A stretch of DNA of 64,000 nt from NCBI RefSeq assembly GCF_010731755.1, contig NZ_AP022589.1, positions 1,488,001-1,552,000 of the forward strand, read 5' to 3'. Positions 1 through 64,000 of the stretch are shown here, one piece after another (positions within the stretch are counted from its first letter, which is position 1; each line of letters begins with the position of its first letter). The notes beneath the pieces are model-generated. The model was given only the letters and a program-made list of their open reading frames with translations. It searched no databases and had not been told where the DNA came from. Both the position numbers and the translations under genes were made by a program. The DNA is from Mycolicibacter minnesotensis. Its GTDB lineage: Bacteria > Actinomycetota > Actinomycetes > Mycobacteriales > Mycobacteriaceae.

Positions 1-1009
1 CCTCCGGAACTATCGGCGCGATCTGGAACACGTGCATCTGACCGGGCCACACCCGCAGCTGAACCGGAACGCCGACCCCGGCCAGGCTGCGCGCCACCAG
101 CGTCGCGTCGTGCAGCATGGCCTCGGAACCGGACACGTGGATCAGGGTGGGGCACAACCCTGACTCGATGTGGTCGAGCGGTTCGAAGATCTCCTCGCGC
201 GTGCCGTCGGCGCCCCTGCGCCTGGCGGCATGGGCGATCAGGTCGACCAACGCGTCGAAGGCCTTGGCGGGGAACATCGCATCGGTGGCACTGTTGGGGT
301 GCTCGCGCCGCGACGCCTTGGCGATCTGGGTCAACGGCGACAAGCAGACCACGGCAGCGGGCTGTTCCGCCTCATCGAGCAGCCGTACCGCCAGTGCCAA
401 CGCCAGGTAACCGCCCGCGGAATCGCCGGCCACCACAATCTGATCAGGCGCGTATCCCTGACTCCGCAGCCACTGGTAGCCGTCATAGCAGTCGTCGATC
501 GCCGCGCCGATGGAGTGCTTGGGGATCATCCGGTAACCGACCACCAACGCCGGGCTGTCCGCATACTTCGACAGCGTGGTGACCATCCGGTCGTGGGTGT
601 TCACACCGCACGTCAAGAAGGCGCCGCCGTGCAGATACAGCACCACGCGGCCCCTACCGTCGGCTGGCCTGACCCCGGCGGCACGGACCAGTCGTGCCGT
701 GCACTTCGGCAGCCGAACCGTGCGTCGAACGCTGCCCGGGGCGGAGGGGACGACCCGGGCAGCGTGGTCCAACAGGCCCCATGGCCATGGCGCGTTCGGC
801 AGTTGGGCACCGACGGCAAGGATGGGTCGAATGCTGAGCCGGGCGGCCAGCCCGACCAGCTGACCGGCAAGGCTGGGTCCGTTCTCCACAACCTCGTCCA
901 GCATCGAGTGATCCCGGTGGTGAGCGGGGTTCGACGTGCTCCGACTGGCCCACCCTGCCAGCGGTGTCACGTCTGCGGGGGTCCGGTCGTCGCGGACGGC
1001 GGCGGTCAT
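1..1009 (-). CDS. HSL-family alpha/beta hydrolase (esterase/lipase), 3' end outside window
   Basis: The reading frame begins at an ATG at 1009 and leaves the window after about 336 codons, so the C-terminal end is missing. Hallmarks of the hormone-sensitive-lipase family are present: the oxyanion-hole HGGAF at residues 127-131 and the nucleophile elbow GDSAGG at 195-200 (Ser197). A late His lies in HVFQIAP just before the window edge. The usual catalytic Asp position reads SGSEAML, so the acid may be Glu. Mycobacterial members (Lip proteins) hydrolyse short to medium acyl esters; the substrate here cannot be told. It lies downstream of dnaQ on the same strand, behind a perfect palindrome. The start is the first ATG that gives a normal N-terminus; I am less sure of it than of the family. 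Confidence 0.85.
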   Translation of the reverse strand, partial: MTAAVRDDRTPADVTPLAGWASRSTSNPAHHRDHSMLDEVVENGPSLAGQLVGLAARLSIRPILAVGAQLPNAPWPWGLLDHAARVVPSAPGSVRRTVRLPKCTARLVRAAGVRPADGRGRVVLYLHGGAFLTCGVNTHDRMVTTLSKYADSPALVVGYRMIPKHSIGAAIDDCYDGYQWLRSQGYAPDQIVVAGDSAGGYLALALAVRLLDEAEQPAAVVCLSPLTQIAKASRREHPNSATDAMFPAKAFDALVDLIAHAARRRGADGTREEIFEPLDHIESGLCPTLIHVSGSEAMLHDATLVARSLAGVGVPVQLRVWPGQMHVFQIAPIVPE

Positions 1010-1079
1010 CGCTGTCCTGCGGGGCGCCGCAATTGTTTCGTCACGGTTAACAGCATGGCGGCAACTGTTCATCTGCCGA

Positions 1080-1096
1080 TGTCCCAAATTGGGACA
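1080..1096. promoter_or_regulatory. 17-bp perfect palindrome, putative operator of the esterase gene
   Basis: TGTCCCAA-A-TTGGGACA is a perfect inverted repeat with a one-base centre. It lies 71 bp upstream of the esterase start and just beyond the dnaQ stop codon (1117). Its position and symmetry suggest a dimeric regulator binding site. I do not know which regulator. Confidence 0.5.
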
Positions 1097-1116
1097 TTTC
1101 GCGTCGCGGCGACGCG

Positions 1117-2115
1117 TTAAAACAGCGAGATCTGCTCGCCCGCCGCCCCGGCATCGACAAATTCCTCGATGCCGGTGCCCGTGACGACCCCGCCGACGCG
1201 GTCGACGCACGCCATGAAGTCGCGGTCGGAGACCGTCGGAACACCGAGTTCGTGCGCCAGGTAGCCCTTGCCCTGTTCGGGCCGCTCGTCGTTGCAGATC
1301 ACCAGCGAGGTGTGCGTGTCGACGACATCGCTGTACGCCAGCCCGGCATACAAGATGCGCTCAACGAGTTCCTCGTGGGTGCGGGTGCACTCCGCCGACA
1401 ACGCCACCCGCATGCCCTGCACCAATGGTCGTCCCCGCACGTAGCGGCCGGGATTCAGATAGGCACAGGGCATCCGCGACGCCAGCGACTTCAGCGGCCG
1501 CAACTCCTCGTGGGTGATCCGGCCGTTGGGCCAGCGCCGCCGGGTCACCGGTCGCACCGGGAGCCACACGTCACGCTCACGCGCCCGTCGCAGCGCAGGT
1601 TCCAGCACGCCGGCCAGCACCCGCGCATCATCGAGCGCATCGTGCGCACGGGTCTGGACCACACCCCAGTGCGCGGCCAACGTCTGCAACCGCAGGTTCG
1701 GCAGACCCAGGTCCAGCCGTCGAGTGAGTTCCAACGTGCACATCACCGAGTCGACGGGCAGCGCGACGCCGGCCATCTCCGCCTCGGCCGCCAGGAAGGT
1801 GTAGTCAAACGCCACATTGTGGGCCACCAGCGTGCGCCCGGTCAGCAGCGCCGCAACCTCATCGACCACATCGGCGAACTGCGGCTGGCCGACCAGCATC
1901 TCGGCGGTAAGCCCATGCACATGCGTGGGTCCGGGGTCGGTGCCGGGATTGAGCAGGTGCGACACCGCCTGCTCCACGCGGCCATCGGCGTCGAGCGCCA
2001 GCGCGGCGACGCTGAGCACCCGAGCCTGCCCCGGCCGAAACCCCGACGTCTCCACGTCGACAACGACCCAGCCGTCGCCGGTTTCGTGGGCCGGGCGGCC
2101 CCACCGCGCACTCAT
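1117..2115 (-). CDS. dnaQ: DnaQ-like 3'-5' exonuclease with C-terminal BRCT domain
   Basis: A 332-residue protein. The N-terminal half is a DEDD exonuclease: ExoI is DVETSG (residues 20-25), ExoII is in HNVAFDYTFL (about 98-107) and ExoIII is in HDALDDARV (about 158-166), giving a DEDDh-type active site. Residues about 230-320 resemble a BRCT domain. The last six residues are EQISLF, close to the QLSLF clamp-binding consensus, so the protein may ride on the DNA polymerase III beta clamp. Length and context match M. tuberculosis Rv3711c, annotated as an epsilon subunit. In mycobacteria the main replicative proofreading is attributed to the PHP domain of DnaE1, so this protein probably acts in repair or a back-up role. 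Start is an ATG; murT diverges upstream. Confidence 0.92.
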   Translation of the reverse strand: MSARWGRPAHETGDGWVVVDVETSGFRPGQARVLSVAALALDADGRVEQAVSHLLNPGTDPGPTHVHGLTAEMLVGQPQFADVVDEVAALLTGRTLVAHNVAFDYTFLAAEAEMAGVALPVDSVMCTLELTRRLDLGLPNLRLQTLAAHWGVVQTRAHDALDDARVLAGVLEPALRRARERDVWLPVRPVTRRRWPNGRITHEELRPLKSLASRMPCAYLNPGRYVRGRPLVQGMRVALSAECTRTHEELVERILYAGLAYSDVVDTHTSLVICNDERPEQGKGYLAHELGVPTVSDRDFMACVDRVGGVVTGTGIEEFVDAGAAGEQISLF

Positions 2116-2245
2116 CTCACGAGGATGGCATGCCGGGGTGACCGATCCTGGTGCGCACCGCCCGTGTCGCTGCTCTAACTGGCCACCCTCAACCTCCGCG
2201 GGCGACCCACTTCCCCCGGCGCAAGCGCCGCGGTCGCGATCGCCC

Positions 2246-2251
2246 TAAACT
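2246..2251 (+). promoter_or_regulatory. -10 hexamer TAAACT for leaderless murT
   Basis: TAAACT fits the mycobacterial TANNNT -10 consensus and ends 7 nt before the murT ATG at 2259. This predicts transcription starting at or next to the start codon, with no Shine-Dalgarno leader. Confidence 0.5.
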
Positions 2252-2258
2252 CACCGCA

Positions 2259-3485
2259 ATGATCACCGCCCGCGGACGCCTGGCGCTGGCCGCCGGCGCC
2301 AGCGCCCGGTGGGCATCGCGCATGACCGGCCGCGGGGCAGGAGCAATGATCGGCGGTCTGATCGCGATGAACCTCGATCGCTCGATCCTGCGCCAGCTCG
2401 CCACCGGGCGGCGCACCGCTATCGTCACCGGCACCAACGGCAAGTCCACCACCACCCGGATGCTCGCCGCCGCACTGCGCGACCTGGGCCCGGTGGCCAC
2501 CAACTCCGAAGGCGCCAACATGGACGCCGGCCTGGTATCGGCGCTGGCCGCCGACCGGACCGCACAGCTGGCGGCGCTCGAGGTCGACGAGATGCACGTA
2601 CCGCATGTCGCCGACGCGGTGTCACCGGCCGTGGTGGTGCTGCTCAACCTGTCGCGGGATCAGCTGGACCGGGTCGGTGAGATCAACGCCGTGGAGCGTG
2701 CCCTGCGGGGCGGCCTGGCCCGGCATCCCGAGACCGTGGTGGTCGCCAACTGCGACGACGTGCTGATGGCATCGGCGGCCTACGACTGCCCCAACGTGGT
2801 GTGGGTCGCCGCCCGAGCGGGGTGGGCGGGCGACTCGGTCAGCTGCCCGCGCAGTGGCGAGGTGATCGACCGCCACGACGGTCATTGGCACTCCACCGGA
2901 AGCGAGTTCAGCCGCCCCACCCCCCAGTGGTGGTTCGACGACGACGCGCTCTACGGACCCGACGGGCTGGTACTGCCGATGCGACTGGCACTGCCCGGCA
3001 CCGTCAACCGCGGAAACGCCGCCCAGGCCGTCGCCGCCGCGGTAGCTCTCGGTGCTGATCCGGCCACCGCGGTAGCCGCGGTCTCGGCGGTCGACGAAGT
3101 GGCCGGCCGCTACCGCAGCGTGCGGGTCGGCGAGCACACAGTGCGGATGCTGCTGGCCAAGAATCCGGCCGGCTGGCAGGAAGCGCTGTCGATGGTGGAC
3201 AAGCACGCCGCCGGGGTGGTGATCGCGGTCAACGGCCAGGTGCCCGACGGCGAAGACTTGTCCTGGCTGTGGGATGTGCGCTTCGAACACTTCGACGACA
3301 CGACCGTGGTGGCGGCCGGCGAGCGCGGCACCGATCTGGCCGTGCGGTTGGGCTACGCCGGGGTACAGCACACCCTGGTGCACGACACCCTGGCGGCGAT
3401 CGCATCCTGCCCGCCCGGGCCGGTGGAGGTGGTCGCCAACTACACGGCCTTCCTGGCGCTGCAGCGGAGGTTGGGTGATGGCTGA
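2259..3485 (+). CDS. murT: lipid II isoglutaminyl synthase, Mur ligase-like subunit MurT
   Basis: A 408-residue Mur-ligase homologue with P-loop GTNGKST (58-64) and a C-terminal DUF1727 region. With GatD it amidates the D-iGlu of the peptidoglycan stem peptide to D-iGln. MurT activates the carboxylate with ATP and receives ammonia from GatD at the cytoplasmic membrane. At residues about 195-215, where staphylococcal and streptococcal MurT have a four-Cys zinc ribbon, only one Cys (CPRSG) is seen. The start at 2259 is chosen because a TANNNT hexamer lies 7 nt upstream; an in-frame start at 2151 would overlap that promoter. Its end overlaps gatD by 8 bp, typical of translational coupling. Confidence 0.93.
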   Translation: MITARGRLALAAGASARWASRMTGRGAGAMIGGLIAMNLDRSILRQLATGRRTAIVTGTNGKSTTTRMLAAALRDLGPVATNSEGANMDAGLVSALAADRTAQLAALEVDEMHVPHVADAVSPAVVVLLNLSRDQLDRVGEINAVERALRGGLARHPETVVVANCDDVLMASAAYDCPNVVWVAARAGWAGDSVSCPRSGEVIDRHDGHWHSTGSEFSRPTPQWWFDDDALYGPDGLVLPMRLALPGTVNRGNAAQAVAAAVALGADPATAVAAVSAVDEVAGRYRSVRVGEHTVRMLLAKNPAGWQEALSMVDKHAAGVVIAVNGQVPDGEDLSWLWDVRFEHFDDTTVVAAGERGTDLAVRLGYAGVQHTLVHDTLAAIASCPPGPVEVVANYTAFLALQRRLGDG

Positions 3486-4191
3486 TCCGGTTCGGATCGG
3501 GCTGGTGCTGCCCGACGTGATGGGGACCTACGGTGACGGCGGCAACGCGGTGGTGCTGCGGCAGCGCCTGCTGCTGCGCGGGATCGCCGCGGAGATCGTC
3601 GAGATCACGCTGGCCGAACCGGTGCCGGAGTCCTTGGACCTCTACACCCTGGGCGGCGCCGAGGACTACGCGCAGCGCCTGGCCACCCGGCATCTGATCA
3701 CCCACCCGGGGCTACAGCGCGCGGCGGCGCGTGGCGCGCCGGTGCTGGCGATCTGTGCGGCCATTCAGGTGCTCGGGCACTGGTATGAGACCTCGGCCGG
3801 AGAACGCGTCGACGGGGTCGGGCTACTGGATGTGACCACCTCTCCGCAGGAGTCGCGCACCATCGGCGAGGTGGTCGCCACGCCGCTGCTGGCGGGATTG
3901 TCGGCACCCCTGACCGGCTTCGAAAACCACCGCGGCGGCACCGTGCTGGGGCCGGACGCCGCGCCGCTGAGTGCGGTCACCAAGGGCGCCGGAAACCGGG
4001 CCGGCGATGGCTTCGACGGCGCGGTGCAGGGCAGCGTGGTCGCCACCTACCTGCACGGGCCGTGCCTGGCCCGCAACCCCGAACTGGCCGACCTGCTGCT
4101 GTCGAAGGTGGTCGGCGAGCTGACACCTCTGGAGCTGCCGGAAGTCGACGTGCTGCGCCGCGAAAGGCTCGCCGCACCCCGCCGAGTCTGA
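3478..4191 (+). CDS. gatD: lipid II isoglutaminyl synthase, glutaminase subunit GatD
   Basis: A 237-residue class-I (triad-type) glutamine amidotransferase of the CobB/CobQ-like group. The nucleophile is Cys93 in the context LAICAAIQVLG and the catalytic His is His193 in YLHGPCLARNPELAD. It releases ammonia from glutamine for MurT. The ATG overlaps the last 8 bp of murT, so the two subunits are made together. The locus equals M. tuberculosis Rv3713, formerly called cobQ2. Confidence 0.94.
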   Translation: MADPVRIGLVLPDVMGTYGDGGNAVVLRQRLLLRGIAAEIVEITLAEPVPESLDLYTLGGAEDYAQRLATRHLITHPGLQRAAARGAPVLAICAAIQVLGHWYETSAGERVDGVGLLDVTTSPQESRTIGEVVATPLLAGLSAPLTGFENHRGGTVLGPDAAPLSAVTKGAGNRAGDGFDGAVQGSVVATYLHGPCLARNPELADLLLSKVVGELTPLELPEVDVLRRERLAAPRRV

Positions 4192-4192
4192 C

Positions 4193-4198
4193 TACGGT
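4193..4198 (+). promoter_or_regulatory. -10 hexamer TACGGT for leaderless PucR gene
   Basis: TACGGT (TANNNT) begins inside the last codons of gatD and ends 6 nt before the ATG at 4205, predicting a leaderless transcript independent of murT-gatD. Confidence 0.5.
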
Positions 4199-4204
4199 CA
4201 CACC

Positions 4205-5473
4205 ATGACCGATCAGAGCGACGTTGCCGAGGCCGCGATCGGCATTTCGCAGCGGCTCTACGACCGGCTGTCCGAGACCATCGCCGTCATCGAGGACATG
4301 GTCGCCAGGGAATCCCCGGACCTGACCACTGATTCGTCACTGCTGCAGCTCCTGCACGAGACGGTGTCGGCGAACGTCGACGCGTACTTCTCGGCGATCC
4401 GCCACAACATTCCGGTAGCCGACATCGCGGCGCCGCCGGTGGCTTTGGAGCACGCGCGACGGCTGGCGCAGCGCGGAGTTCCGGTCAACGCCCTGGTGCG
4501 CGGCTATCGGCTGGGCCATTCCGTGGCGTTGCAGCTGGTACTGACCGAGATTCGTTCTGCAGAACTGGAACCCGACCTGAGCCTGAGCGTGCTCGGTGCC
4601 ATGTCAGCGCTCATGTTCGGCTACATCGATGAGATGTCACAGCAGGTGTCCGCCGTCTATCAGGCTGAGCGGGAACGCTGGCTGGAGAGCCGAAATGCGG
4701 TGCGCGCATTGCGGGTCCGCGAGATCCTCGCCGACGACAGCCGAGACGTCGATGCCATGACGACCGCGATCCGCTATCCGCTGCGCCGCACCCACGCCGC
4801 CGTTGTGGTGTGGTATCCCGACCCCGGCGTCGACAGATTGGCGGCCGCGGAGGCCTTCGTCAAACACCTGGCGGACGCACTGCCGGTGCAGGGTTCGCCG
4901 TTGTTCGTCCCGGCCGACAGCACCACCGGGTGGGCCTGGCTTCCACTGCAGTCGGCGGCCGGAGCGGCTGTGGTGGAACAGATTCGAACCTTCGCGCAGA
5001 ACGCCGACGGCGAACCCTGGGTGGCCATCGGTGAACCCTTGCCCGGAATAGAGGGTTTCCGCCGATCGCATCAGCAGGCGCTGGCGGCGCACACCCTGGC
5101 GGTGGCCTCCGGCTCCAGCATGAATCGGGTCAGTGCCGCCAGTGACCCCGGGCTGGGCGCAGCGGCCCTGCTCGGAGCCGACAACGTGGCTGCCGCGCGG
5201 GCCTGGGTCGCCGAGGTCCTGGGCCCGCTGGCCTGCGATACCGAAGCCGACGGTCGACTGCGCGAGACCCTGCGCGTGTTTCTGCGAACCGGATCCAGCT
5301 TCAAGGCTGCCGGCGAGCAACTCCACCTCCATGTCAACACCGTCAAGTACCGGGTCCAGCGGGCGGGCGAGCGGCGCGGGCGCCCGATCACCGAGGATCG
5401 GCTGGATGTGGAGATCGCCCTGCTGCTGTGTCAGTGGTACGGGGCTGCGGTGTTGTCTTCACAGGACGAATAG
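4205..5473 (+). CDS. PucR/CdaR-type transcriptional regulator
   Basis: A 422-residue protein. Residues about 10-165 are helical and resemble the RsbT co-antagonist/RsbRD N-terminal domain found in this group. The middle is a GGDEF-like region. The C-terminus (about 355-415) is the PucR helix-turn-helix, with the signature FKAAGEQLHLHVNTVKYRVQR. Such proteins bind DNA through the C-terminal HTH and usually control catabolic genes. It stands 107 bp upstream of alkB on the same strand, replacing the TetR gene that follows the rubredoxins in other mycobacterial alkB operons. An inferred role is control of alkane oxidation; nothing in the sequence proves it. Confidence 0.85.
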   Translation: MTDQSDVAEAAIGISQRLYDRLSETIAVIEDMVARESPDLTTDSSLLQLLHETVSANVDAYFSAIRHNIPVADIAAPPVALEHARRLAQRGVPVNALVRGYRLGHSVALQLVLTEIRSAELEPDLSLSVLGAMSALMFGYIDEMSQQVSAVYQAERERWLESRNAVRALRVREILADDSRDVDAMTTAIRYPLRRTHAAVVVWYPDPGVDRLAAAEAFVKHLADALPVQGSPLFVPADSTTGWAWLPLQSAAGAAVVEQIRTFAQNADGEPWVAIGEPLPGIEGFRRSHQQALAAHTLAVASGSSMNRVSAASDPGLGAAALLGADNVAAARAWVAEVLGPLACDTEADGRLRETLRVFLRTGSSFKAAGEQLHLHVNTVKYRVQRAGERRGRPITEDRLDVEIALLLCQWYGAAVLSSQDE

Positions 5474-5580
5474 CCGCCCGAATTCCAGCCTCGCGGGACG
5501 AGCGGCGAGGTCACAGCGCTACCTAATGTCAGGCACATCCAAGAAAACCGTGGTGTGAACCGGCGAGAGGTTGAAATGCG

Positions 5581-6804
5581 ATGAGCACCGAGATGGCCAG
5601 CGAACCGAAGCTCTGGCAGGACAAGAAACGTCACCTATGGCTGTTAGGCCTGGTCGCGCCCACCATGCTGTTTCTGGTGCTGCCGCTCATCTGGGCGATG
5701 AACCAGGCCGGCTGGCAGACCGCGTCACAGGCGGCGTTGTGGGTCGGGCCGTTCCTGATCTACCTGCTGCTTCCGACGCTGGACCTCTGGATCGGCGCCG
5801 ACGGGCAGAATCCGCCAGATGAGGTGATGGCGACCCTGGAGAACGACAAGTACTACCGCTACGCCACCTACGCCTACATCCCCTTCCAGTACGCCACCGC
5901 CATCTTCGGCGCCTACCTGTTCACCGCCTCGGATCTGGGCTGGCTGGGATACGACGGGTCACTGGGCTGGCTGGGCAAGATCGGGGTGGCGCTCTCCGCG
6001 GCGACCGTGGCCGGGGTCGGTATCAACACCGCCCACGAGCTGGGCCACAAGCGGGAGTCGCTGGAGCGCTGGCTGGCCAAGATCACGCTGGCCCAGGTCT
6101 GCTACGGCCACTTCTACGTCGAGCACAACCGCGGCCATCACGTCCGGGTGGCAACCCCGGAGGACCCGGCGTCGGCCCGCTTCGGTGAGACGTTCTGGGA
6201 GTTCCTGCCGCGCAGCGTGGTCGGCGGCATCCGCTCGGCGTGGGAGCTGGAAGCCCAACGGGTCCGCCGGACCGGTAAGAGCCCGTGGAACCCGCGGACC
6301 TGGGCGGACAACGACGTACTCAACGCCCTGGCGATGTCGGTGCTGTTCTGGGGCGTGCTGATCGCGGTGTTCGGGGTCGCGCTGGTGCCCTACGTGCTGA
6401 TCAACGCCATCTACGGGTCGTCGCTGCTGGAGTCGGTGAACTACCTGGAGCACTACGGACTGGTGCGCCAGAAGCAGGCCAGCGGCCGCTACGAGCGCTG
6501 CACACCGCAGCACAGCTGGAACTCCGACCACATGGTCACCAACCTGTTCCTCTACCACCTGCAGCGGCACAGCGACCACCACGCCAACCCCACTCGGCGC
6601 TACCAGACCCTGCGCAGCTTCGACGACTCGCCGAACCTGCCGGCCGGCTATGGCGCACTCATCGGGGTCACCTACTTCCCGCCGGTGTGGCGCAAGCTGA
6701 TGGACCACCGGGTGCTCGCGCACTACAACGGCGACATCACCCGAGCAAACATCTCGCCGCGCCGCCGCGAGAAGATCCTGGCCCGCTACCAGGTACCGGC
6801 CTGA
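5581..6804 (+). CDS. alkB: alkane 1-monooxygenase AlkB
   Basis: A 407-residue integral-membrane di-iron hydroxylase that oxidises medium- to long-chain n-alkanes at the terminal carbon using rubredoxin electrons. The diagnostic His clusters are present: HELGHK (152-157), EHNRGHH (181-187) followed by VATPEDP, and LQRHSDHHANPTRRYQTLR near residue 330. The NYLEHYGL signature lies between. Several hydrophobic helices precede each cluster, as expected. GAGAGG lies about 10 nt upstream of the ATG. The stop overlaps the ATG of the first rubredoxin. The location between gatD and the DUF559 gene differs from M. tuberculosis, where alkB is at Rv3252c. Confidence 0.97.
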   Translation: MSTEMASEPKLWQDKKRHLWLLGLVAPTMLFLVLPLIWAMNQAGWQTASQAALWVGPFLIYLLLPTLDLWIGADGQNPPDEVMATLENDKYYRYATYAYIPFQYATAIFGAYLFTASDLGWLGYDGSLGWLGKIGVALSAATVAGVGINTAHELGHKRESLERWLAKITLAQVCYGHFYVEHNRGHHVRVATPEDPASARFGETFWEFLPRSVVGGIRSAWELEAQRVRRTGKSPWNPRTWADNDVLNALAMSVLFWGVLIAVFGVALVPYVLINAIYGSSLLESVNYLEHYGLVRQKQASGRYERCTPQHSWNSDHMVTNLFLYHLQRHSDHHANPTRRYQTLRSFDDSPNLPAGYGALIGVTYFPPVWRKLMDHRVLAHYNGDITRANISPRRREKILARYQVPA

Positions 6805-6974
6805 TGGCCGGGTACGCATGCCCGGGCTGCGGCTACGTCTACCACGAGGCAACCGGAGAACCCCGTGAAGGGTTTCCGGCCGGCACACCCTGGCAGCAGA
6901 TCCCCGAAGACTGGGCCTGCCCCGACTGCGCGGTACGCGAGAAGCTGGATTTCCAACCGACCGGAGCGAACTGA
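6804..6974 (+). CDS. rubA: rubredoxin, AlkG1-like
   Basis: A 56-residue rubredoxin with two iron-ligating pairs, CPGCG near the N-terminus and CPDCA near residue 42. The second knuckle reads CPDCAVREK, with Ala where Gly is usual and an Arg just after. That resembles the AlkG1 class, reported not to replace AlkG2-type rubredoxin as electron donor to AlkB. The ATG overlaps the alkB TGA and the TGA overlaps the next ATG, so translation is tightly coupled. Too short for most gene finders, but clearly real. Confidence 0.93.
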
Positions 6975-7156
6975 TGAGCGACTACAAACTGTTTCGGTGC
7001 CTGCAGTGCGGTTTCGAGTACGACGAGGCGCTGGGCTGGCTCGAGGACGGTATCGAGCCCGGCACGCGGTGGGCTGAGATCCCTGAGGACTGGAGCTGCC
7101 CGGACTGCGGCGCCGCGAAGGCCGACTTCGAGATGGTGGAAGTGGTCCGGCCGTGA
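6974..7156 (+). CDS. rubB: rubredoxin, AlkG2-like
   Basis: A 60-residue rubredoxin with CLQCG and CPDCG iron knuckles. The second knuckle continues as AAKADF without the extra Arg of the first rubredoxin, as in AlkG2-type proteins that pass electrons from the reductase to AlkB. It overlaps the neighbouring genes on both sides (1 bp and 4 bp). Confidence 0.95.
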
Positions 7157-8325
7157 GCGGAGTGCTCATCGTCGGGGCAGGCCTGGCAGCGGTCCGCACC
7201 ACAGAACAGCTCCGCCGCAATGGCTTTGATGGCCCAATCACCGTCGTCGGCGCCGAAGACCACCCTCCCTATGACCGCCCGCCACTGTCGAAGCAGATGC
7301 TGCGGGGCGAGATCCACGACGTGGCCCTCAAACCGGCAGAGTTCTACGGGCAGCATCAGATCACCTTGCGCCTCGGGGTCCCGGCTCTTGGTATCGACGC
7401 CGCGGCGCACACCGTGGCTCTGGCCGACGGTGAGACCCTCGGCTACGACCAGCTGGTGATCGCCACCGGCCTTGTTCCCCAACGCATTGCGGCGTTCGAA
7501 GACCTGGACGGCAGCTACGTGCTGCGCTCGCTCGACGACTGCGCCGCGCTGCGCAGCCACGCTGCGAGTGCGCGCCGGGCGGTGGTGATCGGTGCAGGGT
7601 TCATCGGCTGCGAGGTGGCGGCCAGTCTGCGTGGCCTGGGTGTGCAGGTGGTGCTGGTGGAACCTCAGGCCGCACCCCTGGCGGGTGTGCTCGGCGACCA
7701 GGCTGGGGCGTTGATCGCCCGGTTGCACCGCGACGAGGGCGTCGACGTGCGCACCGGCGTGACCGTGGATGCGGTCGCCGGCGGCGAGGCTGTCGAGTCG
7801 GTGACACTGTCCGACGGTTCGGTGATCGAGGCTGACCTCGTGGTGGTCGGGATCGGGTCACGACCAGCCACCGAATGGCTGCGCAGCAGCGGTATCGACG
7901 TGGCCGACGGTGTTGTCTGCGACGCGGTCGGGCGGACCAGCGCCCCGGACGTGTGGGCGATCGGCGACGTGGCGTGCTGGCGGGCCGCCGACGGGGCTCA
8001 GGTCCGCGTCGAGCACTGGAGCAATGTCGCCGAGCAGGCGAAGATCCTGGTGGCGGCGATGCTGGACCTCGACTCGGCACCCAGCCCGGGGGTGCCCTAC
8101 TTCTGGAGCGACCAGTACGACGTCAAGATCCAGTGCCTAGGCCATCCGCGGGCCGGCGACACCGTGCATCTGGTCGAAGACGACTGCCGCCGATTCGTGG
8201 CCTACTACGAGCGCGACGGTGTGCTGGTGGCAGTCGTGGCAGCCGGCGTCCCGGAGAAGATCCGAACCGCGCGCGCGGGGATCGCCGCCGGAGTGGCCAT
8301 CTCCGAGGTGCTGCAGCCTGCTTAG
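7153..8325 (+). CDS. rubredoxin reductase (FAD/NAD(P)H-dependent ferredoxin reductase family)
   Basis: A 390-residue flavoprotein. The N-terminal FAD fold has [14 protein letters not shown], followed by [10 protein letters not shown] typical of rubredoxin/ferredoxin reductases of oxygenase systems. The NAD(P)H-binding [13 protein letters not shown] lies near residue 150, and the second FAD motif is AIGDVA near 275. It feeds NAD(P)H electrons through the rubredoxins to AlkB. The GTG start at 7153 overlaps rubB by 4 bp (GTGA), making a four-gene coupled operon. Its 3' end is overlapped by the convergent DUF559 gene. Confidence 0.93.
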
Positions 8326-9186
8326 CGGCTCAGGGACTCGGGGCCGCCAGCCGCGCGACCGCAGGGCGTCGGTCACCCGCCCGACGACGTCGGCCGGTTT
8401 GTCCTCGCTGATCACCCGGATGTTGATCCAGCCCAGGGACTCCAGCCTGCGCTGACGACGCTGGTCCTTGACGTACTGCGGACGGTCGGTGCGGTGTTGG
8501 TCGCCGTCGTACTCTGCGGCCACCCGATATCTGTCCCAGCCCATGTCCAGATAGGCAAACGGCGCATAGCTGCGGTCACACACCGGGATTTGGGTGGCCG
8601 GAGTCGGCAGGCCGGCATCGATGAGCAGCAGCCGCAGCCAGGTCTCCCTGGGCGAGGCCGCCCCGGCGTCCACGAGTGGCAGCACCGCGCGCAGCCGGCG
8701 TAAACCCCGTGCACCGCGGTGATGCTTGGCGATCAGCAGGACATCCTCGATGCTGAACGGAGTGGCCCGGGCCAGGGCGTCGAGCCGGGCCAGGGCCTTG
8801 TCGCGGGGTAGGTGACGGGCCAGGTCGTAAGCGGTGCGGGCCGAGGTGGTGACCGGCAGGCCGGCGACTTTGGTTGTTTCGCCTTCCGCCAAGGTTTCGT
8901 CGCGAGTGATCAGGCCCCGTTGTGAACGTGCATCGGTCGCGATGAGCTCGACAACGACGTTGCGGTCGACCCATTGGGCCCCATGCAGGGCGGAGGCCGC
9001 GACCCCGGCGATCACTCCTTTACGCCCGCCGCTCAGCCAAGCCGCCCTCGTGCGGTCACGCAGCGTGGGAGTCGCGTCTTTGCTCAGGTAGATACCGCGG
9101 TAGAGACGGCGATACCAACGCTGCAATTCGTGGCGCGTCAGCCGGCCTGCAGCGATCGCCTCGCTGCCGATGAAAACCCCGTCCAT
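8137..9186 (-). CDS. DUF559/VSR-like endonuclease-fold protein with antisense C-terminal extension
   Basis: A 349-residue protein like M. tuberculosis Rv3714c. The N-terminal part resembles AbiEi-type winged-helix regions (TRHELQRWYRRLYRGIYL). Residues about 210-275 form the VSR-like nuclease fold, with EYDGDQH and a following D..R...L..LGW pattern. The biological role is unknown. The last 62 or so codons run antisense through the end of the rubredoxin reductase, and TGA and TAA triplets sit just out of frame near 8325-8335. The domain proper therefore ends near 8326 and the tail probably arose by a small indel or stop loss. A short terminator-like inverted repeat separates it from recR. Confidence 0.75.
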   Translation of the reverse strand: MDGVFIGSEAIAAGRLTRHELQRWYRRLYRGIYLSKDATPTLRDRTRAAWLSGGRKGVIAGVAASALHGAQWVDRNVVVELIATDARSQRGLITRDETLAEGETTKVAGLPVTTSARTAYDLARHLPRDKALARLDALARATPFSIEDVLLIAKHHRGARGLRRLRAVLPLVDAGAASPRETWLRLLLIDAGLPTPATQIPVCDRSYAPFAYLDMGWDRYRVAAEYDGDQHRTDRPQYVKDQRRQRRLESLGWINIRVISEDKPADVVGRVTDALRSRGWRPRVPEPLSRLQHLGDGHSGGDPRARGSDLLRDAGCHDCHQHTVALVVGHESAAVVFDQMHGVAGPRMA

Positions 9187-9223
9187 GACGGAATGATGCC
9201 AATCCCGACTGACATCGCCCGAG

Positions 9224-9272
9224 ACCGACGTTTTGCAGAGAAAATGCGAGAACGCGCCTGCAAAACGTCGGT
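9224..9272. terminator. 15-bp perfect inverted repeat, likely terminator downstream of recR
   Basis: ACCGACGTTTTGCAG (9224-9238) pairs perfectly with CTGCAAAACGTCGGT (9258-9272) across a 19-nt loop, and two further bases pair outside a single mismatch. It lies 13 bp beyond the recR stop and upstream of the DUF559 gene on the same strand. No long U-tract follows, as is usual for mycobacterial terminators. It could also be one copy of a dispersed intergenic repeat. Confidence 0.6.
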
Positions 9273-9285
9273 TTCGAGGGAAAGA

Positions 9286-9897
9286 TCAGGCCATGGCGCG
9301 CCGGCCGGTGAAGGCCCGGCCCAGGGTCAGCTCGTCAGCGAACTCCAGATCACCACCCATCGGCAACCCGGACGCCAGACGCGTCACGCTCAATCCGGGG
9401 ATGTCACGCAGCACCCGCACGAGGTAGGTGGCAGTGGCCTCGCCCTCGGTGTTGGGGTCGGTGGCGATGATCACCTCACTGACGTCGACCCCGTCGATGC
9501 GCTCCCCGACCCGATTCAGCAGCTCACGCACCCGCAGCTGCTCCGGCCCGATCCCCGACAAGGGATCCAGCGCACCACCGAGCACGTGATAGCGACCCCG
9601 GAACTCCCGGGTGCGCTCGATGGCCGCCACATCCTTGGGCTCTTCGACGACGCAGATCTGGGCGACGTCGCGGCGCGCGTCCCCGCAGATCCGGCAGCGC
9701 TGCGCGTCGGCGACGTTGCCGCAGACCTCACAGAACTGCACCCCATCGCGGACCTTGGTCAAAACGGCGGTAAGTCGGTCGATCTCCGGCGGCTCCACCG
9801 ACAGCAGATGAAACGCGATCCGCTGGGCACTCTTGGGGCCGATGCCCGGCAGCTTGCCCAGCTCGTCGATCAGGTCCTGAACCGGACCCTCAAACAC
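9286..9897 (-). CDS. recR: recombination mediator protein RecR
   Basis: A 203-residue protein. An N-terminal helix-hairpin-helix ([20 protein letters not shown]) is followed by a four-Cys zinc finger (CEVCGN...CRICG, residues about 56-72) and a TOPRIM domain ([14 protein letters not shown] onward, with [12 protein letters not shown]). RecR with RecO loads RecA on gapped DNA. The GTG start directly follows the ybaB stop with no gap, which supports co-transcription. Confidence 0.97.
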
Positions 9898-10233
9898 CTA
9901 GGCTCCCGGCATGCCGAGCGCGCCACCCATGCCACCGGCCAGCGGTGACAACCGCTGCTGGGCCAGCGTGTGCGCCTTCTTCGAGGCGTCTGCAAGCGCT
10001 CCCACGATCAAGTCCTGCAAGGTCTCGACGTCCTCGGGGTCGACGACCTTCGGGTCGATGTGCACAGCGAGCACCTCGCCACTGCCGTTGGAGGTGACCT
10101 TGACCAGGCCTCCGCCGGCCTCACCGTGCACCTCGGTGACCGCCAACTCCTGCTGTGCCTGCAGCAGTCGCTGCTGCATCTGCTGGGCCTGGGCCAGCAG
10201 CGCCGACATGTCGGGCGGGCCTCCTGGTTGCAT
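9898..10233 (-). CDS. YbaB/EbfC family nucleoid-associated protein
   Basis: A 111-residue protein with the YbaB pattern: an N-terminal Gln-rich amphipathic helix ([19 protein letters not shown]), then a beta region beginning [16 protein letters not shown], then a helix. It ends in a Gly/Met-rich tail, as in Rv3716c. YbaB proteins bind DNA as dimers and are almost always next to recR, and often dnaX, as here. Confidence 0.95.
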
Positions 10234-10342
10234 GACACTCCCTTTGCATTCGATCGTGTGCGCGGTCTCGACCGGATTGCGGCTTGGTTACAGCTGAAGA
10301 GACCCGGCGCGCGTGAGAACTCCAGCGTAGTCGGCCCCGGCC

Positions 10343-10348
10343 TACCTT
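10343..10348 (+). promoter_or_regulatory. -10 hexamer TACCTT for leaderless amidase gene
   Basis: TACCTT (TANNNT) ends 6 nt before the GTG at 10355. The same spacing and a GTG start occur at the paralogue at 35872. Confidence 0.5.
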
Positions 10349-10354
10349 GGCGGT

Positions 10355-11113
10355 GTGCGCGTACCAGTTCTTGTCCGTGTCGGCACCGCGATCACCACCG
10401 GCCTGATGGTGGCCGCCGTCGTGCCGAACCCACCGCTGTCCTCGGCTGCCCCCGTGGCCGGCATGATCGTCTTCCTCGACCCCGGGCACAGCGGTGCCGG
10501 CGACCCGGCTGCCCTGAGCCGTCAGGTGCCCAACGGCCGGGGCGGCACCAAGAACTGCCAGACCAGCGGCACCGCCACCAATTCCGGCTATCCCGAGCAC
10601 AGCTTCACCTGGGACACCACCCTGCGGATCCGCCAAGCCCTCACTGCCGCGGGCGTCCGCACGGCAATGTCGCGAGGCGACGACACCGGGCCTGCTCCAT
10701 GCGTCGACGCCCGCGCCGCCGCCGCCAACACGCTGCACCCCAATGCCATCGTCTCCATCCATGCTGACGGCGGACCTGCCAACGGCCACGGTTTCCACGT
10801 CAACTACTCCGCGCCACCGCTGAACCCGGCCCAAGAAGGTCCGGCGGTGCGATTAGCCCAGGTCATGCGCGGACAGCTGCAGGCCGCGGGCATTCCGCCG
10901 GCCAACTACATCGGCACCGACGGCCTGAAGGGACGGGCCGATCTGGCCGGCCTGAACCTGGCCGAATATCCGTCGGTCCTGGTCGAGCTGGGCAACATGA
11001 AGAACGCGAGCGATGCGGCCCTGATGGAGAGCCCCGCGGGCCGCCAGCGCTACGCCGACGCAGTGGCTCGTGGCGTCGTCGGATTTCTGAGCGGTCAATC
11101 GCAACTGCCCTGA
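10355..11113 (+). CDS. exported N-acetylmuramoyl-L-alanine amidase, Rv3717 type (copy 1)
   Basis: A 252-residue Amidase_3 zinc enzyme with a signal peptide (hydrophobic core residues 8-24, Ala-rich cleavage region near SSAAP). Zinc ligands are His in FLDPGHSG, Glu in YPEHSF and His in SIHADG; the catalytic Glu is in VELGNM. Like Rv3717 it lacks a cell-wall-binding domain, so it probably trims peptidoglycan fragments in the periplasm. CQTSG and PCVDAR supply two cysteines that could form the disulfide seen in Rv3717. The start is the GTG that directly follows the TANNNT promoter. A close paralogue lies at 35872-36612. Confidence 0.93.
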   Translation: MRVPVLVRVGTAITTGLMVAAVVPNPPLSSAAPVAGMIVFLDPGHSGAGDPAALSRQVPNGRGGTKNCQTSGTATNSGYPEHSFTWDTTLRIRQALTAAGVRTAMSRGDDTGPAPCVDARAAAANTLHPNAIVSIHADGGPANGHGFHVNYSAPPLNPAQEGPAVRLAQVMRGQLQAAGIPPANYIGTDGLKGRADLAGLNLAEYPSVLVELGNMKNASDAALMESPAGRQRYADAVARGVVGFLSGQSQLP

Positions 11114-11207
11114 ACCTGCCCCGGCGGCGCTACCGAAACTGGAACCGCCGCATCGCACCGGCGGCGCTGCGTGCGCATCGGCCGATCCGCCACTAGCGTG
11201 GAGGGCG

Positions 11208-12587
11208 ATGTCCGTTCGGCCGGCCGATACACCGACATCCCACACAGGGGGGGTGCAGCGGCTGCTGGCCAGCTACCGCAACATTCCCGTCGACGCGTCG
11301 GTCCGGCTGGCCAAGCCCACTTCCAATCTGTTCCGGGCCCGCAGGAAGCGGCAGGCGCCCGGCCTGGACACCTCGGGTCTGGTGCGTGTCCTCGCCGTCG
11401 ACCCGCAGAATCGCACCGCCGACGTCGAAGGCATGTGCACCTACGAGGACGTGATCGCCGCCACCCTGCCCTACGGGCTGACCCCGTTGGTGGTCCCGCA
11501 ACTGAAAACGATCACGGTGGGGGGCGCGGTCAGCGGCCTGGGTATCGAGTCGGCGTCATTCCGCAACGGGTTGCCCCACGAGTCGGTGTTGGAGATGGAC
11601 GTGCTCACCGGCAGCGGCGACCTGCTGACCGTGTCGCGGGATCAGCATGAAGACCTGTTCCACGCGTTTCCGAACTCCTATGGAACCTTGGGATACGCGA
11701 CCCGACTGCGGATCGAGCTTGAGGACGTCAAGCCCTTCGTCGCGTTGCGGCACATCCGTTTCAATTCGCTGTCCGAATTGGTCGCCACGATGGACCGCAT
11801 CATCGACACCGGCGGCTTCGAGGGAGTCCCGGTGGACTACCTCGATGGAGTGGTGTTCTCGCCGCGGGAGAGCTATCTGTGCGTCGGGATAGCGACCGAC
11901 TCCCCCGGCGCGGTCAGCGACTACACCGGCCAGCGGATCTACTACCGCTCGATCCGCCACCCACACGGAATCAAAGACGACCGGCTGACCATCCACGACT
12001 ACCTGTGGCGCTGGGACACCGACTGGTTCTGGTGCTCACGGGCCTTCGGTGCCCAGCGCCCGCTGGTGCGGCGCTGGTGGCCGCGCCGCTACCGGCGCAG
12101 CAGCGTCTACTCGAAGCTGATCGCCTATGACCGACGGTTCGCCATCGCCGACCGGATCGAAAAACGCAACCATCGCCCGCCGCGCGAGCGAGTGGTGCAG
12201 GACGTTGAGGTTCCGCTGGAACACTGCCGGGAATTTCTGGACTGGTTCTTCGCCAACGTGCCGATCGAGCCGGTGTGGTTGTGTCCGTTGCGGCTGCGCG
12301 GCGACGAGGAGTGGCCGCTCTACCCGATCCGGTCTAACCACACCTACGTCAACATCGGGTTCTGGTCATCGGTGCCAGCCGGGGCCATCGAGGGAGCCAC
12401 CAATCGTCTGATCGAGTCCAAAGTGAGCGAGCTCGACGGCCACAAGTCGCTGTACTCCGACGCCTACTACACCCCCGGGGAGTTCGACGAGCTCTACGGC
12501 GGAGCGACCTACCGAATGTTGAAGAAGACCTACGACCCCGACTCGCGGCTGTTGGATCTGTATGCCAAGGCGGTGCGACGGCAATGA
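11208..12587 (+). CDS. FAD-linked oxidoreductase of the DHCR24/BfaA (TmsA) type
   Basis: A 459-residue FAD_binding_4 flavoprotein. The PP-loop region is around TITVGGAVSGLGIES (residues about 100-115), and the C-terminal half is Trp/Arg-rich (WRWDTDWFWC). It matches Rv3719. Homologues paired with a CFA-type methyltransferase reduce the 10-methylene intermediate in tuberculostearic (10-methylstearic) acid synthesis, so that role is inferred for this pair. The stop overlaps the following methyltransferase start by 4 bp, so the two are coupled. A TAGCGT hexamer ends 8 nt before the ATG. Confidence 0.82.
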   Translation: MSVRPADTPTSHTGGVQRLLASYRNIPVDASVRLAKPTSNLFRARRKRQAPGLDTSGLVRVLAVDPQNRTADVEGMCTYEDVIAATLPYGLTPLVVPQLKTITVGGAVSGLGIESASFRNGLPHESVLEMDVLTGSGDLLTVSRDQHEDLFHAFPNSYGTLGYATRLRIELEDVKPFVALRHIRFNSLSELVATMDRIIDTGGFEGVPVDYLDGVVFSPRESYLCVGIATDSPGAVSDYTGQRIYYRSIRHPHGIKDDRLTIHDYLWRWDTDWFWCSRAFGAQRPLVRRWWPRRYRRSSVYSKLIAYDRRFAIADRIEKRNHRPPRERVVQDVEVPLEHCREFLDWFFANVPIEPVWLCPLRLRGDEEWPLYPIRSNHTYVNIGFWSSVPAGAIEGATNRLIESKVSELDGHKSLYSDAYYTPGEFDELYGGATYRMLKKTYDPDSRLLDLYAKAVRRQ

Positions 12588-13885
12588 CCGTCCGCAGCGA
12601 GCAGGTGCGCATTCCGACGGGCCGATTGAGCCTCGCCCAGGTCTTGCAGACCCTGGCCACCGACGGACACCTGCCGCTGCGATTCACCGCCTACGACGGC
12701 AGTAGCGCCGGCCCCGACGACACACCCCTCGGCCTGGAGCTGTTGACTCCGCGGGGCACCACCTATCTGGTCACGGCTCCAGGCGACCTGGGTATGGCCC
12801 GCGCCTACATCGCCGGTGACCTACGACTGCACGGTGTGCATCCCGGCGACCCGTACCTGCTGCTCAAGGCGCTCGCCGATGAGGTGCACTTCAGGCGACC
12901 CTCGCCACGTGCCCTGGCCGCCATCGTGCGCTCGATCGGGATCGAGCACCTGGTGCCGATCCCGCCGCCACCCCAAGAAGCACTGCCCCGGTGGCGACGC
13001 ATCGCAGAAGGACTGCGGCACAGCAAATCTCGTGACGCCGGGGCCATTCACCATCACTACGACGTGTCCAATGACTTCTACGAGTGGGTGCTGGGGCCGT
13101 CGATGACCTACACCTGCGCGGTCTACCCACATCCGGACGCGACCTTGGAGCAGGCGCAGGAGAACAAATACCGGTTGATCTTCGACAAGCTACGACTGCA
13201 GCCCGGAGACCGCCTGCTTGACGTCGGCTGCGGCTGGGGCGGCATGGTGCGCTACGCCGCGCGCCACGGGGTGCACGCCATCGGTGCGACGCTGTCGGCC
13301 GAACAAGCCCGGTGGGCCCAGTGCGCGATCGCCGAGGCCGGCTTGTCCGAGCTCGCGGAGGTGCGGCACTGCGACTACCGCGACGTGGTCGAATCCGGAT
13401 TCGACGCGGTCTCCTCGATCGGGATGACCGAGCACATCGGTGTCGCCCACTACCCCGCTTACTTCGGCTTTCTCAAGTCCAGGCTGCGCCCAGGCGGACT
13501 ACTGCTCAACCACTGCATCACCCGGGCGGACAACAGATCTGGAGCGGCCGCGGGTGATTTCATCGACCGTTACGTGTTCCCCGATGGGGAGCTGGCCGGA
13601 TCTGGCCGGATCACCAGCGAGATCCAGGATGCGGGCCTGGAAGTGCTGCACTGCGAAAACCTGCGCAATCACTACGAACTGACCCTGAGGGACTGGTGCG
13701 CCAACCTGGTGGCGCATTGGGATGCGGCCATCCGTGAGGTCGGGCTGGCCACGGCAAAGGTGTGGGGGCTGTATATGGCCGGCTCCCGGTTGGGGTTTGA
13801 GCACAACGCGATTCAGCTTCATCACGTGTTGGCGGCCAACGGGGGCGGCGCCGGACTGCCGCTGCGACCGTGGTGGCAGCCCTGA
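12584..13885 (+). CDS. SAM-dependent fatty-acid methyltransferase, CFA-synthase family (copy 1)
   Basis: A 433-residue protein. The N-terminal domain (about 1-130) is shared with BfaB/UfaA1-type enzymes, and the C-terminal methyltransferase contains HHYDVSNDFYEWVLG and the SAM-binding LDVGCGWGG. It should add a methyl or methylene group to the double bond of membrane oleoyl chains. It is coupled to the preceding FAD oxidoreductase (ATGA overlap), the expected partner for 10-methyl fatty acids. A second copy lies 1.3 kb downstream. Compared with that copy it has an insertion (RSGAAAGD) in the loop before IDRYVFPDGE. Confidence 0.88.
   Translation: MTVRSEQVRIPTGRLSLAQVLQTLATDGHLPLRFTAYDGSSAGPDDTPLGLELLTPRGTTYLVTAPGDLGMARAYIAGDLRLHGVHPGDPYLLLKALADEVHFRRPSPRALAAIVRSIGIEHLVPIPPPPQEALPRWRRIAEGLRHSKSRDAGAIHHHYDVSNDFYEWVLGPSMTYTCAVYPHPDATLEQAQENKYRLIFDKLRLQPGDRLLDVGCGWGGMVRYAARHGVHAIGATLSAEQARWAQCAIAEAGLSELAEVRHCDYRDVVESGFDAVSSIGMTEHIGVAHYPAYFGFLKSRLRPGGLLLNHCITRADNRSGAAAGDFIDRYVFPDGELAGSGRITSEIQDAGLEVLHCENLRNHYELTLRDWCANLVAHWDAAIREVGLATAKVWGLYMAGSRLGFEHNAIQLHHVLAANGGGAGLPLRPWWQP
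13196..13263 (+). repeat. near-identical patch shared with 15806-15873
   Basis: These 68 nt, covering the SAM-binding motif codons, match 15806-15873 with one difference (13210 C versus 15820 T), whereas flanking codons differ at many third positions. This pattern suggests gene conversion between the two methyltransferase genes. Confidence 0.7.
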
Positions 13886-13888
13886 CCG

Positions 13889-15115
13889 TCAGCCTCGCCG
13901 CGCGAATGCGGGTGCCCGCTCGGGGCGCACCCCCACCCCGACGAGGTAGGCGGGTAGTGCCGACAGCCAGGGCAATGCGGCAAACAGGGTTGCCACCCCA
14001 GCAGGCGGGCTGACCGCCTTTCCGCGCAAGATCGGTTCCAGCGTCCGGTGCGCCACCCGCTGCACCGATTGGGTGACGACAGTGGGCAGCTCACGGCGCC
14101 GCTGCACCGCCGCCAGATCACGCCTGCTCACCCGGCCTTGCCGGAGCGGGTCAGCCAGGATGGTCGCGGCGGCCACCGCGTCCTGCACCGCCAGATTGAT
14201 GCCGACACCACCCATCGGCGACATGGCGTGCGCCGCGTCCCCGATGCAGAGCAGCCCATCAATGCTCCAGCGCCGCAACCTGTTCAATCGCACATCCAGA
14301 TGTTTGATGTCGTCCATGGTGCGCAGGGCCGACACGGTCTCGGCGGCCTCGGGGATGAGCTCGACCACGTCACGGCGGAAGGATTCGATACCGCGGGCCC
14401 GCACCTGGGCATCAGTGCCTTTGCGACCCAGGAATGCCACCTGGAAATAGCCGTCCCGCGGAATCATGATCGCGGCCCGCCCCCGCCCCAGGCGCGGCAG
14501 CAGCGTGGGCTCGGTGGCGGCGTTTGTCGGCAGCCTGAACCACCACACGTCGAAGTTCACCGGAAACTCGCGTAGGCCCAGCCCAGCGACCTGCCGCGCG
14601 ATCGACCACCGGCCATCACAGGCCACCGTGAGGTCGGCGCGCAGTTCACCGGGCCCGTCGCAATCCTTGTAGCGCACCCCGACGACCCGCCCGTGCTGGT
14701 AGATCAGGTCGGTGACCTCGGACTGCATACGCAAGGTGAACGTCGGCTCGGTCTGTGCGGATTCGGCAAGCAGGTTGAGCAGGTCCCACTGCGGCACCAT
14801 CGCGACGTAGGGGTGCGGCTGGCCACGGATCCGGCCGAAGTCGACCACCGTGACGTCGCGCCCGGCCACATCAAGGCTGATCTGGTGGATCTGACTGTGC
14901 GCCAAAGCCGTGAAGCGCTCCCAGAGCCCCAGCTCGTCGAGCAGCCGCAGTGTGGTCGGGTGCACGGTGTCGCCACGGAAGTCGCGCAGAAAGTCGGCGT
15001 GCTTCTCCAACAATGTCACCTGCACGCCGGCCCGAGCCAGTAACAGGCCGAGAACCATGCCTGCAGGGCCACCACCGACGATCGCGCAGGTGGTGGTTCC
15101 GGTCATGTCGCCCAT
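13889..15115 (-). CDS. FAD-dependent monooxygenase (PHBH/UbiH fold)
   Basis: A 408-residue flavoprotein hydroxylase. The dinucleotide-binding GGGPAG lies near residue 15, a DG motif near 170 (VACDGRWS), and the GD motif at about 290 (IGDAAHAMSPMGGVGIN). The substrate is unknown. Plasticity-type aromatic hydroxylases and halogenase-like enzymes share this fold. It is wedged between two parallel methyltransferase paralogues but on the opposite strand, only 3 bp from the first one's stop. An ATG at 15106 is an alternative start that gives MTGTTTCAIVGGG. Confidence 0.85.
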   Translation of the reverse strand: MGDMTGTTTCAIVGGGPAGMVLGLLLARAGVQVTLLEKHADFLRDFRGDTVHPTTLRLLDELGLWERFTALAHSQIHQISLDVAGRDVTVVDFGRIRGQPHPYVAMVPQWDLLNLLAESAQTEPTFTLRMQSEVTDLIYQHGRVVGVRYKDCDGPGELRADLTVACDGRWSIARQVAGLGLREFPVNFDVWWFRLPTNAATEPTLLPRLGRGRAAIMIPRDGYFQVAFLGRKGTDAQVRARGIESFRRDVVELIPEAAETVSALRTMDDIKHLDVRLNRLRRWSIDGLLCIGDAAHAMSPMGGVGINLAVQDAVAAATILADPLRQGRVSRRDLAAVQRRRELPTVVTQSVQRVAHRTLEPILRGKAVSPPAGVATLFAALPWLSALPAYLVGVGVRPERAPAFARRG

Positions 15116-15187
15116 GAAGAGGAGACGTTACGCGTGATTGAGGTGGTGTCCGGGCGGTTATCCGCATCTGGACAAGGAGGGAAAGCC

Positions 15188-16504
15188 ATGACAGCGAAAA
15201 CGCTGACGAGAGATGCCGCGACCGCCACGAACGGCAAGCTGGGGCTGGCCGAGATTCTGGTGCTACTGGCCGGCGGGGGGCAGCCGCCGCTGAAGATCTC
15301 CGCCTACGACGGCAGCAGCGCCGGACCCAGTGACGCGGAACTGGGTGTGGACCTGCTGAATCCGCGGGCCACCAATTACCTGGCCACTTCGCTCGGCCAA
15401 CTCGGGATAGCCCGCGCCTACGTTGCGGGCGACCTGGAACTGCACGGTGTGCATCCGGGCAATCCCTATGACGTGCTCAACGCCATGGCGGATCTCGAAT
15501 TCAAACACCCGTCGCCGCGCGATCTGGCCAACATCGTCCGCTCCATCGGGCTGAGAAACCTCAAGCCGATCGCGCCTCCCCCGGAAGAGGCGCCACCGAA
15601 GTGGCGGCGCAACGCCAGCGGACTGCGACACAGCAAGTCACGCGACGCCGACGCGATCCATCACCACTACGACGTGTCGAACACCTTCTACGAGTGGGTG
15701 CTGGGCCCGTCGATGACCTACACCTGCGCGATCTACCCGCACCCCCAGGCGACGCTGGAAGAGGCCCAGGAGAACAAGTACCGGCTGATCTTCGACAAGC
15801 TGCGCCTGCAGCCCGGAGATCGCCTGCTTGACGTCGGCTGCGGCTGGGGCGGCATGGTGCGCTACGCCGCGCGACGCGGTGTGCATGCACTCGGTGCCAC
15901 GCTGGCTGCAGAGCAGGTCGCCTGGGCGCAGCAGGCGATCGCCGATGAAGGGCTCACCGAGTTCGCTGAAGTCCGGCATTGCGACTACCGCGACGTGCCA
16001 GAGACCGAGTTCGACGGCGTCTCGTCGATCGGCATGACGGAGCACATCGGGGTGAAGAACTACCCGGCTTATTTCGGTTTCCTCAAATCGAAACTGCGCA
16101 CGGGTGGCTTGCTGCTCAACCACTGCATCACCACGGCGGACAATTCCGTCTACAAGGGCGACCCCTTCACCGACCGGTACGTCTTTCCCGACGGCGAGAT
16201 CACTGGCGTGGGAAACATCACCGCCGAGATCCAGCAGACCGGCCTCGAGGTTCTGCACGAGGAGGACTTCCGGCTCCACTACGCCAAGACGCTGCGCGCC
16301 TGGTGCCAGAACCTGGTGGACCACTGGGACGAGGCCGTCGCCGAAGTCGGGCTGGGCCGGGCCAAGGTGTGGGGCCTGTACATGGCGGCGGCGGTAATCG
16401 GCTTCGAGCGCAACCAATGCCAGCTACACCATGTGCTGGCCGGCAACGTCGACGAGCAAGGTGGGGATGGGGGCCTGCCGTTGCGCCCTTGGTGGACCCC
16501 CTAG
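15188..16504 (+). CDS. SAM-dependent fatty-acid methyltransferase, CFA-synthase family (copy 2)
   Basis: A 438-residue paralogue of the protein at 12584. It shares the same N-terminal block (KISAYDGSSAGP), HHYDVSNTFYEWVLG and LDVGCGWGG. The ATG at 15188 has a strong Shine-Dalgarno (AAGGAGGG, 6 nt upstream), which decides it over the in-frame start at 15134. Unlike copy 1 it stands alone, with its own leader, no adjacent oxidoreductase, and the monooxygenase gene divergent upstream. It may make a different modification, for example a cyclopropane or a different position. Convergent with dnaX, 14 bp away. Confidence 0.88.
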   Translation: MTAKTLTRDAATATNGKLGLAEILVLLAGGGQPPLKISAYDGSSAGPSDAELGVDLLNPRATNYLATSLGQLGIARAYVAGDLELHGVHPGNPYDVLNAMADLEFKHPSPRDLANIVRSIGLRNLKPIAPPPEEAPPKWRRNASGLRHSKSRDADAIHHHYDVSNTFYEWVLGPSMTYTCAIYPHPQATLEEAQENKYRLIFDKLRLQPGDRLLDVGCGWGGMVRYAARRGVHALGATLAAEQVAWAQQAIADEGLTEFAEVRHCDYRDVPETEFDGVSSIGMTEHIGVKNYPAYFGFLKSKLRTGGLLLNHCITTADNSVYKGDPFTDRYVFPDGEITGVGNITAEIQQTGLEVLHEEDFRLHYAKTLRAWCQNLVDHWDEAVAEVGLGRAKVWGLYMAAAVIGFERNQCQLHHVLAGNVDEQGGDGGLPLRPWWTP

Positions 16505-16518
16505 GAAAGCCTGTCGCG

Positions 16519-18453
16519 TCAGTCGCCGCTGATCCGGCGAGCGCCCAGTTCGCTCTGCAACAGCTCCAGCGCCACTTCCTCGGGGTCGCGGCGGGGCGGC
16601 GCGTCAGAGCCGGCGTCCACGGCAGCCTCGGCCAGCATGGCCTCCTCGTCGGCGCGCCGTGCCGATTCCACATCGACCGGGGCGGGGGCAGGAGCGCCCG
16701 ACGCCTCCGGGGGCGGCCCACCGGCGTCGCAACGCACCCGCCAATTCACCCCGAGAGCGTCCTTGAGCGCCTCGGTGATGACGTCGGTGTTGCGCGGTTC
16801 GGAGAGTCGCCTGGCCAGCGAGGCCGTTTCGTGGGTCAACACCAGCGTGTTGCCGTCCACGGTGCGCACCGTGGCGCCGGCCAGCATCGCCTCGGTGGAG
16901 CGGCTGCGCTGACGTACCTTGTCGCGCACCGTGGTCCACATCGCGCGAACGGCGGCGGCGTCCGGTTCGGCCGGAGTGGGCGCCGGTGCGGGCGTGGGTG
17001 CCGCCGGAGCGGCAGGTTCAGGTGCGGATTCGGGTTCGGGCGCAGGTGCGGGTTCGGCCACGACCACCGGTGTGGGAGGCGCGGCGGGGACGGGCGGCGG
17101 CGCCGACGCAACCTGGGGTGTGGCCTCCGGTTGCGGCGCGGGTTCGGCGGCCCGCGACGAGCGGCGGGTGAACTGCTTGGCAGCAGCGGCTGCCGGAGCG
17201 GCCGCGGTGGCAGTGGCCGCGGGCGAGGCAGCATCCGACGGCGCGACACCGGTCCGCACTGATCCCGCCGGTATCGACATGTCCAGCCGGCCCTCGATGC
17301 GCTCGATGCGTTGCAGCAGTGCGGCTTCGGTGTCGGCGGCCGAGGGCAACAGCAGCCGGGCGCACACCACTTCCAGCAGCAGCCGGGGAGCGGTGGCGCC
17401 ACGCATCTCACCGAGGCCTGCATGCACCACCTCGGCATAGCGGGCCAGGGTGGCGGGGCCGAGCCGAGCGGCCTGGTCATGCATCCGTTCCAGCATGTCC
17501 TCCGGCGCGTCGACCACCCCCTTGGCCACCGCGTCGGGAACCGCCTGCAGCACGATCAGGTCGCGGAACCGCTCCAGCAGGTCGATGGCGAACCGGCGCG
17601 GGTCATGGCCGGCGTCGACAACCGCCTCCACCGCGCCGAACAGAGACGCGGCGTCCCCGGCGGCCAATGCGTCGACTGCCTCGTCGATCAGGGCGACGTC
17701 GGTGGCCCCCAACAGACCCAAGGCCCGCTGGTAGCGAACGTGGTTGATCTCGGGGCTGCCAGGCATGGGCTCGGAGCCGGCCAGCAGCTGGTCGAGGACC
17801 GAGAGGGTGTCACGGGGTGATCCCCCGCCGGCACGGATCACCAGCGGATATACCGCGTCGTCGACGGCGACGTTTTCCTGCTCGCAGATCCGGCCGATCA
17901 GCTCACGCATGGTGCGCGGCGCCAGTAGCCGGAACGGATAGTGGTGCGTGCGGCTGCGGATGGTCGGCAGCACCTTCTCGGGCTCGGTGGTGGCGAACAC
18001 GAAGATCAGGTGATCAGGTGGCTCCTCGACGATCTTGAGCAGCGCGTTGAATCCCGCGGTCGTGACCATGTGCGCTTCGTCGATGATGAAGATCCGGTAG
18101 CGCGACTGGGCCGGCGCATAGAACGCGCGGTCCCGCAGATCACGCGTGTCGTCGACACCGCCATGGCTGGCCGCGTCCAGTTCCACGACGTCGATGCTGC
18201 CCGGCCCGTTGGGAGCCAGCGCCACACAGGAGTCGCACGTGCCGCACGGTGTCGGGGTGGGGCCCGCCGCGCAGTTCAGCGATCGGGCCAGGATGCGGGC
18301 CGACGACGTCTTGCCGCAGCCCCGGGGGCCGGAGAACAGGTAGGCGTGGTTGATCCGGCCCGCCGACAAGGCGGTGCACAGCGGGTCGGTGACGTGTTCC
18401 TGCCCCACCACTTCGGCGAAGGTTGCCGGCCGGTATTTGCGGTAGAGCGCCAC
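16519..18453 (-). CDS. dnaX: DNA polymerase III clamp-loader subunit gamma/tau
   Basis: A 644-residue AAA+ protein. It begins VALYRKYRPATFAEVVGQ (GTG at 18453), followed by Walker A GPRGCGKTSSARI, a zinc module (CAAGPTPTPCGTCDSC) and Walker B in FIIDEAHMV. Residues about 415-545 are an Ala/Pro-rich low-complexity linker before a tau-like C-terminal domain. It loads the beta clamp and ties polymerase to helicase. In-frame codons upstream of 18453 give a Cys/Arg-rich leader with no family similarity, so that GTG is taken as the start. Confidence 0.96.
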   Translation of the reverse strand: MALYRKYRPATFAEVVGQEHVTDPLCTALSAGRINHAYLFSGPRGCGKTSSARILARSLNCAAGPTPTPCGTCDSCVALAPNGPGSIDVVELDAASHGGVDDTRDLRDRAFYAPAQSRYRIFIIDEAHMVTTAGFNALLKIVEEPPDHLIFVFATTEPEKVLPTIRSRTHHYPFRLLAPRTMRELIGRICEQENVAVDDAVYPLVIRAGGGSPRDTLSVLDQLLAGSEPMPGSPEINHVRYQRALGLLGATDVALIDEAVDALAAGDAASLFGAVEAVVDAGHDPRRFAIDLLERFRDLIVLQAVPDAVAKGVVDAPEDMLERMHDQAARLGPATLARYAEVVHAGLGEMRGATAPRLLLEVVCARLLLPSAADTEAALLQRIERIEGRLDMSIPAGSVRTGVAPSDAASPAATATAAAPAAAAAKQFTRRSSRAAEPAPQPEATPQVASAPPPVPAAPPTPVVVAEPAPAPEPESAPEPAAPAAPTPAPAPTPAEPDAAAVRAMWTTVRDKVRQRSRSTEAMLAGATVRTVDGNTLVLTHETASLARRLSEPRNTDVITEALKDALGVNWRVRCDAGGPPPEASGAPAPAPVDVESARRADEEAMLAEAAVDAGSDAPPRRDPEEVALELLQSELGARRISGD

Positions 18454-18508
18454 GCAAGGGAGGTTACTTGCTCGGGCCGACGGCGGTGCACGCCCGGCAG
18501 TACCGGCG

Positions 18509-19114
18509 CTACACCTTCGGGCGCAGGTACCCCAGCGTGTTCCACATCGGAGTGACGTCACGCCAGTTCAGCGTCACGAACAGCCGTCCCCCGGAATTCT
18601 GTTCGGCGACCTCGTAGCCCATCAGGCTGCCGCTGCCGCGCACCGCCGTGACAACTCCGGCATGTCCGTGTTCGCTGACGAACCCACCGGGACCGTAGAC
18701 GACGATGTCGCCGACACGCGGCTCATTGAGGCCACCGTCGAAGGGCACCTGATCGAAGTACTGAGCCAGACCATTGGTGGGGAAATGGTGGTAGAGATCG
18801 AAGGCGTTGCCGCTGGGGTCTGTGTTGTGCCAGGAACCCAGAGCCTGGATGTAGTGCTGCACCAGGGGATAGCACTGGCCGTCGCCGTACATCACGGGAT
18901 TTCCCAGCGCCGCGTCGGCGGCATCGCGGCGGAACGCATCGAGTTCCTCCAACGCCCGGGGCGGCAAGGTGTCGACGGCCGGTTCGGCCACCGCATCGGA
19001 GGCCTGCACCGACGGCGGCTCGACCGGCCACTCGGGCGCCGCGTAGGCCGCCGGAGCCAGGCCCAGCGCACCACAGGCCGCCACCAGAACCGTGTACTCC
19101 CGGATGCGCACCAT
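18509..19114 (-). CDS. exported CHAP-domain protein (putative peptidoglycan amidase/endopeptidase)
   Basis: A 201-residue protein with a signal peptide (VLVAACGALGLAPAAYA, likely cut after residue 25). A low-complexity spacer is followed by a domain with the CHAP pattern: catalytic Cys in DGQCYPLVQHYI, then GDIVVYG, then His in SEHGHAGVV. CHAP enzymes cut amide bonds in peptidoglycan. The gene starts 2 nt after the aspC stop, so it is probably co-transcribed with it. In M. tuberculosis dnaX directly neighbours the aminotransferase, so this is an added gene here. The fold call rests on motifs only. Confidence 0.7.
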   Translation of the reverse strand: MVRIREYTVLVAACGALGLAPAAYAAPEWPVEPPSVQASDAVAEPAVDTLPPRALEELDAFRRDAADAALGNPVMYGDGQCYPLVQHYIQALGSWHNTDPSGNAFDLYHHFPTNGLAQYFDQVPFDGGLNEPRVGDIVVYGPGGFVSEHGHAGVVTAVRGSGSLMGYEVAEQNSGGRLFVTLNWRDVTPMWNTLGYLRPKV

Positions 19115-19116
19115 GA

Positions 19117-20751
<1,635 letters not shown>

Positions 20752-20756
20752 CACCC

Positions 20757-20806
20757 GATTCAGGTGCGGCCGGACTGAAGGATCATGGTCCGGTCGCACC
20801 TGAATC
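20757..20806 (+). terminator. hairpin terminator after tRNA-Ser(GGA)
   Basis: A 19-bp stem (20757-20775 with 20788-20806, one G-U pair) closes a 12-nt loop. It begins 5 nt after the tRNA. There is no U-tract, consistent with mycobacterial terminators. Confidence 0.7.
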
Positions 20807-20832
20807 ACTAGCTGACGAGCATGGGAGGTGGC

Positions 20833-21549
20833 GTGAGTCGTACCGTCGCCACGGTTTGGCACGCGTCTCTCGCGACCCTCGCCACCCTGCTGTATTTCCT
20901 CTTCGTCCTGCCGCGATGGTGGGAGCTGACCGGCTTCACCCCGCACGTGCTGGGGACGGTGATGCGTGTCGGACTCGGGTTGCTGGTGGGGGCGATGGCC
21001 CTGCCGGTGGCAGCCGTGTTGAAGCAGGCCCGCAAGCCCGAGTACGGCACCCCGCAGCTGGCGCTGTCCCTGCGGTCCGGCTCGATCGTGGCGCACCTGG
21101 TGGCCGGAGCGCTGATCGCCGGCACCGCAATCAGTGAGATCTGGTTGTCGCTGGACAGCTTCGGAACGTGGCTGTTCGGGATCTACGGCGCCGCGGCCGC
21201 GATCGCCCTGTTGGGGATCGGCGCGTTCTACCTGGCGGTCGTCGCCGAAATGCCGCCGCCGCCGCCCAAACCGATCAAACCCAAGGCCGAGAAGCAGCCC
21301 AAACAGGGGCGGCGCCGGGGCAAGAAGTCCGGCGACGAGGCGGCCCCGGATACTGCCGAGACCGACGCCGAGGACGAGACCGACGCCGAGGACGAGTCCG
21401 ACACGGAAGCTGAGTCCGACACCGAAGACGCCGAATCGGAAGCCACCGAGATCGTCGAGTCGACCGGGGACGAGACTCCCGAGCCTGCGACTGCTGACGG
21501 CGGCGCACTGCGCCCGTCGGGGAAGCGCCGGGCGCGAAAGACCCAGTAG
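20833..21549 (+). CDS. lucA: LucA-like membrane protein (Rv3723)
   Basis: A 238-residue protein with four hydrophobic segments (about 10-28, 37-58, 81-100, 114-138), followed by a cytosolic Lys/Arg stretch and a long Asp/Glu/Thr-rich acidic tail ending in basic residues. In M. tuberculosis LucA stabilises the Mce1 and Mce4 fatty-acid and cholesterol importers. The GTG at 20833 is preferred over the ATG at 20821, because GGGAGGTGGC lies in between and makes a proper ribosome-binding site for the GTG. Confidence 0.82.
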   Translation: MSRTVATVWHASLATLATLLYFLFVLPRWWELTGFTPHVLGTVMRVGLGLLVGAMALPVAAVLKQARKPEYGTPQLALSLRSGSIVAHLVAGALIAGTAISEIWLSLDSFGTWLFGIYGAAAAIALLGIGAFYLAVVAEMPPPPPKPIKPKAEKQPKQGRRRGKKSGDEAAPDTAETDAEDETDAEDESDTEAESDTEDAESEATEIVESTGDETPEPATADGGALRPSGKRRARKTQ

Positions 21550-21565
21550 GCCTGATCCGGCCGAC

Positions 21566-21571
21566 TACCCT
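21566..21571 (+). promoter_or_regulatory. -10 hexamer TACCCT for the leaderless DUF4226-like gene
   Basis: TACCCT (TANNNT) ends 6 nt before the ATG at 21578, predicting a leaderless mRNA. Confidence 0.5.
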
Positions 21572-21577
21572 GGCGCT

Positions 21578-22909
21578 ATGGCCGAGAACCTCGGTAGGTT
21601 CGCCGATGCTGCGCGGGCCCGTGAAGACGCGCTCGCGAACCGCCTGGCCGCATCAGTGGCAGCCGACAAAGAGTTCCTGACGATGCTGCAGCAGGTCGTG
21701 CGCACCAACGCCAGTTCCCGGCAGCGCCTCAATGCCATCGAAGCCGAGATCCGCGAATCGGCCGCCACCTGGCCGGGCCTGGACACCCCCGCGGGTTCGC
21801 GTCAGTTCCAGCGATTCCTGACCGCCAAGACCCGCGAGATCCGCCAAGTGGTCTCCGCCGCGTCCGACGACGACGAGCGCCGTGCCCACCTGGCGCAGGC
21901 CCTGACCAACCACTACAGACTGGGTGGCGGCGAGGGCGGGGACCCGCATATTCGGCTGGTGGACAACACGATTCTCGCTGACGGCCAGCAGCCGCACGAT
22001 CCCACCATCAACGGCGTGGGCAGCCCCCCGATGCCGGAGAAGCAGGACGGCTCGCCCTATGACCTGGGCGCGACGATCCCGGGCACCGGCATCGTCATCA
22101 CCGGCGACCCCGAAACCGGCCACCCCCGTCTGCGGATCCCCGGACAACCCGACATGGACAACCCGTTTCCTGTCGATGACGGTTTCCGGGCGCTGCCGAC
22201 CGGCACCGCCGTCGGCCCCGAAGGACAGCACTATGCGTTCTACAGCGTGCGTCCCTACGGGCCGGGCACCTCACCGGACAACTACATCGCAGCGGAATCA
22301 CGAGTTCAGGATCTGGCCGATCCGGCTAGTGATCTGGGGCCGCTGCTGGGCACCCCGCTGGGCGCCGACACCAAGGTAGGCATCTCCCAGGCCAGCGGCG
22401 TCTACGACCCCGCGTCAGCAACGATGGTGATCGTCGGCAACGCCGGCCAGGACGGTCAGCGCGCCCTCTGGCAGTCGGCCCCGGTCGCCGCCGGGGATCC
22501 ACCCCACGCCTGGATGAACAGCCTGCACGAGGTCGGGACGTTCACCAATCTGGGTCCCGGCGACCGGGAGAATCAGATTGTCTCGCTGCCCCAGGGCGGG
22601 TATCTGATGACCAGCGCGAGCGACGGCGGCCAGATCGTGGGCGTTGCCGCGGGCAGCCCCCAGGGCTTGCTGCAAGCGCCCGCACAGGAGCTCACCGGCC
22701 CGGGGTTCATTCCAAGTCCCGGCAATCAGCCGGCCGTGCCGTACGGACCGAGCATCGTCAACGTCGAGACTCTTCCCAATGGGCAGGAGCAGGTCACGAT
22801 GCGCGTCAGCACCTGGCCGACACCGCAGGACTGGCCGGTCGGGCCGGATTCCCCACCGCCGCCCTACCACCCGCGGACCTACACGACTACGTTCACCGTC
22901 AGTCCGTAG
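21578..22909 (+). CDS. DUF4226-like helical domain fused to a large uncharacterised domain
   Basis: A 443-residue protein. Residues 1-125 are predicted helical, with two long helices separated by a WPG turn (ESAATWPGLDTP). This resembles the mycobacterial DUF4226 domain, though I cannot confirm that without a profile search. Residues about 130-443 are Gly/Pro/Asp-rich with many short hydrophobic strands (DTKVGISQASGVYD, NQIVSLPQGGYLMTSASDGG), suggesting a beta-rich, possibly propeller-like fold. No signal peptide or transmembrane segment is seen. The helix-WxG-helix start recalls type VII secretion substrates, but no YxxxD/E follows. Function unknown. Confidence 0.6.
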   Translation: MAENLGRFADAARAREDALANRLAASVAADKEFLTMLQQVVRTNASSRQRLNAIEAEIRESAATWPGLDTPAGSRQFQRFLTAKTREIRQVVSAASDDDERRAHLAQALTNHYRLGGGEGGDPHIRLVDNTILADGQQPHDPTINGVGSPPMPEKQDGSPYDLGATIPGTGIVITGDPETGHPRLRIPGQPDMDNPFPVDDGFRALPTGTAVGPEGQHYAFYSVRPYGPGTSPDNYIAAESRVQDLADPASDLGPLLGTPLGADTKVGISQASGVYDPASATMVIVGNAGQDGQRALWQSAPVAAGDPPHAWMNSLHEVGTFTNLGPGDRENQIVSLPQGGYLMTSASDGGQIVGVAAGSPQGLLQAPAQELTGPGFIPSPGNQPAVPYGPSIVNVETLPNGQEQVTMRVSTWPTPQDWPVGPDSPPPPYHPRTYTTTFTVSP

Positions 22910-22923
22910 CGCCCGGGAGTACC

Positions 22924-23487
22924 TCAGAACGCGGTGCTGCCCGAGGGGCTCAGCACGAATCCGTGCTGCCCCAGCGAGGTGTCCAGGCAGGCGACGAGCT
23001 GGTCGCTGCCCACCGCGCAGGTGACGTTGCCATAGGCCAGTTTCTGCCCGACGCCCAAGAACGCACCGTTGGAGAATTGGCGCCCGCAATCGGTCGATTC
23101 GCGGTTCAGCCGTAGACCCGCCGCGCCCTGGGAGCGTACGGTCCCGATCACACAGCCACCGGGCACCGGGGCGCCCGAGCCGAGCGGCGCATTGGCCAAT
23201 CCGGGCATGTCACCGTCACACATGATGGCCTGCGTCGTTCCCGCCGGCGGCGCTATGGCGTCGAATTGACAGGCGACGTTGTAAGGCGTGGAGAAGTTCA
23301 CCCATCGCCCCGGCCCCTTGGGGCCCGTCGAGATGTAGTTGTCCACCGGGACAGCGGCGAAGTCGTCGAAGTTGGGAAACCCCGCGGGCTGGGCCTGCGC
23401 AGGTGATCCCGGCGCCACCAGGAGCAGACCGCCGGCCGCAACAGCGCCGACCAGAAGCTGCATGATGCGACCCTTGGATCCGCTCAT
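22924..23487 (-). CDS. exported hypothetical protein with six cysteines
   Basis: A 187-residue protein with a clear Sec signal (LLVGAVAAGGLLLVAPGSPAQA, cleavage near residue 32). The mature part contains six cysteines, consistent with three disulfides, and a NFDDFAAVPVDNYIS opening. I recognise it as a mycobacterial secreted-protein type of unknown function. It follows the next gene by 10 bp on the same strand, so the two exported proteins probably share a transcript. An ATG at 23463 is an alternative start. Confidence 0.8.
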   Translation of the reverse strand: MSGSKGRIMQLLVGAVAAGGLLLVAPGSPAQAQPAGFPNFDDFAAVPVDNYISTGPKGPGRWVNFSTPYNVACQFDAIAPPAGTTQAIMCDGDMPGLANAPLGSGAPVPGGCVIGTVRSQGAAGLRLNRESTDCGRQFSNGAFLGVGQKLAYGNVTCAVGSDQLVACLDTSLGQHGFVLSPSGSTAF

Positions 23488-23497
23488 CGGTCTCCCG

Positions 23498-23989
23498 TTA
23501 GGGCTTGGGGGCCCAGTCCCACACCGACATGTCGTCGCGGGGGTACTGACTGCAGGCCTCGGTCGACTTGGCGACGACGCCCTTGTTGTTGAAGAAGATC
23601 TTCGCGTGGTTGGGCCACGACACCGTCAGCGGGTCGGCGAAGTTGGTCGCCAACTCCTCGGAGTAGGCCCGACGCTGCTCGGGGCTGAGCGAGAAGAACC
23701 AGTGCATCTTGTCGATGGCAGCCTGCTGCACCTGCACCGGCTTGTTGTGCATGTCGATCATGTAGCGCTCGTAGTAGATCGGCGACAGGTCGCGGCTGGC
23801 GGCCAGCATCTGCTCGGCACTGCAGTCGGTGTGAATCACTCGCCGCGGGATCGGGAAATCGTCGGTCGCGTCAGCGGAGGCGGCGGCGGGCAGCAACACG
23901 GCGGCCATAGCTGCGCTTGCGGCTGCAGCGGCCACGACGATGCCCCGCAGAAACGGGCGGTGCGTACGCATGGAATCCACTGTAGCCAT
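23498..23989 (-). CDS. exported protein, DUF5078-like
   Basis: A 163-residue protein with a signal peptide (ATG at 23971 gives [19 protein letters not shown]; cleavage after ASA-D). The mature region has two cysteines and the stretch [18 protein letters not shown] and [13 protein letters not shown], which I associate with mycobacterial DUF5078 proteins. Function unknown. It heads the two-gene exported-protein unit. Upstream is a 200-bp AT-rich spacer with a direct repeat. Confidence 0.78.
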
Positions 23990-24118
23990 TCCCCCGGTCC
24001 TTTCACTGTGTCAGTTATCTCGACGCCAAACCCGCCGGTGAGACGGCTGAGCCGGGTGTAGCGGGTGAGACGAAAGCGGCGATAGATGGCACAACCAGCC
24101 CGCCGAACTCACTTCGCA

Positions 24119-24147
24119 ATGCTACATAACTTTAGTCATGCTACCTA
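24119..24147. promoter_or_regulatory. 19-bp-spaced direct repeat in AT-rich spacer
   Basis: ATGCTACATA (24119-24128) recurs as ATGCTACCTA (24138-24147), one mismatch in ten, two helical turns apart. It is in the 200-bp spacer upstream of the exported DUF5078-like gene. It may be an activator site or promoter element. No other gene-like content is seen in 23990-24189. Confidence 0.35.
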
Positions 24148-24189
24148 ATTGTTTTTCGGTCCGCCGACCATGGAATCGCTCACAGCCGG

Positions 24190-27099
24190 CTAATGCCTGT
24201 GGGCCAGCTCCTGGGTGTCCTCAGCGTCCCCACCGCGCGCTACGGCGGCGGCCTCGCGGTGCCGGGCGGCCTTCCCGCCCACGTGCGGCAACACGTTGAT
24301 CGGCCACCAGAACCAGCGCCCCAGCAGGGCCGCGATGGACGGCGTCATGAACGACCGAACGATCAACGTGTCGAACAGCAGGCCCAGGCCGATCGTGGTA
24401 CCGATCTGCCCGATGATCCGTAGGTCACTGACCGCCATCGAGGTCATGGTGAGGGCGAACACCAGGCCCGCAGAGGTCACCACCTTCCCGGTGCCGCCCA
24501 TCGCCCGGATGATGCCGGTATGCAGGCCGGCGTGGATCTCTTCCTTGAATCGGGCGACCAGCAGCAGGTTGTAGTCGGATCCCACCGCCAGCAGGATGAT
24601 CACCGACATCACCAGCACCAGCCAGTGCAACTGGATGCCGATGAGGTACTGCCAGAACAACACCGACAGACCGAAAGATGCCCCCAGCGACAGTGCCACG
24701 GTTCCGACGATCACCAGGGCCGCGATCAGGGCCCGGGTGATCAGCAGCATGATGATGAAAATCAGGCACAGCGAAGCGATTCCGGCGATCAGCAGGTCAT
24801 AGTTGGAGCCGTCGTGCATGTCCTTGAACAGCGATGCGGTCCCGCCCAGGTAGATCTTGGCGTCTTCGAGCGGCGTGCCCTTCAGGGCTTCCTCGGCTGC
24901 GGTGCGGATCTTGTCGATGTGCGAAATGCCTTCGGCGGTAGCCGGATTGCCGCGGTGCGAGATCATCATGCGGACGGCCTTGCCGTCCGGCGAGATGAAC
25001 ATGTTCATCGCGCGTTTGAAGTCCGGGTTCTCGAACACCTCTGGCGGCAGGTAGAACGAGTCGTCGTTCTTGGACTCGTCGAACGCCTTGCCCATGGCCG
25101 TGGCGTTGTCGCTCATCTCGTCCATTTGGTCGAAGATGCCGGACATGGTGCTGTGCATCGTCAGCATCATGGTCCGCATGGTCTCCATGGTGTCGATCAT
25201 GGGCGGGAAGGTGGTCAGCATCTGCGGCAGTAGTGCGTCCATGTCGCCCATGTGCGCGATCATCTTGTCCATGCTCTGACTCATCGGGTCCACACTGTCG
25301 ACCATGTCGAACGCCGAGCGCAGCGAGAAGCAGATCGGGATGTCGTAGCAGTGCGGTTCCCAGTAGAAGTAGTTGCGGATCGGCCGCCAGAAGTCCTCGA
25401 AATCGGCGATGTGGTCCCGGATGTCGTAGATCTGCTGCTGCAGGTCGTCCATGTCGAGGACCATCTCGTGGGTGATGCCCGTCATCTGGCTCATGTAGCC
25501 GTACATCTGGCGCATGGTGGCGATGGTCTGCTCCATCGCCTCGGCCTGAGTCAGCATGTCGTCCATGCGCTTCTTCTGGAACTGCATGGTCTGTAGCTGG
25601 CCGGCGTTCTGCATGCTGATCTGGAACGGGATCGAGGTGTGCTCCAGGGGGGTGCCCTGCGGGCGGGTGATCGCCTGGACACGGGATATCCCGACGACCT
25701 TGAACACCGATTTGGCCAGCTTGTCGATGATCAGGAAGTCCGACGGGTTGCGCAGATCGTGGTCGGACTCGATCAGCAGTACCTCGGGCATCATCCGAGA
25801 CTGCGAGAAGTGCCGGTCGGCCGCGGCAAAGCCCTCATTGGCGGGGATATCGGTGGGGATGTACTTCCGGTCGTCGTAGGCCTGCTGATAGCCCGGCAGG
25901 GCCAGCAACCCGACGGCAGCGATCGCCAGCGAGGCAACCAGAACCGGCCCGGGCCAGCGCACGATCACCGTAGCCACCCGCCGCCACCCGCGGGTGCTGG
26001 TGGCGCGCTTGGGGTCGAACAGGCCGAACCGGCTGCCGACGGTGATGACCGCCGGGCCCAGCGTCAGCGCCGCGGTGACCGAGACGAGCATGCCCACCGC
26101 ACACGGGATACCGAGGGTGACGAAGTAGGGCATCCGGGTGAAGTGCAGGCAGAAGACCGCTCCGGCGATGGTCAAGCCCGACCCGAGGATGACGTGCGCG
26201 ACACCTCCGAATGCGGTGTAGTAGGCCGATTCCCGGTCTTCGCCGGCTTGCCGCGCCTCGTGATAGCGGCCGATCAGGAAGATCGCGTAGTCGGTGCCGG
26301 CGGCAATCGCCAGCGAGACGAGCAGGTTCACCGCAAACGTGGTCAACCCGACCCAATGGTGGTGTCCCATGAACGCCACCACGCCGCTGGCGGCGTTCAG
26401 TTCGATGTAGACCATGCCCAGCAGCAGTGCCACCGTGACGACGGAGCGGTAGACGAGCAGCAGCATGGTCAGGATCACCAGAATGGTGACCACCATCATC
26501 CTGAACATCGACTTGTCGCCGGCGTGGTTCATGTCGGCGGCCAGGGCCGCGGTTCCGGTGACGTAGACGGTCAGGCCCGGCGGGGTCTGGACCGAGTCCA
26601 CGATGTCGCGAACCGCTGCGATGGACTCGTTGGCCGCGGCCTGGCCGATATTGCCGACCAAGTTCAACTGCACGTACGTTGCTCTGCCGTCGGCACTTTG
26701 GGCGCCGACAGCGGTCATCGGGTCGCCCCAGAAGTCCTGGACGTGCTGCACGTGGGCGGTGTCGGCCTTGAGCTTGCCGACCACTTCGGCGTAGTACTCG
26801 TGCTCGGCGTCGCCCAGCTCGTGATCGGCCTCCAGCACGATCATCGCGGTGCTGTCGGAGTCCGATTCCTTGAAGACCTTGCCCATCTCGGTCATGGCCT
26901 GCATGGAGGGGGCGTCGGTGGGGCTCGCCGAGACGGCGTTCTGCTTGCCGACCTCTTCGAGCGGCGGGACCGTGGCGACCAGCACGGCGATCAGCGCGAG
27001 CCACGCCAGGATGATGGGCACCGCGAACTTGCGGATGGTCCGTGCGATGAACGGTCGCGGGGGATGGTCGCCGGCGCCGTGCTGCGGGGGCCGGCTCAT
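24190..27099 (-). CDS. MmpL-family RND transporter (MmpL4/MmpL5 class)
   Basis: A 969-residue inner-membrane transporter with two halves of six transmembrane helices. The proton-relay motifs are [16 protein letters not shown] (first half) and [15 protein letters not shown] (second half). Between them lies a long Met/Gln-rich helical region (about 510-690) with a Cys pair (HCYDIPICF), matching the coiled-coil hairpin of the MmpL4/5 class. Those relatives export siderophores or other small lipophilic molecules with an MmpS partner. Its ATG overlaps the mmpS stop by 4 bp. The divergent TetR gene resembles the M. tuberculosis mmpL4-mmpS4-Rv0452 arrangement, but the chromosomal position is different. 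Confidence 0.94.
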
Positions 27100-27545
27100 G
27101 CCGCCTTCAGCAGACAGAACGTGTAGGCGTTCACCTCGTTGGAGATCCGTTCGGCTTTGACCTCACCGTCGACGGTGATCCGGCAACCGATGCTGTTGCT
27201 GTTGCCCTGCGCCATGATGCTTCCCACCACGGCGGGCAGCGTGGTGACGATCTCGAGCTGCCACGGCAGTGTCACGTCCTGAACTCGCTGCGGTTCGGAG
27301 TTGACGTCGAAATAGCTGATGTCGGCCACTGTTCCGGGCGGACCGAAGATCTCATAGGTCAATCGCTTGGGATTGAACGGCTTGGTCTCGTCGTTCTGGC
27401 CGTCGGAATAGGACGGGCGCTTCTCGGAGCCGAACAGGCCGTGGATACGCGTCACCGTGAATGCGGCGACACACACCACGACCACGATGACCAGGGGTAT
27501 CCACACCCGGCTCAGCACCTTGAAAATCGGAGTCCCCTTCACCAT
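27096..27545 (-). CDS. MmpS-family accessory membrane protein
   Basis: A 149-residue protein with a single N-terminal transmembrane helix (residues 9-32) and a periplasmic beta-sandwich ([19 protein letters not shown]). The two conserved cysteines are in IGCRITVDG and YTFCLLKAA. It partners the MmpL encoded directly downstream (4-bp overlap). The ATG at 27545 is chosen because the upstream in-frame sequence covers the shared promoter with the TetR gene. Confidence 0.93.
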
Positions 27546-27575
27546 GTCATCTTTGGGTACCCTAACCCAAGTCAA

Positions 27576-27591
27576 CGTGCGTAAACGCACG
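27576..27591. promoter_or_regulatory. palindrome O1, candidate TetR operator before mmpS
   Basis: CGTGCGT-AA-ACGCACG is a perfect 7-bp inverted repeat with a 2-bp centre. It shares the ACGCAC/GTGCGT half-site with the second palindrome 25 bp away. It lies about 30 bp upstream of the mmpS start, near the -35 region for a TAGGGT hexamer (minus strand, 27559-27564). Confidence 0.55.
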
Positions 27592-27616
27592 CTACAGCAC
27601 GCGCACGGACCGTCGC

Positions 27617-27635
27617 AACGCACATCGTGTGCGTT
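27617..27635. promoter_or_regulatory. palindrome O2, candidate TetR operator at the tetR promoter
   Basis: AACGCACA-TCG-TGTGCGTT is a perfect 8-bp inverted repeat that abuts the -10 hexamer of the TetR gene. Binding there would block the divergent gene's own promoter, giving autoregulation together with mmpS-mmpL control. Confidence 0.6.
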
Positions 27636-27640
27636 ATCCT
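27635..27640 (+). promoter_or_regulatory. -10 hexamer TATCCT for leaderless tetR
   Basis: TATCCT (TANNNT) ends 6 nt before the GTG at 27647. It shows that the in-frame GTG at 27629, which lies inside the operator, is not the start. Confidence 0.5.
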
Positions 27641-27646
27641 CCCCCT

Positions 27647-28330
27647 GTGTCTCCGGCGACCTTCCAACGCGCCCGCAGCGACGAGAAGAAGCGTCAGCGG
27701 GCCGAAGCACTGATGGAGGCGGCGCGTGCGGTGGCCACCGAGACCGGGGTCGCCTCGGTCACGCTGACCGCGGTCGCCAGCCGGGCCGGGGTTCACCACT
27801 CCGCGGTGCGGCGCTACTTCAGCTCCCACAAGGAAGTGCTGCTCCGGCTGGCCGCCGAGAGCTGGCAACGTTGGGAATCGACCGTCTGCACGGCATTGAG
27901 CGAGCCCGGGCCGATGTCGCCGGCACGTGTCGCGACCACCCTGACCAGCGGATTGATCGCAGACCCGCTGTTCTGCGACATGCTGGCCAACCTGCACCTG
28001 CACCTCGAGCATGAAGTGGACGCCGACGTTGTCGTCGAGGTCCGGCGGAAGAGCACCACGGCGGGGCTGGCCATGGCCGACGCCATCGAGCGGGCCCTGC
28101 CCGGCCTCGGCAAAGAGGGGGCACTGGACCTGCTGCTGGCCTCGTATTCGCTGGCGGCGCCGCTGTGGCAGATCGCCCATCCGCCGGCGGACCTGACCGA
28201 GGCCTACGAAAACGCAGCGGTGGAATCTCAGGTTCCGCCGGATTGGAACCTGGACTTCACCACCGCATTGACCCGGCTGCTCACCGCCACCTGCGTCGGA
28301 CTTCTGGAGCCGCGCGCCGAATCAGTCTGA
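27647..28330 (+). CDS. TetR-family transcriptional regulator, divergent from mmpS-mmpL
   Basis: A 227-residue TetR protein. The N-terminal HTH spans about residues 18-60 ([27 protein letters not shown]) and the remainder is the helical ligand/dimer domain. It is divergent from mmpS with a 101-bp shared spacer holding two related palindromes. It therefore very probably represses the transporter operon and itself, as inferred for Rv0452 beside mmpS4-mmpL4. The GTG start is set by the leaderless promoter. The gene ends against the Prim-PolC gene, overlapping its end by 9 bp on the other strand. Confidence 0.88.
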
Positions 28331-29341
28331 TCTCTCCCGGCTGGGCTGCACCCGCTTGGGTTCGCCCGGCATCTTGGGGTAGTTCGGCGGATAAGGCATG
28401 TCGCCCAGCCCGCGCGCTTCGTCGGCGGCCGCCAGCTCGAACAGCGGCTCCAACGATTGCTCGTGTTCGTCGAGGGTGCTCCACGGGTCACCGCGCCGTG
28501 CGATCAGATCCGGCACGGTGCTGATGGTGTAGTCGTCCGGATCGGCGCCGTCGGCCAGTTCGTCCCACGTCAACGGCGTGGACACCGTGGCGATGGGTGT
28601 CGCCCGCGCCGAATAGGCCGAAGCCATGGTGCGGTCGCGGGCATTCTGATTGAAGTCGACGAAGATCCGCTCGCCGCGTTCTTCCTTCCACCACGAGGCT
28701 GTGACCGCATCGGGGGCGCGTCGCTCCAGCTCCCGGGCTAGGGCGATACCGGCCCGGCGGACCTCGATGAAGTCCCAGTCGGTCTTGATCCGCAGGTAGA
28801 CGTGCACGCCGCGGCCGCCCGAGGTCTTGACGTAGCCGACCAGGCCGAGCTCGTCGAGCAGGGGCCGCAGCACATCCAGGGCGACCGCGCGAGCCTCCGC
28901 GAAGCCGGTACCGGGCTGGGGGTCCAGGTCGATGCGCAGTTCATCGGGGTGGTCGGTGTCACCGCAACGCACCGGCCAGGGGTGAAATGTCACGGTGCTC
29001 ATCTGCACCGCCCACAGGATGTCGGCGGGTCCGGTGACCTTGAGGACGTCGGCGGTACGCCCGGACGGAAACGTCACCTGGCAGCTCTGCAGATAATCCG
29101 GATGCCCGCGGGGCAACCGCTTCTGGTAAACCTCGTCACCCTCGATACCGTCGGGAAATCGCTGTAGGTGGCTGGGCCTGTCGGCCAGCGCGTGCAGTAG
29201 CGGTCCGCTCGCCACCGCCAGGTAGTAGTCGGCCAGCGCCCGCTTGGTGCCACCGGCGCCCAGCGCGGGAAAATACACCTTGTCGCCACTTGTGAATCGA
29301 ACGGCGGTGCCGTCCACGTCCAATTCCTCTGCGCCGCCCAC
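28322..29341 (-). CDS. Prim-PolC: LigD polymerase-domain-like primase-polymerase
   Basis: A 339-residue archaeo-eukaryotic primase superfamily protein like Rv3730c. The catalytic acidic pair is in RIDLDPQPG (about residues 135-143), the nucleotide-binding motif is SGGRGVHVYLR (about 172-182) and the third acid is in IFVDFNQN. Free-standing LigD-type polymerases prefer ribonucleotides and fill short gaps in a LigC-dependent excision repair pathway. The GTG start lies 1 nt after the ligC stop, so the repair ligase and polymerase are co-expressed. Confidence 0.92.
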   Translation of the reverse strand: MGGAEELDVDGTAVRFTSGDKVYFPALGAGGTKRALADYYLAVASGPLLHALADRPSHLQRFPDGIEGDEVYQKRLPRGHPDYLQSCQVTFPSGRTADVLKVTGPADILWAVQMSTVTFHPWPVRCGDTDHPDELRIDLDPQPGTGFAEARAVALDVLRPLLDELGLVGYVKTSGGRGVHVYLRIKTDWDFIEVRRAGIALARELERRAPDAVTASWWKEERGERIFVDFNQNARDRTMASAYSARATPIATVSTPLTWDELADGADPDDYTISTVPDLIARRGDPWSTLDEHEQSLEPLFELAAADEARGLGDMPYPPNYPKMPGEPKRVQPSRERSD

Positions 29342-29342
29342 C

Positions 29343-30374
29343 TCAGGCCTCCAGCACGTCGGCGAGGTCGTAGTTCAACGGCACCTCGAGCTGATCGAAG
29401 GTGCAGCTGGTCGGGTCGCGGTCGGGACGCCAACGCAGCAGCTTCACGGTATGCCGGAAACGATCCCCCTCCATCTGGTCATAGGCGACCTCGGCGACCC
29501 GCTCGGGACGGATCGGGATCCACTGCTTGTCTGCAGCGGAGTTCCACCGGCTCGCTTCGCCGTCGCGGACCTCGCCCAGGCGCAGGGGTTCCAGCTCGGC
29601 CAAGAGCGCGAGCCGGTCGGCGTCGCTGAAGGCCGCCGAACCGCCCACCATCGCCAGCTCGCCGTCGGGGCGATACAGGCCCAGCAACAGCGAACCGATG
29701 CCGGCACCACTCTTGTGGATGCGGTAGCCCATCACCACACAGTCGGCGTCCCGGTGATGTTTGACCTTGACCATCTCTCGCTTGCCGGGCAGATACGGCC
29801 CGTCATTGCGTTTGGCGATCACTCCGTCCAGCCCGGCCCCTTCGAAGGTGGTGAGCCAGCGCACGGCCTGCTCGCGGTCCGCCGTGGCGCGGGTGACGTG
29901 GCAGCTGGCGCCACCGGCGACCAGGTCGGCGAGCGCGTCGCGTCGGACCCGGAACGGCTCGTCGAGCAACGACTCCTGGCCCGTCGCCAACGCGTCGAAC
30001 GCAATGAACTGCGCCGGGGTCTGTTCGGCCAGCAACCGCACCCGGCTCTGCGCGGGGTGGATCCGCTGGCTCAGCGAATCCCAGTCCAGCCGGGTCCGAC
30101 CACCGATCCGGCGGGGCACCACCACTTCCCCGTCGAGTACGCAGCGCGGGGCGACCTCAGTGCGCAGCGCATCAAGCAGTTCCGGGAAGTAGCGGCCCAA
30201 CGGCTTACCGGTCCGGGATTGCAGCATCACGTCGTCGCCATCGCGAAACACGATGGCACGAAAGCCGTCCCATTTGGGTTCGTAGGACCACAGGTCCGTT
30301 TCCGCGGCTGCTGGGACGGCCGTGGCCGCCTTAGCGAGCATCGGGGCTACCGGCGGCGCCACGGGCAGATCCAT
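29343..30374 (-). CDS. ligC: ATP-dependent DNA ligase LigC
   Basis: A 343-residue ligase. The adenylated lysine is in YEPKWDGFRAI (motif I, KWDG, about residue 28). Motif III-like FIAFDALA and motif V VKVKHHRDADCV follow, then an OB-fold domain with LLLGLYRPDG. With Prim-PolC it forms a ribonucleotide-tolerant gap-repair pair. The ATG at 30374 gives MDLPVAPPVAPMLAK, the expected LigC N-terminus; an in-frame start 29 codons earlier adds a Gly/Ser-rich leader without similarity. The 168-bp spacer upstream shows nothing further that I can name. Confidence 0.92.
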   Translation of the reverse strand: MDLPVAPPVAPMLAKAATAVPAAAETDLWSYEPKWDGFRAIVFRDGDDVMLQSRTGKPLGRYFPELLDALRTEVAPRCVLDGEVVVPRRIGGRTRLDWDSLSQRIHPAQSRVRLLAEQTPAQFIAFDALATGQESLLDEPFRVRRDALADLVAGGASCHVTRATADREQAVRWLTTFEGAGLDGVIAKRNDGPYLPGKREMVKVKHHRDADCVVMGYRIHKSGAGIGSLLLGLYRPDGELAMVGGSAAFSDADRLALLAELEPLRLGEVRDGEASRWNSAADKQWIPIRPERVAEVAYDQMEGDRFRHTVKLLRWRPDRDPTSCTFDQLEVPLNYDLADVLEA

Positions 30375-30542
30375 GGTGTCCATCATGGGTGCTGGCGCCA
30401 CATCTGTCACTGAAGACCCGGCCGGTAGACCGTATGCCTGTTGCCCGCCTCTGAGCGACAACTCGGGCTCGCAAGGCCAACCGGGCGACGTTGTCGCGCA
30501 AAGGCGGGCGACGGCGCCTGTCCTTCCGCCGGCGCCGGAAGC

Positions 30543-31448
30543 TCAGCGCCGCAGGAACTCCACGACGTGGCGGGCGAGTTCCTCGCCGGCATCCTCCTGC
30601 AAGAAATGCCCGGCATCGTGAATCACCGGATGAGCCCGGCCGTGTGCGCCGACCATCTCACGCTCGAAGATGGGTGCCATGGCCCCGGTGATCGGGTCGC
30701 CGTCACTGAACGCGACCAGCATCGGGGTCTGTGAGGCGCACAGCGCGGACCATGCGGCCCGGTTGGCGGGCGCGGCGACGTCCTCGGGAGTGGTCGGGAT
30801 CAGGGTTGGCATGGTGCGGGGGCCGACGCAGTAGCTGTCATCGGGGAAGGGTGCGTCGTAGCCGGCCCGGACCTCATCGCTCATCGGCCTGCGGCATCCG
30901 GACTGCACGAACCATCCGACGTTGATCGTCGGCGCGGTCTGGATCGACTCCCGGAAGCGCCACCAGATCTCCGGCATGGGGATGTCGCCGGTTGGCAGGC
31001 CGGTGTTGGCCACGACGACACCGGCGAACCGATCCGGGTTCTCGGCGAGCATCCGCAACCCGATCAGACCGCCCCAGTCCTGACACACCAGGGTCACGTT
31101 GCGCAGGTCCAGGGCGTCGAATGCCAGCGCGCGCATCCACTCGACGTGGCGTGCATAGGTGTGGTCTTCCGCGCGGGTGGGCTTGTCGGAGCGACCGAAT
31201 CCGACCAGGTCGGGGCAGATCACCCGGTATCCCGCCTCGGCCAGGATCGGCATCATCTTGCGGTAGAGATACGACCACGACGGTTCGCCGTGCAGCATCA
31301 GGATGGGTTCCCCATCCTCGGGACCGTCCTGCACCCACGCCACCCGCAGCGTTCCGCCGTCATCGTCGTCGAGGTCGCAGTACTGCGGCGAATAGGCGAA
31401 ATCCGGCAGACCGGCGAACCGGTCATCGGGGGTGCGCAGGGTTTGCAT
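30543..31448 (-). CDS. haloalkane dehalogenase-like alpha/beta hydrolase
   Basis: A 301-residue protein. The oxyanion region is HGEPSWSYLYRKM, and the nucleophile Asp with halide-binding Trp is in VCQDWGG (about residue 124). A second acid lies in FSDGDPIT and the catalytic His in HDAGHFLQED near the C-terminus. These fit haloalkane dehalogenase subfamily I (DhmA/Rv2296 relatives), which hydrolyse carbon-halogen bonds to alcohols. The gene is divergent from the DUF302 gene across a spacer with a CsoR-like palindrome. Confidence 0.88.
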   Translation of the reverse strand: MQTLRTPDDRFAGLPDFAYSPQYCDLDDDDGGTLRVAWVQDGPEDGEPILMLHGEPSWSYLYRKMMPILAEAGYRVICPDLVGFGRSDKPTRAEDHTYARHVEWMRALAFDALDLRNVTLVCQDWGGLIGLRMLAENPDRFAGVVVANTGLPTGDIPMPEIWWRFRESIQTAPTINVGWFVQSGCRRPMSDEVRAGYDAPFPDDSYCVGPRTMPTLIPTTPEDVAAPANRAAWSALCASQTPMLVAFSDGDPITGAMAPIFEREMVGAHGRAHPVIHDAGHFLQEDAGEELARHVVEFLRR

Positions 31449-31474
31449 GAGGCGACGATACCGTGTCGGTATAT

Positions 31475-31486
31475 ACCCCCCGGGGT
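31475..31486. promoter_or_regulatory. CsoR/FrmR-type palindrome and -10 of the DUF302 gene
   Basis: ACCCC-CC-GGGGT lies in TATACCCCCCGGGGTGTTT, the G/C-tract inverted repeat typical of CsoR-family (copper or persulfide sensor) operators. A TACACT -10 follows at 31493-31498 and AAGGAGG at 31514-31520 precedes the ATG at 31526. No csoR gene is in the window. Confidence 0.55.
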
Positions 31487-31525
31487 GTTTGATACACTGG
31501 CGTCACCACAACCAAGGAGGCCGCA

Positions 31526-31942
31526 ATGTCGGTGGCAATGAGCACAGCGGTGACCGGTGCCGATTTCGACACCGTTGCACAAAAGACCCGGGACGTTCTG
31601 AAAGACAACGGTTTCGGCGTGCTGACCGAGATCGACATGCAGGCGACACTCAAGGCCAAGCTCGGCGAAGACATGGAGCGCTACCTGATCCTGGGCGCCT
31701 GCAACCCGCCACTGGCGCACCGCGCCGTGACGGCCGAGAAGCGCATCGGAGTGCTGCTGCCGTGCAACGTGGTGATCCGCGAAGACACCGAGCACCCGGG
31801 CACCGTGCTGGTCGAGGCCATGAACCCGGGGCTGATGGCCCAGGTCGTCGACAATCCGGCATTGGTACCGATCGCCGACGAGGTGAGCGAGAAGATCCGC
31901 ACCGTCATCGATACGCTGGCGGTTGCGTTGCACCCCGCCTGA
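31526..31942 (+). CDS. DUF302 protein
   Basis: A 138-residue protein of the DUF302 family: DFDTVAQKTRDVLKDNGFGVLTEIDMQ, then a YLILGACNPPLAHRA segment with the conserved Cys-Asn-Pro, then VLLPCNVVIRE. The cysteines at CNPP and PCN are conserved in the family. DUF302 proteins often occur with CsoR-type repressors, sulfur-transfer or metal genes, which fits the promoter palindrome. Biochemical function is unknown. It has a near-consensus AAGGAGG ribosome-binding site. Confidence 0.9.
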   Translation: MSVAMSTAVTGADFDTVAQKTRDVLKDNGFGVLTEIDMQATLKAKLGEDMERYLILGACNPPLAHRAVTAEKRIGVLLPCNVVIREDTEHPGTVLVEAMNPGLMAQVVDNPALVPIADEVSEKIRTVIDTLAVALHPA

Positions 31943-31954
31943 AAGGAACCGCCG

Positions 31955-32089
31955 ATGTGCTACCCCGTGCCGTGTCGGGTCTGTGGCAAGACCACCTGGG
32001 ACGGCTGCGGTGACCACATCGCAGAGGTGAAGGCCCAGGTGCCACCGGAGCAGTGGTGCGAGGGCCACCGGGAGAACACCCGCTCCTAG
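31955..32089 (+). CDS. 44-residue Cys-rich zinc-ribbon-like protein
   Basis: A 44-codon frame starting at an ATG 13 nt after the DUF302 stop, with AAAGGA upstream. The protein reads CRVCGKTTWDGCGDHI near its start and WCEGH later: five cysteines with two histidines, suitable for a small zinc site. Similar short MCYPxxC..CGK proteins are widespread in actinobacteria and unnamed. The position suggests joint expression with DUF302. Confidence 0.7.
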   Translation: MCYPVPCRVCGKTTWDGCGDHIAEVKAQVPPEQWCEGHRENTRS

Positions 32090-32111
32090 CAGCACCGCTG
32101 GCCGCACGGAT

Positions 32112-32117
32112 TATGGT
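32112..32117 (+). promoter_or_regulatory. -10 hexamer TATGGT for the leaderless FAAL gene
   Basis: TATGGT (TANNNT) ends 6 nt before the ATG at 32124. Confidence 0.45.
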
Positions 32118-32123
32118 GTCTGG

Positions 32124-33989
32124 ATGCCCGAGCAGTTTATGCCAAACGCCCATACCCTGGTGGATCTGCTGCGGATACAAGCCGATCGGTACGGCGACAA
32201 AGTCGCCTTCCGCTTCGCCCCCGACGGCAACAACGTCACGGCCAGCCTGACGTATGGGGAACTCGACGCCCAGGCCCGGGCAGTGGGTTACGAATTGCAG
32301 CGCCAAGGCGCTGCCGGGCAACGCGTGCTGGCGATCTGCCGACCCGGCCTGGACAGCATCATCAGCATTTTCGGCTGCTTCTACGCTGGGGCGATCGCGG
32401 TGCCGGTCGACACTCCGCTGGCCCGTCTGAAGCTGGTCGCGCCCGATGCGCAGGCCACCTTCGCGGTCGCGACCTCCACCACCCAAAACCAACTTCAGAT
32501 GGCGGCCGCCGATGTGCCCGGCATGACGTCGCTGCGCTGGTGCGCCATCGACCACGCCGGCACGCCCGAAGCGTGGCAGGCGCCCGAGATCGACCCGAGC
32601 ACCACCGCGATGATCCAGTACACCTCCGGGTCGACCAAGTCACCCAAGGGTGTGGTGGTGACGCACGGCAACCTCATGCACAACTTGGAGTCCATCCGGC
32701 GGGCCTACCACGGCCACGAGCAGGAGACGAGCGTCTACTTCCTGCCGCAGCAGCACGACATGGGCCTGATCGGTGGGGTCCTGGAGATGATCTACGTCGG
32801 CTGCACCACCGTCTTGATGTCACCGATCGTCTTCTTCCAGCGGCCGATGGCGTGGCTGGAAGCCATGTCGCGGTTTGGCGCCCACACGACCGCGGCGCCC
32901 AACAGCGCCTACCGGTTGTGCGTCAAACAGAGCACCCCCGAACAGCGGGCGGCACTGGATCTGTCGAACTGGACCACCGCCGCGAGCAGTTCCGAGCCGA
33001 TCCACGCGTCGACCATTCAGGAGTTCGCCGACGCGTTCGCTCCGGCGGGATTCCGCATTGAGGCGTTTCTGCCGTGCTACGGCCTGGCCGAGGCCACCCT
33101 GCTGGTCGCCGCCGACCCCACTCCTGAAGTCGCCGGCGTTCGCTACGTCGACAGCAAGGCACTGAGCGAGAACCGCACCGTCGACGTCGACGCCACCACC
33201 GACGCCGTCGCAGTGGTCAGCTGCGGCCCACCGGTGTACGGCCAACGGGTCGTGATCGCCGATCCGGAGACCCGGCGCAGCCTGGGACCGGACGAGGTCG
33301 GCGAGATCTGGGTTTCCGGGCCCAGCGTTGCGCAGGGGTACTGGGCGCGGCCGATAGAGAATGCGCACAGCTTCGCCGGATTCCTGTCGGACACCGGCGA
33401 AGGCCCCTTCCTGCGCACCGGCGACATGGGATTCCTCTGCCAGGGCGAGGTATTCGTCACCGGACGGTGGAAGGACCTCGTCACCATCGGCGACAGCAAC
33501 TACTTCCCGAACAACATCGAGCCGACGGTGCAAGACAGCCATCCGGCGTTGCTGGCTGATCGCGGCGCGGTCTTCTCGGTGCAACCCAAACCGCATGACG
33601 ACGCCCGACTGGTGATCGTGCAGGAACTGGACTATCGGCAGCCGGTCGATGAGAGCGAATATCCGGCAATCATGGAGTCCATCCGCGCGGCAGTCAGCCA
33701 GCAGCACGGACTGGACGCCCACGCCGTATTGCTGGTGCCGGCGATGCGGGTGCCCACCACCTCGAGCGGCAAGATTCAGCGGGGCGAGTGCCGGCGACAG
33801 TTCCTGGCCGGCGAGCTGCATCCGCTGGCGCAGTGGCATGCTCCGGCGGCGCCGGCCGTTCGGTCCCCGCAGGCAGCCGGGGCTACCGGGGCGCCCGGAG
33901 CGAACACGCTGGCCCGGATGATCGTGTCCAGCTTGGCGCAGCGGCGTCAGCAGCAACAGGGAACACCACCGCCCCCCACCGGTGGCTAG
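32124..33989 (+). CDS. fatty-acyl-AMP ligase (FadD, FAAL type)
   Basis: A 621-residue adenylate-forming enzyme. The A3 core is IQYTSGSTKSPKGVVVTHGN, and FLPQQHDMGLIGG is the FAAL-specific segment. The A5 region is FLPCYGLAEATLLV, followed by FLRTGDMGF and the catalytic-lysine region TSSGKIQRGECRR near residue 553. It activates a fatty acid to acyl-AMP for an acyl carrier or PKS. No PKS, ACP or thioesterase partner lies nearby, and the C-terminal 60 residues are a Pro/Ala/Gln-rich tail without a carrier-protein serine motif. The 3' end overlaps the convergent Nudix gene by 4 bp. Confidence 0.9.
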   Translation: MPEQFMPNAHTLVDLLRIQADRYGDKVAFRFAPDGNNVTASLTYGELDAQARAVGYELQRQGAAGQRVLAICRPGLDSIISIFGCFYAGAIAVPVDTPLARLKLVAPDAQATFAVATSTTQNQLQMAAADVPGMTSLRWCAIDHAGTPEAWQAPEIDPSTTAMIQYTSGSTKSPKGVVVTHGNLMHNLESIRRAYHGHEQETSVYFLPQQHDMGLIGGVLEMIYVGCTTVLMSPIVFFQRPMAWLEAMSRFGAHTTAAPNSAYRLCVKQSTPEQRAALDLSNWTTAASSSEPIHASTIQEFADAFAPAGFRIEAFLPCYGLAEATLLVAADPTPEVAGVRYVDSKALSENRTVDVDATTDAVAVVSCGPPVYGQRVVIADPETRRSLGPDEVGEIWVSGPSVAQGYWARPIENAHSFAGFLSDTGEGPFLRTGDMGFLCQGEVFVTGRWKDLVTIGDSNYFPNNIEPTVQDSHPALLADRGAVFSVQPKPHDDARLVIVQELDYRQPVDESEYPAIMESIRAAVSQQHGLDAHAVLLVPAMRVPTTSSGKIQRGECRRQFLAGELHPLAQWHAPAAPAVRSPQAAGATGAPGANTLARMIVSSLAQRRQQQQGTPPPPTGG

Positions 33990-34459
33990 GGCTCACGCCC
34001 CAAGTGGCTGGTCAACCAGTCCAGGGCGGGACGCTGGCCCGCCAGCAGTTTGACGCGCGCCCGGTCCAACGGGAACCAGCCGACCCGGTCGACCTCGGGA
34101 AACTCGCACAGTTTCCCGGATCGCGGCGGCCACTCCAGCTCGAACGTATTGCTGCGGGCGTCGGTGACGTCGAGCTCGCCACGCACCGCGAACACCGTGA
34201 CCAGTTTGCCGCCGGCCTGCCGCACCACGCCGAGCTCGGTCCGTTCGCCGTCGGGCGGCGCTAGGCCGATCTCCTCGACGAATTCGCGTCGCGCGGCGTC
34301 CCACGGGTCCGCACCCGCGGGATGCTCCCCCTTGGGAATCGACCACGCGCCGTCGTCCCTGCGCGCCCAGAACGGCCCACCGGGGTGGACGATCAGCACT
34401 TCGACATCACCGTCGGCGCTCGCGCGGTACAGCAGCAGTCCCGCGCTGTGCTTGGCCAC
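33986..34459 (-). CDS. Nudix hydrolase (Rv3733c type)
   Basis: A 157-residue Nudix protein with box GEHPAGADPWDAARREFVEEIGL split across residues about 44-66. The metal-binding REFVEE is intact, while the first Glu of the GX5E element is Ala. Downstream, WPPRSGKLCEFPEVDRVGWF is characteristic of the group hydrolysing 8-oxo or dinucleoside substrates, which I cannot distinguish. GTG start. It precedes the convergent FAAL gene and follows tgs2 on the same strand after 3 bp. Confidence 0.88.
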   Translation of the reverse strand: MAKHSAGLLLYRASADGDVEVLIVHPGGPFWARRDDGAWSIPKGEHPAGADPWDAARREFVEEIGLAPPDGERTELGVVRQAGGKLVTVFAVRGELDVTDARSNTFELEWPPRSGKLCEFPEVDRVGWFPLDRARVKLLAGQRPALDWLTSHLGREP

Positions 34460-34462
34460 GCC

Positions 34463-35821
34463 TTAGATCCCTACGGCGTGTTCCAGGTCTTCCAGCGCGG
34501 TGTCGAGGTGACCGAGCAGTCGTTGCAGGTGCGGCACCGAGCGGCGACACCCGACCAGCCCGAAGTCGAGGTTGCCGGCGTTGCTGACGACGGTCATATT
34601 CAACGCCTGCCCGTCCAGCGCGATCGACATCGGATAGTTACCGTCCAGGCGAGCACCGCGCCAATACATCGGTTCGGCCGGCCCGGGCACGTTGGAGATG
34701 ACGATGTTGAACGGCGGCTTGGCCGCCGAGACGAATCCGGGAATGGCCGCCAGCGCCAACGGCGCCATATTGGCCGCCGACAAGGCCAGCGCCTGAGTGC
34801 GCGGCAACTCACTGAACACCTTCTTGTTACGGCGCATCGACTCGCTGATGGTCGCCAGCCGCTGCGCCGGGTCCTTGAGATCGGTGGCCAGATTGCACAA
34901 GATCGCGCCCACCATGTTGCCCCCGGAATCGGCTTCGGCCTCGGTGCGCAGGCTCACCGGGACCATCGCCACCAGGGGATGGTCCGGCAGGGCGTGCTGC
35001 TCGTCGAGGTAGGCCCGCAGCGCTCCTGCGCACATCGCCAGCACCACATCGTTGAGGGTGACTCCCGCCGCCCGCTTGACGGCGATGATCCGCTCCACCG
35101 GCCAAGACTGCGCCGCGCACCGGCGCGCACCTCCGATCTTGACGTTGAGCATGGTGCGCGGGGCTTCGAAGGGCAGCGTCAGTTGCTGTTCCAGCAGCGC
35201 GGCACGCGCGAGCTTGAGTGTCGACGGCCCCAGGGCGGCAACGCCTTTGACCATCTGCGTCAGCTCACCCAATGGGGAGGAAGATTCGGTGCGGGGCCGC
35301 GACGACAGCCGCACGGACCACGGGGTGCGTAGTTCCAGCTCGCGCGGATCGGCCGACAGGGTGCGTCGCATCAGTCGCAACAGTGAGACACCATCGATCA
35401 GCGAGTGGTGGACCTTGACGTACACGGCGAACCGGCCGTCGGCCAGGCCCTCCACCACGTGGGCCTCCCACAGCGGGCGGTGCCGGTCGAGCAGGCTGCC
35501 GTGCAGCCTCGATGTCAGCTCCAGCAGTTCACGCACCCGCCCCGGCACCGGCAGCGCCGAGCGCCGCACGTGGTATTCGAGATCGACATCGTCGTCGAAG
35601 GCCCAGCCCACACTGGAGATTCCGCCGAGCAACTTCGCCGGGCGTTTCCGGAAGTCCGGCTGCAGGTCGCTGGCCCCCAACAGTCCCCGGTAGATCTCGC
35701 CGGCGAACTCCGGCCCGGCGCCGTCTGGCGGCTCCAACAACATCAGCCCGCCGACGTGCATGGGGTGCTCGCGCGTTTCGGTCAGCAGGAAGACCGAATC
35801 GAGCGGTGACATCAGCTGCAT
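34463..35821 (-). CDS. tgs2: wax ester synthase/diacylglycerol acyltransferase
   Basis: A 452-residue WS/DGAT. The catalytic HHSLIDG (HHxxxDG) lies near residue 137 and the C-terminal DUF1298 region carries the NIVISNVPGP signature. It esterifies diacylglycerol or fatty alcohols with acyl-CoA, forming storage lipid at the membrane. The gene order with Nudix matches Rv3733c-Rv3734c, hence the symbol. The start at 35821 gives MQLMSPLDSVFL, the family N-terminus; longer in-frame starts would run through the divergent amidase gene. Confidence 0.92.
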   Translation of the reverse strand: MQLMSPLDSVFLLTETREHPMHVGGLMLLEPPDGAGPEFAGEIYRGLLGASDLQPDFRKRPAKLLGGISSVGWAFDDDVDLEYHVRRSALPVPGRVRELLELTSRLHGSLLDRHRPLWEAHVVEGLADGRFAVYVKVHHSLIDGVSLLRLMRRTLSADPRELELRTPWSVRLSSRPRTESSSPLGELTQMVKGVAALGPSTLKLARAALLEQQLTLPFEAPRTMLNVKIGGARRCAAQSWPVERIIAVKRAAGVTLNDVVLAMCAGALRAYLDEQHALPDHPLVAMVPVSLRTEAEADSGGNMVGAILCNLATDLKDPAQRLATISESMRRNKKVFSELPRTQALALSAANMAPLALAAIPGFVSAAKPPFNIVISNVPGPAEPMYWRGARLDGNYPMSIALDGQALNMTVVSNAGNLDFGLVGCRRSVPHLQRLLGHLDTALEDLEHAVGI

Positions 35822-35859
35822 CGATCCATTAGACCCCTTAAGACCCCGTGACCGCTTGC

Positions 35860-35865
35860 TACTCT
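35860..35865 (+). promoter_or_regulatory. -10 hexamer TACTCT for leaderless amidase copy 2
   Basis: TACTCT (TANNNT) ends 6 nt before the GTG at 35872, the same spacing as at the paralogue at 10355. Confidence 0.5.
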
Positions 35866-35871
35866 TGCCCG

Positions 35872-36612
35872 GTGCGTCGCCGGACCGTGAGTGGTGTCGT
35901 CTCGGCCGCGTTCCTCCTGGCGGCCGGGGCCGTGCTGCCCGCAGCCGCCGCAGATCCTGGCGGCCCAGCCGTGGCCGGCAAAACCGTCTTTCTGGATCCG
36001 GGCCACAGCGGCGCCAACGATGCCTCGATCGGCCGGCAAGTGCCCAACGGCCGGGGCGGCACCAAGCCCTGCCAGACCAGTGGCACCGCCGCCGACGACG
36101 GCTACCCCGAACACGCCCTGACCTGGGACGTGACCAACCGGGTTCGGGCCGCGCTCGATCAGTTGGGCGTACACACCGAACTCTCCCGCGGCGACGACAC
36201 CTCGGTGGGCCCATGTATCGACGCGCGAGCAGCGGCGGCCAACGCCACACACCCGGACGCGATCGTGTCCATCCACGCCGACGGCGCACCGGCCTCAGGC
36301 CGCGGCTTCCACGTCAACTACTCCAGCCCGGCACTCAACGATGCCCAGGCCGGCCCGGCGCTGGCGCTGGCGGGTGACATCCGGGACTCGCTGGTGGCCG
36401 CGGGTATTCCCCCATCGAGTTATCTCGGCGCGGACGGACTGTACGGCCGGGCGGATCTGGCCGGGTTGAACCTGGCTGAGTATCCGGCTGTGCTGGTCGA
36501 GCTGGGCAACATGCGCAACCCGCAGGACGCGACACTTCTCGAGAGCACCGACGGGCGAGCGCAGTACGCCGCGGCCGTCGCCAACGGGATCGTTGCGTAC
36601 CTGAGCAGGTGA
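35872..36612 (+). CDS. exported N-acetylmuramoyl-L-alanine amidase, Rv3717 type (copy 2)
   Basis: A 246-residue paralogue of the amidase at 10355. The same zinc and catalytic motifs are present: FLDPGHSG, YPEHAL, SIHADG, VELGNM. The cysteines in PCQTSG and PCIDAR are kept, and there is a signal peptide (SAAFLLAAGAVLPAAAA). M. tuberculosis has, to my knowledge, one close enzyme of this type, so this looks like a duplication. It is divergent from tgs2 with a 50-bp spacer. The TGA overlaps the metalloprotease GTG, so it is co-expressed with that lipoprotein. Confidence 0.9.
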   Translation: MRRRTVSGVVSAAFLLAAGAVLPAAAADPGGPAVAGKTVFLDPGHSGANDASIGRQVPNGRGGTKPCQTSGTAADDGYPEHALTWDVTNRVRAALDQLGVHTELSRGDDTSVGPCIDARAAAANATHPDAIVSIHADGAPASGRGFHVNYSSPALNDAQAGPALALAGDIRDSLVAAGIPPSSYLGADGLYGRADLAGLNLAEYPAVLVELGNMRNPQDATLLESTDGRAQYAAAVANGIVAYLSR

Positions 36613-38078
36613 CGATGCCGCGATACCGATTCCATCGCACCGCCAGAACACTTTTCGGGGTAGCCGCCGTGATCCTGGCACTGTCGGGCTGCGCGCAGCC
36701 CACCGCGCCCACCGTGGTCGCGGGTAACCCGAAATCCATGCTGTATGACCCCGGGCGGGTCGGCGGATTGCCCACCACCGAGGGCCCCAGCGGCCCCCGC
36801 GGTGACGTCGGCCCCGTCACCGCCCGCGTGCGGGGCAGCGACGGTGGTGAGGTCGATCGGCTCTCCCTGCTGGCGATCGACGACATCGAGGACTTCTGGA
36901 CGCAGCACTACGACCAGGCATTGCGTGGACGTTTCCAGCCCGTCTCGACGCTGATGTCCTATGACTCCACCGATCCCGACGGCCCGGCGGTGTGCGGCGG
37001 CGACGTCTACCACCTGCCCAACGCCATGTACTGCCGCCGGCTGGACACCATGGCCTGGGATCGGGCCAAATTCCTGCCCACCGCGCGAAAGTATTTCGGC
37101 GACATGGCGATCAACGGGACGCTGGCCCACGAATACGGGCATGCGCTGCAGAACATGGCCGGTACCGTCAACCCGCTGACACGCACCCTGGTCCGCGAAC
37201 AGCAGGCGGACTGTTTCGCCGGCGTGTATCTGCAGTGGGTCGCCGCCGGGAGTTCGCCGCGGGTGCAGGTGAGCACCGGCGATGGCCTCAACCACGTGCT
37301 GGCCGGCCTGATCGTGATCCGCGATCCGGTGTCGACGCCGGACAATCCGGTGTCGGTCTCCGACGAGCACGGCACGGCACTGGACCGGGTCAGCGCTTTC
37401 CAGACCGGCTTCGACGGCGGCGCGGAGATGTGCAGCGAGATCACCACAGACGAGATCGCCAAACGTCGGGGCAACCTGCCGAACGCGCTGTTCGATTCGG
37501 AGACCCCGCAAAGCGATCTCACGATCGACGACGCGGTGCTGGCAACCCTGATGGAACAGCTGGATCAGATCTTCGGTCTGACGCGCCCACCGGAGCTGTC
37601 TACGTCGGGCAAATGTCCCAGCGGCCACCAGCCCGACCCGGTGGCCTACTGCCCCGAGTCCAACCTCATCGTCGTCGACCTGCCTGCGCTGCAGGAGATG
37701 AGCGCGCCGACGGACCAGTCGACGCTGGGCCTGCCCCAGGGCGACAACACCGGGTTGTCCGCGGTGACGTCGCGGTATGCGCTTGCCGTGCAGCGGGAAC
37801 GCGAGGTCGATCTGGAATCCGCGGTCGCGGCGCTGCGCACCGCCTGCCTGACCGGAGTGGCGCAACGCCGGATGGCCGAGCCCATGACGTTGTCGTCCGG
37901 GCCGGGTCTGACCCTGGCCGGCGGCGATCTGGACGAAGCGGTCACCGGGCTGCTGATGAACGGAATCGTCGCCAGTGACGCCAACGACGACACCGTGCCC
38001 GCGGGTTTCACCCGCATCCTGGCGTTTCGCTCCGGGTTGCTCGGCGACGCCGACGGTTGCCTGAAACGGTTCGGGTGA
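36609..38078 (+). CDS. lipoprotein neutral zinc metallopeptidase
   Basis: A 489-residue exported protein. The lipobox LSGC (Cys at residue 28) predicts lipid anchoring in the cell envelope. The zinc-protease motif HEYGH is near residue 175, followed by EQQADCFAG supplying the third ligand, as in the YpfJ-like neutral zinc metallopeptidases. Paired cysteines (CGGDVYHLPNAMYC) suggest disulfides. The GTG overlaps the amidase stop (GTGA); an ATG 6 nt later is possible. The association with a peptidoglycan amidase suggests cell-wall remodelling; the substrate is unknown. Confidence 0.88.
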   Translation: MTMPRYRFHRTARTLFGVAAVILALSGCAQPTAPTVVAGNPKSMLYDPGRVGGLPTTEGPSGPRGDVGPVTARVRGSDGGEVDRLSLLAIDDIEDFWTQHYDQALRGRFQPVSTLMSYDSTDPDGPAVCGGDVYHLPNAMYCRRLDTMAWDRAKFLPTARKYFGDMAINGTLAHEYGHALQNMAGTVNPLTRTLVREQQADCFAGVYLQWVAAGSSPRVQVSTGDGLNHVLAGLIVIRDPVSTPDNPVSVSDEHGTALDRVSAFQTGFDGGAEMCSEITTDEIAKRRGNLPNALFDSETPQSDLTIDDAVLATLMEQLDQIFGLTRPPELSTSGKCPSGHQPDPVAYCPESNLIVVDLPALQEMSAPTDQSTLGLPQGDNTGLSAVTSRYALAVQREREVDLESAVAALRTACLTGVAQRRMAEPMTLSSGPGLTLAGGDLDEAVTGLLMNGIVASDANDDTVPAGFTRILAFRSGLLGDADGCLKRFG

Positions 38079-38091
38079 GGGGCCAGGTGCC

Positions 38092-38730
38092 ATGAGCCAT
38101 CCCGAAGATCCGCGTAGGCCGCCGGAGCGCCGGACCCACCCGATACCGCGGCCGCCGCAGCAGCCGTCCCGGCCGCGAGGCCCGCTACCGCCGCAGGCGC
38201 GGCGCCCCCGGCCACCCGAGCAGCCCTGGTACCTCGAGGCGCACCGGCCCCCGGCACCGCCGCCGCAGGCTCCCCCGCCACCGCGGGTACACCGGCCCAC
38301 AGCGCCGAGTCCGCGGCCTGCGGCGCCGCGGGAACGCCCGCAGCCGAATGCCGTCGCCGAGCGCCCTCCACAACCCACGGCTACCCGATCTCGACCGAGC
38401 CGGGCGCTGCTGATCGCCACGGCCATCGCCGGTCTGCTCGCCCTTGCCGTGCTGTTGACGTTGCTGCTGCGCGGCGCCGTGAGCAGTTCTGGCCCCGTCG
38501 AGCTGGACGTGTTGCGAGCCCAGGACGGGGTGCGCCAGGTACTCACCGACCCGATTGACGGCTACGGACGCGAGGGCGTGACGAATGTCCGCTGCAACAA
38601 CGGAGTCAACCCGACGGTGCGCAACGGCACCAGCTTCATCTGCTCGGTCACCGTGGACGGAGCGCAACGCCAGGTACGGGTGGAATTCACCGACGACGCC
38701 GGGACCTATGCGGTGGACCGGCCGCGCTGA
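38092..38730 (+). CDS. Pro-rich membrane-anchored DUF4333 protein
   Basis: A 212-residue protein. The first 100 residues are a Pro/Arg/Gln-rich cytosolic stretch, a transmembrane helix follows (about 104-127), and an external DUF4333-like domain has a Cys pair (VRCNNG and SFICSVTVDG). The family is secreted or anchored in mycobacteria, function unknown. It follows the metalloprotease by 13 bp, so it is probably the last gene of the amidase-protease operon. It converges on tRNA-Ser across a hairpin. Confidence 0.85.
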   Translation: MSHPEDPRRPPERRTHPIPRPPQQPSRPRGPLPPQARRPRPPEQPWYLEAHRPPAPPPQAPPPPRVHRPTAPSPRPAAPRERPQPNAVAERPPQPTATRSRPSRALLIATAIAGLLALAVLLTLLLRGAVSSSGPVELDVLRAQDGVRQVLTDPIDGYGREGVTNVRCNNGVNPTVRNGTSFICSVTVDGAQRQVRVEFTDDAGTYAVDRPR

Positions 38731-38764
38731 TCAGCGGGCCGATGGATCAGATGTCGCGAGGTGG

Positions 38765-38794
38765 CGATCACCCCGGCAGAAGCCGGGGTGATCG
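38765..38794. terminator. 13-bp perfect hairpin, bidirectional terminator
   Basis: CGATCACCCCGGC (38765-38777) pairs perfectly with GCCGGGGTGATCG (38782-38794) around an AGAA loop. It lies between the ends of the DUF4333 gene (plus) and tRNA-Ser (minus) and so can stop both. Confidence 0.75.
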
Positions 38795-38808
38795 ACAACC
38801 TCACGTGG

Positions 38809-38896
38809 CGGTGGCGGAGGGATTTGAACCCTCGGTGGGGGGTTACCCCACACACGCTTTCGAGGCGTGCTCCTTAGGCCGCTCGGACACGCCACC
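38809..38896 (-). tRNA. tRNA-Ser(CGA)
   Basis: An 88-nt type-II tRNA. The acceptor stem pairs GGTGGCG with CGCCACC, the anticodon loop CTCGAAA carries CGA (reads UCG), a long variable arm contains GGGGTAACCCC-like pairing, and the T arm is GAGGGTTCAAATCCCTC. No encoded CCA. Confidence 0.96.
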
Positions 38897-38925
38897 GCGG
38901 GACAGCGTACCCAACGAAGTGCCCC

Positions 38926-39393
38926 TCAGCCCAATCGCTGTCGGGCGAAGAACTCTTCCAGCGGCGCAGCGCACTCGGCGGCCAGCACTCCGCCGCGCAC
39001 CTGCGGGCGGTGATTGAGGCGCCGATCCCGCACCACGTCCCACAGCGAGCCGACCGCGCCGGTCTTGGGTTCATAAGCGCCGAACACCAGACGGTCCACC
39101 CGCGCGGCCACCAGGGCGCCGGCGCACATGGTGCACGGCTCCAGGGTGACGGCCAGCGTCGCGCCGGTCAGTCGCCAACCGTCGCCCAGGACGGCCGCCG
39201 CGGCGCGGATCGCCAAGACTTCGGCATGGGCGGTGGGGTCGCCCAGGGCTTCGCGGGCGTTGGCCGCCTGCGCCAACACGGTGCCGTCCGGAGCCACGAT
39301 CACCGCGCCCACGGGCACGTCACGGGGCCCCGCCTGCCCGGCAGCCACCAGCGCCGCGCGGATCAGGTCCTCATCGGCGGGCGCGCCGGTCAC
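38926..39393 (-). CDS. tadA: tRNA adenosine(34) deaminase TadA
   Basis: A 155-residue cytidine-deaminase-fold enzyme. The zinc ligand and proton shuttle are in TAHAEVLAI (HAE) and the zinc cysteines in LEPCTMCAGAL (PCxxC). It converts A34 to inosine in tRNA-Arg(ACG); that substrate tRNA is encoded in this window at 58757-58829. The GTG overlaps the preceding gene by 4 bp (GTGA). Confidence 0.95.
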   Translation of the reverse strand: MTGAPADEDLIRAALVAAGQAGPRDVPVGAVIVAPDGTVLAQAANAREALGDPTAHAEVLAIRAAAAVLGDGWRLTGATLAVTLEPCTMCAGALVAARVDRLVFGAYEPKTGAVGSLWDVVRDRRLNHRPQVRGGVLAAECAAPLEEFFARQRLG

Positions 39394-39911
39394 CGCCCGC
39401 GTTGCGGCAGCGCCGCGGTGAGCTGCTCGTCGAAGCCCATCTCGTCGGCGATCCGGTGCAGTTGCTCTTCGACGCTCAGGTCGGACTCGTCCAGGATGAC
39501 GCTGAGCACCGCGGCGGGCAGCCCGATGTCGGACAACACCCCCAGGTCGCCCTCCTCGAACGGTTCGGCGTCTTCCAGGTCGTCAGCGTCGATGTCGGCG
39601 TCGATCTCCTCCAGCACCTCGTCGGCAAGGTCGTAGTCCAGCGCGGCCGTGGCGTCTGAGAGCAGCAGGCGGGTGCCGGCCGGGCCTGGTCGGATGATCA
39701 CGAAGAACTCGTCATCGACGTCGATCAGCCCGAAAACGGCCCCGGCACTGCGCAACTCACGAAGCTCCGTCTCTGCTGTGGAAAGACTGGTGAGCGCTGC
39801 GGCGCGCATCGACGTGCAACGCCACTTGCCGTCTTCGCGCACAACAGCCACTCCGAAACCGTCCAGCGTGTCCGCTGGCCGGCCCTGTGCGGACGAGCTC
39901 TGTGCTCCCAT
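39390..39911 (-). CDS. TadA-associated acidic protein (Rv3753c type)
   Basis: A 173-residue acidic protein found next to tadA in actinobacteria and annotated as tRNA adenosine deaminase-associated protein. It begins FGVAVVREDGKWRC and contains a long Asp/Glu-rich helix (EEIDADIDADDLEDAEPFEEG). No catalytic motif is visible. Translational coupling to tadA (4-bp overlap) supports a role with that enzyme, but the function is not established. Confidence 0.88.
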   Translation of the reverse strand: MGAQSSSAQGRPADTLDGFGVAVVREDGKWRCTSMRAAALTSLSTAETELRELRSAGAVFGLIDVDDEFFVIIRPGPAGTRLLLSDATAALDYDLADEVLEEIDADIDADDLEDAEPFEEGDLGVLSDIGLPAAVLSVILDESDLSVEEQLHRIADEMGFDEQLTAALPQRGR

Positions 39912-39968
39912 GGGCGCCTACGGTAGTCGCCGTCTACGCCCTTTACCAGCGTGTGCCAACCTGGACAG

Positions 39969-40937
39969 GTGACGGCAAGCACAGTGAAAGCACCGGTGTG
40001 TGTATTGGGGCTGGGCCTGATCGGCGGCTCGGTGCTGCGTGCGGCAGCAGCGGCAGGCCGGGAGGCCTTCGGCTACAACAGGTCCGCCGACGGGGTCAAC
40101 GCCGCGGTTGCCGACGGTTTCGATGCCACCACCGAGCTGGAAACGGCCCTGTCCCGCGCAGCGCAGACCGGCGCCCTGATCGTGATCGCCGTCCCGGTGC
40201 CGGCGCTGCCGATGCTGCTCGCCCCCATCGGCCGGCTGGCACCCGAATGCCCGCTGACCGACGTCACCAGCGTCAAGGGCGCGGTGCTTGAGGCGATCAC
40301 CACCGCCGGACTACAGGCCCGCTTCGTCGGCGGCCACCCGATGGCCGGTACCGCACATTCCGGCTGGCCGGCCGGGCACGCCGAGCTGTTCCAGGGTGCG
40401 CCGTGGGTGATCAGTGTCGACGACCACGTCGATCCGCAGGTGTTTTCGACCGTGCTTCAGCTGATCCTGGACTGCGGTTCGGTGGCGGTTCCGGCCCGCT
40501 CCGAGGAGCACGACGCCGCCGCAGCCGCCATTTCGCATCTGCCGCACCTGCTGGCCGAGGCGCTGGCCGTGACCGCCGCCGACGTCCCGCTGGCGTTCGC
40601 GCTGGCGGCAGGATCCTTCCGGGACGGCACCCGGGTCGCCGGGACTGCCCCGGACCTGGTCCGGGCGATGTGCGAGGCCAACTGGCAGCGACTGCTGCCG
40701 GCGCTGGATCGCGCCATCGCGCTGCTGGCCGACGCACGCGACTCGCTGTCGGCCTCGGACTCGGTGGCCGAGTTGGTCAATCATGGGCACGCGGCACGCA
40801 CGCGCTATGACAACTTTCCGCGCAGCGAGATCGTCACGGTCGTCGTGGGCGCCGACGATTGGCGCCGGGAACTGGCCGCCGCCGGCCGAGCCGGCGGGGT
40901 GATCAGATCCGCGTTGCCAACCCGGGATAGTCGATGA
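39969..40937 (+). CDS. tyrA: prephenate dehydrogenase
   Basis: A 322-residue Rossmann dehydrogenase for tyrosine synthesis. The NAD-binding motif is [13 protein letters not shown] near the N-terminus, substrate residues are in TDVTSVKG and GGHPMAGT, and a helical C-terminal dimerisation domain contains [11 protein letters not shown]. It oxidatively decarboxylates prephenate to 4-hydroxyphenylpyruvate. The GTG at 39969 gives [14 protein letters not shown]; an upstream GTG at 39951 adds six residues. Its 3' end overlaps the convergent Rv3755c-like gene by 35 bp. Confidence 0.93.
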
Positions 40938-41499
40938 CGAAACCGTCGGCGTCGACGGTGACGATGGTGCCACTCGCATCGGTGCCCGGCGTGATCACCT
41001 TGATGCCGTCACCGGTCCCCACGCTGCTGTAGCTGGCCGTTGCCGCCACCACCGTCATGTCGGGCAGGTTCAGGTACAGCGTGGGCAGGGTGATCGCGGC
41101 GGCCCGATCTTGCAACCGGGCGCGGCGGATCGGCAGGGTGTTGAAGAACGGGCTGAACAGCATGTCGATATCCAGCGCGCCGTCGTAGGCTGCGCGCGAC
41201 TGCCCTCGGGCGTCGGTCACCAGCCACATGTTCTCTTCGTCGCGGGCGATCACCAGCTGACGTTCGCGTTCGGCCAGCGAGACGGTCAGGCCCAGCCGTT
41301 TGGTGGCGCCGGACTCATCGGTGTGCAGGTCGTAATAGACGCCGAACGCCGGGTGCTCGGCGGTGGCCCCGGACACGATCCGGCCGTTGGCCCTGATGCG
41401 GTTTCCGGACAACTGCACCCGCACCGACTCCATGCGGGGGGCGTCGGGCGCCCGCCAGGTCAGAATCGCCGGCCACGGGTTGGACGGGGCTGAGCTCAC
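40903..41499 (-). CDS. putative glycolipid-binding protein (Rv3755c type)
   Basis: A 198-residue protein resembling the PF06475 putative glycolipid-binding family. Its first strands are [21 protein letters not shown], interrupted by a turn, then [22 protein letters not shown] and [18 protein letters not shown]. It is beta-rich, without signal peptide. The GTG at 41499 gives the length of Rv3755c; in-frame extension upstream overlaps the lapA gene and is rejected. Function in the cell unknown. Confidence 0.85.
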
Positions 41500-41602
41500 C
41501 AGCCCACCGTAGGCGACCCGCCGCCGGCCCGCAGTAGGGCCCCCGATGCACAAACTCACGAGAACCCGTTTATTTCCGCGTCTCAGGCGGCAAGATGTCC
41601 CC

Positions 41603-41935
41603 ATGAGCAGCGATCCGAGCGTGCCACTCGACCCAGCGCAGGGCGACATCAGCACACCGCCGCCTCCCCCGGCGGGCATGCCGTTGACCCGTGCCGGCGC
41701 GCTGTGGACGGCGCTGATCGCCGGCTTCCTGGTTCTGATCGTGCTGTTGGTGTTCGTCACCCAGAACACCGCTCCGGTGGACTTGGCGTTCTTGGCCTGG
41801 ACGTGGAGCCTGCCCACGGGAGTGGCGATCCTGCTCGCGGCCATCTGCGGCGGGTTGTTGACCGCCTTGGTCGGCACCGCGCGGATCTTCCAGCTGCGGC
41901 GCGCCGCCAAGAAGAGCCTCGCGGCTCAGCGGTAG
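41603..41935 (+). CDS. LapA-domain membrane protein
   Basis: A 110-residue protein. A Pro-rich N-terminus is followed by two transmembrane helices (about 37-57 and 71-95) with the LapA signature FVTQNTAPVDLAFLAWTWSLPTG split across the intervening loop, and a basic C-terminal tail. LapA proteins organise lipid-related membrane machinery in proteobacteria; the role in mycobacteria is unknown. The ATG at 41603 is preferred to the in-frame start at 41546, which only adds an Arg-rich leader. Confidence 0.85.
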   Translation: MSSDPSVPLDPAQGDISTPPPPPAGMPLTRAGALWTALIAGFLVLIVLLVFVTQNTAPVDLAFLAWTWSLPTGVAILLAAICGGLLTALVGTARIFQLRRAAKKSLAAQR

Positions 41936-41936
41936 A

Positions 41937-42548
41937 TCAGAACCGGGCCTGATTGCGCGGGAGCAGGTCCCAGACATGCTCGGTGCCGTTGGTCGCTGCC
42001 ACTGCGGCCTGGCCGGAGCGGGAGTACAGCAGCCGGGTGATCGACACGTAGTCGATCGGAAACGACAGCAGCCGCTGCGTACCCAGGATCTGGTGCAGCA
42101 CCACGTTGATGACCCCGCCGTGGCTGAACACCGCGACCGTGTCGTCGGGATCGGCCTGAGCCGCCACATCGGCGAGGGCTTCGGAGACCCGGGCACAGAA
42201 CGCGGCTTCGTCGACGCCACTGGGCAGGTGGCCCTGGGCCATCCGGGCCCAGTCCTGCGGCCGCTCAGCACGCAGCTGCTCGACCGGCAGATACCCAGCC
42301 AGCTCCCGGTCGTATTCGGCGAACCGCTCATCGATGTCGACGCTGCGACCGAGGTGGGCGGCGAGCGGCTCGGCGGTCTGGATGGCCCGACGCTGCGGGC
42401 TGCTGACCAGCCGGGTGATCGGGAACCGCGCCAACGCGTCCGGCAGGCGCTGCGCCTGGGCGATGCCGGTTTCGGACAGTTCAGGGTCTGAGCCCTGGCC
42501 GTACTCGCTGCGCAGCGGAAGCGCGTGGCGGATCAACAGCAACTGCAC
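41937..42548 (-). CDS. histidine phosphatase (phosphoglycerate-mutase-like)
   Basis: A 203-residue protein. The catalytic phospho-His is in LLLIRHALP (RHG-type motif, here RHA), followed by SSPQRRAIQTAEPL and the second His in VFSHGGVINVVLHQ. Such enzymes dephosphorylate small molecules; the substrate cannot be told. It is the last gene of the long minus-strand run beginning with the two-component system, 33 bp after the sulfatase. Confidence 0.9.
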   Translation of the reverse strand: MQLLLIRHALPLRSEYGQGSDPELSETGIAQAQRLPDALARFPITRLVSSPQRRAIQTAEPLAAHLGRSVDIDERFAEYDRELAGYLPVEQLRAERPQDWARMAQGHLPSGVDEAAFCARVSEALADVAAQADPDDTVAVFSHGGVINVVLHQILGTQRLLSFPIDYVSITRLLYSRSGQAAVAATNGTEHVWDLLPRNQARF

Positions 42549-42581
42549 GCTGCCACCCTAGAGGGCCAGCGCGGACCGTCG

Positions 42582-44456
42582 TCACGGGGTGACGATGTTG
42601 AAGTTCGGGTCGGGAAGGTCGAGAACGCCCAACAGCCGTGGCAGTGCGGACTGGTCACCTGAGATCTGCAGGCCGGCCGACTGCAGGTCCCCCAGCGCCG
42701 CGGCCAGCAGCCGCATCTTGGTGCTCACCGACACCGTGGCATCGGCAGCGCCGTCACCGCCCACCAGGCGGCGCTGCACCAGTACACCGTTGCGCAGCGT
42801 CAGCCGGTAGTCGCTGTCGTCGGCGATCACCACGTCCAGGGTGAGGTCGAGCTCCCATGCCCGTGGCCCGTTGATGCGGACTGCCAGGGCGTCGAATATC
42901 TGTTCCACCGCGAGCTGGCTGAGCATCGATGTCGAAGTGGTGTTCACCGCCGTACCCAGCACACCGCCGCGCAGTTCGGCGGCTCCGGTGAGGAAGAAGT
43001 TGCGCCAGGTCGCGTTCTCCGCACCGTAGCCGAGTTGTTCGAGGGTGTCCGCATAGAGTCTTCGGGCGTCAGCATGTTCGGCGTCGGTGAACATCACGTG
43101 GTCGAGCAGTGTTGCCGCCCAACGGAAATCACCACTATCGAACGCCTGCTTGGCCAGGTCCACCACACGGTCTGCGCCACCCATCGCGGCCACGTAGCGG
43201 GGGCCGGCCGCCTCGGGCGGGTGTGGCCAGAGCCGGGCCGGGTTGCCGTCGAACCAGCCCAGATAGCGCTGGTAGATCGCTTTGACGTTGTGGCTGACCG
43301 ACCCGTAGTAGCCACGCGCATGCCAAGCTCGCTCGAGGGCGGGGGGCAGGCGGAAGTCTTCGGCGATCTCGATGCCGGTGTAGCCCTGATTGAGCAGGCG
43401 CAACGTCTGATCGTGCAGGTAGGCATACAGATCGCGCTGCAGCGAAAGATATTCCGTGATTCGCTCGCCACCCCACGTTGGCCAGTGATGCGACGCGAAC
43501 ACGACGTCAGCGCGCCCGGCAAAGGTGTCGATGGCCTCGGTCAGATAGTTGGCCCAGGCGTGCGGGTCTCGCACCACCGCTCCGCGCAGGGTCACCAGAT
43601 TGTGCAGGTTGTGGGTGGCGTTTTCGGCCATGCACAGCGCCCGGAACTGCGTGAAGTAGAAATGCATCTCGGCGGGCGCCTCGGTGCCGGGCGCCATCTG
43701 GAATTCGATCTGCACGCCGTCGACGGTGTGCGTCTGGCCGGTGTCGGTGATCGTCACGGTCGGGACGATGATGCTGACCTCTCCCGTCGACAGGTCCTGC
43801 CCCAGGCCGCAGCCCACCTGTCCGAGCGGGCCGCGAGGCAACAGGCTGCCGTACATGTAGCCGGCCCGGCGGCCCATCGCGGTTCCCGCGTAGACGTTTT
43901 CGGCGACCGCGTGCTCAACCAGTCCTTCCGGTGCGATCACCGCAACCAAGCCGGCATCGACGTCGGCTTGGGAGGTGACGCCCAGAACGCCGCCGAAATG
44001 GTCGGCGTGACTGTGGGTGTAGATGACGGCGCGAACGGCGCGGTTCCCGCGGTGTTGCCGGTAGAGCGCCAGCGCTGCGGCGGCGACCTCGGTGGAGATC
44101 AGCGGATCTATGACGATGACCCCGGAGTCGCCTTCGACGAAGGTGATGTTGGAGATGTCGAAGCCCCGCACCTGGTAGATGCCGTCGACCACCTCATAGA
44201 GCCCTTGCTTGACGGTCAGCTGGGACTGGCGCCACAGCGACGGGTGCACCGACGTGGGCGCGTCAGCGGCGAGGAAGTCGTAACTGTCGTTGTTCCAGAC
44301 CACCCGCCCATCGGCGGCGGTGATGACGCAGGGTTTCAGCGCGGCGATGAATCCGCGGTCGGCGTCGGCGAAATCTGTTGTGTCGCCGAAAGGAAGCTTT
44401 TTACGGTGTTCGGCGTGGGCGGCCGCGATCGGGGCGCTGACCGGCTGGTTTTCCAT
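42582..44456 (-). CDS. alkyl sulfatase (metallo-beta-lactamase fold, SdsA1/BDS1 type)
   Basis: A 624-residue enzyme. The dizinc motif is YTHSHADHFGG (about residues 171-181), with further ligands in FYTQ-MAENATHNLHN and ASHHWPTWGGERI. A helical dimerisation domain follows, and the C-terminal 120 residues are SCP2-like (LDLTLDVVIADDSDYRLTLRNG). Family members hydrolyse primary or secondary alkyl sulfates. It corresponds to the Rv3762c-type gene. No signal peptide is seen, so it acts in the cytosol or leaves by another route. Confidence 0.92.
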   Translation of the reverse strand: MENQPVSAPIAAAHAEHRKKLPFGDTTDFADADRGFIAALKPCVITAADGRVVWNNDSYDFLAADAPTSVHPSLWRQSQLTVKQGLYEVVDGIYQVRGFDISNITFVEGDSGVIVIDPLISTEVAAAALALYRQHRGNRAVRAVIYTHSHADHFGGVLGVTSQADVDAGLVAVIAPEGLVEHAVAENVYAGTAMGRRAGYMYGSLLPRGPLGQVGCGLGQDLSTGEVSIIVPTVTITDTGQTHTVDGVQIEFQMAPGTEAPAEMHFYFTQFRALCMAENATHNLHNLVTLRGAVVRDPHAWANYLTEAIDTFAGRADVVFASHHWPTWGGERITEYLSLQRDLYAYLHDQTLRLLNQGYTGIEIAEDFRLPPALERAWHARGYYGSVSHNVKAIYQRYLGWFDGNPARLWPHPPEAAGPRYVAAMGGADRVVDLAKQAFDSGDFRWAATLLDHVMFTDAEHADARRLYADTLEQLGYGAENATWRNFFLTGAAELRGGVLGTAVNTTSTSMLSQLAVEQIFDALAVRINGPRAWELDLTLDVVIADDSDYRLTLRNGVLVQRRLVGGDGAADATVSVSTKMRLLAAALGDLQSAGLQISGDQSALPRLLGVLDLPDPNFNIVTP

Positions 44457-44530
44457 GACCTACAGCTTGCCACCGATCCGGTGCCGCGGCGCGGTTTGCC
44501 GCCTCAGCGGCGGTGCCTGGCACGCATGGA

Positions 44531-44716
44531 TCACTGCCCCGGCGAACCGTCGGGCACGGCCGGCGGATCTTCGGGAGCGAGCCGTTCGGGCACTTCTGCT
44601 GGCGCCAGCCGTTCCGGCGGGTCGTCGGGAACCAGACGCTCAGGTGTCTCCTCGGGGACACGGCTGTACCGCGGCGCTGCCGGCCGGCCCGGCTCTGGGG
44701 GCATGTCGGGATTCAT
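44531..44716 (-). CDS. short Pro-rich repeat protein (ERLxP repeats), tentative
   Basis: A 61-codon frame in the 305-bp spacer between the GT39-type gene and the sulfatase. The peptide contains three ERL(V/A)P units separated by acidic/Pro stretches (ETPERLVPDDPPERLAPAEV). The three units use different synonymous codons, which favours selection on protein rather than simple DNA repetition. No signal peptide or known domain, and only a weak ribosome-binding site. It may be non-coding. Confidence 0.4.
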   Translation of the reverse strand: MNPDMPPEPGRPAAPRYSRVPEETPERLVPDDPPERLAPAEVPERLAPEDPPAVPDGSPGQ

Positions 44717-44761
44717 CCGCCTCGCCTACCCCTGAGTCGGCGGGCATAAACCCCCGCCCGC

Positions 44762-46687
44762 TCAGGGAGCGACGTCATAGACGGTGACGTCACCCACCTG
44801 CTCGGCGGTGAATGTTGTCTTCACCCACGCGGTGATCTGGTCCGCGACGCTGTCAACGGACCCGGAGCGACCAGCGGGCATGGCGGGGGCGGCCGGACCG
44901 CCTGGACCGCCGGGGCCGTGGCCTTCGATGAAGTACCGGATCTGGTGGTCGGCGACGTAACGCTGGAACTGTGCCAGGGTCGGAGAGCCGTCACCGCCAC
45001 TGAACCCGCCGATCGCCATGACGGACTTAGTGGTGCGCAACTCCAAACTGCTCGCCAGATGCGAGCCGACAGTCGCTGCAGCCCAACGATTGTCGGTCCC
45101 AGAAAGCAAAGCGTCCAGCGCGGGGTTGTCGGCCGGCGTGAACGGACCGGGCGGGAGGCCAGGTGGTCTGTCGCCGTCTGGCCGGGCCGGACCCGAGGTC
45201 GGAATTGGGCCGCCGTGGTCAACCGAGATTGTTTCGAGTGTGTAGGCCGCGGTGCCACCCACCCCGATCAACAACCCGGCCGTCGCCGTGATCACGGCGA
45301 CGCGACCCGTGCGATAACCACCGCAGGCCAGCGCCAGAGCCACCAGAACAGCGCCGACCAACAACAGCCAACGCAGCCACGGTATCCACTCAGGAGTGCG
45401 ATCCAGTAGCACGAAACTCCACACTCCGGTGCCGGCCAGCATCGCTGCCAGCGCTGCGCGTGCTGCTCCAAACCGTCTGCGCCGCCACAATTCGCGTACC
45501 GCGATCGCGGTCACGGCGGCGACCGCCGGTGCCAATGCCACCGTGTAGTAGGGGTGGATGATCCCACGCATGAAACTGAACACTCCCGCTGTCACCAGCC
45601 CCCAGCCACCCCACAGCAGTAAGGCGGCCCGTGTCCGGTCGCTGCGGGGCGCCGACCGTGTCATCCACAGCCCAGCGATCAGCCCGACCAGCGCCGCCGG
45701 TAGCAGCCAGGAGATCTCGGTGCCCATTGATTCAGAGAACATCCGCGTGAAGCCGGCGTCACCACCGAACATCGGCGACCCGCCCGGGCCTCCTGGACCG
45801 CCTGGACCGGCGCCGGGCGGAGGCCCGACCGGATTGCCGTCCCCGCCGAGGACCCGGCCCACCCCGTTGTAGCCCAGGGCCAGCTGCAGCAGGCTGTTAT
45901 CGGTGGATCCCCCGATATAGGGCCGAGAATCCTCGGGCCACAAGGCGACCAGCGCGATGAACCAGCTGGCTGAAATGGTCAGGGCCAACCCGCCGACGGC
46001 CACGGCCCGCAATCGCGCCCATACACCGCCCGGCACGGCCACCAGCACCACAAGTGCCAGGGCTGGGGCCACCAAGAACGCCTGTAGCAGCTTGGTCAAG
46101 AACGCCAACCCGAGCGCTGCACCGGATGCCGCCAGCCACAGGTTCGGGGATCCGTCCAATGCTCGCACCACGCAATACGCCGCGACTACCAACAGCAGGA
46201 CCAGCAGCGCGTCGGGATTGTTGAAGCGAAACATCACCGCCGCCACGGGGGTCAACGCCAACGCCGCACCGGCAAGCAGCCCGGCGCCGGCACCGTTGGT
46301 ACGGCGCACCGTCGCGCACAGCAGCGCCACCGAGGCGACACCCATCAACGCCTGCGGCACGAGCATCGACCAGGCATTGAATCCGAACAGCCGGCCCGAG
46401 AGTGCCATCACCCAGATCGCCGCGGGCGGCTTGTCGACGGTGATCGCGTTGCCGGGGTCCAGCGACCCGAACAGCAGCGCCTTCCAGTTCTGCGTGCCGG
46501 CCTGCACAGCGGCGGCATAGAACTCGTTGGCGTAGCCGGCCGAGCCGAGACCCCACAGGTACATCACGGCCGTCGCCGCCAACAGAGTCCACAGCGCGGG
46601 AAGCGACCATCGCGGCTGCGGCCTGGCACCCGTCACACCCGTTGACGCCGAAATCGCTTCCTTCGCAGTGGCTGTCATCGCCTTCAC
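44762..46687 (-). CDS. GT39/ArnT-like polyprenyl-sugar glycosyltransferase (copy 1)
   Basis: A 641-residue membrane protein with about a dozen helices. The GT-C catalytic loop is YANEFYAAAVQAGTQNWKA (residues 52-70), and VDKPPAAIW follows as in ArnT/YkcB-type transferases, which use polyprenyl-phosphate sugars outside the membrane. External loops carry GPGGPGGPGG and GPGGPGGPAAP. The C-terminal domain (about 520-641) is soluble. The GTG at 46687 overlaps the GT2-GtrA stop by 4 bp; an ATG at 46678 is an alternative. Acceptor and sugar unknown. Confidence 0.88.
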   Translation of the reverse strand: MKAMTATAKEAISASTGVTGARPQPRWSLPALWTLLAATAVMYLWGLGSAGYANEFYAAAVQAGTQNWKALLFGSLDPGNAITVDKPPAAIWVMALSGRLFGFNAWSMLVPQALMGVASVALLCATVRRTNGAGAGLLAGAALALTPVAAVMFRFNNPDALLVLLLVVAAYCVVRALDGSPNLWLAASGAALGLAFLTKLLQAFLVAPALALVVLVAVPGGVWARLRAVAVGGLALTISASWFIALVALWPEDSRPYIGGSTDNSLLQLALGYNGVGRVLGGDGNPVGPPPGAGPGGPGGPGGSPMFGGDAGFTRMFSESMGTEISWLLPAALVGLIAGLWMTRSAPRSDRTRAALLLWGGWGLVTAGVFSFMRGIIHPYYTVALAPAVAAVTAIAVRELWRRRRFGAARAALAAMLAGTGVWSFVLLDRTPEWIPWLRWLLLVGAVLVALALACGGYRTGRVAVITATAGLLIGVGGTAAYTLETISVDHGGPIPTSGPARPDGDRPPGLPPGPFTPADNPALDALLSGTDNRWAAATVGSHLASSLELRTTKSVMAIGGFSGGDGSPTLAQFQRYVADHQIRYFIEGHGPGGPGGPAAPAMPAGRSGSVDSVADQITAWVKTTFTAEQVGDVTVYDVAP

Positions 46688-47937
46688 GCTCCCACCGTCA
46701 CGGTAACCACCCCGGTCCGCCTCGGGTGAAACACCCAGCAGCGCAACAACACAAACCGAACCACGGTGGCCGCCAAGTTGGCCAGTACCAGTACTGCTAG
46801 CTCACCCGCTCGGGACGGATCGCTGACCGAGTGCAGCGCCCACAGCGAGCCGCTGGTCAGCGCCAGGCCGATAATGAACACCAACAGCCCCTGGAACTGG
46901 TGGCGGACCGCGTTCGCGCTGCCGCGCACCCCGAACGTGAACCTGCGGTTGGCCGCGGTATTGCCGACCGCGGTCACCAGCAGCGCAATCAGGTTGGCGA
47001 CCTGGGCGCCCAGCGGACGCAACAGGACGAACAATGCCAGGTAGGCCAGGGTGCTGCAGATCCCGATGGTGGCAAAGTGCACGCTTTGGCTCAGCAGCGA
47101 TCGGGGCGCCCCAGCCCGCGAGCCGAACTGTGCGCGGATCGCCTGCACCGGTATCTCACCACTGGCAAAACCCCGCAGCATCCTGGCGATTCCCTTCAGA
47201 TCGGCAACTGCGGTGGCGACGATGTCGACCCGGCTGTCCGGATCGTCGACCCAATCCACCGGTACCTCATGGATCCGCAGCCCAGCGCGCTCGGCGAGCA
47301 CCAGCAGCTCGGTGTCGAAGAACCAACCGGTGTCGGCTACGTGCGGCAACAGTGGCCCCGCGACGTCGGCGCGGATCGCCTTGAACCCGCACTGTGCGTC
47401 GGTAAACCGCGCCGCCAACGTCGAGCGCAGTATCAGGTTGTAGCAGCGGGATATCACCTCACGTTTGAGGCCTCGCACCACCCGTGACCCCCGGCCGAGG
47501 CGCGTCCCGATCGCCAGATCGGAATGCCCGGAGATCAGCGGCGCCACCAGCGGCGCCAATGCGGCCAGGTCGGTCGACAGGTCAACGTCCATGTAGGCCA
47601 GCACCGGGGCGTCGGACGCCGACCACACCGCATGCAGGGCGCGACCGCGGCCCTTCTGTTCCAGTCGGATCACCCGCACTTCGGCGAACTCCTCGGCGAG
47701 GGTTTCGGCGATCACCGGGGTAGCGTCCACGCTGGCGTTGTCGGCGATGGTGATTCGGAAGCTCAGCGGCAGCTCTTCGGCAAGGTAGCGGTGCAGGCGA
47801 CGGATCGAATCGGCCAGGGCGGCCTGTTCGTTGTACACCGGCACCACCACGTCGAGCACCGGAACGCCGCGCGCGGCGGCGGCCAGCGCCGCATTGGGTC
47901 GGACGGCGAAGTCGGTATCGGCGGCGATTGTGCTCAT
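46684..47937 (-). CDS. GT2 polyprenyl-phosphate glycosyltransferase fused to GtrA flippase-like domain
   Basis: A 417-residue fusion. The N-terminal GT2 domain (about 25-270) has VVVPVYNEQ, AYMDVDLSTD (DxD) and DAQCGFKA, typical of dolichyl/undecaprenyl-phosphate sugar synthases. The C-terminal GtrA domain (about 285-405) has four transmembrane helices (FATIGICSTLAYLALFVLL onward, with ANRRFTFGVRG). The two halves would make and flip a polyprenyl-phosphate sugar for the flanking GT39-type enzymes. ATG at 47937; an upstream ATG at 47970 is possible. Confidence 0.92.
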   Translation of the reverse strand: MSTIAADTDFAVRPNAALAAAARGVPVLDVVVPVYNEQAALADSIRRLHRYLAEELPLSFRITIADNASVDATPVIAETLAEEFAEVRVIRLEQKGRGRALHAVWSASDAPVLAYMDVDLSTDLAALAPLVAPLISGHSDLAIGTRLGRGSRVVRGLKREVISRCYNLILRSTLAARFTDAQCGFKAIRADVAGPLLPHVADTGWFFDTELLVLAERAGLRIHEVPVDWVDDPDSRVDIVATAVADLKGIARMLRGFASGEIPVQAIRAQFGSRAGAPRSLLSQSVHFATIGICSTLAYLALFVLLRPLGAQVANLIALLVTAVGNTAANRRFTFGVRGSANAVRHQFQGLLVFIIGLALTSGSLWALHSVSDPSRAGELAVLVLANLAATVVRFVLLRCWVFHPRRTGVVTVTVGA

Positions 47938-47981
47938 GTCCTGAGCCTGGAGGACCGGGATGGGCCTCACATTGGTGGTTG

Positions 47982-49820
47982 CTATGTCCCCGCTATGAGC
48001 GATTGCGTCAGGTCGTAGACAGCCACTCCGTCAATGGTCTGCACCGGGAAGTTCGTTGCGACCCACGCCGCGATGCGATTGGCCTGGTCGCTGCCGCTCG
48101 GCGTTGTAGTCGTGCCCGGCCACATCATGGCGCCACCGACGAAATAATGGATTCGACGCTGCTCGACGTAGTGCCGGAACTGCGCGAGCGTTGGCGAGGG
48201 GTCGGTGCCGTTGTACCCGCCGACAGCCATCACCGGCGCCCCGGCGGCCAACTGGTATCCGGCCGCATTGTTCGACCCGACCGCAGCGGCGGTCCAGGTG
48301 TAGCGCCCAGCGTCGACGCGCAGCAGCGAGGTCAGCGTCGGACCAGGCTTGGGGGTGAAGAGCAGCGCGCCCGGTCCGCCGGGCAATAGCCCAGGCGGCG
48401 GCCCGGGCGGAAGGTTGCGGCTCGGCCCAGCCGACGGGATGGCACCGTCATGCGACGTGGCGATGGTCGCCAGGGTGTACGCCGCCGGGCCGGTGAGCGA
48501 TACCGAGATGGCGGTGACTGCCACCATTCGCAGCACCACAGCCGTGAGCCGTCCGGCCGCGAGGAGCGCCCCCGCAACGGCCAGACCGGCGACCAGGACA
48601 CCGACTCGCAGCCATGGCAGCCACGATGAATTCCGTTCGAGCAGAAGATAACTCCACACCGCGGTCACCGCGACCATGCCCCCGAGAGTGCCGGTCGCGC
48701 GGATGTCGTCACGGCGCCGCCACAACAGGCTGGTGCCGATCGCCAGGCCGCCGGCGATCGCCGGCGCCAGTGCCACGGTGTAATAGGAGTGCAGGATGCC
48801 GTTGGCGAAGCTGAACACCACACCGGTCACGACCAGCCACCCGCCCCACAGCAACAGTGCTCCGCGCACCGTGTCCGTGCGCGGTGCGCGGCGGGTGATC
48901 CACAACCCGGCGGCGATCGCAACCACCGCAGCGGGCAACAGCCAGCTGACCTGCCCACCCATGTCCGGCCCGAACAGGCGACCGGCGCCGACGTCGAAGT
49001 TGGTGTTGCCCAGCCCACCGGTCTCGTCGCCGGTCAAGCGGCCCAAGCCGTTGTAGCCCAAGGCGAGTTCGAGGATCGAATTGCCTTGCGAACCACCGAT
49101 ATAGGGACGTGACGATTTGGGCCAGAGCTCGACCAGCAGCAGATACCAACCGGCGCAGAACAGCATCGCCAGTGCCGCGCCCAGCAGAAGTCGTACCCGG
49201 GTTCGGCGCGGCGCCTCCGCGGCGTACAAGTACACCAGCGCAAACACCGGTAGCACCACAAATGCCTGCATCATTTTGGCCAGGAAAGCGAACCCAACCG
49301 CGACACCGGCCAACGGCAGCCACCAGGTGCCGCCGGCAGCCGCCAGTGCGCGCTGGACACAGTAGGCCGCCACCACCAGCAGGAGCACCAGCAGCGCGTC
49401 GGGATTGTTGTAACGGAACATCAACGCAGCCACGGGCGTCAACGCCAGCACCGCGCCGGCGAGCAGTCCGGCGGACACACCGGCGACCCGACTTACCGCT
49501 GCGTACAGTACGCCGACCGCAGCCACCCCTTCGAGCGCCTGCGGGACCAGCAGGCTCCATGAGTTAAGCCCGAAGAGCCACACCGAGGCGCTCATCACCC
49601 AGAGCGCTCCCGGCGCCTTGTCCACGGTGATCGAGTTGGCGGCGTCACTGGAACCAAAGAGGAAGGCGGTCGGATTCTGCGCACCGGCCTGGGCAGCGGC
49701 TGCGTAGAACCCGTTGGCCCATCCGTTGACCGACAGGTTCCACAGGTACAACAACGCGGTGCAGGCCAACAGCGTGATCACCGCGGCGCGGGGATACCAC
49801 TGAGGCGCGGTGAACGTCAC
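47982..49820 (-). CDS. GT39/ArnT-like polyprenyl-sugar glycosyltransferase (copy 2)
   Basis: A 612-residue paralogue of the protein at 44762, with the matching catalytic loop WANGFYAAAAQAGAQNPTA and VDKAPGALW, RPYIGGSQGNSILELALGYNG, and a soluble C-terminal domain. A Pro/Gly-rich loop (LPPGPPPGLLPGGPG) replaces the GGPGGP stretches of copy 1. It starts 44 bp after the histidine kinase stop on the same strand, and the GT2-GtrA gene follows 44 bp later, so all are probably one transcript. Confidence 0.88.
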   Translation of the reverse strand: MTFTAPQWYPRAAVITLLACTALLYLWNLSVNGWANGFYAAAAQAGAQNPTAFLFGSSDAANSITVDKAPGALWVMSASVWLFGLNSWSLLVPQALEGVAAVGVLYAAVSRVAGVSAGLLAGAVLALTPVAALMFRYNNPDALLVLLLVVAAYCVQRALAAAGGTWWLPLAGVAVGFAFLAKMMQAFVVLPVFALVYLYAAEAPRRTRVRLLLGAALAMLFCAGWYLLLVELWPKSSRPYIGGSQGNSILELALGYNGLGRLTGDETGGLGNTNFDVGAGRLFGPDMGGQVSWLLPAAVVAIAAGLWITRRAPRTDTVRGALLLWGGWLVVTGVVFSFANGILHSYYTVALAPAIAGGLAIGTSLLWRRRDDIRATGTLGGMVAVTAVWSYLLLERNSSWLPWLRVGVLVAGLAVAGALLAAGRLTAVVLRMVAVTAISVSLTGPAAYTLATIATSHDGAIPSAGPSRNLPPGPPPGLLPGGPGALLFTPKPGPTLTSLLRVDAGRYTWTAAAVGSNNAAGYQLAAGAPVMAVGGYNGTDPSPTLAQFRHYVEQRRIHYFVGGAMMWPGTTTTPSGSDQANRIAAWVATNFPVQTIDGVAVYDLTQSLIAGT

Positions 49821-49864
49821 TCCTCGATGCTTGCCGCCAACTGTGGGCGGGTCCTCTGTGGAGG

Positions 49865-51400
49865 CTATGCGTCAACTGTGAACGGCAGCCGAACCGTGAA
49901 TTCGGTTAATCCGGGCGCGCTTCGCACACCGATAGTGCCCCGGTGGGCCTTGACCACCGCCGACACGATGGCCAGCCCTAACCCGGTACTGCCTTCCTTA
50001 CGAGACCGGGACGTGTCGCCTCGGGCGAACCGTTCGAACACTTCCGACTGCAACTGCTCCGGAATGCCAGGGCCGTCGTCGATCACCTTGAGCACCGCGT
50101 AGGGCCCGTCGGCAGTCAGCTTCGTCGACACCACGGTGCCCGGACCGGTGTGGATGCGGGCGTTGGCGAGCAGGTTGGTCAGCACCTGGTGCAAACGCGC
50201 CGCGTCACCGGGCACGGTCACCGGCACGTCGGGCAGATCAAGGCGCCATTCGTGGTCCGGGCCGGCGACATGGGCGTCGCTGACCGCGTCAACCGCGAGG
50301 TGCGACAGATCGACCGGCTCATGCTCCAGCGGCCGCCCGGAATCCAGCCGGGCCAACAGCAGCAGGTCCTCGACCAGTTGCGTCATCCGTTCGGTTTCGG
50401 ACCGCACCCGGCTCAGAGCATGCGCGACCGCCTCGGCGTCCTCGGAGTCGCCGCCAGTTGCGGAAGACTGAACTCGTTGCGCCAGTTCGGTGTAACCGCG
50501 GATGGCGGTGAGCGGGGTACGCAGCTCGTGGCTGGCGTCAGCGACAAACTGCCGCACCCGGGTTTCGCTGGCCTGCCGCGTCGACAGCGCGGCAGCGATG
50601 TGGTCGAGCATCCGATTGACCGCCAGGCCGAGCCGGCCCACCTCGGTCGACGGGTTCGCATCTGGTTCAGGCACCCGTACCGGCAACGCCACTTCCCCGC
50701 GGTCCAACGGCAGGTCGACGACCACCCCGGCGGTCTGGGCCACACGTGCCAGCGGTGCCAATGCGCGGCGGATGACCACGATGGCCGCCGTCGTTGCTGC
50801 GGCCAACGCGATGAGCGCGACCACCCCGAAGATCATCAGCACCCGGATCATCGTGTCGTCGACATCGGCCATCGGCAGGCCGGTGACGATGATGTCACCG
50901 GTGGCATCGTACCGGGCGGGGGTGGCGACAAGCCGGTAGCGTCCGAGCCCGTCGAGGTCGCGAGTCACCGGCACGCGGTCGGCGGCCCGCGCTGCCAGCT
51001 GTTGCGCCGCGGCGTCGGTCAGCGCCGCCCGCGCTCCGTTCCCCGTCAGATGCCCGGCGTTGATCGTCGTGCCGTCGTGGACCACGGCCGCCACCATGCC
51101 GACCCGCTGGCCCGGAACGTCGAGAAAGTCCGGCCCCGGGCCAGGCCTTGGATACGGGTGCCGCTGACGCCACCACGCCGGCGGAGGCGGGGGTGCCGGT
51201 TCGCCGTAGAAGGCCGCTGAACGGTGAGCAGCCTTGTGCAGCTCTTGATCGAGCTGGCCCACCAGATACTGATGTAGCGCCACTTCGGTCACCACGCCGA
51301 TGCCAATACACGCAACTGCCAACACGATGACCTGGCCGAGCAGCAATCTGGCCCGCAGTGACCATGGCCGCCGGAGGTCAGAGAGCCGGCTTGAGCACAT
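49865..51400 (-). CDS. sensor histidine kinase (TcrY-like)
   Basis: A 511-residue kinase. TM1 is at about 15-40. An extracytoplasmic domain (about 41-185) holds an unusual Pro/Trp/Arg-rich stretch (PAPPPPPAWWRQRHPYPRP). TM2 at about 188-212 is followed by HAMP, the H-box FVADASHELRTPLTAIRGY, N-box NLLANARIHT, and G boxes DDGPGIP and GLGLAIV. It overlaps the response regulator by 23 bp. Similar to TcrY of M. tuberculosis. The signal is unknown; control of the downstream glycosyltransferases is inferred from gene order. Confidence 0.92.
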   Translation of the reverse strand: MCSSRLSDLRRPWSLRARLLLGQVIVLAVACIGIGVVTEVALHQYLVGQLDQELHKAAHRSAAFYGEPAPPPPPAWWRQRHPYPRPGPGPDFLDVPGQRVGMVAAVVHDGTTINAGHLTGNGARAALTDAAAQQLAARAADRVPVTRDLDGLGRYRLVATPARYDATGDIIVTGLPMADVDDTMIRVLMIFGVVALIALAAATTAAIVVIRRALAPLARVAQTAGVVVDLPLDRGEVALPVRVPEPDANPSTEVGRLGLAVNRMLDHIAAALSTRQASETRVRQFVADASHELRTPLTAIRGYTELAQRVQSSATGGDSEDAEAVAHALSRVRSETERMTQLVEDLLLLARLDSGRPLEHEPVDLSHLAVDAVSDAHVAGPDHEWRLDLPDVPVTVPGDAARLHQVLTNLLANARIHTGPGTVVSTKLTADGPYAVLKVIDDGPGIPEQLQSEVFERFARGDTSRSRKEGSTGLGLAIVSAVVKAHRGTIGVRSAPGLTEFTVRLPFTVDA

Positions 51401-52118
51401 AGCCGGCGCCGCGCAGGGTGTGGATCATCGGTTCTCGACCGCTGTCGATCTTCTTACGCAGGTAGGAGATGTAGAGCTCGACAATGTTCGCTTTGCCACC
51501 GAAGTCGTAGTCCCACACCCGATCCAGGATCTGCGCCTTGGACAGCACCTTCTTGGCGTTGATCATTAGGTAGCGCAGCAACTCGAATTCGGTGGAGGTC
51601 AACGTGATCGGGTCACCGCCTCGTGTCACCTCGTGGGAGTCCTCGTCAAGAACCAAGTCTCCCACCACGATCTGGGCCCCGGCATCGGCGGTGCTTACCC
51701 CGGTGCGGCGCAGCAACGCTCGCAGCCGCAGCACTACCTCTTCGATGCTGAACGGCTTGGTGACATAGTCGTCACCGCCGGCGGTCAGCCCGGCGATCCG
51801 ATCCTCCAGCGCGTCCTTGGCCGTCAGGAACAGCACCGGCATCCGCGGGTTGATCTCACGCAGTCTGGGCAGTACGTCGAGTCCGCTCATGTCGGGGAGC
51901 ATCACGTCGAGCACCACGACATCGGGGCGTTCGGTTTTCGCGGCAGCAATCGCCGAGGCCCCGTCGCCCGCGGTCGCGGTGCTCCAGCCCTCGTAGCGCA
52001 GCGCCATCGCCACCATCTCGGCCAAGACCGTTTCGTCGTCGACCACCAATACGGTGATGGGCTTGCCGTCGGCACGCTCCATCACGACACGGTCCACCGA
52101 TCCTCGTGGCGCAGTCAT
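51378..52118 (-). CDS. OmpR-family response regulator (TcrX-like)
   Basis: A 246-residue regulator. The receiver has VLVVDDE, the phospho-acceptor Asp in VVVLDVMLPDMSG, Thr in FLTAKD and Lys in YVTKPFS. The C-terminal winged helix ends ILDRVWDYDFGGKANIVELYIS and LRGAGYVLKPAL. An ATG at 52082 (MERADGKPITV) is an alternative start. It heads the minus-strand run and diverges from the Gly-Gly-Pro gene across 197 bp. Confidence 0.94.
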   Translation of the reverse strand: MTAPRGSVDRVVMERADGKPITVLVVDDETVLAEMVAMALRYEGWSTATAGDGASAIAAAKTERPDVVVLDVMLPDMSGLDVLPRLREINPRMPVLFLTAKDALEDRIAGLTAGGDDYVTKPFSIEEVVLRLRALLRRTGVSTADAGAQIVVGDLVLDEDSHEVTRGGDPITLTSTEFELLRYLMINAKKVLSKAQILDRVWDYDFGGKANIVELYISYLRKKIDSGREPMIHTLRGAGYVLKPAL

Positions 52119-52315
52119 CGCATTCCAGTATGTCGCCGGCGATGGGTGCTCGCTGTATAGACACTATGCGTGCGCTGTGGACCGGAACCCACCTAGTACC
52201 CACACCCAGGCATAGCGAATTCACAGTTCGGAGCTATCTGACGCCCATCCGGCCGCTCTAGCTTCGATTGGGACGGAACCTGATTCGTCAAGAGCGGAAA
52301 GGCATCCCAATAATT

Positions 52316-52633
52316 ATGAATTCTGCGTATCTACGTCATCGGCTGCTGTGGTCAGCTGCGCTGAGCGGGGGCATCGCCCTGGCCGGCGTCGGGATTAGTG
52401 CAGCTGTCGCAGGCGCCGAACCGCCGCTCCCGCCCCCAGGTCACTGCCAACCATTCCAGCACTGCCCCGGCGGTCCGGGCGGCCCGCACACCGGCGGTCC
52501 CGGCGGTCCCGGCGGCCTGGGCGGCCCCGGCGGTCCCGGCGGCCCCGGCGGCCCGCACACCGGCGGTCCCGGCGGTCCCGGCGGTCCGGGCGGTCCCGGC
52601 GGCCTGGGCGGCCCCGGCGGTACGCGTCCCTAA
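52316..52633 (+). CDS. small exported Gly-Gly-Pro repeat (collagen-like) protein
   Basis: A 105-residue protein with a signal peptide (LLWSAALSGGIALAGVGIS, cleavage near AGA-E, residue 34). A two-Cys segment (HCQPFQHC) precedes about 55 residues of Gly-Gly-Pro repeats interrupted twice by HTGG and twice by GGLGG. Function unknown. A TAGCTT hexamer at 52259-52264 could be its -10. It diverges from the response regulator, and GPGGPGG runs also occur in the neighbouring GT39-type protein. The ATG at 52316 puts the signal peptide at the N-terminus; the in-frame start at 52268 is less likely. Confidence 0.72.
   Translation: MNSAYLRHRLLWSAALSGGIALAGVGISAAVAGAEPPLPPPGHCQPFQHCPGGPGGPHTGGPGGPGGLGGPGGPGGPGGPHTGGPGGPGGPGGPGGLGGPGGTRP
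52481..52584 (+). repeat. 35-bp direct repeat within the Gly-Gly-Pro coding region
   Basis: 52481-52515 is repeated exactly at 52550-52584 (69-bp period), within a longer GGCGGTCCC-type tandem array. The unit keeps the reading frame. Such arrays readily change copy number. Confidence 0.8.
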
Positions 52634-52714
52634 CCACGCCCATCGCGAGCCCTGGCCGATTCCCCCGCGACCGGGGCTCGCTTGCGGTGTAGCGCCCTCA
52701 GCGGCTCATCCCGA

Positions 52715-52720
52715 TATGTT
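52715..52720 (+). promoter_or_regulatory. -10 hexamer TATGTT for the leaderless SnoaL-like gene
   Basis: TATGTT (TANNNT) ends 6 nt before the ATG at 52727. Confidence 0.45.
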
Positions 52721-52726
52721 CATCCC

Positions 52727-53071
52727 ATGGCACGCTCACCGCAGGAGATCTTCGACCACCACCTCAAGGCACTGCTCGCCGGCGACGTCGAGGAGTTGCT
52801 CGTCGACTACACCGACGAGTCAGAACTGATCACCGCCGCCGGCGTCGCTCGGGGACTGGCCGGCATCCGCGCCGCGTTCAGCCAGCTGTCCGCCGCGCTG
52901 GCCGACGCTGAATTCGCGATCAAGTCGCAGACCCACAGCGGTGACGTCCTGCTGTTGGAGTGGACGCTGGACGCAGCGGGTTTCGGCGTCGACGGGGTCG
53001 ACACCTTCCTGTTCGGCGACGACTCGATCCGGGTCCAGACGATCTCCCAGCAGGCGCGTCCCAAGAACTGA
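52727..53071 (+). CDS. SnoaL/NTF2-like small protein
   Basis: A 114-residue protein with the NTF2-like alpha+beta pattern: an N-terminal helix (EIFDHHLKALLAGDVEELLVDY), then a helix around GIRAAFSQL, then strands ending LFGDDSIRVQTI. Members range from isomerases to ligand-binding proteins; no catalytic residue set is evident. The ATG at 52727 is fixed by the leaderless promoter. It precedes the kinase-like gene by 66 bp. Confidence 0.82.
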   Translation: MARSPQEIFDHHLKALLAGDVEELLVDYTDESELITAAGVARGLAGIRAAFSQLSAALADAEFAIKSQTHSGDVLLLEWTLDAAGFGVDGVDTFLFGDDSIRVQTISQQARPKN

Positions 53072-53124
53072 CCCGCCCGACGGCCAGGCCCGCCAATCAC
53101 CGCAACCGACACGGGGTTCGCGGG

Positions 53125-53130
53125 TAGGTT
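53125..53130 (+). promoter_or_regulatory. -10 hexamer TAGGTT for the leaderless kinase-like gene
   Basis: TAGGTT (TANNNT) ends 7 nt before the GTG at 53138. Confidence 0.45.
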
Positions 53131-53137
53131 TCCACCC

Positions 53138-54163
53138 GTGGACCTCGAAGCGGTGGCGCAGTGGATGTCCGACCAAGGCCTGGGAGAGGGCCCGCTGGAT
53201 GACGTCACGGAGTTGGCCGGCGGAACACAGAACGTCATGCTGCGGTTCACTCGCGCCGACCGCAGTTACGTGCTGCGGCGCGGCCCGCAGCACCTGCGGC
53301 CGCGCAGCAACGCGGTGATGCTGCGGGAAACCCGGCTGCTGGCGGCGCTGGCCGGCACCGACGTGCCGCACCCGGGACTGATCGCGGTCTGCGACAACCC
53401 CGCCGTGCTCGGTGACGCGGTGTTCTATCTGATGGAGCCCGTCGACGGGTTCAACGCCAGCGGCGACCTACCCGCCCTGCATGCCAGTGATCCAACGGTG
53501 CGCCACGGGATGGGGCTGTCGATGGCCGATGCGCTGGCCAAGCTGGGCGCCGTGGACCACATCGCGGTAGGGCTGGCTGATTACGGCAAGCCCGACGGCT
53601 TCCTGGAACGTCAGGTACCGCGGTGGCTTGCCGAACTGGACTCCTATCGCCAGTTCGAGAACTATCCGGGACCCGATCTGCCGGGCCTGCACGACGTCGC
53701 CGACTGGCTGCAGCGCAACGTACCGGCATCCTGGAAGCCGGGAATCCTGCACGGCGACTACCACGCCGCCAATGTGATGTTCTCCCCCACCGGCCCCGAG
53801 TTGGCGGCCATCGTGGATTGGGAGATGTCGACCATCGGCGATCCACTGCTGGACCTGGGATGGTTGCTGGCCACGTGGCGTCAGGACGACGGATCCAGCG
53901 TGTTCAGCCACACCCTGACTGGCATGGATGGGCTGGCCTCCCCCGGCGAACTGGTGGCGCGTTACGCCGCAGGCAGCTCTCGCGATCTGTCCCACATCGG
54001 GTGGTACACGGTGATGGCCGGTTTCAAGCTGGCCATCGTGATCGAGGGCACGCTGGCTCGGGCTTCGGCAGGCATGGCGCAGCAGGAAGTCGGCGATCAG
54101 TTGCACGAAGCAGCCGTTTGGCTCTTCGAGCGGGCTCAGCTCTGGATGGACAGCGCGGCATGA
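53138..54163 (+). CDS. aminoglycoside-phosphotransferase-fold kinase (FadE36/ACAD10 type)
   Basis: A 341-residue APH-fold protein. The Brenner motif is ILHGDYHAANVMF (about residues 205-217) and the metal motif is IVDWEMSTIGDPLLDLG. It corresponds to Rv3761c, named fadE36 as an acyl-CoA dehydrogenase, but it has no dehydrogenase domain. It resembles the kinase domain of ACAD10/11, which phosphorylates 4-hydroxyacyl-CoAs for beta-oxidation, so a similar role is plausible. The TGA overlaps the amidohydrolase ATG, so the two are coupled. Confidence 0.87.
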   Translation: MDLEAVAQWMSDQGLGEGPLDDVTELAGGTQNVMLRFTRADRSYVLRRGPQHLRPRSNAVMLRETRLLAALAGTDVPHPGLIAVCDNPAVLGDAVFYLMEPVDGFNASGDLPALHASDPTVRHGMGLSMADALAKLGAVDHIAVGLADYGKPDGFLERQVPRWLAELDSYRQFENYPGPDLPGLHDVADWLQRNVPASWKPGILHGDYHAANVMFSPTGPELAAIVDWEMSTIGDPLLDLGWLLATWRQDDGSSVFSHTLTGMDGLASPGELVARYAAGSSRDLSHIGWYTVMAGFKLAIVIEGTLARASAGMAQQEVGDQLHEAAVWLFERAQLWMDSAA

Positions 54164-55404
54164 CCGGCCAGGCCGACCGTATCGACGAGATCGTCACCGC
54201 GGACGCTCGGCGCCTGGTCGACATCTTCAAGGACCTGCATCGCAACCCCGAGTTGGGGTTTGCCGAAGTACGCACCGCGCGGACGATCGCCCAAGCGCTC
54301 GGCAACCTCGGCATGACGGTGACCAGCGGGATCGGCGGTACCGGGGTGGTGGCGGTGCTGGCCAACGGGCCCGGCCCGGTGGTGATGTATCGCGCCGACA
54401 TGGATGCGCTGCGCGTGCCCGAGGCCACCGGCCTGGACTACGCCAGCAGTAACCCGGCGCTGGGCCACATGTGCGGCCACGACGCGCATGTGACCTGGAT
54501 GCTGGGGCTGGCCAAGGTGCTCACCGAGACCACCGATTCCTGGTCGGGCACCGCGGTGCTGATCGGCCAGCCCGCCGAGGAACTGATCACCGGCGCGAAG
54601 GCCATGGTCGACGCGGGCCTCTACGACGTGGCCCCCCGACCGGATGCATTCCTCGCCATGCACACCGCCCCGGTGCCGGTGGGTATGGTCGCCGCGGTCG
54701 GCGGCGAGCGGATGGCCGGCACCGACCAACTCGACATTGTGTTCCACGGCGTCGGCGGGCATGGCTCGATGCCACAACTGACCCGCGATCCGGTGCTCAT
54801 GGCGGCGCAGGCCGTGATGCAGTTCCAAAGCATCGTCAGTCGCTCCGTCACCCCGGGTGAGATCGCGGTGCTGACGGTCGGTTCCCTGCAGGCCGGCAGC
54901 ACCTACAACGTGATTCCGGACCGGGCACAGCTCCAGGTCAACCTGCGGTGGTTCAACCCCGAGGTGCGCGACACGCTGTTGACCGGGATTCGGGCGATCT
55001 GCGCGGGCATCGCGCGCAGCTTCGGCGTCGACGAGGACCAGCTGCCCGAGATCACCCTGGCCGGCGGTGCGACACCGCTGGTCAACGACACCGCGCTCAC
55101 CGAGCGAGTGGCCACCGCACTCGGTGACCTGCTCGGGAAGGACAACGTCGTACGCCAGTTGCCCGCCCTCACCGGCTCGGAGGACTGTCACCTGCTCAAG
55201 GGGCCGCACCTCGACATGCCGTTGACGTATCTGCTCGTCGGAGTGGCCGACCCGCAGGTGTACGCACAGTCCGCTGAGCGCGGTCAATTGTTCCCCTATA
55301 CCCCGCACGCTCCCGACTACGTGGTCGACCTTTCCGCCATCCCCCTAGGAACCAAGATTGCAGCCCGTGCAATGCTTGAGTTGCTGACTCCCGGTCGGTT
55401 TTAG
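54160..55404 (+). CDS. M20D amidohydrolase/aminoacylase
   Basis: A 414-residue metallohydrolase. It opens LHRNPELGF, with metal ligands in GHMCGHDAHVTWMLG (Cys/His), PAEE and AMHTAP, and a dimerisation insert starting FHGVGGHGSMP. The family (hippurate hydrolase, IAA-amino-acid hydrolases, AmhX/AbgB) cleaves N-acyl amino acids. The ATG overlaps the preceding stop by 4 bp. Substrate unknown. Confidence 0.92.
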   Translation: MTGQADRIDEIVTADARRLVDIFKDLHRNPELGFAEVRTARTIAQALGNLGMTVTSGIGGTGVVAVLANGPGPVVMYRADMDALRVPEATGLDYASSNPALGHMCGHDAHVTWMLGLAKVLTETTDSWSGTAVLIGQPAEELITGAKAMVDAGLYDVAPRPDAFLAMHTAPVPVGMVAAVGGERMAGTDQLDIVFHGVGGHGSMPQLTRDPVLMAAQAVMQFQSIVSRSVTPGEIAVLTVGSLQAGSTYNVIPDRAQLQVNLRWFNPEVRDTLLTGIRAICAGIARSFGVDEDQLPEITLAGGATPLVNDTALTERVATALGDLLGKDNVVRQLPALTGSEDCHLLKGPHLDMPLTYLLVGVADPQVYAQSAERGQLFPYTPHAPDYVVDLSAIPLGTKIAARAMLELLTPGRF

Positions 55405-55474
55405 CGCCATTTACACGCCGCAGAGTTTCTGAAGTACTTGTGCGGTCCACGAAGACGAGCTAAGGTTTATTGCT

Positions 55475-55783
55475 GTGGACGATCGTCACAAAGATCCAAC
55501 CGTAGTGCTGCCCTACCTTGTGGGCCGGCCGCTCGGAGCGACCGAGGTCTACGAGGCATTCGGCTACCGTAAATCGGCCTATTACAAGGCAGCGCACGAA
55601 GGTCGGCTGATCAGTGCCGACAACCTGATCCGCGTCGCCCGGTACTTCGGGCTCAACCCGGTCGACCTGCAGGTACGGTTCGGATTAATCGAGCACGACG
55701 CGGTTGCCGAATACCTGGAGTCGTCCGAGCGCCCCCTGCGTCTGGGTGATCTCAAGGCGGATCTGGGCAAACCGCCCGTCTAA
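55475..55783 (+). CDS. small HTH regulator heading the membrane-protein cluster
   Basis: A 102-residue protein starting with GTG. Residues about 16-75 form an XRE-like or immunity-repressor-like helix-turn-helix: PLGATEVYEAFGYRKSAYYK, then a basic turn, then ISADNLIRVARYFGLNPVDL. A C-terminal LRLGDLKADLG tail follows. The arrangement resembles short repressors of actinobacterial mobile elements and regulators next to membrane-protein genes. No ImmA/IrrE protease gene is present. It lies 29 bp before the first of three paralogous membrane proteins. Confidence 0.7.
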   Translation: MDDRHKDPTVVLPYLVGRPLGATEVYEAFGYRKSAYYKAAHEGRLISADNLIRVARYFGLNPVDLQVRFGLIEHDAVAEYLESSERPLRLGDLKADLGKPPV

Positions 55784-55812
55784 AACCGCCATTAGCAAGT
55801 ACCGTCGGACGC

Positions 55813-56568
55813 ATGACGCCGGCGTTAATTGGCGCCACCGTGGTGGTCGCGCTCTACAGCCTGTGGGTGCGTCGTGATACCTGGTGGTCGCGGTGGGAGA
55901 TCGGCATCACCCTGGCCATCGCACTGGAGACCATCGCACTGGTGCTGATGTCGCCGTGGGCGGCCCAGACCCTGGGCCCCTGGGCGCACCGGGCGCTGCG
56001 GATATGGAACACGCAGCAGCTGGCCGGGCACATCTGCTTCGTGATCGCCGTCGCCGCCAACATCTACCACGTGCTGGCTCGGCTGGCCGACTTCGACAAA
56101 GTCCGTCCGCTGTTCCGCCTGCAGGTGCGATTGCCCATCCAGCTCGGCGTGATGGCGCTGGTGGTGACGTTCGTGATCGCCGACGCGGGCTACCGCCCGG
56201 ATGGATTCTCGACGCTCGGGGGCGGTGGCGCTTGGGCACGTGCGTACTGGGTGCTGTTGTCCCTGCTGATGATCTACCTCGCCGGCTACGCAACACGCGT
56301 GCTGTCGATGCTGCGGTCTGATCCGCGCGCCAAGGAGACCGTCGAGCTCTACACCGCCTCGACGGCTTTCGCGGTAGCGGGCATCATGGCGATGATGAGC
56401 AACGCCTGGACCAAAGACGGTGTGAGCCAGCTGATCTGGCTGTGCGCATGCATCTCCGTGACGATCTTCGCCTATGGTTCAGCCCGCTCCTGGCGAGCCA
56501 AAGCCGCATGGTTCGCCAGCAGCGCGCGTCCGCTCGCAGAACCCCGTCCCCCGCAAGCGCTGTCGTGA
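55813..56568 (+). CDS. polytopic membrane protein, paralogue 1 of 3
   Basis: A 251-residue protein with about seven hydrophobic helices and no recognised domain. Blocks conserved with the next two genes: LWVRRDTWWSRWE (residues 17-29), SPWAA, IWNTQQ, NIYHVLARLAD (83-93), YLAGYATRVL and ARSWRAKAAWF near the C-terminus. The His in NIYH and the Asn/Gln of NTQQ lie in or near membrane segments and could bind a ligand. The topology recalls MAB_1171c/DUF6545-type proteins, but that is only an impression. It is the most diverged of the three. Confidence 0.75.
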   Translation: MTPALIGATVVVALYSLWVRRDTWWSRWEIGITLAIALETIALVLMSPWAAQTLGPWAHRALRIWNTQQLAGHICFVIAVAANIYHVLARLADFDKVRPLFRLQVRLPIQLGVMALVVTFVIADAGYRPDGFSTLGGGGAWARAYWVLLSLLMIYLAGYATRVLSMLRSDPRAKETVELYTASTAFAVAGIMAMMSNAWTKDGVSQLIWLCACISVTIFAYGSARSWRAKAAWFASSARPLAEPRPPQALS

Positions 56569-56577
56569 GAACCCTCG

Positions 56578-56676
56578 ATGACCTCAGGAATCATTGTCAC
56601 CACGCTGGCGGTTGCCGCCGGTAACCGCTGGGCCCACCGGGTCGCAGACGACGAGACGGTGAACGGCGCTCCATGA
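56578..56676 (+). pseudogene. 32-codon ORF, possible remnant of a fourth paralogue
   Basis: ATG at 56578 to TGA at 56676, whose last bases overlap the ATG of paralogue 2 (ATGA). The peptide begins MTSGIIVTTLAVAAG, close to MTTAFIVTTLVMVAY of paralogue 2, then loses similarity (NRWAHRVADDETVNG). It may be a decayed N-terminal fragment of another copy, or a leader peptide that couples translation. Confidence 0.4.
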
Positions 56677-57410
56677 CAACAGCGTTCATCGTGACCACCC
56701 TGGTGATGGTCGCCTACTGCTTGTGGGTTCGCCGCGACACCTGGAGGTCACGCTGGGAGGCCGGTGCCACCTTTGCCATCGCCATGGAGGGCCTCGGCCT
56801 GCTGCTGCTGTCGCCGTGGGCGGCGACCGAGCTGAGCCCACCCCTGCACACCATCCTGGGACTGTGGAACACCCAGCAGGTGCTCGGCTGGCTGTGCCTG
56901 CTGGCGGGAGTGCTGGGCAACATCTACCACATGCTGGTGCGCTTGACCGATCCCGCGCACGTGTGGCCGATCATGCGCAGGCACCTGCTGATACCGGTGG
57001 GGCTGAGCCTCACCGTCATCCTGGTGGCCTTCGTCAATGCCGAACGCGGATTCGAACCAGACCTGTTCGCCCGCCTCACCGGCGACCCATGGGTGACCGT
57101 CATCGAGGCGACCGCCGCCGCGATCGTGCTCTATCTGAGCGGGTACGTCGCCCGACTGCTGCTGTCACTGCGACACGATCACCGGGCCAGAACCACCCTG
57201 GGCATGTACGTGGCGGCGATGGGTTTCGCCGTGGCCGGTTGCGTGGCCGCCGTCTTCTCGATCTGGACCGGGCACTACGTCGGACCGGCGATCTGGGCCT
57301 GCGTATGCCTCTCGGTGGCGACCTTCGCCTACGGGCTGGCGAGATCCTGGCGGGCCAAGAACGCCTGGTTCACCGCCGACGGCGGCGAATCGGTGACCGA
57401 GGCGCAATGA
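56673..57410 (+). CDS. polytopic membrane protein, paralogue 2 of 3
   Basis: A 245-residue, about seven-helix protein with the family blocks LWVRRDTWRSRWEAG, LWNTQQVLGWLC, NIYHMLVRLTD, YLSGYVARLLLSL and ARSWRAKNAWF. It is closer to paralogue 3 than to paralogue 1. It overlaps both its neighbours (the 32-codon ORF and paralogue 3) by 4 bp, so the group is translated as a unit. No function known. Confidence 0.8.
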   Translation: MTTAFIVTTLVMVAYCLWVRRDTWRSRWEAGATFAIAMEGLGLLLLSPWAATELSPPLHTILGLWNTQQVLGWLCLLAGVLGNIYHMLVRLTDPAHVWPIMRRHLLIPVGLSLTVILVAFVNAERGFEPDLFARLTGDPWVTVIEATAAAIVLYLSGYVARLLLSLRHDHRARTTLGMYVAAMGFAVAGCVAAVFSIWTGHYVGPAIWACVCLSVATFAYGLARSWRAKNAWFTADGGESVTEAQ

Positions 57411-58138
57411 CTGCGGTGTTCATCGCGGTCACCCTGATGATCGTCACCTACAGCCTGTGGGTTCGTCGCGACACCTGGTGGTCGCGCTGGGAGGCCGGCG
57501 CCACCCTTGCCATCGCCCTGCAGGGTTGCGCACTGCTGCTGCTGACCCCATGGGCGGGCACGGAGCTGGGCCCACCGCTGCACAGCCTGCTGGGGCTGTG
57601 GAACGTCCAGCAGGTACTCGGTTGGTTGTGCCTGATCGCGGCGGTGATCGGGAACATCTACCACATGCTGGTGCGTCTCGCCGATCCCACGCATGTGTGG
57701 CCGATCATGCGCAACCATCTCCTGATGCCGGTGGGCGCGGGTGTCGCGGTGGTCGTGGTGGCGTTCGCCAATGCCAAACGCGGTTACGAACCAGATATGT
57801 ACGCGCGCCTAAGCGGAAACCGTTGGGTGACCGTCGTCGAGGTGACGTCCGTTGCCCTGATGCTCTATCTGGCCGGGTACGTCGGCAGACTGATGGTGTC
57901 GCTGCGCCACGATCAGCGGGCCAGGACCACGCTCGCGCTGTATGCGGCGTCCATGGCTTTCGGGGTGACAGCCTGTGTTGTCGCGGTCACCTCAAGCTGG
58001 GTGGGCGGTTACGCCGGCCCCGCCATCTGGGCCGGCGTCTGCGCGTCGGTGGCGGTCCTTGCCTATGGGCTGGCACGTTCCTGGCAGGCTAAGAAATCCT
58101 GGTTTGCGCCGGACACCTCCGCGCCCCGCAACGGTTGA
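57407..58138 (+). CDS. polytopic membrane protein, paralogue 3 of 3
   Basis: A 243-residue homologue of the preceding gene, with LWVRRDTWWSRWEAG, LWNVQQVLGWLC, NIYHMLVRLAD, YLAGYVGRLMVSL and ARSWQAKKSWF. The ATG overlaps the preceding stop (ATGA). It converges on the BlaI-type gene 67 bp away. Function unknown; the conserved Arg/Trp-rich first loop and the NIYH motif are the best clues. Confidence 0.8.
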   Translation: MTAVFIAVTLMIVTYSLWVRRDTWWSRWEAGATLAIALQGCALLLLTPWAGTELGPPLHSLLGLWNVQQVLGWLCLIAAVIGNIYHMLVRLADPTHVWPIMRNHLLMPVGAGVAVVVVAFANAKRGYEPDMYARLSGNRWVTVVEVTSVALMLYLAGYVGRLMVSLRHDQRARTTLALYAASMAFGVTACVVAVTSSWVGGYAGPAIWAGVCASVAVLAYGLARSWQAKKSWFAPDTSAPRNG

Positions 58139-58204
58139 TAGGCGCCGCCTCGCCGTCGGCGATTCACCCGCGCCACCAAGGACTTTGCAGGGCAAGGCGC
58201 TTCG

Positions 58205-58582
58205 TCACGCATCGTTGAGGTCGGCAAGAGCGCGCCGCAGAGCGGTGGCTTCGTCGGCGCCGACACGCTCCACAAAGTGGACCAGCGCAGCCTCCCGGCC
58301 GCCGGAATCGGCCACCTGATCGAGCGCATCGGACATGAGCTCAGCGACCAACTCGGCACGGCCACGCCTGGGCACATAGCGGTGCGCGCGATGGTCACGG
58401 CGCTGGATCACCAGGTTCTTCTTCGCAAGGCGTTGCAGCACAGTCATGATCGTCGTATAGGCGAGGTTTCGCTTGACCGACACCGATGAGTGCACCTCAC
58501 GGACGGTCAACGAACCCGACGCCGACCACAGGCACTCCATGACGGTGCGTTCGAGATCGCCCAACCCAACACGCGCAGCCAT
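58205..58582 (-). CDS. BlaI/MecI-family repressor
   Basis: A 125-residue winged-helix protein: LGDLERTVMECLWSASG, then LAYTTIMTVLQRLAKKNLV (recognition helix and wing), then a C-terminal dimerisation helix pair. BlaI proteins are usually freed by the sensor protease BlaR, but no blaR gene is adjacent here. A strong AGGAGGT precedes the ATG. The promoter region contains a near-consensus IdeR box, so expression is probably iron-dependent. Targets unknown. Confidence 0.88.
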   Translation of the reverse strand: MAARVGLGDLERTVMECLWSASGSLTVREVHSSVSVKRNLAYTTIMTVLQRLAKKNLVIQRRDHRAHRYVPRRGRAELVAELMSDALDQVADSGGREAALVHFVERVGADEATALRRALADLNDA

Positions 58583-58658
58583 AGCCGGTTACCTCCTACG
58601 GCGTTTCACCGCCGTCCTTGTCAACCACGGGCGGCAACCCAAACGCACCACCCCGTCA

Positions 58659-58677
58659 GTAGGTAAGGCTAACCTAA
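58659..58677. promoter_or_regulatory. IdeR (iron) box upstream of the BlaI-type gene
   Basis: GTAGGTAAGGCTAACCTAA matches the IdeR consensus TTAGGTTAGGCTAACCTAA at 17 of 19 positions. It lies 77 bp upstream of the BlaI-type start, the only protein gene it could control in that direction. IdeR with Fe(II) represses or activates genes through such boxes. Confidence 0.7.
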
Positions 58678-58715
58678 TTGTGCATGGGGTGGGGTTGTCC
58701 GGACCCAGAAAACAG

Positions 58716-58744
58716 AAAAAGCCCCGGCCTGAGCCGGAGCTTTT
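58716..58744 (-). terminator. intrinsic terminator after tRNA-Arg
   Basis: Read on the minus strand, AAAAGCTCCGGC-TCAG-GCCGGGGCTTTTT forms a stem with one G-U pair, followed by a T-rich tract. It lies 13 nt beyond the 3' end of tRNA-Arg(ACG) and is the most classical rho-independent terminator in the window. Confidence 0.85.
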
Positions 58745-58756
58745 CTGTATCCACAG

Positions 58757-58829
58757 TGCGCCCGAAGGGATTCGAACCCCCAACCTTCTGATCCGTAGTC
58801 AGATGCTCTATCCGTTGAGCTACGGGCGC
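58757..58829 (-). tRNA. tRNA-Arg(ACG)
   Basis: A 73-nt tRNA. The acceptor stem pairs GCGCCCG with CGGGCGC, the anticodon loop CTACGGA carries ACG, and the T arm is GGGGGTTCGAATCCCTT. Its A34 is the substrate of TadA, encoded at 38926-39393. Confidence 0.96.
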
Positions 58830-58866
58830 CGGTCTTCAGTTGTCGGTCGAGCAAGCCCGGCCGTTG

Positions 58867-58955
58867 CGGAGGCGAGAGGATTTGAACCTCCGGTCCCCCG
58901 TAAAGGGGACAACTCATTAGCAGTGAGTCCCATTCGGCCGCTCTGGCACGCCTCC
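58867..58955 (-). tRNA. tRNA-Ser(GCT)
   Basis: An 89-nt type-II tRNA. The acceptor stem pairs GGAGGCG with CGCCTCC, the anticodon loop CTGCTAA carries GCT (reads AGC/AGU), and the long variable arm is built on GTCCCCTTTACGGGGGAC. T arm GGAGGTTCAAATCCTCT. Confidence 0.96.
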
Positions 58956-59028
58956 CGAACTCGTTGAGGGTACCGGATCACTCCCCCAGTTCTGAAACCG
59001 CGGGCCAATAGACCGCACACGCTCCACA

Positions 59029-59034
59029 TATGCT
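59029..59034 (+). promoter_or_regulatory. -10 hexamer TATGCT for leaderless pat
   Basis: TATGCT (TANNNT) ends 7 nt before the GTG at 59042. Confidence 0.5.
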
Positions 59035-59041
59035 GTGGTCC

Positions 59042-60088
59042 GTGACCGTGAGACTGCGCCCGGAGATCGCCGCACTGCCGGCATACGTCGAAGGCAAGAC
59101 GGTCCCGGGATCGATCAAACTCGCCAGCAACGAGACGGTGTTCCCGCCGTTGCCCAGCGTGGTCAAGGCCGTCGATGCCGCCCTGTCCACCACCAACCGC
59201 TACCCGGACAACGGCTATGCCGCCCTGCGTGCCCGGCTGGCCGAGCACGTCGGATTCACCCCGGCGCACATAGCAGCGGGGTGCGGATCAGTGAGCCTGT
59301 GCCAGCAGCTCATCCAGATCAGCAGCGGCACCGGCGACGAGGTGCTGTTCGGCTGGCGCAGTTTCGAGATCTATCCACTGCAGGTGCGTACCGCCGGTGC
59401 CGTGCCCGTGCAGGTTCCGCTTCGCGAGCACACCTACGACCTGGACGCGATGCTGGCGGCTATCACCGACCGCACCCGGCTGATCTTTGTCTGCAACCCG
59501 AACAATCCGACCTCCACCGTGGTCGATCCGGATGCCCTGGCGCAGTTCGTGGCCGCGGTGCCACCACACATCCTGATCGCCATCGACGAGGCGTACGTCG
59601 AATACATCCGCGAGCCGCTCCTGCCCGACAGTCTGGGACTGGTCCGACGCCATCGGAATGTGGTTGTGCTGCGTACATTTTCGAAGGCATACGGTTTGGC
59701 CGGTCTGCGGCTGGGCTATGCGGTCGCAAGTCCGGAGATCATCACCGAACTGGGCAAGGTCTACGTGCCGTTCACCGTGTCCAGCGTGGCGCAGGCCGCC
59801 GGAATAGCCTCGTTGGACGCCGCCGATGAGCTGATGGCCCGAACCGACGCCGTGGTGGCCGAGCGGGCCCGCGTCTCGGCGACGCTGCGCGACGCCGGAT
59901 TCGAGCTACCGGATTCGCAGGCCAACTTCGTCTGGCTACCGCTGGCGGAGCGCACTTCCGACTTCGTGGCGGCCGCCGCCGCGGCCCGCATCGTGGTCCG
60001 CCCGTACGGGCAAGACGGGGTCCGGGTGACCATCGGTGCGCCAGAGGAGAACGACGCGCTGTTACGGTTCGCACAGACGTTCCGCTGA
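59042..60088 (+). CDS. pat: aromatic amino acid / histidinol-phosphate-type aminotransferase
   Basis: A 348-residue class-II PLP aminotransferase. Substrate and PLP motifs are KLASNET, GCGSVSLCQQL, CNPNNPTS, IDEAYVEYI and the PLP lysine in LRTFSKAYGLAGLRLGY (about residue 217). It corresponds to Rv3772 (called hisC2 or pat), which transaminates phenylpyruvate and 4-hydroxyphenylpyruvate and so follows TyrA in tyrosine synthesis. The GTG at 59042 is chosen from the leaderless promoter; an in-frame ATG-like start at 59030 lies within the -10 hexamer and is rejected. Confidence 0.93.
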   Translation: MTVRLRPEIAALPAYVEGKTVPGSIKLASNETVFPPLPSVVKAVDAALSTTNRYPDNGYAALRARLAEHVGFTPAHIAAGCGSVSLCQQLIQISSGTGDEVLFGWRSFEIYPLQVRTAGAVPVQVPLREHTYDLDAMLAAITDRTRLIFVCNPNNPTSTVVDPDALAQFVAAVPPHILIAIDEAYVEYIREPLLPDSLGLVRRHRNVVVLRTFSKAYGLAGLRLGYAVASPEIITELGKVYVPFTVSSVAQAAGIASLDAADELMARTDAVVAERARVSATLRDAGFELPDSQANFVWLPLAERTSDFVAAAAAARIVVRPYGQDGVRVTIGAPEENDALLRFAQTFR

Positions 60089-60099
60089 GGAGGAAAGCT

Positions 60100-60513
60100 A
60101 TGCACGCGACCGCGACCACCACCGTCGCCGCATCCCCGTCTCGGGTGTGGGAGGTGCTCTCGGACTACGAGGGCATGTCCGGCTGGGCCCCCGGACTGAA
60201 GATCACCGTGATCCAGCCCGGCGCTCCCGAGCCCAACGGCGTCGGCGCCCAGCGCCGCATCCAGGCGGTGCCGGGAATGGCCCCGCTGGTGGAGGAGATC
60301 ATCGCTTTCGAGCCGGAACAGCGGCTCAGCTACCGAGGCGTCTCGGGTGTCCCCTTCCGCAACTACGTGGGCAACGTGGCCCTGCGGTCGACGGGATCCG
60401 GTACCGAGATCAGCTACACCGTCAGCGCCGACAACCGTCTCCCCGCCGTCGCCTCGGTGCTGGCACACGGCCTGCTCTTCGGCCTCAAGCGGGCCGTGAA
60501 CAAGGGCGCCTGA
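60100..60513 (+). CDS. SRPBCC-fold (polyketide cyclase/START-like) protein
   Basis: A 137-residue protein with the helix-grip pattern: ATTTVAASPSRVWEVLSDYEGMSGW at the start, strands through RRIQAVPGMAPLVEEIIAFE, and the long C-terminal helix LAHGLLFGLKRAVNKG. The fold binds hydrophobic ligands. It follows pat by 11 bp with a strong GAGGAGGAAAG ribosome-binding site, so it is in the same operon. Ligand unknown. Confidence 0.87.
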   Translation: MHATATTTVAASPSRVWEVLSDYEGMSGWAPGLKITVIQPGAPEPNGVGAQRRIQAVPGMAPLVEEIIAFEPEQRLSYRGVSGVPFRNYVGNVALRSTGSGTEISYTVSADNRLPAVASVLAHGLLFGLKRAVNKGA

Positions 60514-60568
60514 CTCTTCTCCGACTCCCCCGCCGAGCGTGACGCCAGCTGCACACTCGACCAGCGAT

Positions 60569-60586
60569 CGTGAAGCTAACTTCACG
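60569..60586. promoter_or_regulatory. palindrome over the -10 of the DUF4334 gene
   Basis: CGTGAAG-CTAA-CTTCACG is a perfect 7-bp inverted repeat. The TAACTT hexamer (60577-60582) within it could be the -10 of the following gene, so a bound repressor would block initiation. Confidence 0.5.
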
Positions 60587-60618
60587 TTCGGCGGATGACA
60601 CCAAAGGAAATGGCCACC

Positions 60619-61101
60619 ATGAATGACGAACAGGCCCGCGCGACGTTCACCGCACTCAAGGAGCGCACCGGGCAGATCCCCGATGCCGAGATCGACGAGT
60701 TCTGGGCGGCGCTGCCGCCGGCCACCCTCGAGCTGATGATCGGCGAGTGGCGTGGCGGAGAGTTCGTCACCGGCCACAAGATGAATGGCCTGTTGGAGAA
60801 GGCTCGCTGGTTCGGCAAGACGTTCAACTCGGTCACCGACGTGCAACCGCTGGTATGCCTTGACGAGGACGGCAACAAGTTCTCCAACGTCAAGCTCGGC
60901 AAGGGCGAGGCAAGCCTGTGGTCCGAGGAGTTCCGTGGCGAAGTGGTGGCCACCATGGTCTACGACGGCCAGCCGACCCACGATCACTTCAAGCGGATCG
61001 ACGACAACACCGTGCTGGGCATCATGAACGGCAAGGGCGGAGTCCTGGATTACCAGGACGGGGTGGGCCGCTACTTCTACTTCTACCTGGAGCGGATCTA
61101 A
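60619..61101 (+). CDS. GXWXG/DUF4334 protein
   Basis: A 160-residue protein with the GXWXG signature in IGEWRGGEFVTGH near residue 50, preceded by an acidic helix. The DUF4334 half has NVKLGKGEASLWSEEFRGEV and ends GVGRYFYFYLERI. Function is unknown; members look like small ligand-binding beta-barrels. The ATG at 60619 has AAAGGA 10 nt upstream; in-frame ATGs at 60595 and 60610 are badly spaced. It is likely repressed through the upstream palindrome. Confidence 0.85.
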   Translation: MNDEQARATFTALKERTGQIPDAEIDEFWAALPPATLELMIGEWRGGEFVTGHKMNGLLEKARWFGKTFNSVTDVQPLVCLDEDGNKFSNVKLGKGEASLWSEEFRGEVVATMVYDGQPTHDHFKRIDDNTVLGIMNGKGGVLDYQDGVGRYFYFYLERI

Positions 61102-61105
61102 CCCC

Positions 61106-62062
61106 TCACGGCCGCAGCACGAGATCGTCCTGACGATCGCGCACCGCGGCAGTCTGGTTTCGACTTTCACCGCTCAGCAACGAGGCGACCACGGTGACGC
61201 CGAGCACGCCGACGATCACCAGCAGCGAAAGTCCCGTCCCGATCTCCACCACCGGGACCGGCCTGCCGTCGTTGATGAACGGCAGGTTGTTGTCGTGCAG
61301 TCCGTGCAGCACCAGCTTGGCGCCGATAAACGCCAATATCACGAACAGACCGGTCGAGAGATAAACCAACCGGTCCAGCAGGCCGTCGACCAGGAAGTAC
61401 AGCTGCCGCAGCCCCAGCAGCGCGAACGCAGTCGCGGTGAACACCGTGTAGGTGTCTCGGGTGAGGCCGAAGATCGCCGGCAGTGAGTCCAGCGCGAAGA
61501 TCACGTCGGTGCCGGCGATGGCGAGCATCACCACCAGCATCGGGGCGCGGGCGACCTTGCGGGCCAGGCGGGTGACGGCGGTGTCGCCCGTGGGAGCCTG
61601 ATGGTCACTGCCTGAGCGCAGCATCCCGGCGGCACTGAGCAACAGGATCAGGCCCAGCACGTAGAAGGCCCAGCTGAAGGTGTTGATCAACGCCACCCCG
61701 ACGAAGATGAATCCGGTTCGGGCGATCAACGACAAGATGATGCCGAACAGCAGAATCCTCTGCTGTTCGGCGGCGGGCACCCGGAATCGGGCCATGATGA
61801 CCAGGAACACGAACAGGTTGTCGACGGAGAGCGCCTTCTCGGTGACGTAGCCGGCGAAATACTCGGAACCGGCATCCACGCCACCGAAGGCGAACATGCC
61901 GAACCCGAACGCGACGGCGATGCCGACGTAGCCCGCCGACCACACCGCAGATTCCCTCAGGGTCGGAACGTGGGGCTGACGAACGTGAAAGACGAAGTCG
62001 AACACGAGCAATCCGACGAGGCCGACGATAGTCAGCCCCCAGGCCCAACCAGCAACGTTCAT
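61106..62062 (-). CDS. TerC-family membrane protein (metal-ion exporter type)
   Basis: A 318-residue protein with about nine helices and the TerC signatures EKALSVDNLFVFLVIM (about residues 75-90) and GTDVIFALDSLPAIFG (about 194-209), whose acidic residues likely bind metal. Relatives (Alx, YkoY, MeeF) export manganese or load exported metalloenzymes; older naming is tellurium resistance. No yybP-ykoY manganese riboswitch is seen in the 56-bp upstream spacer. It converges on the DUF4334 gene. Confidence 0.92.
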   Translation of the reverse strand: MNVAGWAWGLTIVGLVGLLVFDFVFHVRQPHVPTLRESAVWSAGYVGIAVAFGFGMFAFGGVDAGSEYFAGYVTEKALSVDNLFVFLVIMARFRVPAAEQQRILLFGIILSLIARTGFIFVGVALINTFSWAFYVLGLILLLSAAGMLRSGSDHQAPTGDTAVTRLARKVARAPMLVVMLAIAGTDVIFALDSLPAIFGLTRDTYTVFTATAFALLGLRQLYFLVDGLLDRLVYLSTGLFVILAFIGAKLVLHGLHDNNLPFINDGRPVPVVEIGTGLSLLVIVGVLGVTVVASLLSGESRNQTAAVRDRQDDLVLRP

Positions 62063-62118
62063 GCCCCACCGACGCTACGTGAAGTGAACGACGCCGGGTT
62101 GGCGCGCAGGTGGCGGGT

Positions 62119-62694
62119 CTATGACCGGCCGGTGAAGGCGAGGAGCCTTTCCAGGCTCGATGCCGAATCGTCGACGTCGATCGGGTCATCGAAGCCCGCT
62201 CGCACTCGGCCCTCCGGCGTGATGATCGCGCGGACCAGGCCCAGCACGTACTCGGCCAAGGGCTCTGCCACGTTCACGGTGCGACCGGTGGCCGTCGCGT
62301 AGTCCCAGGCATGCACCAGGAACTCCAGCGACAGAATCCCCGCCGCCATCCGCGCAGGCAGTTCACTGGGACCGATGGTGACCGTGCCGTCCAGGCCGCG
62401 GCCGTGCCAGGCGTCCAAAGCGGGCCGGGCCACGGAGGTGACCTGCCGGGCCACCGCAGCGCCTGCGTCGCGTGGGGGCAACTGCGCGCCCGCTGCGCCT
62501 CCGATCACGGTGATGGAGTGCAGCAGATGCTCCGTCAGCTGCGCGACGTCGAACTCCGAGCACGGTGTCTGGTTGGACCATTGGTCGCCGGTGATGCTGT
62601 CGAGCACCTGCTCCAGCACCGCCCATCCGGCCTGGGCGGCGGCGAGCTCGTCGACGGGAGGCGCATCAGGGCTGGGTCGCATCTCGGGGGCCAT
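62119..62694 (-). CDS. TIGR03086/DinB-like metal-binding protein
   Basis: A 191-residue four-helix-bundle protein of the mycothiol-dependent maleylpyruvate isomerase N-terminal-like group. TPCSEFDVAQLTEHLLHSI carries the first His, and FLVHAWDYATATGR supplies another. These proteins bind a metal and may use mycothiol in conjugation or isomerisation. No sterol-carrier C-terminal domain follows. It lies 56 bp upstream of terC and diverges from echA21 across 23 bp. Confidence 0.85.
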   Translation of the reverse strand: MAPEMRPSPDAPPVDELAAAQAGWAVLEQVLDSITGDQWSNQTPCSEFDVAQLTEHLLHSITVIGGAAGAQLPPRDAGAAVARQVTSVARPALDAWHGRGLDGTVTIGPSELPARMAAGILSLEFLVHAWDYATATGRTVNVAEPLAEYVLGLVRAIITPEGRVRAGFDDPIDVDDSASSLERLLAFTGRS

Positions 62695-62704
62695 GCGACC
62701 ACGC

Positions 62705-62710
62705 TACGGT
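62705..62710 (+). promoter_or_regulatory. -10 hexamer TACGGT for leaderless echA21
   Basis: TACGGT (TANNNT) ends 7 nt before the ATG at 62718. Confidence 0.45.
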
Positions 62711-62717
62711 CTGGGGT

Positions 62718-63542
62718 ATGGCTCAGACCTACGAATCCGTCACCGTCGAGATCAAAGACCACGTCGCGCAGGTCACGCTCATCGGCCCGGGCAAGGGCAA
62801 TGCGATGGGCCCGGCGTTCTGGGCCGAGCTGCCGGAGGTCTTCGCCGAGCTGGATGCCGACCGCGACGTGCGGGCGATCGTGCTGACCGGCTCCGGCAAG
62901 AACTTCAGCTACGGGCTGGATGTGGCCGCCATGGGCGGCACGATGACGCCGATGCTGGCCGACGGGGCGCTGGCCGGGCCGCGCGCGGAATTCCACCGCG
63001 AACTGCAGCGCATGCAGGGTGCGATCACCGCGGTGGCCGACTGCCGGACACCGACGATCGCCTCGATCCACGGCTGGTGCATCGGCGGCGGGGTCGACCT
63101 GATCTCCGCGGTCGACATCCGCTACGCGTCGGCCGACGCCAAGTTCAGCGTGCGCGAGGTCAGGTTGGCTATCGTCGCCGACGTCGGCAGCCTGGCGCGG
63201 CTTCCGCTGATTGTGTCCGACGGACACTTGCGTGAACTGGCGTTGACCGGCAAAGACATCGACGCGGCCCGCGCGGAGAAGATCGGCCTGGTCAACGACG
63301 TCTACGCCGACGCCGACGCCAGCCTGGCCGCGGCGCACGCCACTGCCGCCGAGATCGCCGAGAACCCGCCGTTGACCGTGGCCGGTATCAAGGACGTGCT
63401 CGATGAGCAGCGCACCGACCGGGTGTCGGCCAGCCTGCGCTACGTGGCGGCCTGGAACTCGGCATTCTTGGCGTCGAAGGATCTGATCGAGGGCATCGGC
63501 GCCATGATGGGCAAACGCAAACCCGAGTTCACCGGCGAGTGA
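62718..63542 (+). CDS. echA21: enoyl-CoA hydratase/isomerase family protein EchA21
   Basis: A 274-residue crotonase-fold protein. The oxyanion holes are in FSYGLDVAAM and IHGWCIGGGVDLISA. The active-site stretch is FSVREVRLAIVADVGSLARLP. The ADVG with a preceding Glu/Arg context is typical of delta(3,5)-delta(2,4)-dienoyl-CoA isomerases rather than hydratases, so isomerase activity in unsaturated fatty-acid oxidation is more likely. It corresponds to Rv3774. Overlaps the SMR gene by 4 bp. Confidence 0.9.
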   Translation: MAQTYESVTVEIKDHVAQVTLIGPGKGNAMGPAFWAELPEVFAELDADRDVRAIVLTGSGKNFSYGLDVAAMGGTMTPMLADGALAGPRAEFHRELQRMQGAITAVADCRTPTIASIHGWCIGGGVDLISAVDIRYASADAKFSVREVRLAIVADVGSLARLPLIVSDGHLRELALTGKDIDAARAEKIGLVNDVYADADASLAAAHATAAEIAENPPLTVAGIKDVLDEQRTDRVSASLRYVAAWNSAFLASKDLIEGIGAMMGKRKPEFTGE

Positions 63543-63865
63543 TGGCCTGGATCCTGCTGCTGGGGGCGATCGGTTTCGAGGTCACCGGAACGCTGTCGAT
63601 GCGTGCCTCCGACGGCTTCAGCAGATGGCAGTGGGTGATCCCAGTGGCCATCGGCTACGTGGTCTCCTTCGTGTTGCTGGCGATGGTGCTCAAGCGCGGC
63701 ATTCCGGTCGGCGTGGCGTACGGCGTCTGGTCGGGTATCGGGGTGGCGTTGACTGCGGTGCTGGCCCGATTCCTGTTCCACGATCCCTTCACTCCGGTTA
63801 TGGCCGGCGGCGTGGTGCTGATCGGAGCCGGGGTGTACCTGATGGAGATGGGTGCGCACGCGTGA
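63539..63865 (+). CDS. small multidrug resistance (SMR) family transporter
   Basis: A 108-residue, four-helix protein. The essential Glu is in LLGAIGFEVTGTLSMRASDGF (residue 14), and AYGVWSGIGVALTAV is the conserved third segment. SMR dimers exchange protons for lipophilic cations or guanidinium compounds; the substrate here is unknown. The GTG at 63539 overlaps the echA21 stop, with an ATG at the next codon as an alternative. It is coupled to the following gene by a 4-bp overlap. Confidence 0.92.
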   Translation: MMAWILLLGAIGFEVTGTLSMRASDGFSRWQWVIPVAIGYVVSFVLLAMVLKRGIPVGVAYGVWSGIGVALTAVLARFLFHDPFTPVMAGGVVLIGAGVYLMEMGAHA

Positions 63866-64000
63866 GCCACGACATGCCGCACCGCCAGCCGGACCTGGCC
63901 GACATCGTCGCCACCCTGGACGTCGACCGCATCGACGACGAGCACTTCGTGGCCACCCAGATGGACAACCCGATCCACCACATCGTCGGCGGGCACATCG
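63862..64000 (+). CDS. acyl-CoA thioesterase (TesB-like), 5' fragment
   Basis: A GTG start overlapping the SMR stop (GTGA); 46 codons are visible before the window ends. The N-terminus DLADIVATLDVDRIDDEHFV and the HHIVGGHI segment resemble TesB-type double-hotdog thioesterases, where a G-GGQ/H motif follows the first strand. The call is tentative because the catalytic residues lie outside the window. Confidence 0.55.
   Translation, partial: MSHDMPHRQPDLADIVATLDVDRIDDEHFVATQMDNPIHHIVGGHI

Follow-up and report, generated by a model that had tools for sequence, protein, structure and literature searches.

Pairs made of an immunity repressor and a seven-transmembrane-helix (7-TM) protein are already known in temperate mycobacteriophages. 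In the cluster K phage Adephagia, gene 42 adjoins the repressor gene 43 and its product has no known function, according to the available part of the study describing it (PMC11373665); there, overexpression of Adephagia gene 42 is reported to give small colonies, its homologues from Hammy and Waterfoul are reported as nontoxic, and several cluster K phages are described as therapeutically useful. In the accessible portion of another report, removal of the cluster K repressor results in lytic phages (PMC12699233). The related CrimD gp42 belongs to phrog_950 (E 1.6e-91), and this family adjoins the repressor in all 14 examined phage contexts having such a gene (E, J, K, L, Gaia, Bromden and M. 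abscessus prophages); phages differ in the family of the repressor, with the 7-TM partner remaining. The pair occurs in many temperate mycobacteriophages, cluster K included, and a conserved partner of unassigned role is found there exactly where dormancy is decided.

The window considered here, meaning the whole stretch of 64,000 nucleotides analysed, covers positions 1,488,001-1,552,000 of a single-contig genome of 4.22 Mb. It carries a small helix-turn-helix (HTH) gene followed by three tandem 7-TM genes, which a preliminary description had proposed as a candidate undescribed system. This proposal stands for the function; as the repressor/membrane-protein pair is known in temperate mycobacteriophages, the word "undescribed" is limited to that function. 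In the available parts of the literature searched (including PMC11373665, PMC8092301, PMC9934374, PMC3203893, PMC12699233 and PMC12235445), no function is given for the 7-TM protein, and its chromosomal multi-copy form, its receptor-like (GPCR-like) fold and the shared repressor tail treated below were not met. The identity of the locus as a chromosomal, expanded form of the phage cassette is well supported, as can be seen below.

Organisation of the locus

The array comprises the following features:
55438..55466, plus strand: promoter, with a -35 box TTGTGC (55438-55443), a 17-bp spacer and a -10 box TAAGGT (55461-55466)
55475..55783, plus strand: HTH immunity-repressor homologue, GTG start, 102 aa, tail ...ADLGKPPV
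55813..56568, plus strand: 7-TM protein of the copy-1 type, 251 aa, phrog_950 (E 1.7e-51)
56569..56672, plus strand: what remains of a further 7-TM copy after its deletion, with the start region and then the last codons
56673..57410, plus strand: 7-TM protein, 245 aa, phrog_950 (E 1.4e-46), grouping in the tree with the third copy of other species
57407..58138, plus strand: 7-TM protein, 243 aa, phrog_950 (E 8.2e-44), likewise grouping in the tree with the third copy of other species

A gap of 29 bp separates the HTH gene from the first 7-TM gene on the same strand, and the second and third 7-TM genes overlap by 4 bp (57407-57410). The array was thus found as first described, apart from the 104 bp separating the first and second 7-TM genes, which had not been read as the trace of a copy. 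These align with the second copy of locus L042 at 84% over 58 bp (start) and 95% over 21 bp (end), and with that of L063 at 83% and 95%, and are what is left of the middle copy of other species, deleted here.

An amidohydrolase gene lies on one side of the four-gene array, and a gene that we take to be BlaI-like, two tRNA genes and hisC lie on the other; the BlaI-like ORF has no NCBIfam match at E 1e-10. Neither cro/excisionase nor integrase or structural phage genes were found among these neighbours, with host genes standing on both sides. The gene order around the array is identical in the relatives G016 and G022, the BlaI-like gene being undetected in the G016 stretch, and Mycolicibacter species make up most of the named organisms with the closest protein relatives, which points to a Mycolicibacter host. 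A tmRNA with an odd tag called by ARAGORN at 58304-58956 (minus strand) spans tRNA-Arg, tRNA-Ser and part of the BlaI-like ORF and is probably a false call. Upstream of the array, a Gly/Pro-rich tandem repeat (52464-52621, units of 9, 33, 60 and 69 bp) falls inside an ORF for a possible secreted protein (52268-52633).

The repressor, its promoter and its tail

The HTH protein had been likened to immunity repressors, and a PHROGs profile search agrees, matching it to the transcriptional repressor family phrog_1746 (E 1.5e-27). By this match, it is a member of the mycobacteriophage immunity-repressor family, sharing 52% identity over 81 aa with CrimD gp43 of cluster K. Used as a tblastn query at E 1e-5, it retrieved 313 mycobacteriophage records; no relative turned up when viral contigs were scanned with the HTH of the window as query.

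Regarding the promoter, the pattern TTGTG[CT]-N17-TAA[GC]GT-N6..9-GTGGACGA is present in each of the 21 Mycolicibacter-type loci aligned, that of the window among them, and was not seen in the DNA upstream of L080 (M. acidiphilus), which lies outside that set. The -10 box stands 8 nt before the GTG start, and the HTH mRNA is therefore probably leaderless. No convincing palindrome was found upstream as an operator of the window lineage. Operator-like, lineage-specific palindromes were spotted by eye upstream of the HTH gene in L045-L061, L081-L085 and L177-L181, the patterns seen being CCCA..TGGGA repeats (ileS type), TTACGTnCAnGTAA-like sequences (shimoidei type) and GTTCAGT-N7-ACTGAAC (cluster K).

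Despite differing linkers, a short proline-hydrophobic tail is common at the C-terminus of this repressor group, as in Toto (..REDAPPL), Redno2 (..RQDAPPI), Bromden, LeBron and Archie (..RTDIPPL), the ileS-type members (..DAPPL) and the window (..GKPPV). Defined as P[PSAG][LVI] plus at most one further residue, it occurs in 9 of 14 phage repressors, with near-matches in Gaia, GD03-1 and Snenia and no match in ZoeJ and prophiGD90-1. It is absent from Charlie, Brujita, Bxb1 gp69, Fruitloop gp44 and Angel gp33, whose phages lack, as judged by annotation, a gene of 7-TM size beside the repressor, as well as from Fruitloop gp37, likewise annotated as a repressor. Across loci, the tail was found in 96 of 124 cases (91 of 92 chromosomal, three of five phage records and two of 27 viral contigs, where the majority of repressors end in PAP), compared with three of 187 further ORFs selected for their GC content; a similar pattern is present in 93 of 121 repressor proteins. 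A solo HTH gene (G000:C1:3989806-3990126; L044:5804-6145), about 70% identical to that of the window and without an adjacent 7-TM gene, has the tail NRPPL, and similar HTH genes exist in G016 and G022. As solo repressors keep it, the tail need not be a contact to the 7-TM protein and was rejected as proof of such binding.

The membrane proteins and their predicted fold

The three membrane proteins are paralogues, the second and third being 68% identical (E 7e-120) and the first and second 47% (E 8e-72). All of them carry the four shared motifs reported beforehand, WVRRDTWxSRWE (residue 18), NxQQ (66), NIYH (83) and ARSWxAKxxWF (223/224), and the estimate of roughly seven helices is supported by seven hydropathy segments in each protein (19-residue windows). 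All three match phrog_950, of unknown function, over most of their length (E 8.2e-44 to 1.7e-51). CrimD gp42 is 17% identical to this window family over 211 columns, with an hhalign probability of 98.3. The first 7-TM protein retrieved 230 mycobacteriophage records by tblastn at E 1e-5, and Gaia gp67 retrieved 505 at the loose limit of E up to 5, which admits chance matches.

Neither the HTH nor the 7-TM proteins score above the cut-off of any Pfam or NCBIfam family, in line with the absence of a known domain noted earlier, and PADLOC gave no family for the four proteins at E up to 1. DUF6545/MAB_1171c, which had been put forward for checking, is absent from the Pfam matches listed up to E 1 for the window proteins, as DUF6545 is from the 25 families listed of 32 for a 68-member 7-TM set. 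A heme or ligand site at the histidine of NIYH, also suggested before, was rejected: the position is Asn in Gaia (VVYN), Toto (AAFN), GD03-1 and the ileS-type members, and this loss in several relatives speaks against a heme ligand.

AlphaFold2 predicts seven membrane helices for the first 7-TM protein (pLDDT 92.4, pTM 0.88). The models of two members only about 20% identical (pLDDT 92 and 84) both take a GPCR-like 7-TM shape, the alignments behind them sharing rows, and that of a close K1 homologue of gp42 has a similar predicted fold. In these models the N-terminus would be outside and the C-terminus inside, and the conserved Arg/Trp-rich first loop would lie on the inner side. A 68-row 7-TM profile found no match among PDB sequences at E up to 1. 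Foldseek lists rhodopsins at ranks 4 and 45, but a microbial rhodopsin was rejected for want of the retinal lysine, as within helix 7 (205-237) lysine occurs in more than three of the 68 members only from residue 228 onward, at the inner end. Membrane proteins of the Gordonia phages Sephiroth, Rabbitrun and Bantam (BFVD A0A7G9UZD0, A0A7G8LIL3 and A0A1B3AYD7) match both models, these homologues having surfaced solely by structure.

Chromosomal distribution of the cassette

A total of 138 related loci were searched (78 named chromosomal, from the best 80 of 184, 37 viral and 23 further ones), with HTH profiles whose tails had been removed first to avoid circularity; some places are counted twice because of overlaps between genome stretches, phage records with annotation, and named or viral contigs. 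The HTH gene is present in 123 of the 137 loci with a 7-TM gene and in 76 of the 78 named chromosomal loci. Of the 14 loci lacking it, ten are viral contigs, three (L057, L111 and L125) carry a 7-TM gene of a separate lineage, and in one (L056) the genes are broken.

The same linkage holds among genomes, which answers the survey called for in the preliminary description. Among 61 relatives, the 7-TM and HTH genes each occur in 24 genomes, the identical 24; 37 of the relatives belong to the genus, and neither gene occurs in the 24 from outside it. Within the genus as defined by GTDB, a 7-TM match is found in 159 of 248 genomes and an HTH match in 191, 157 of the 159 having both by hand count, and the 34 HTH-only genomes show weak matches (E 1e-11 to 1e-18), except G158 (3e-36). 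With an HTH cut-off of E<1e-19, 154 genomes have both, one only the HTH, five only the 7-TM gene and 88 neither, as raw counts ignoring kinship. Across the order, only 24 of 249 genomes give a match, 23 within the genus and one, weak (E 1e-6), outside it but within the family. Of the 159 positive genus genomes, 132 have a single 7-TM match when counted by hand. Three copies, which had suggested a hetero-oligomeric complex, are thus not required, and an obligate hetero-oligomer of three is unlikely and was rejected as a general rule.

Other chromosomal cassettes adjoin ileS, gcvP and sucB, as seen in 20 stretches examined more widely (19 with a 7-TM gene and one solo HTH), in which the profile-tested neighbours were these three and a tyrosine-recombinase-like gene only. 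The latter, an NCBIfam match below cut-off, lies convergent to an HTH and a 7-TM gene in a chromosome (L060:5275-7843), an arrangement like that of phages, which would mark either a fragment of a prophage or a mobile cassette. At the site described here, Mycolicibacter species have a single HTH gene followed by three or four 7-TM genes in tandem (L062-L079; L066 is truncated by its contig end), and such arrays are a speciality of this group. L080 has two adjacent copies plus a further fragment; in M. shimoidei, kyorinense, fragae, celatum and strain MFM001, a similar HTH gene is followed by one 7-TM gene. A 7-TM gene that is the fourth and has diverged (G000:C1:3403654-3404358; L005) adjoins glyS without an HTH gene and has relatives in other Mycolicibacter (L057, L111 and L125). 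The ileS-type cassette L056 (G002), with both its 7-TM and HTH genes broken, is decaying in that genome.

Copy turnover and selection

Median dN/dS values from 15 Mycolicibacter genomes are 0.031 for the HTH gene (105 pairs), 0.32 for copy 1 and 0.44 for the second 7-TM gene, and 0.41 for the third (nine genomes), second and third being named by order and, from the tree, not strict orthologues in every species. Median dN is roughly tenfold higher in the 7-TM genes than in the HTH gene. As all values remain below 0.45, positive selection on the 7-TM genes found no support. Since neighbouring genes (49865-51400, 61106-62062 and 62119-62694) have dN/dS of 0.23-0.38, rapid change of the 7-TM genes is by itself poor evidence for an arms race. 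Among copy-1 orthologues, the outer helix halves are more variable than the inner ones (0.36 versus 0.26, p 0.009). Both the second and third 7-TM genes of the window sit in the third-copy clade of the tree, which, together with the 104-bp remnant, indicates that 7-TM copies are born and lost around a nearly fixed repressor.

Proposed mode of action and alternatives

Our best guess is a signalling or defence role for the cassette. In the reading that we tentatively prefer, a receptor-like 7-TM protein modulates the repressor, the signalling step being the part that we infer. A promoter shared by almost every Mycolicibacter array, whose mRNA is probably leaderless, drives the immunity-type repressor, and the co-directional genes of the GPCR-shaped proteins, with N-termini predicted outside, follow downstream. 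By analogy with its phage relatives, the repressor would bind operators at its own promoter and at the promoters of related phages entering the cell, thus giving immunity. The 7-TM protein would be its membrane partner, sensing the outside or the membrane state and holding or releasing it, perhaps through the conserved C-terminal tail; a single, nearly invariant repressor would serve the several diverging 7-TM proteins of the array. A bolder version, which we consider rather unlikely, sees a prokaryotic counterpart of receptor/G-protein coupling: the inner pocket of the GPCR-shaped protein would take the repressor tail (..DAPPL/KPPV-COOH), an outside signal would set repression, and in Mycolicibacter one repressor would receive the input of three or four receptors whose outer faces diverge.

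The main rival, conceivable but on the unlikely side, makes the 7-TM proteins a lysogeny-expressed exclusion or defence factor, positioned like lambda RexB and independent of the repressor, which would block or kill on infection by other phages and multiply under phage pressure. The gene does adjoin repressor and integrase in phages, yet the repressor family swaps there while the 7-TM partner persists, the two genes being rarely apart, and PADLOC gave no match. The small colonies obtained with Adephagia gene 42 speak for this rival and the homologues of Hammy and Waterfoul, reported as nontoxic, against it, within the available text of that study (PMC11373665). Likewise, the tenfold higher dN with gene birth and loss and the variable outer helix halves of copy 1 are consistent with phage pressure, but the neighbouring genes make fast evolution unexceptional.

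It is improbable that the cassette is a host regulatory pair, a repressor and a membrane sensor serving host genes or only itself, that phages captured, with immunity secondary. Conserved cassettes beside ileS, gcvP and sucB, the 7-TM genes in 159 of 248 genus genomes and the by-eye palindromes of several lineages argue for it; however, insertion places that differ by lineage and the recombinase-like neighbour in L060 (below cut-off) point to mobility, the window HTH shares about half of its residues with the repressors of cluster K, and phages that lose these become lytic in the accessible part of that report (PMC12699233), and the tree does not fix the direction of transfer. A functionless, decaying prophage remnant is hardly credible: the deleted copy at 56569-56672 and the broken copies near ileS in G002 would agree with decay, but not the dN/dS of the HTH (0.03) and 7-TM genes (<0.45), nor the promoter kept in 21 of 21 loci.

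Comparison with known systems

Compared with eukaryotic GPCRs (class C, GPR156, Smoothened and LYCHOS), the 7-TM proteins show no sequence relation that was found, have no G protein and differ in size and loops. The ICEBs1 pair ImmR-ImmA also joins a phage-type repressor to a dedicated adjoining partner; ImmA is a soluble protease, whereas the partner in the window is a 7-TM protein. The lambda RexB has four helices and a RexA partner, unlike the 7-TM proteins of the window. By description, cI-rexA-rexB is alike in that a repressor and a membrane protein are expressed from a prophage (see also the related PMC11077077). The Butters and Sbash mycobacteriophage defence loci are likewise comparable by description, as their prophage-encoded proteins defend the host; phrog_950 is not named in the available parts of the abstracts on these loci.

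In Adephagia and CrimD, gp43-gp42 share with the window a repressor followed by a co-directional 7-TM gene of the same family. The phage pair is placed between cro/excisionase and integrase, whereas that of the window lies among host genes and has three 7-TM copies. A phage-type repressor joined to a protein of receptor-like predicted shape suggests a membrane sensor, so far undescribed, that is linked to the dormancy of phages or to immunity. The receptor-like fold, the swapping of repressor families beside a constant partner and the chromosomal copies make it directly testable whether mycobacterial lysogeny or immunity responds to a membrane signal.
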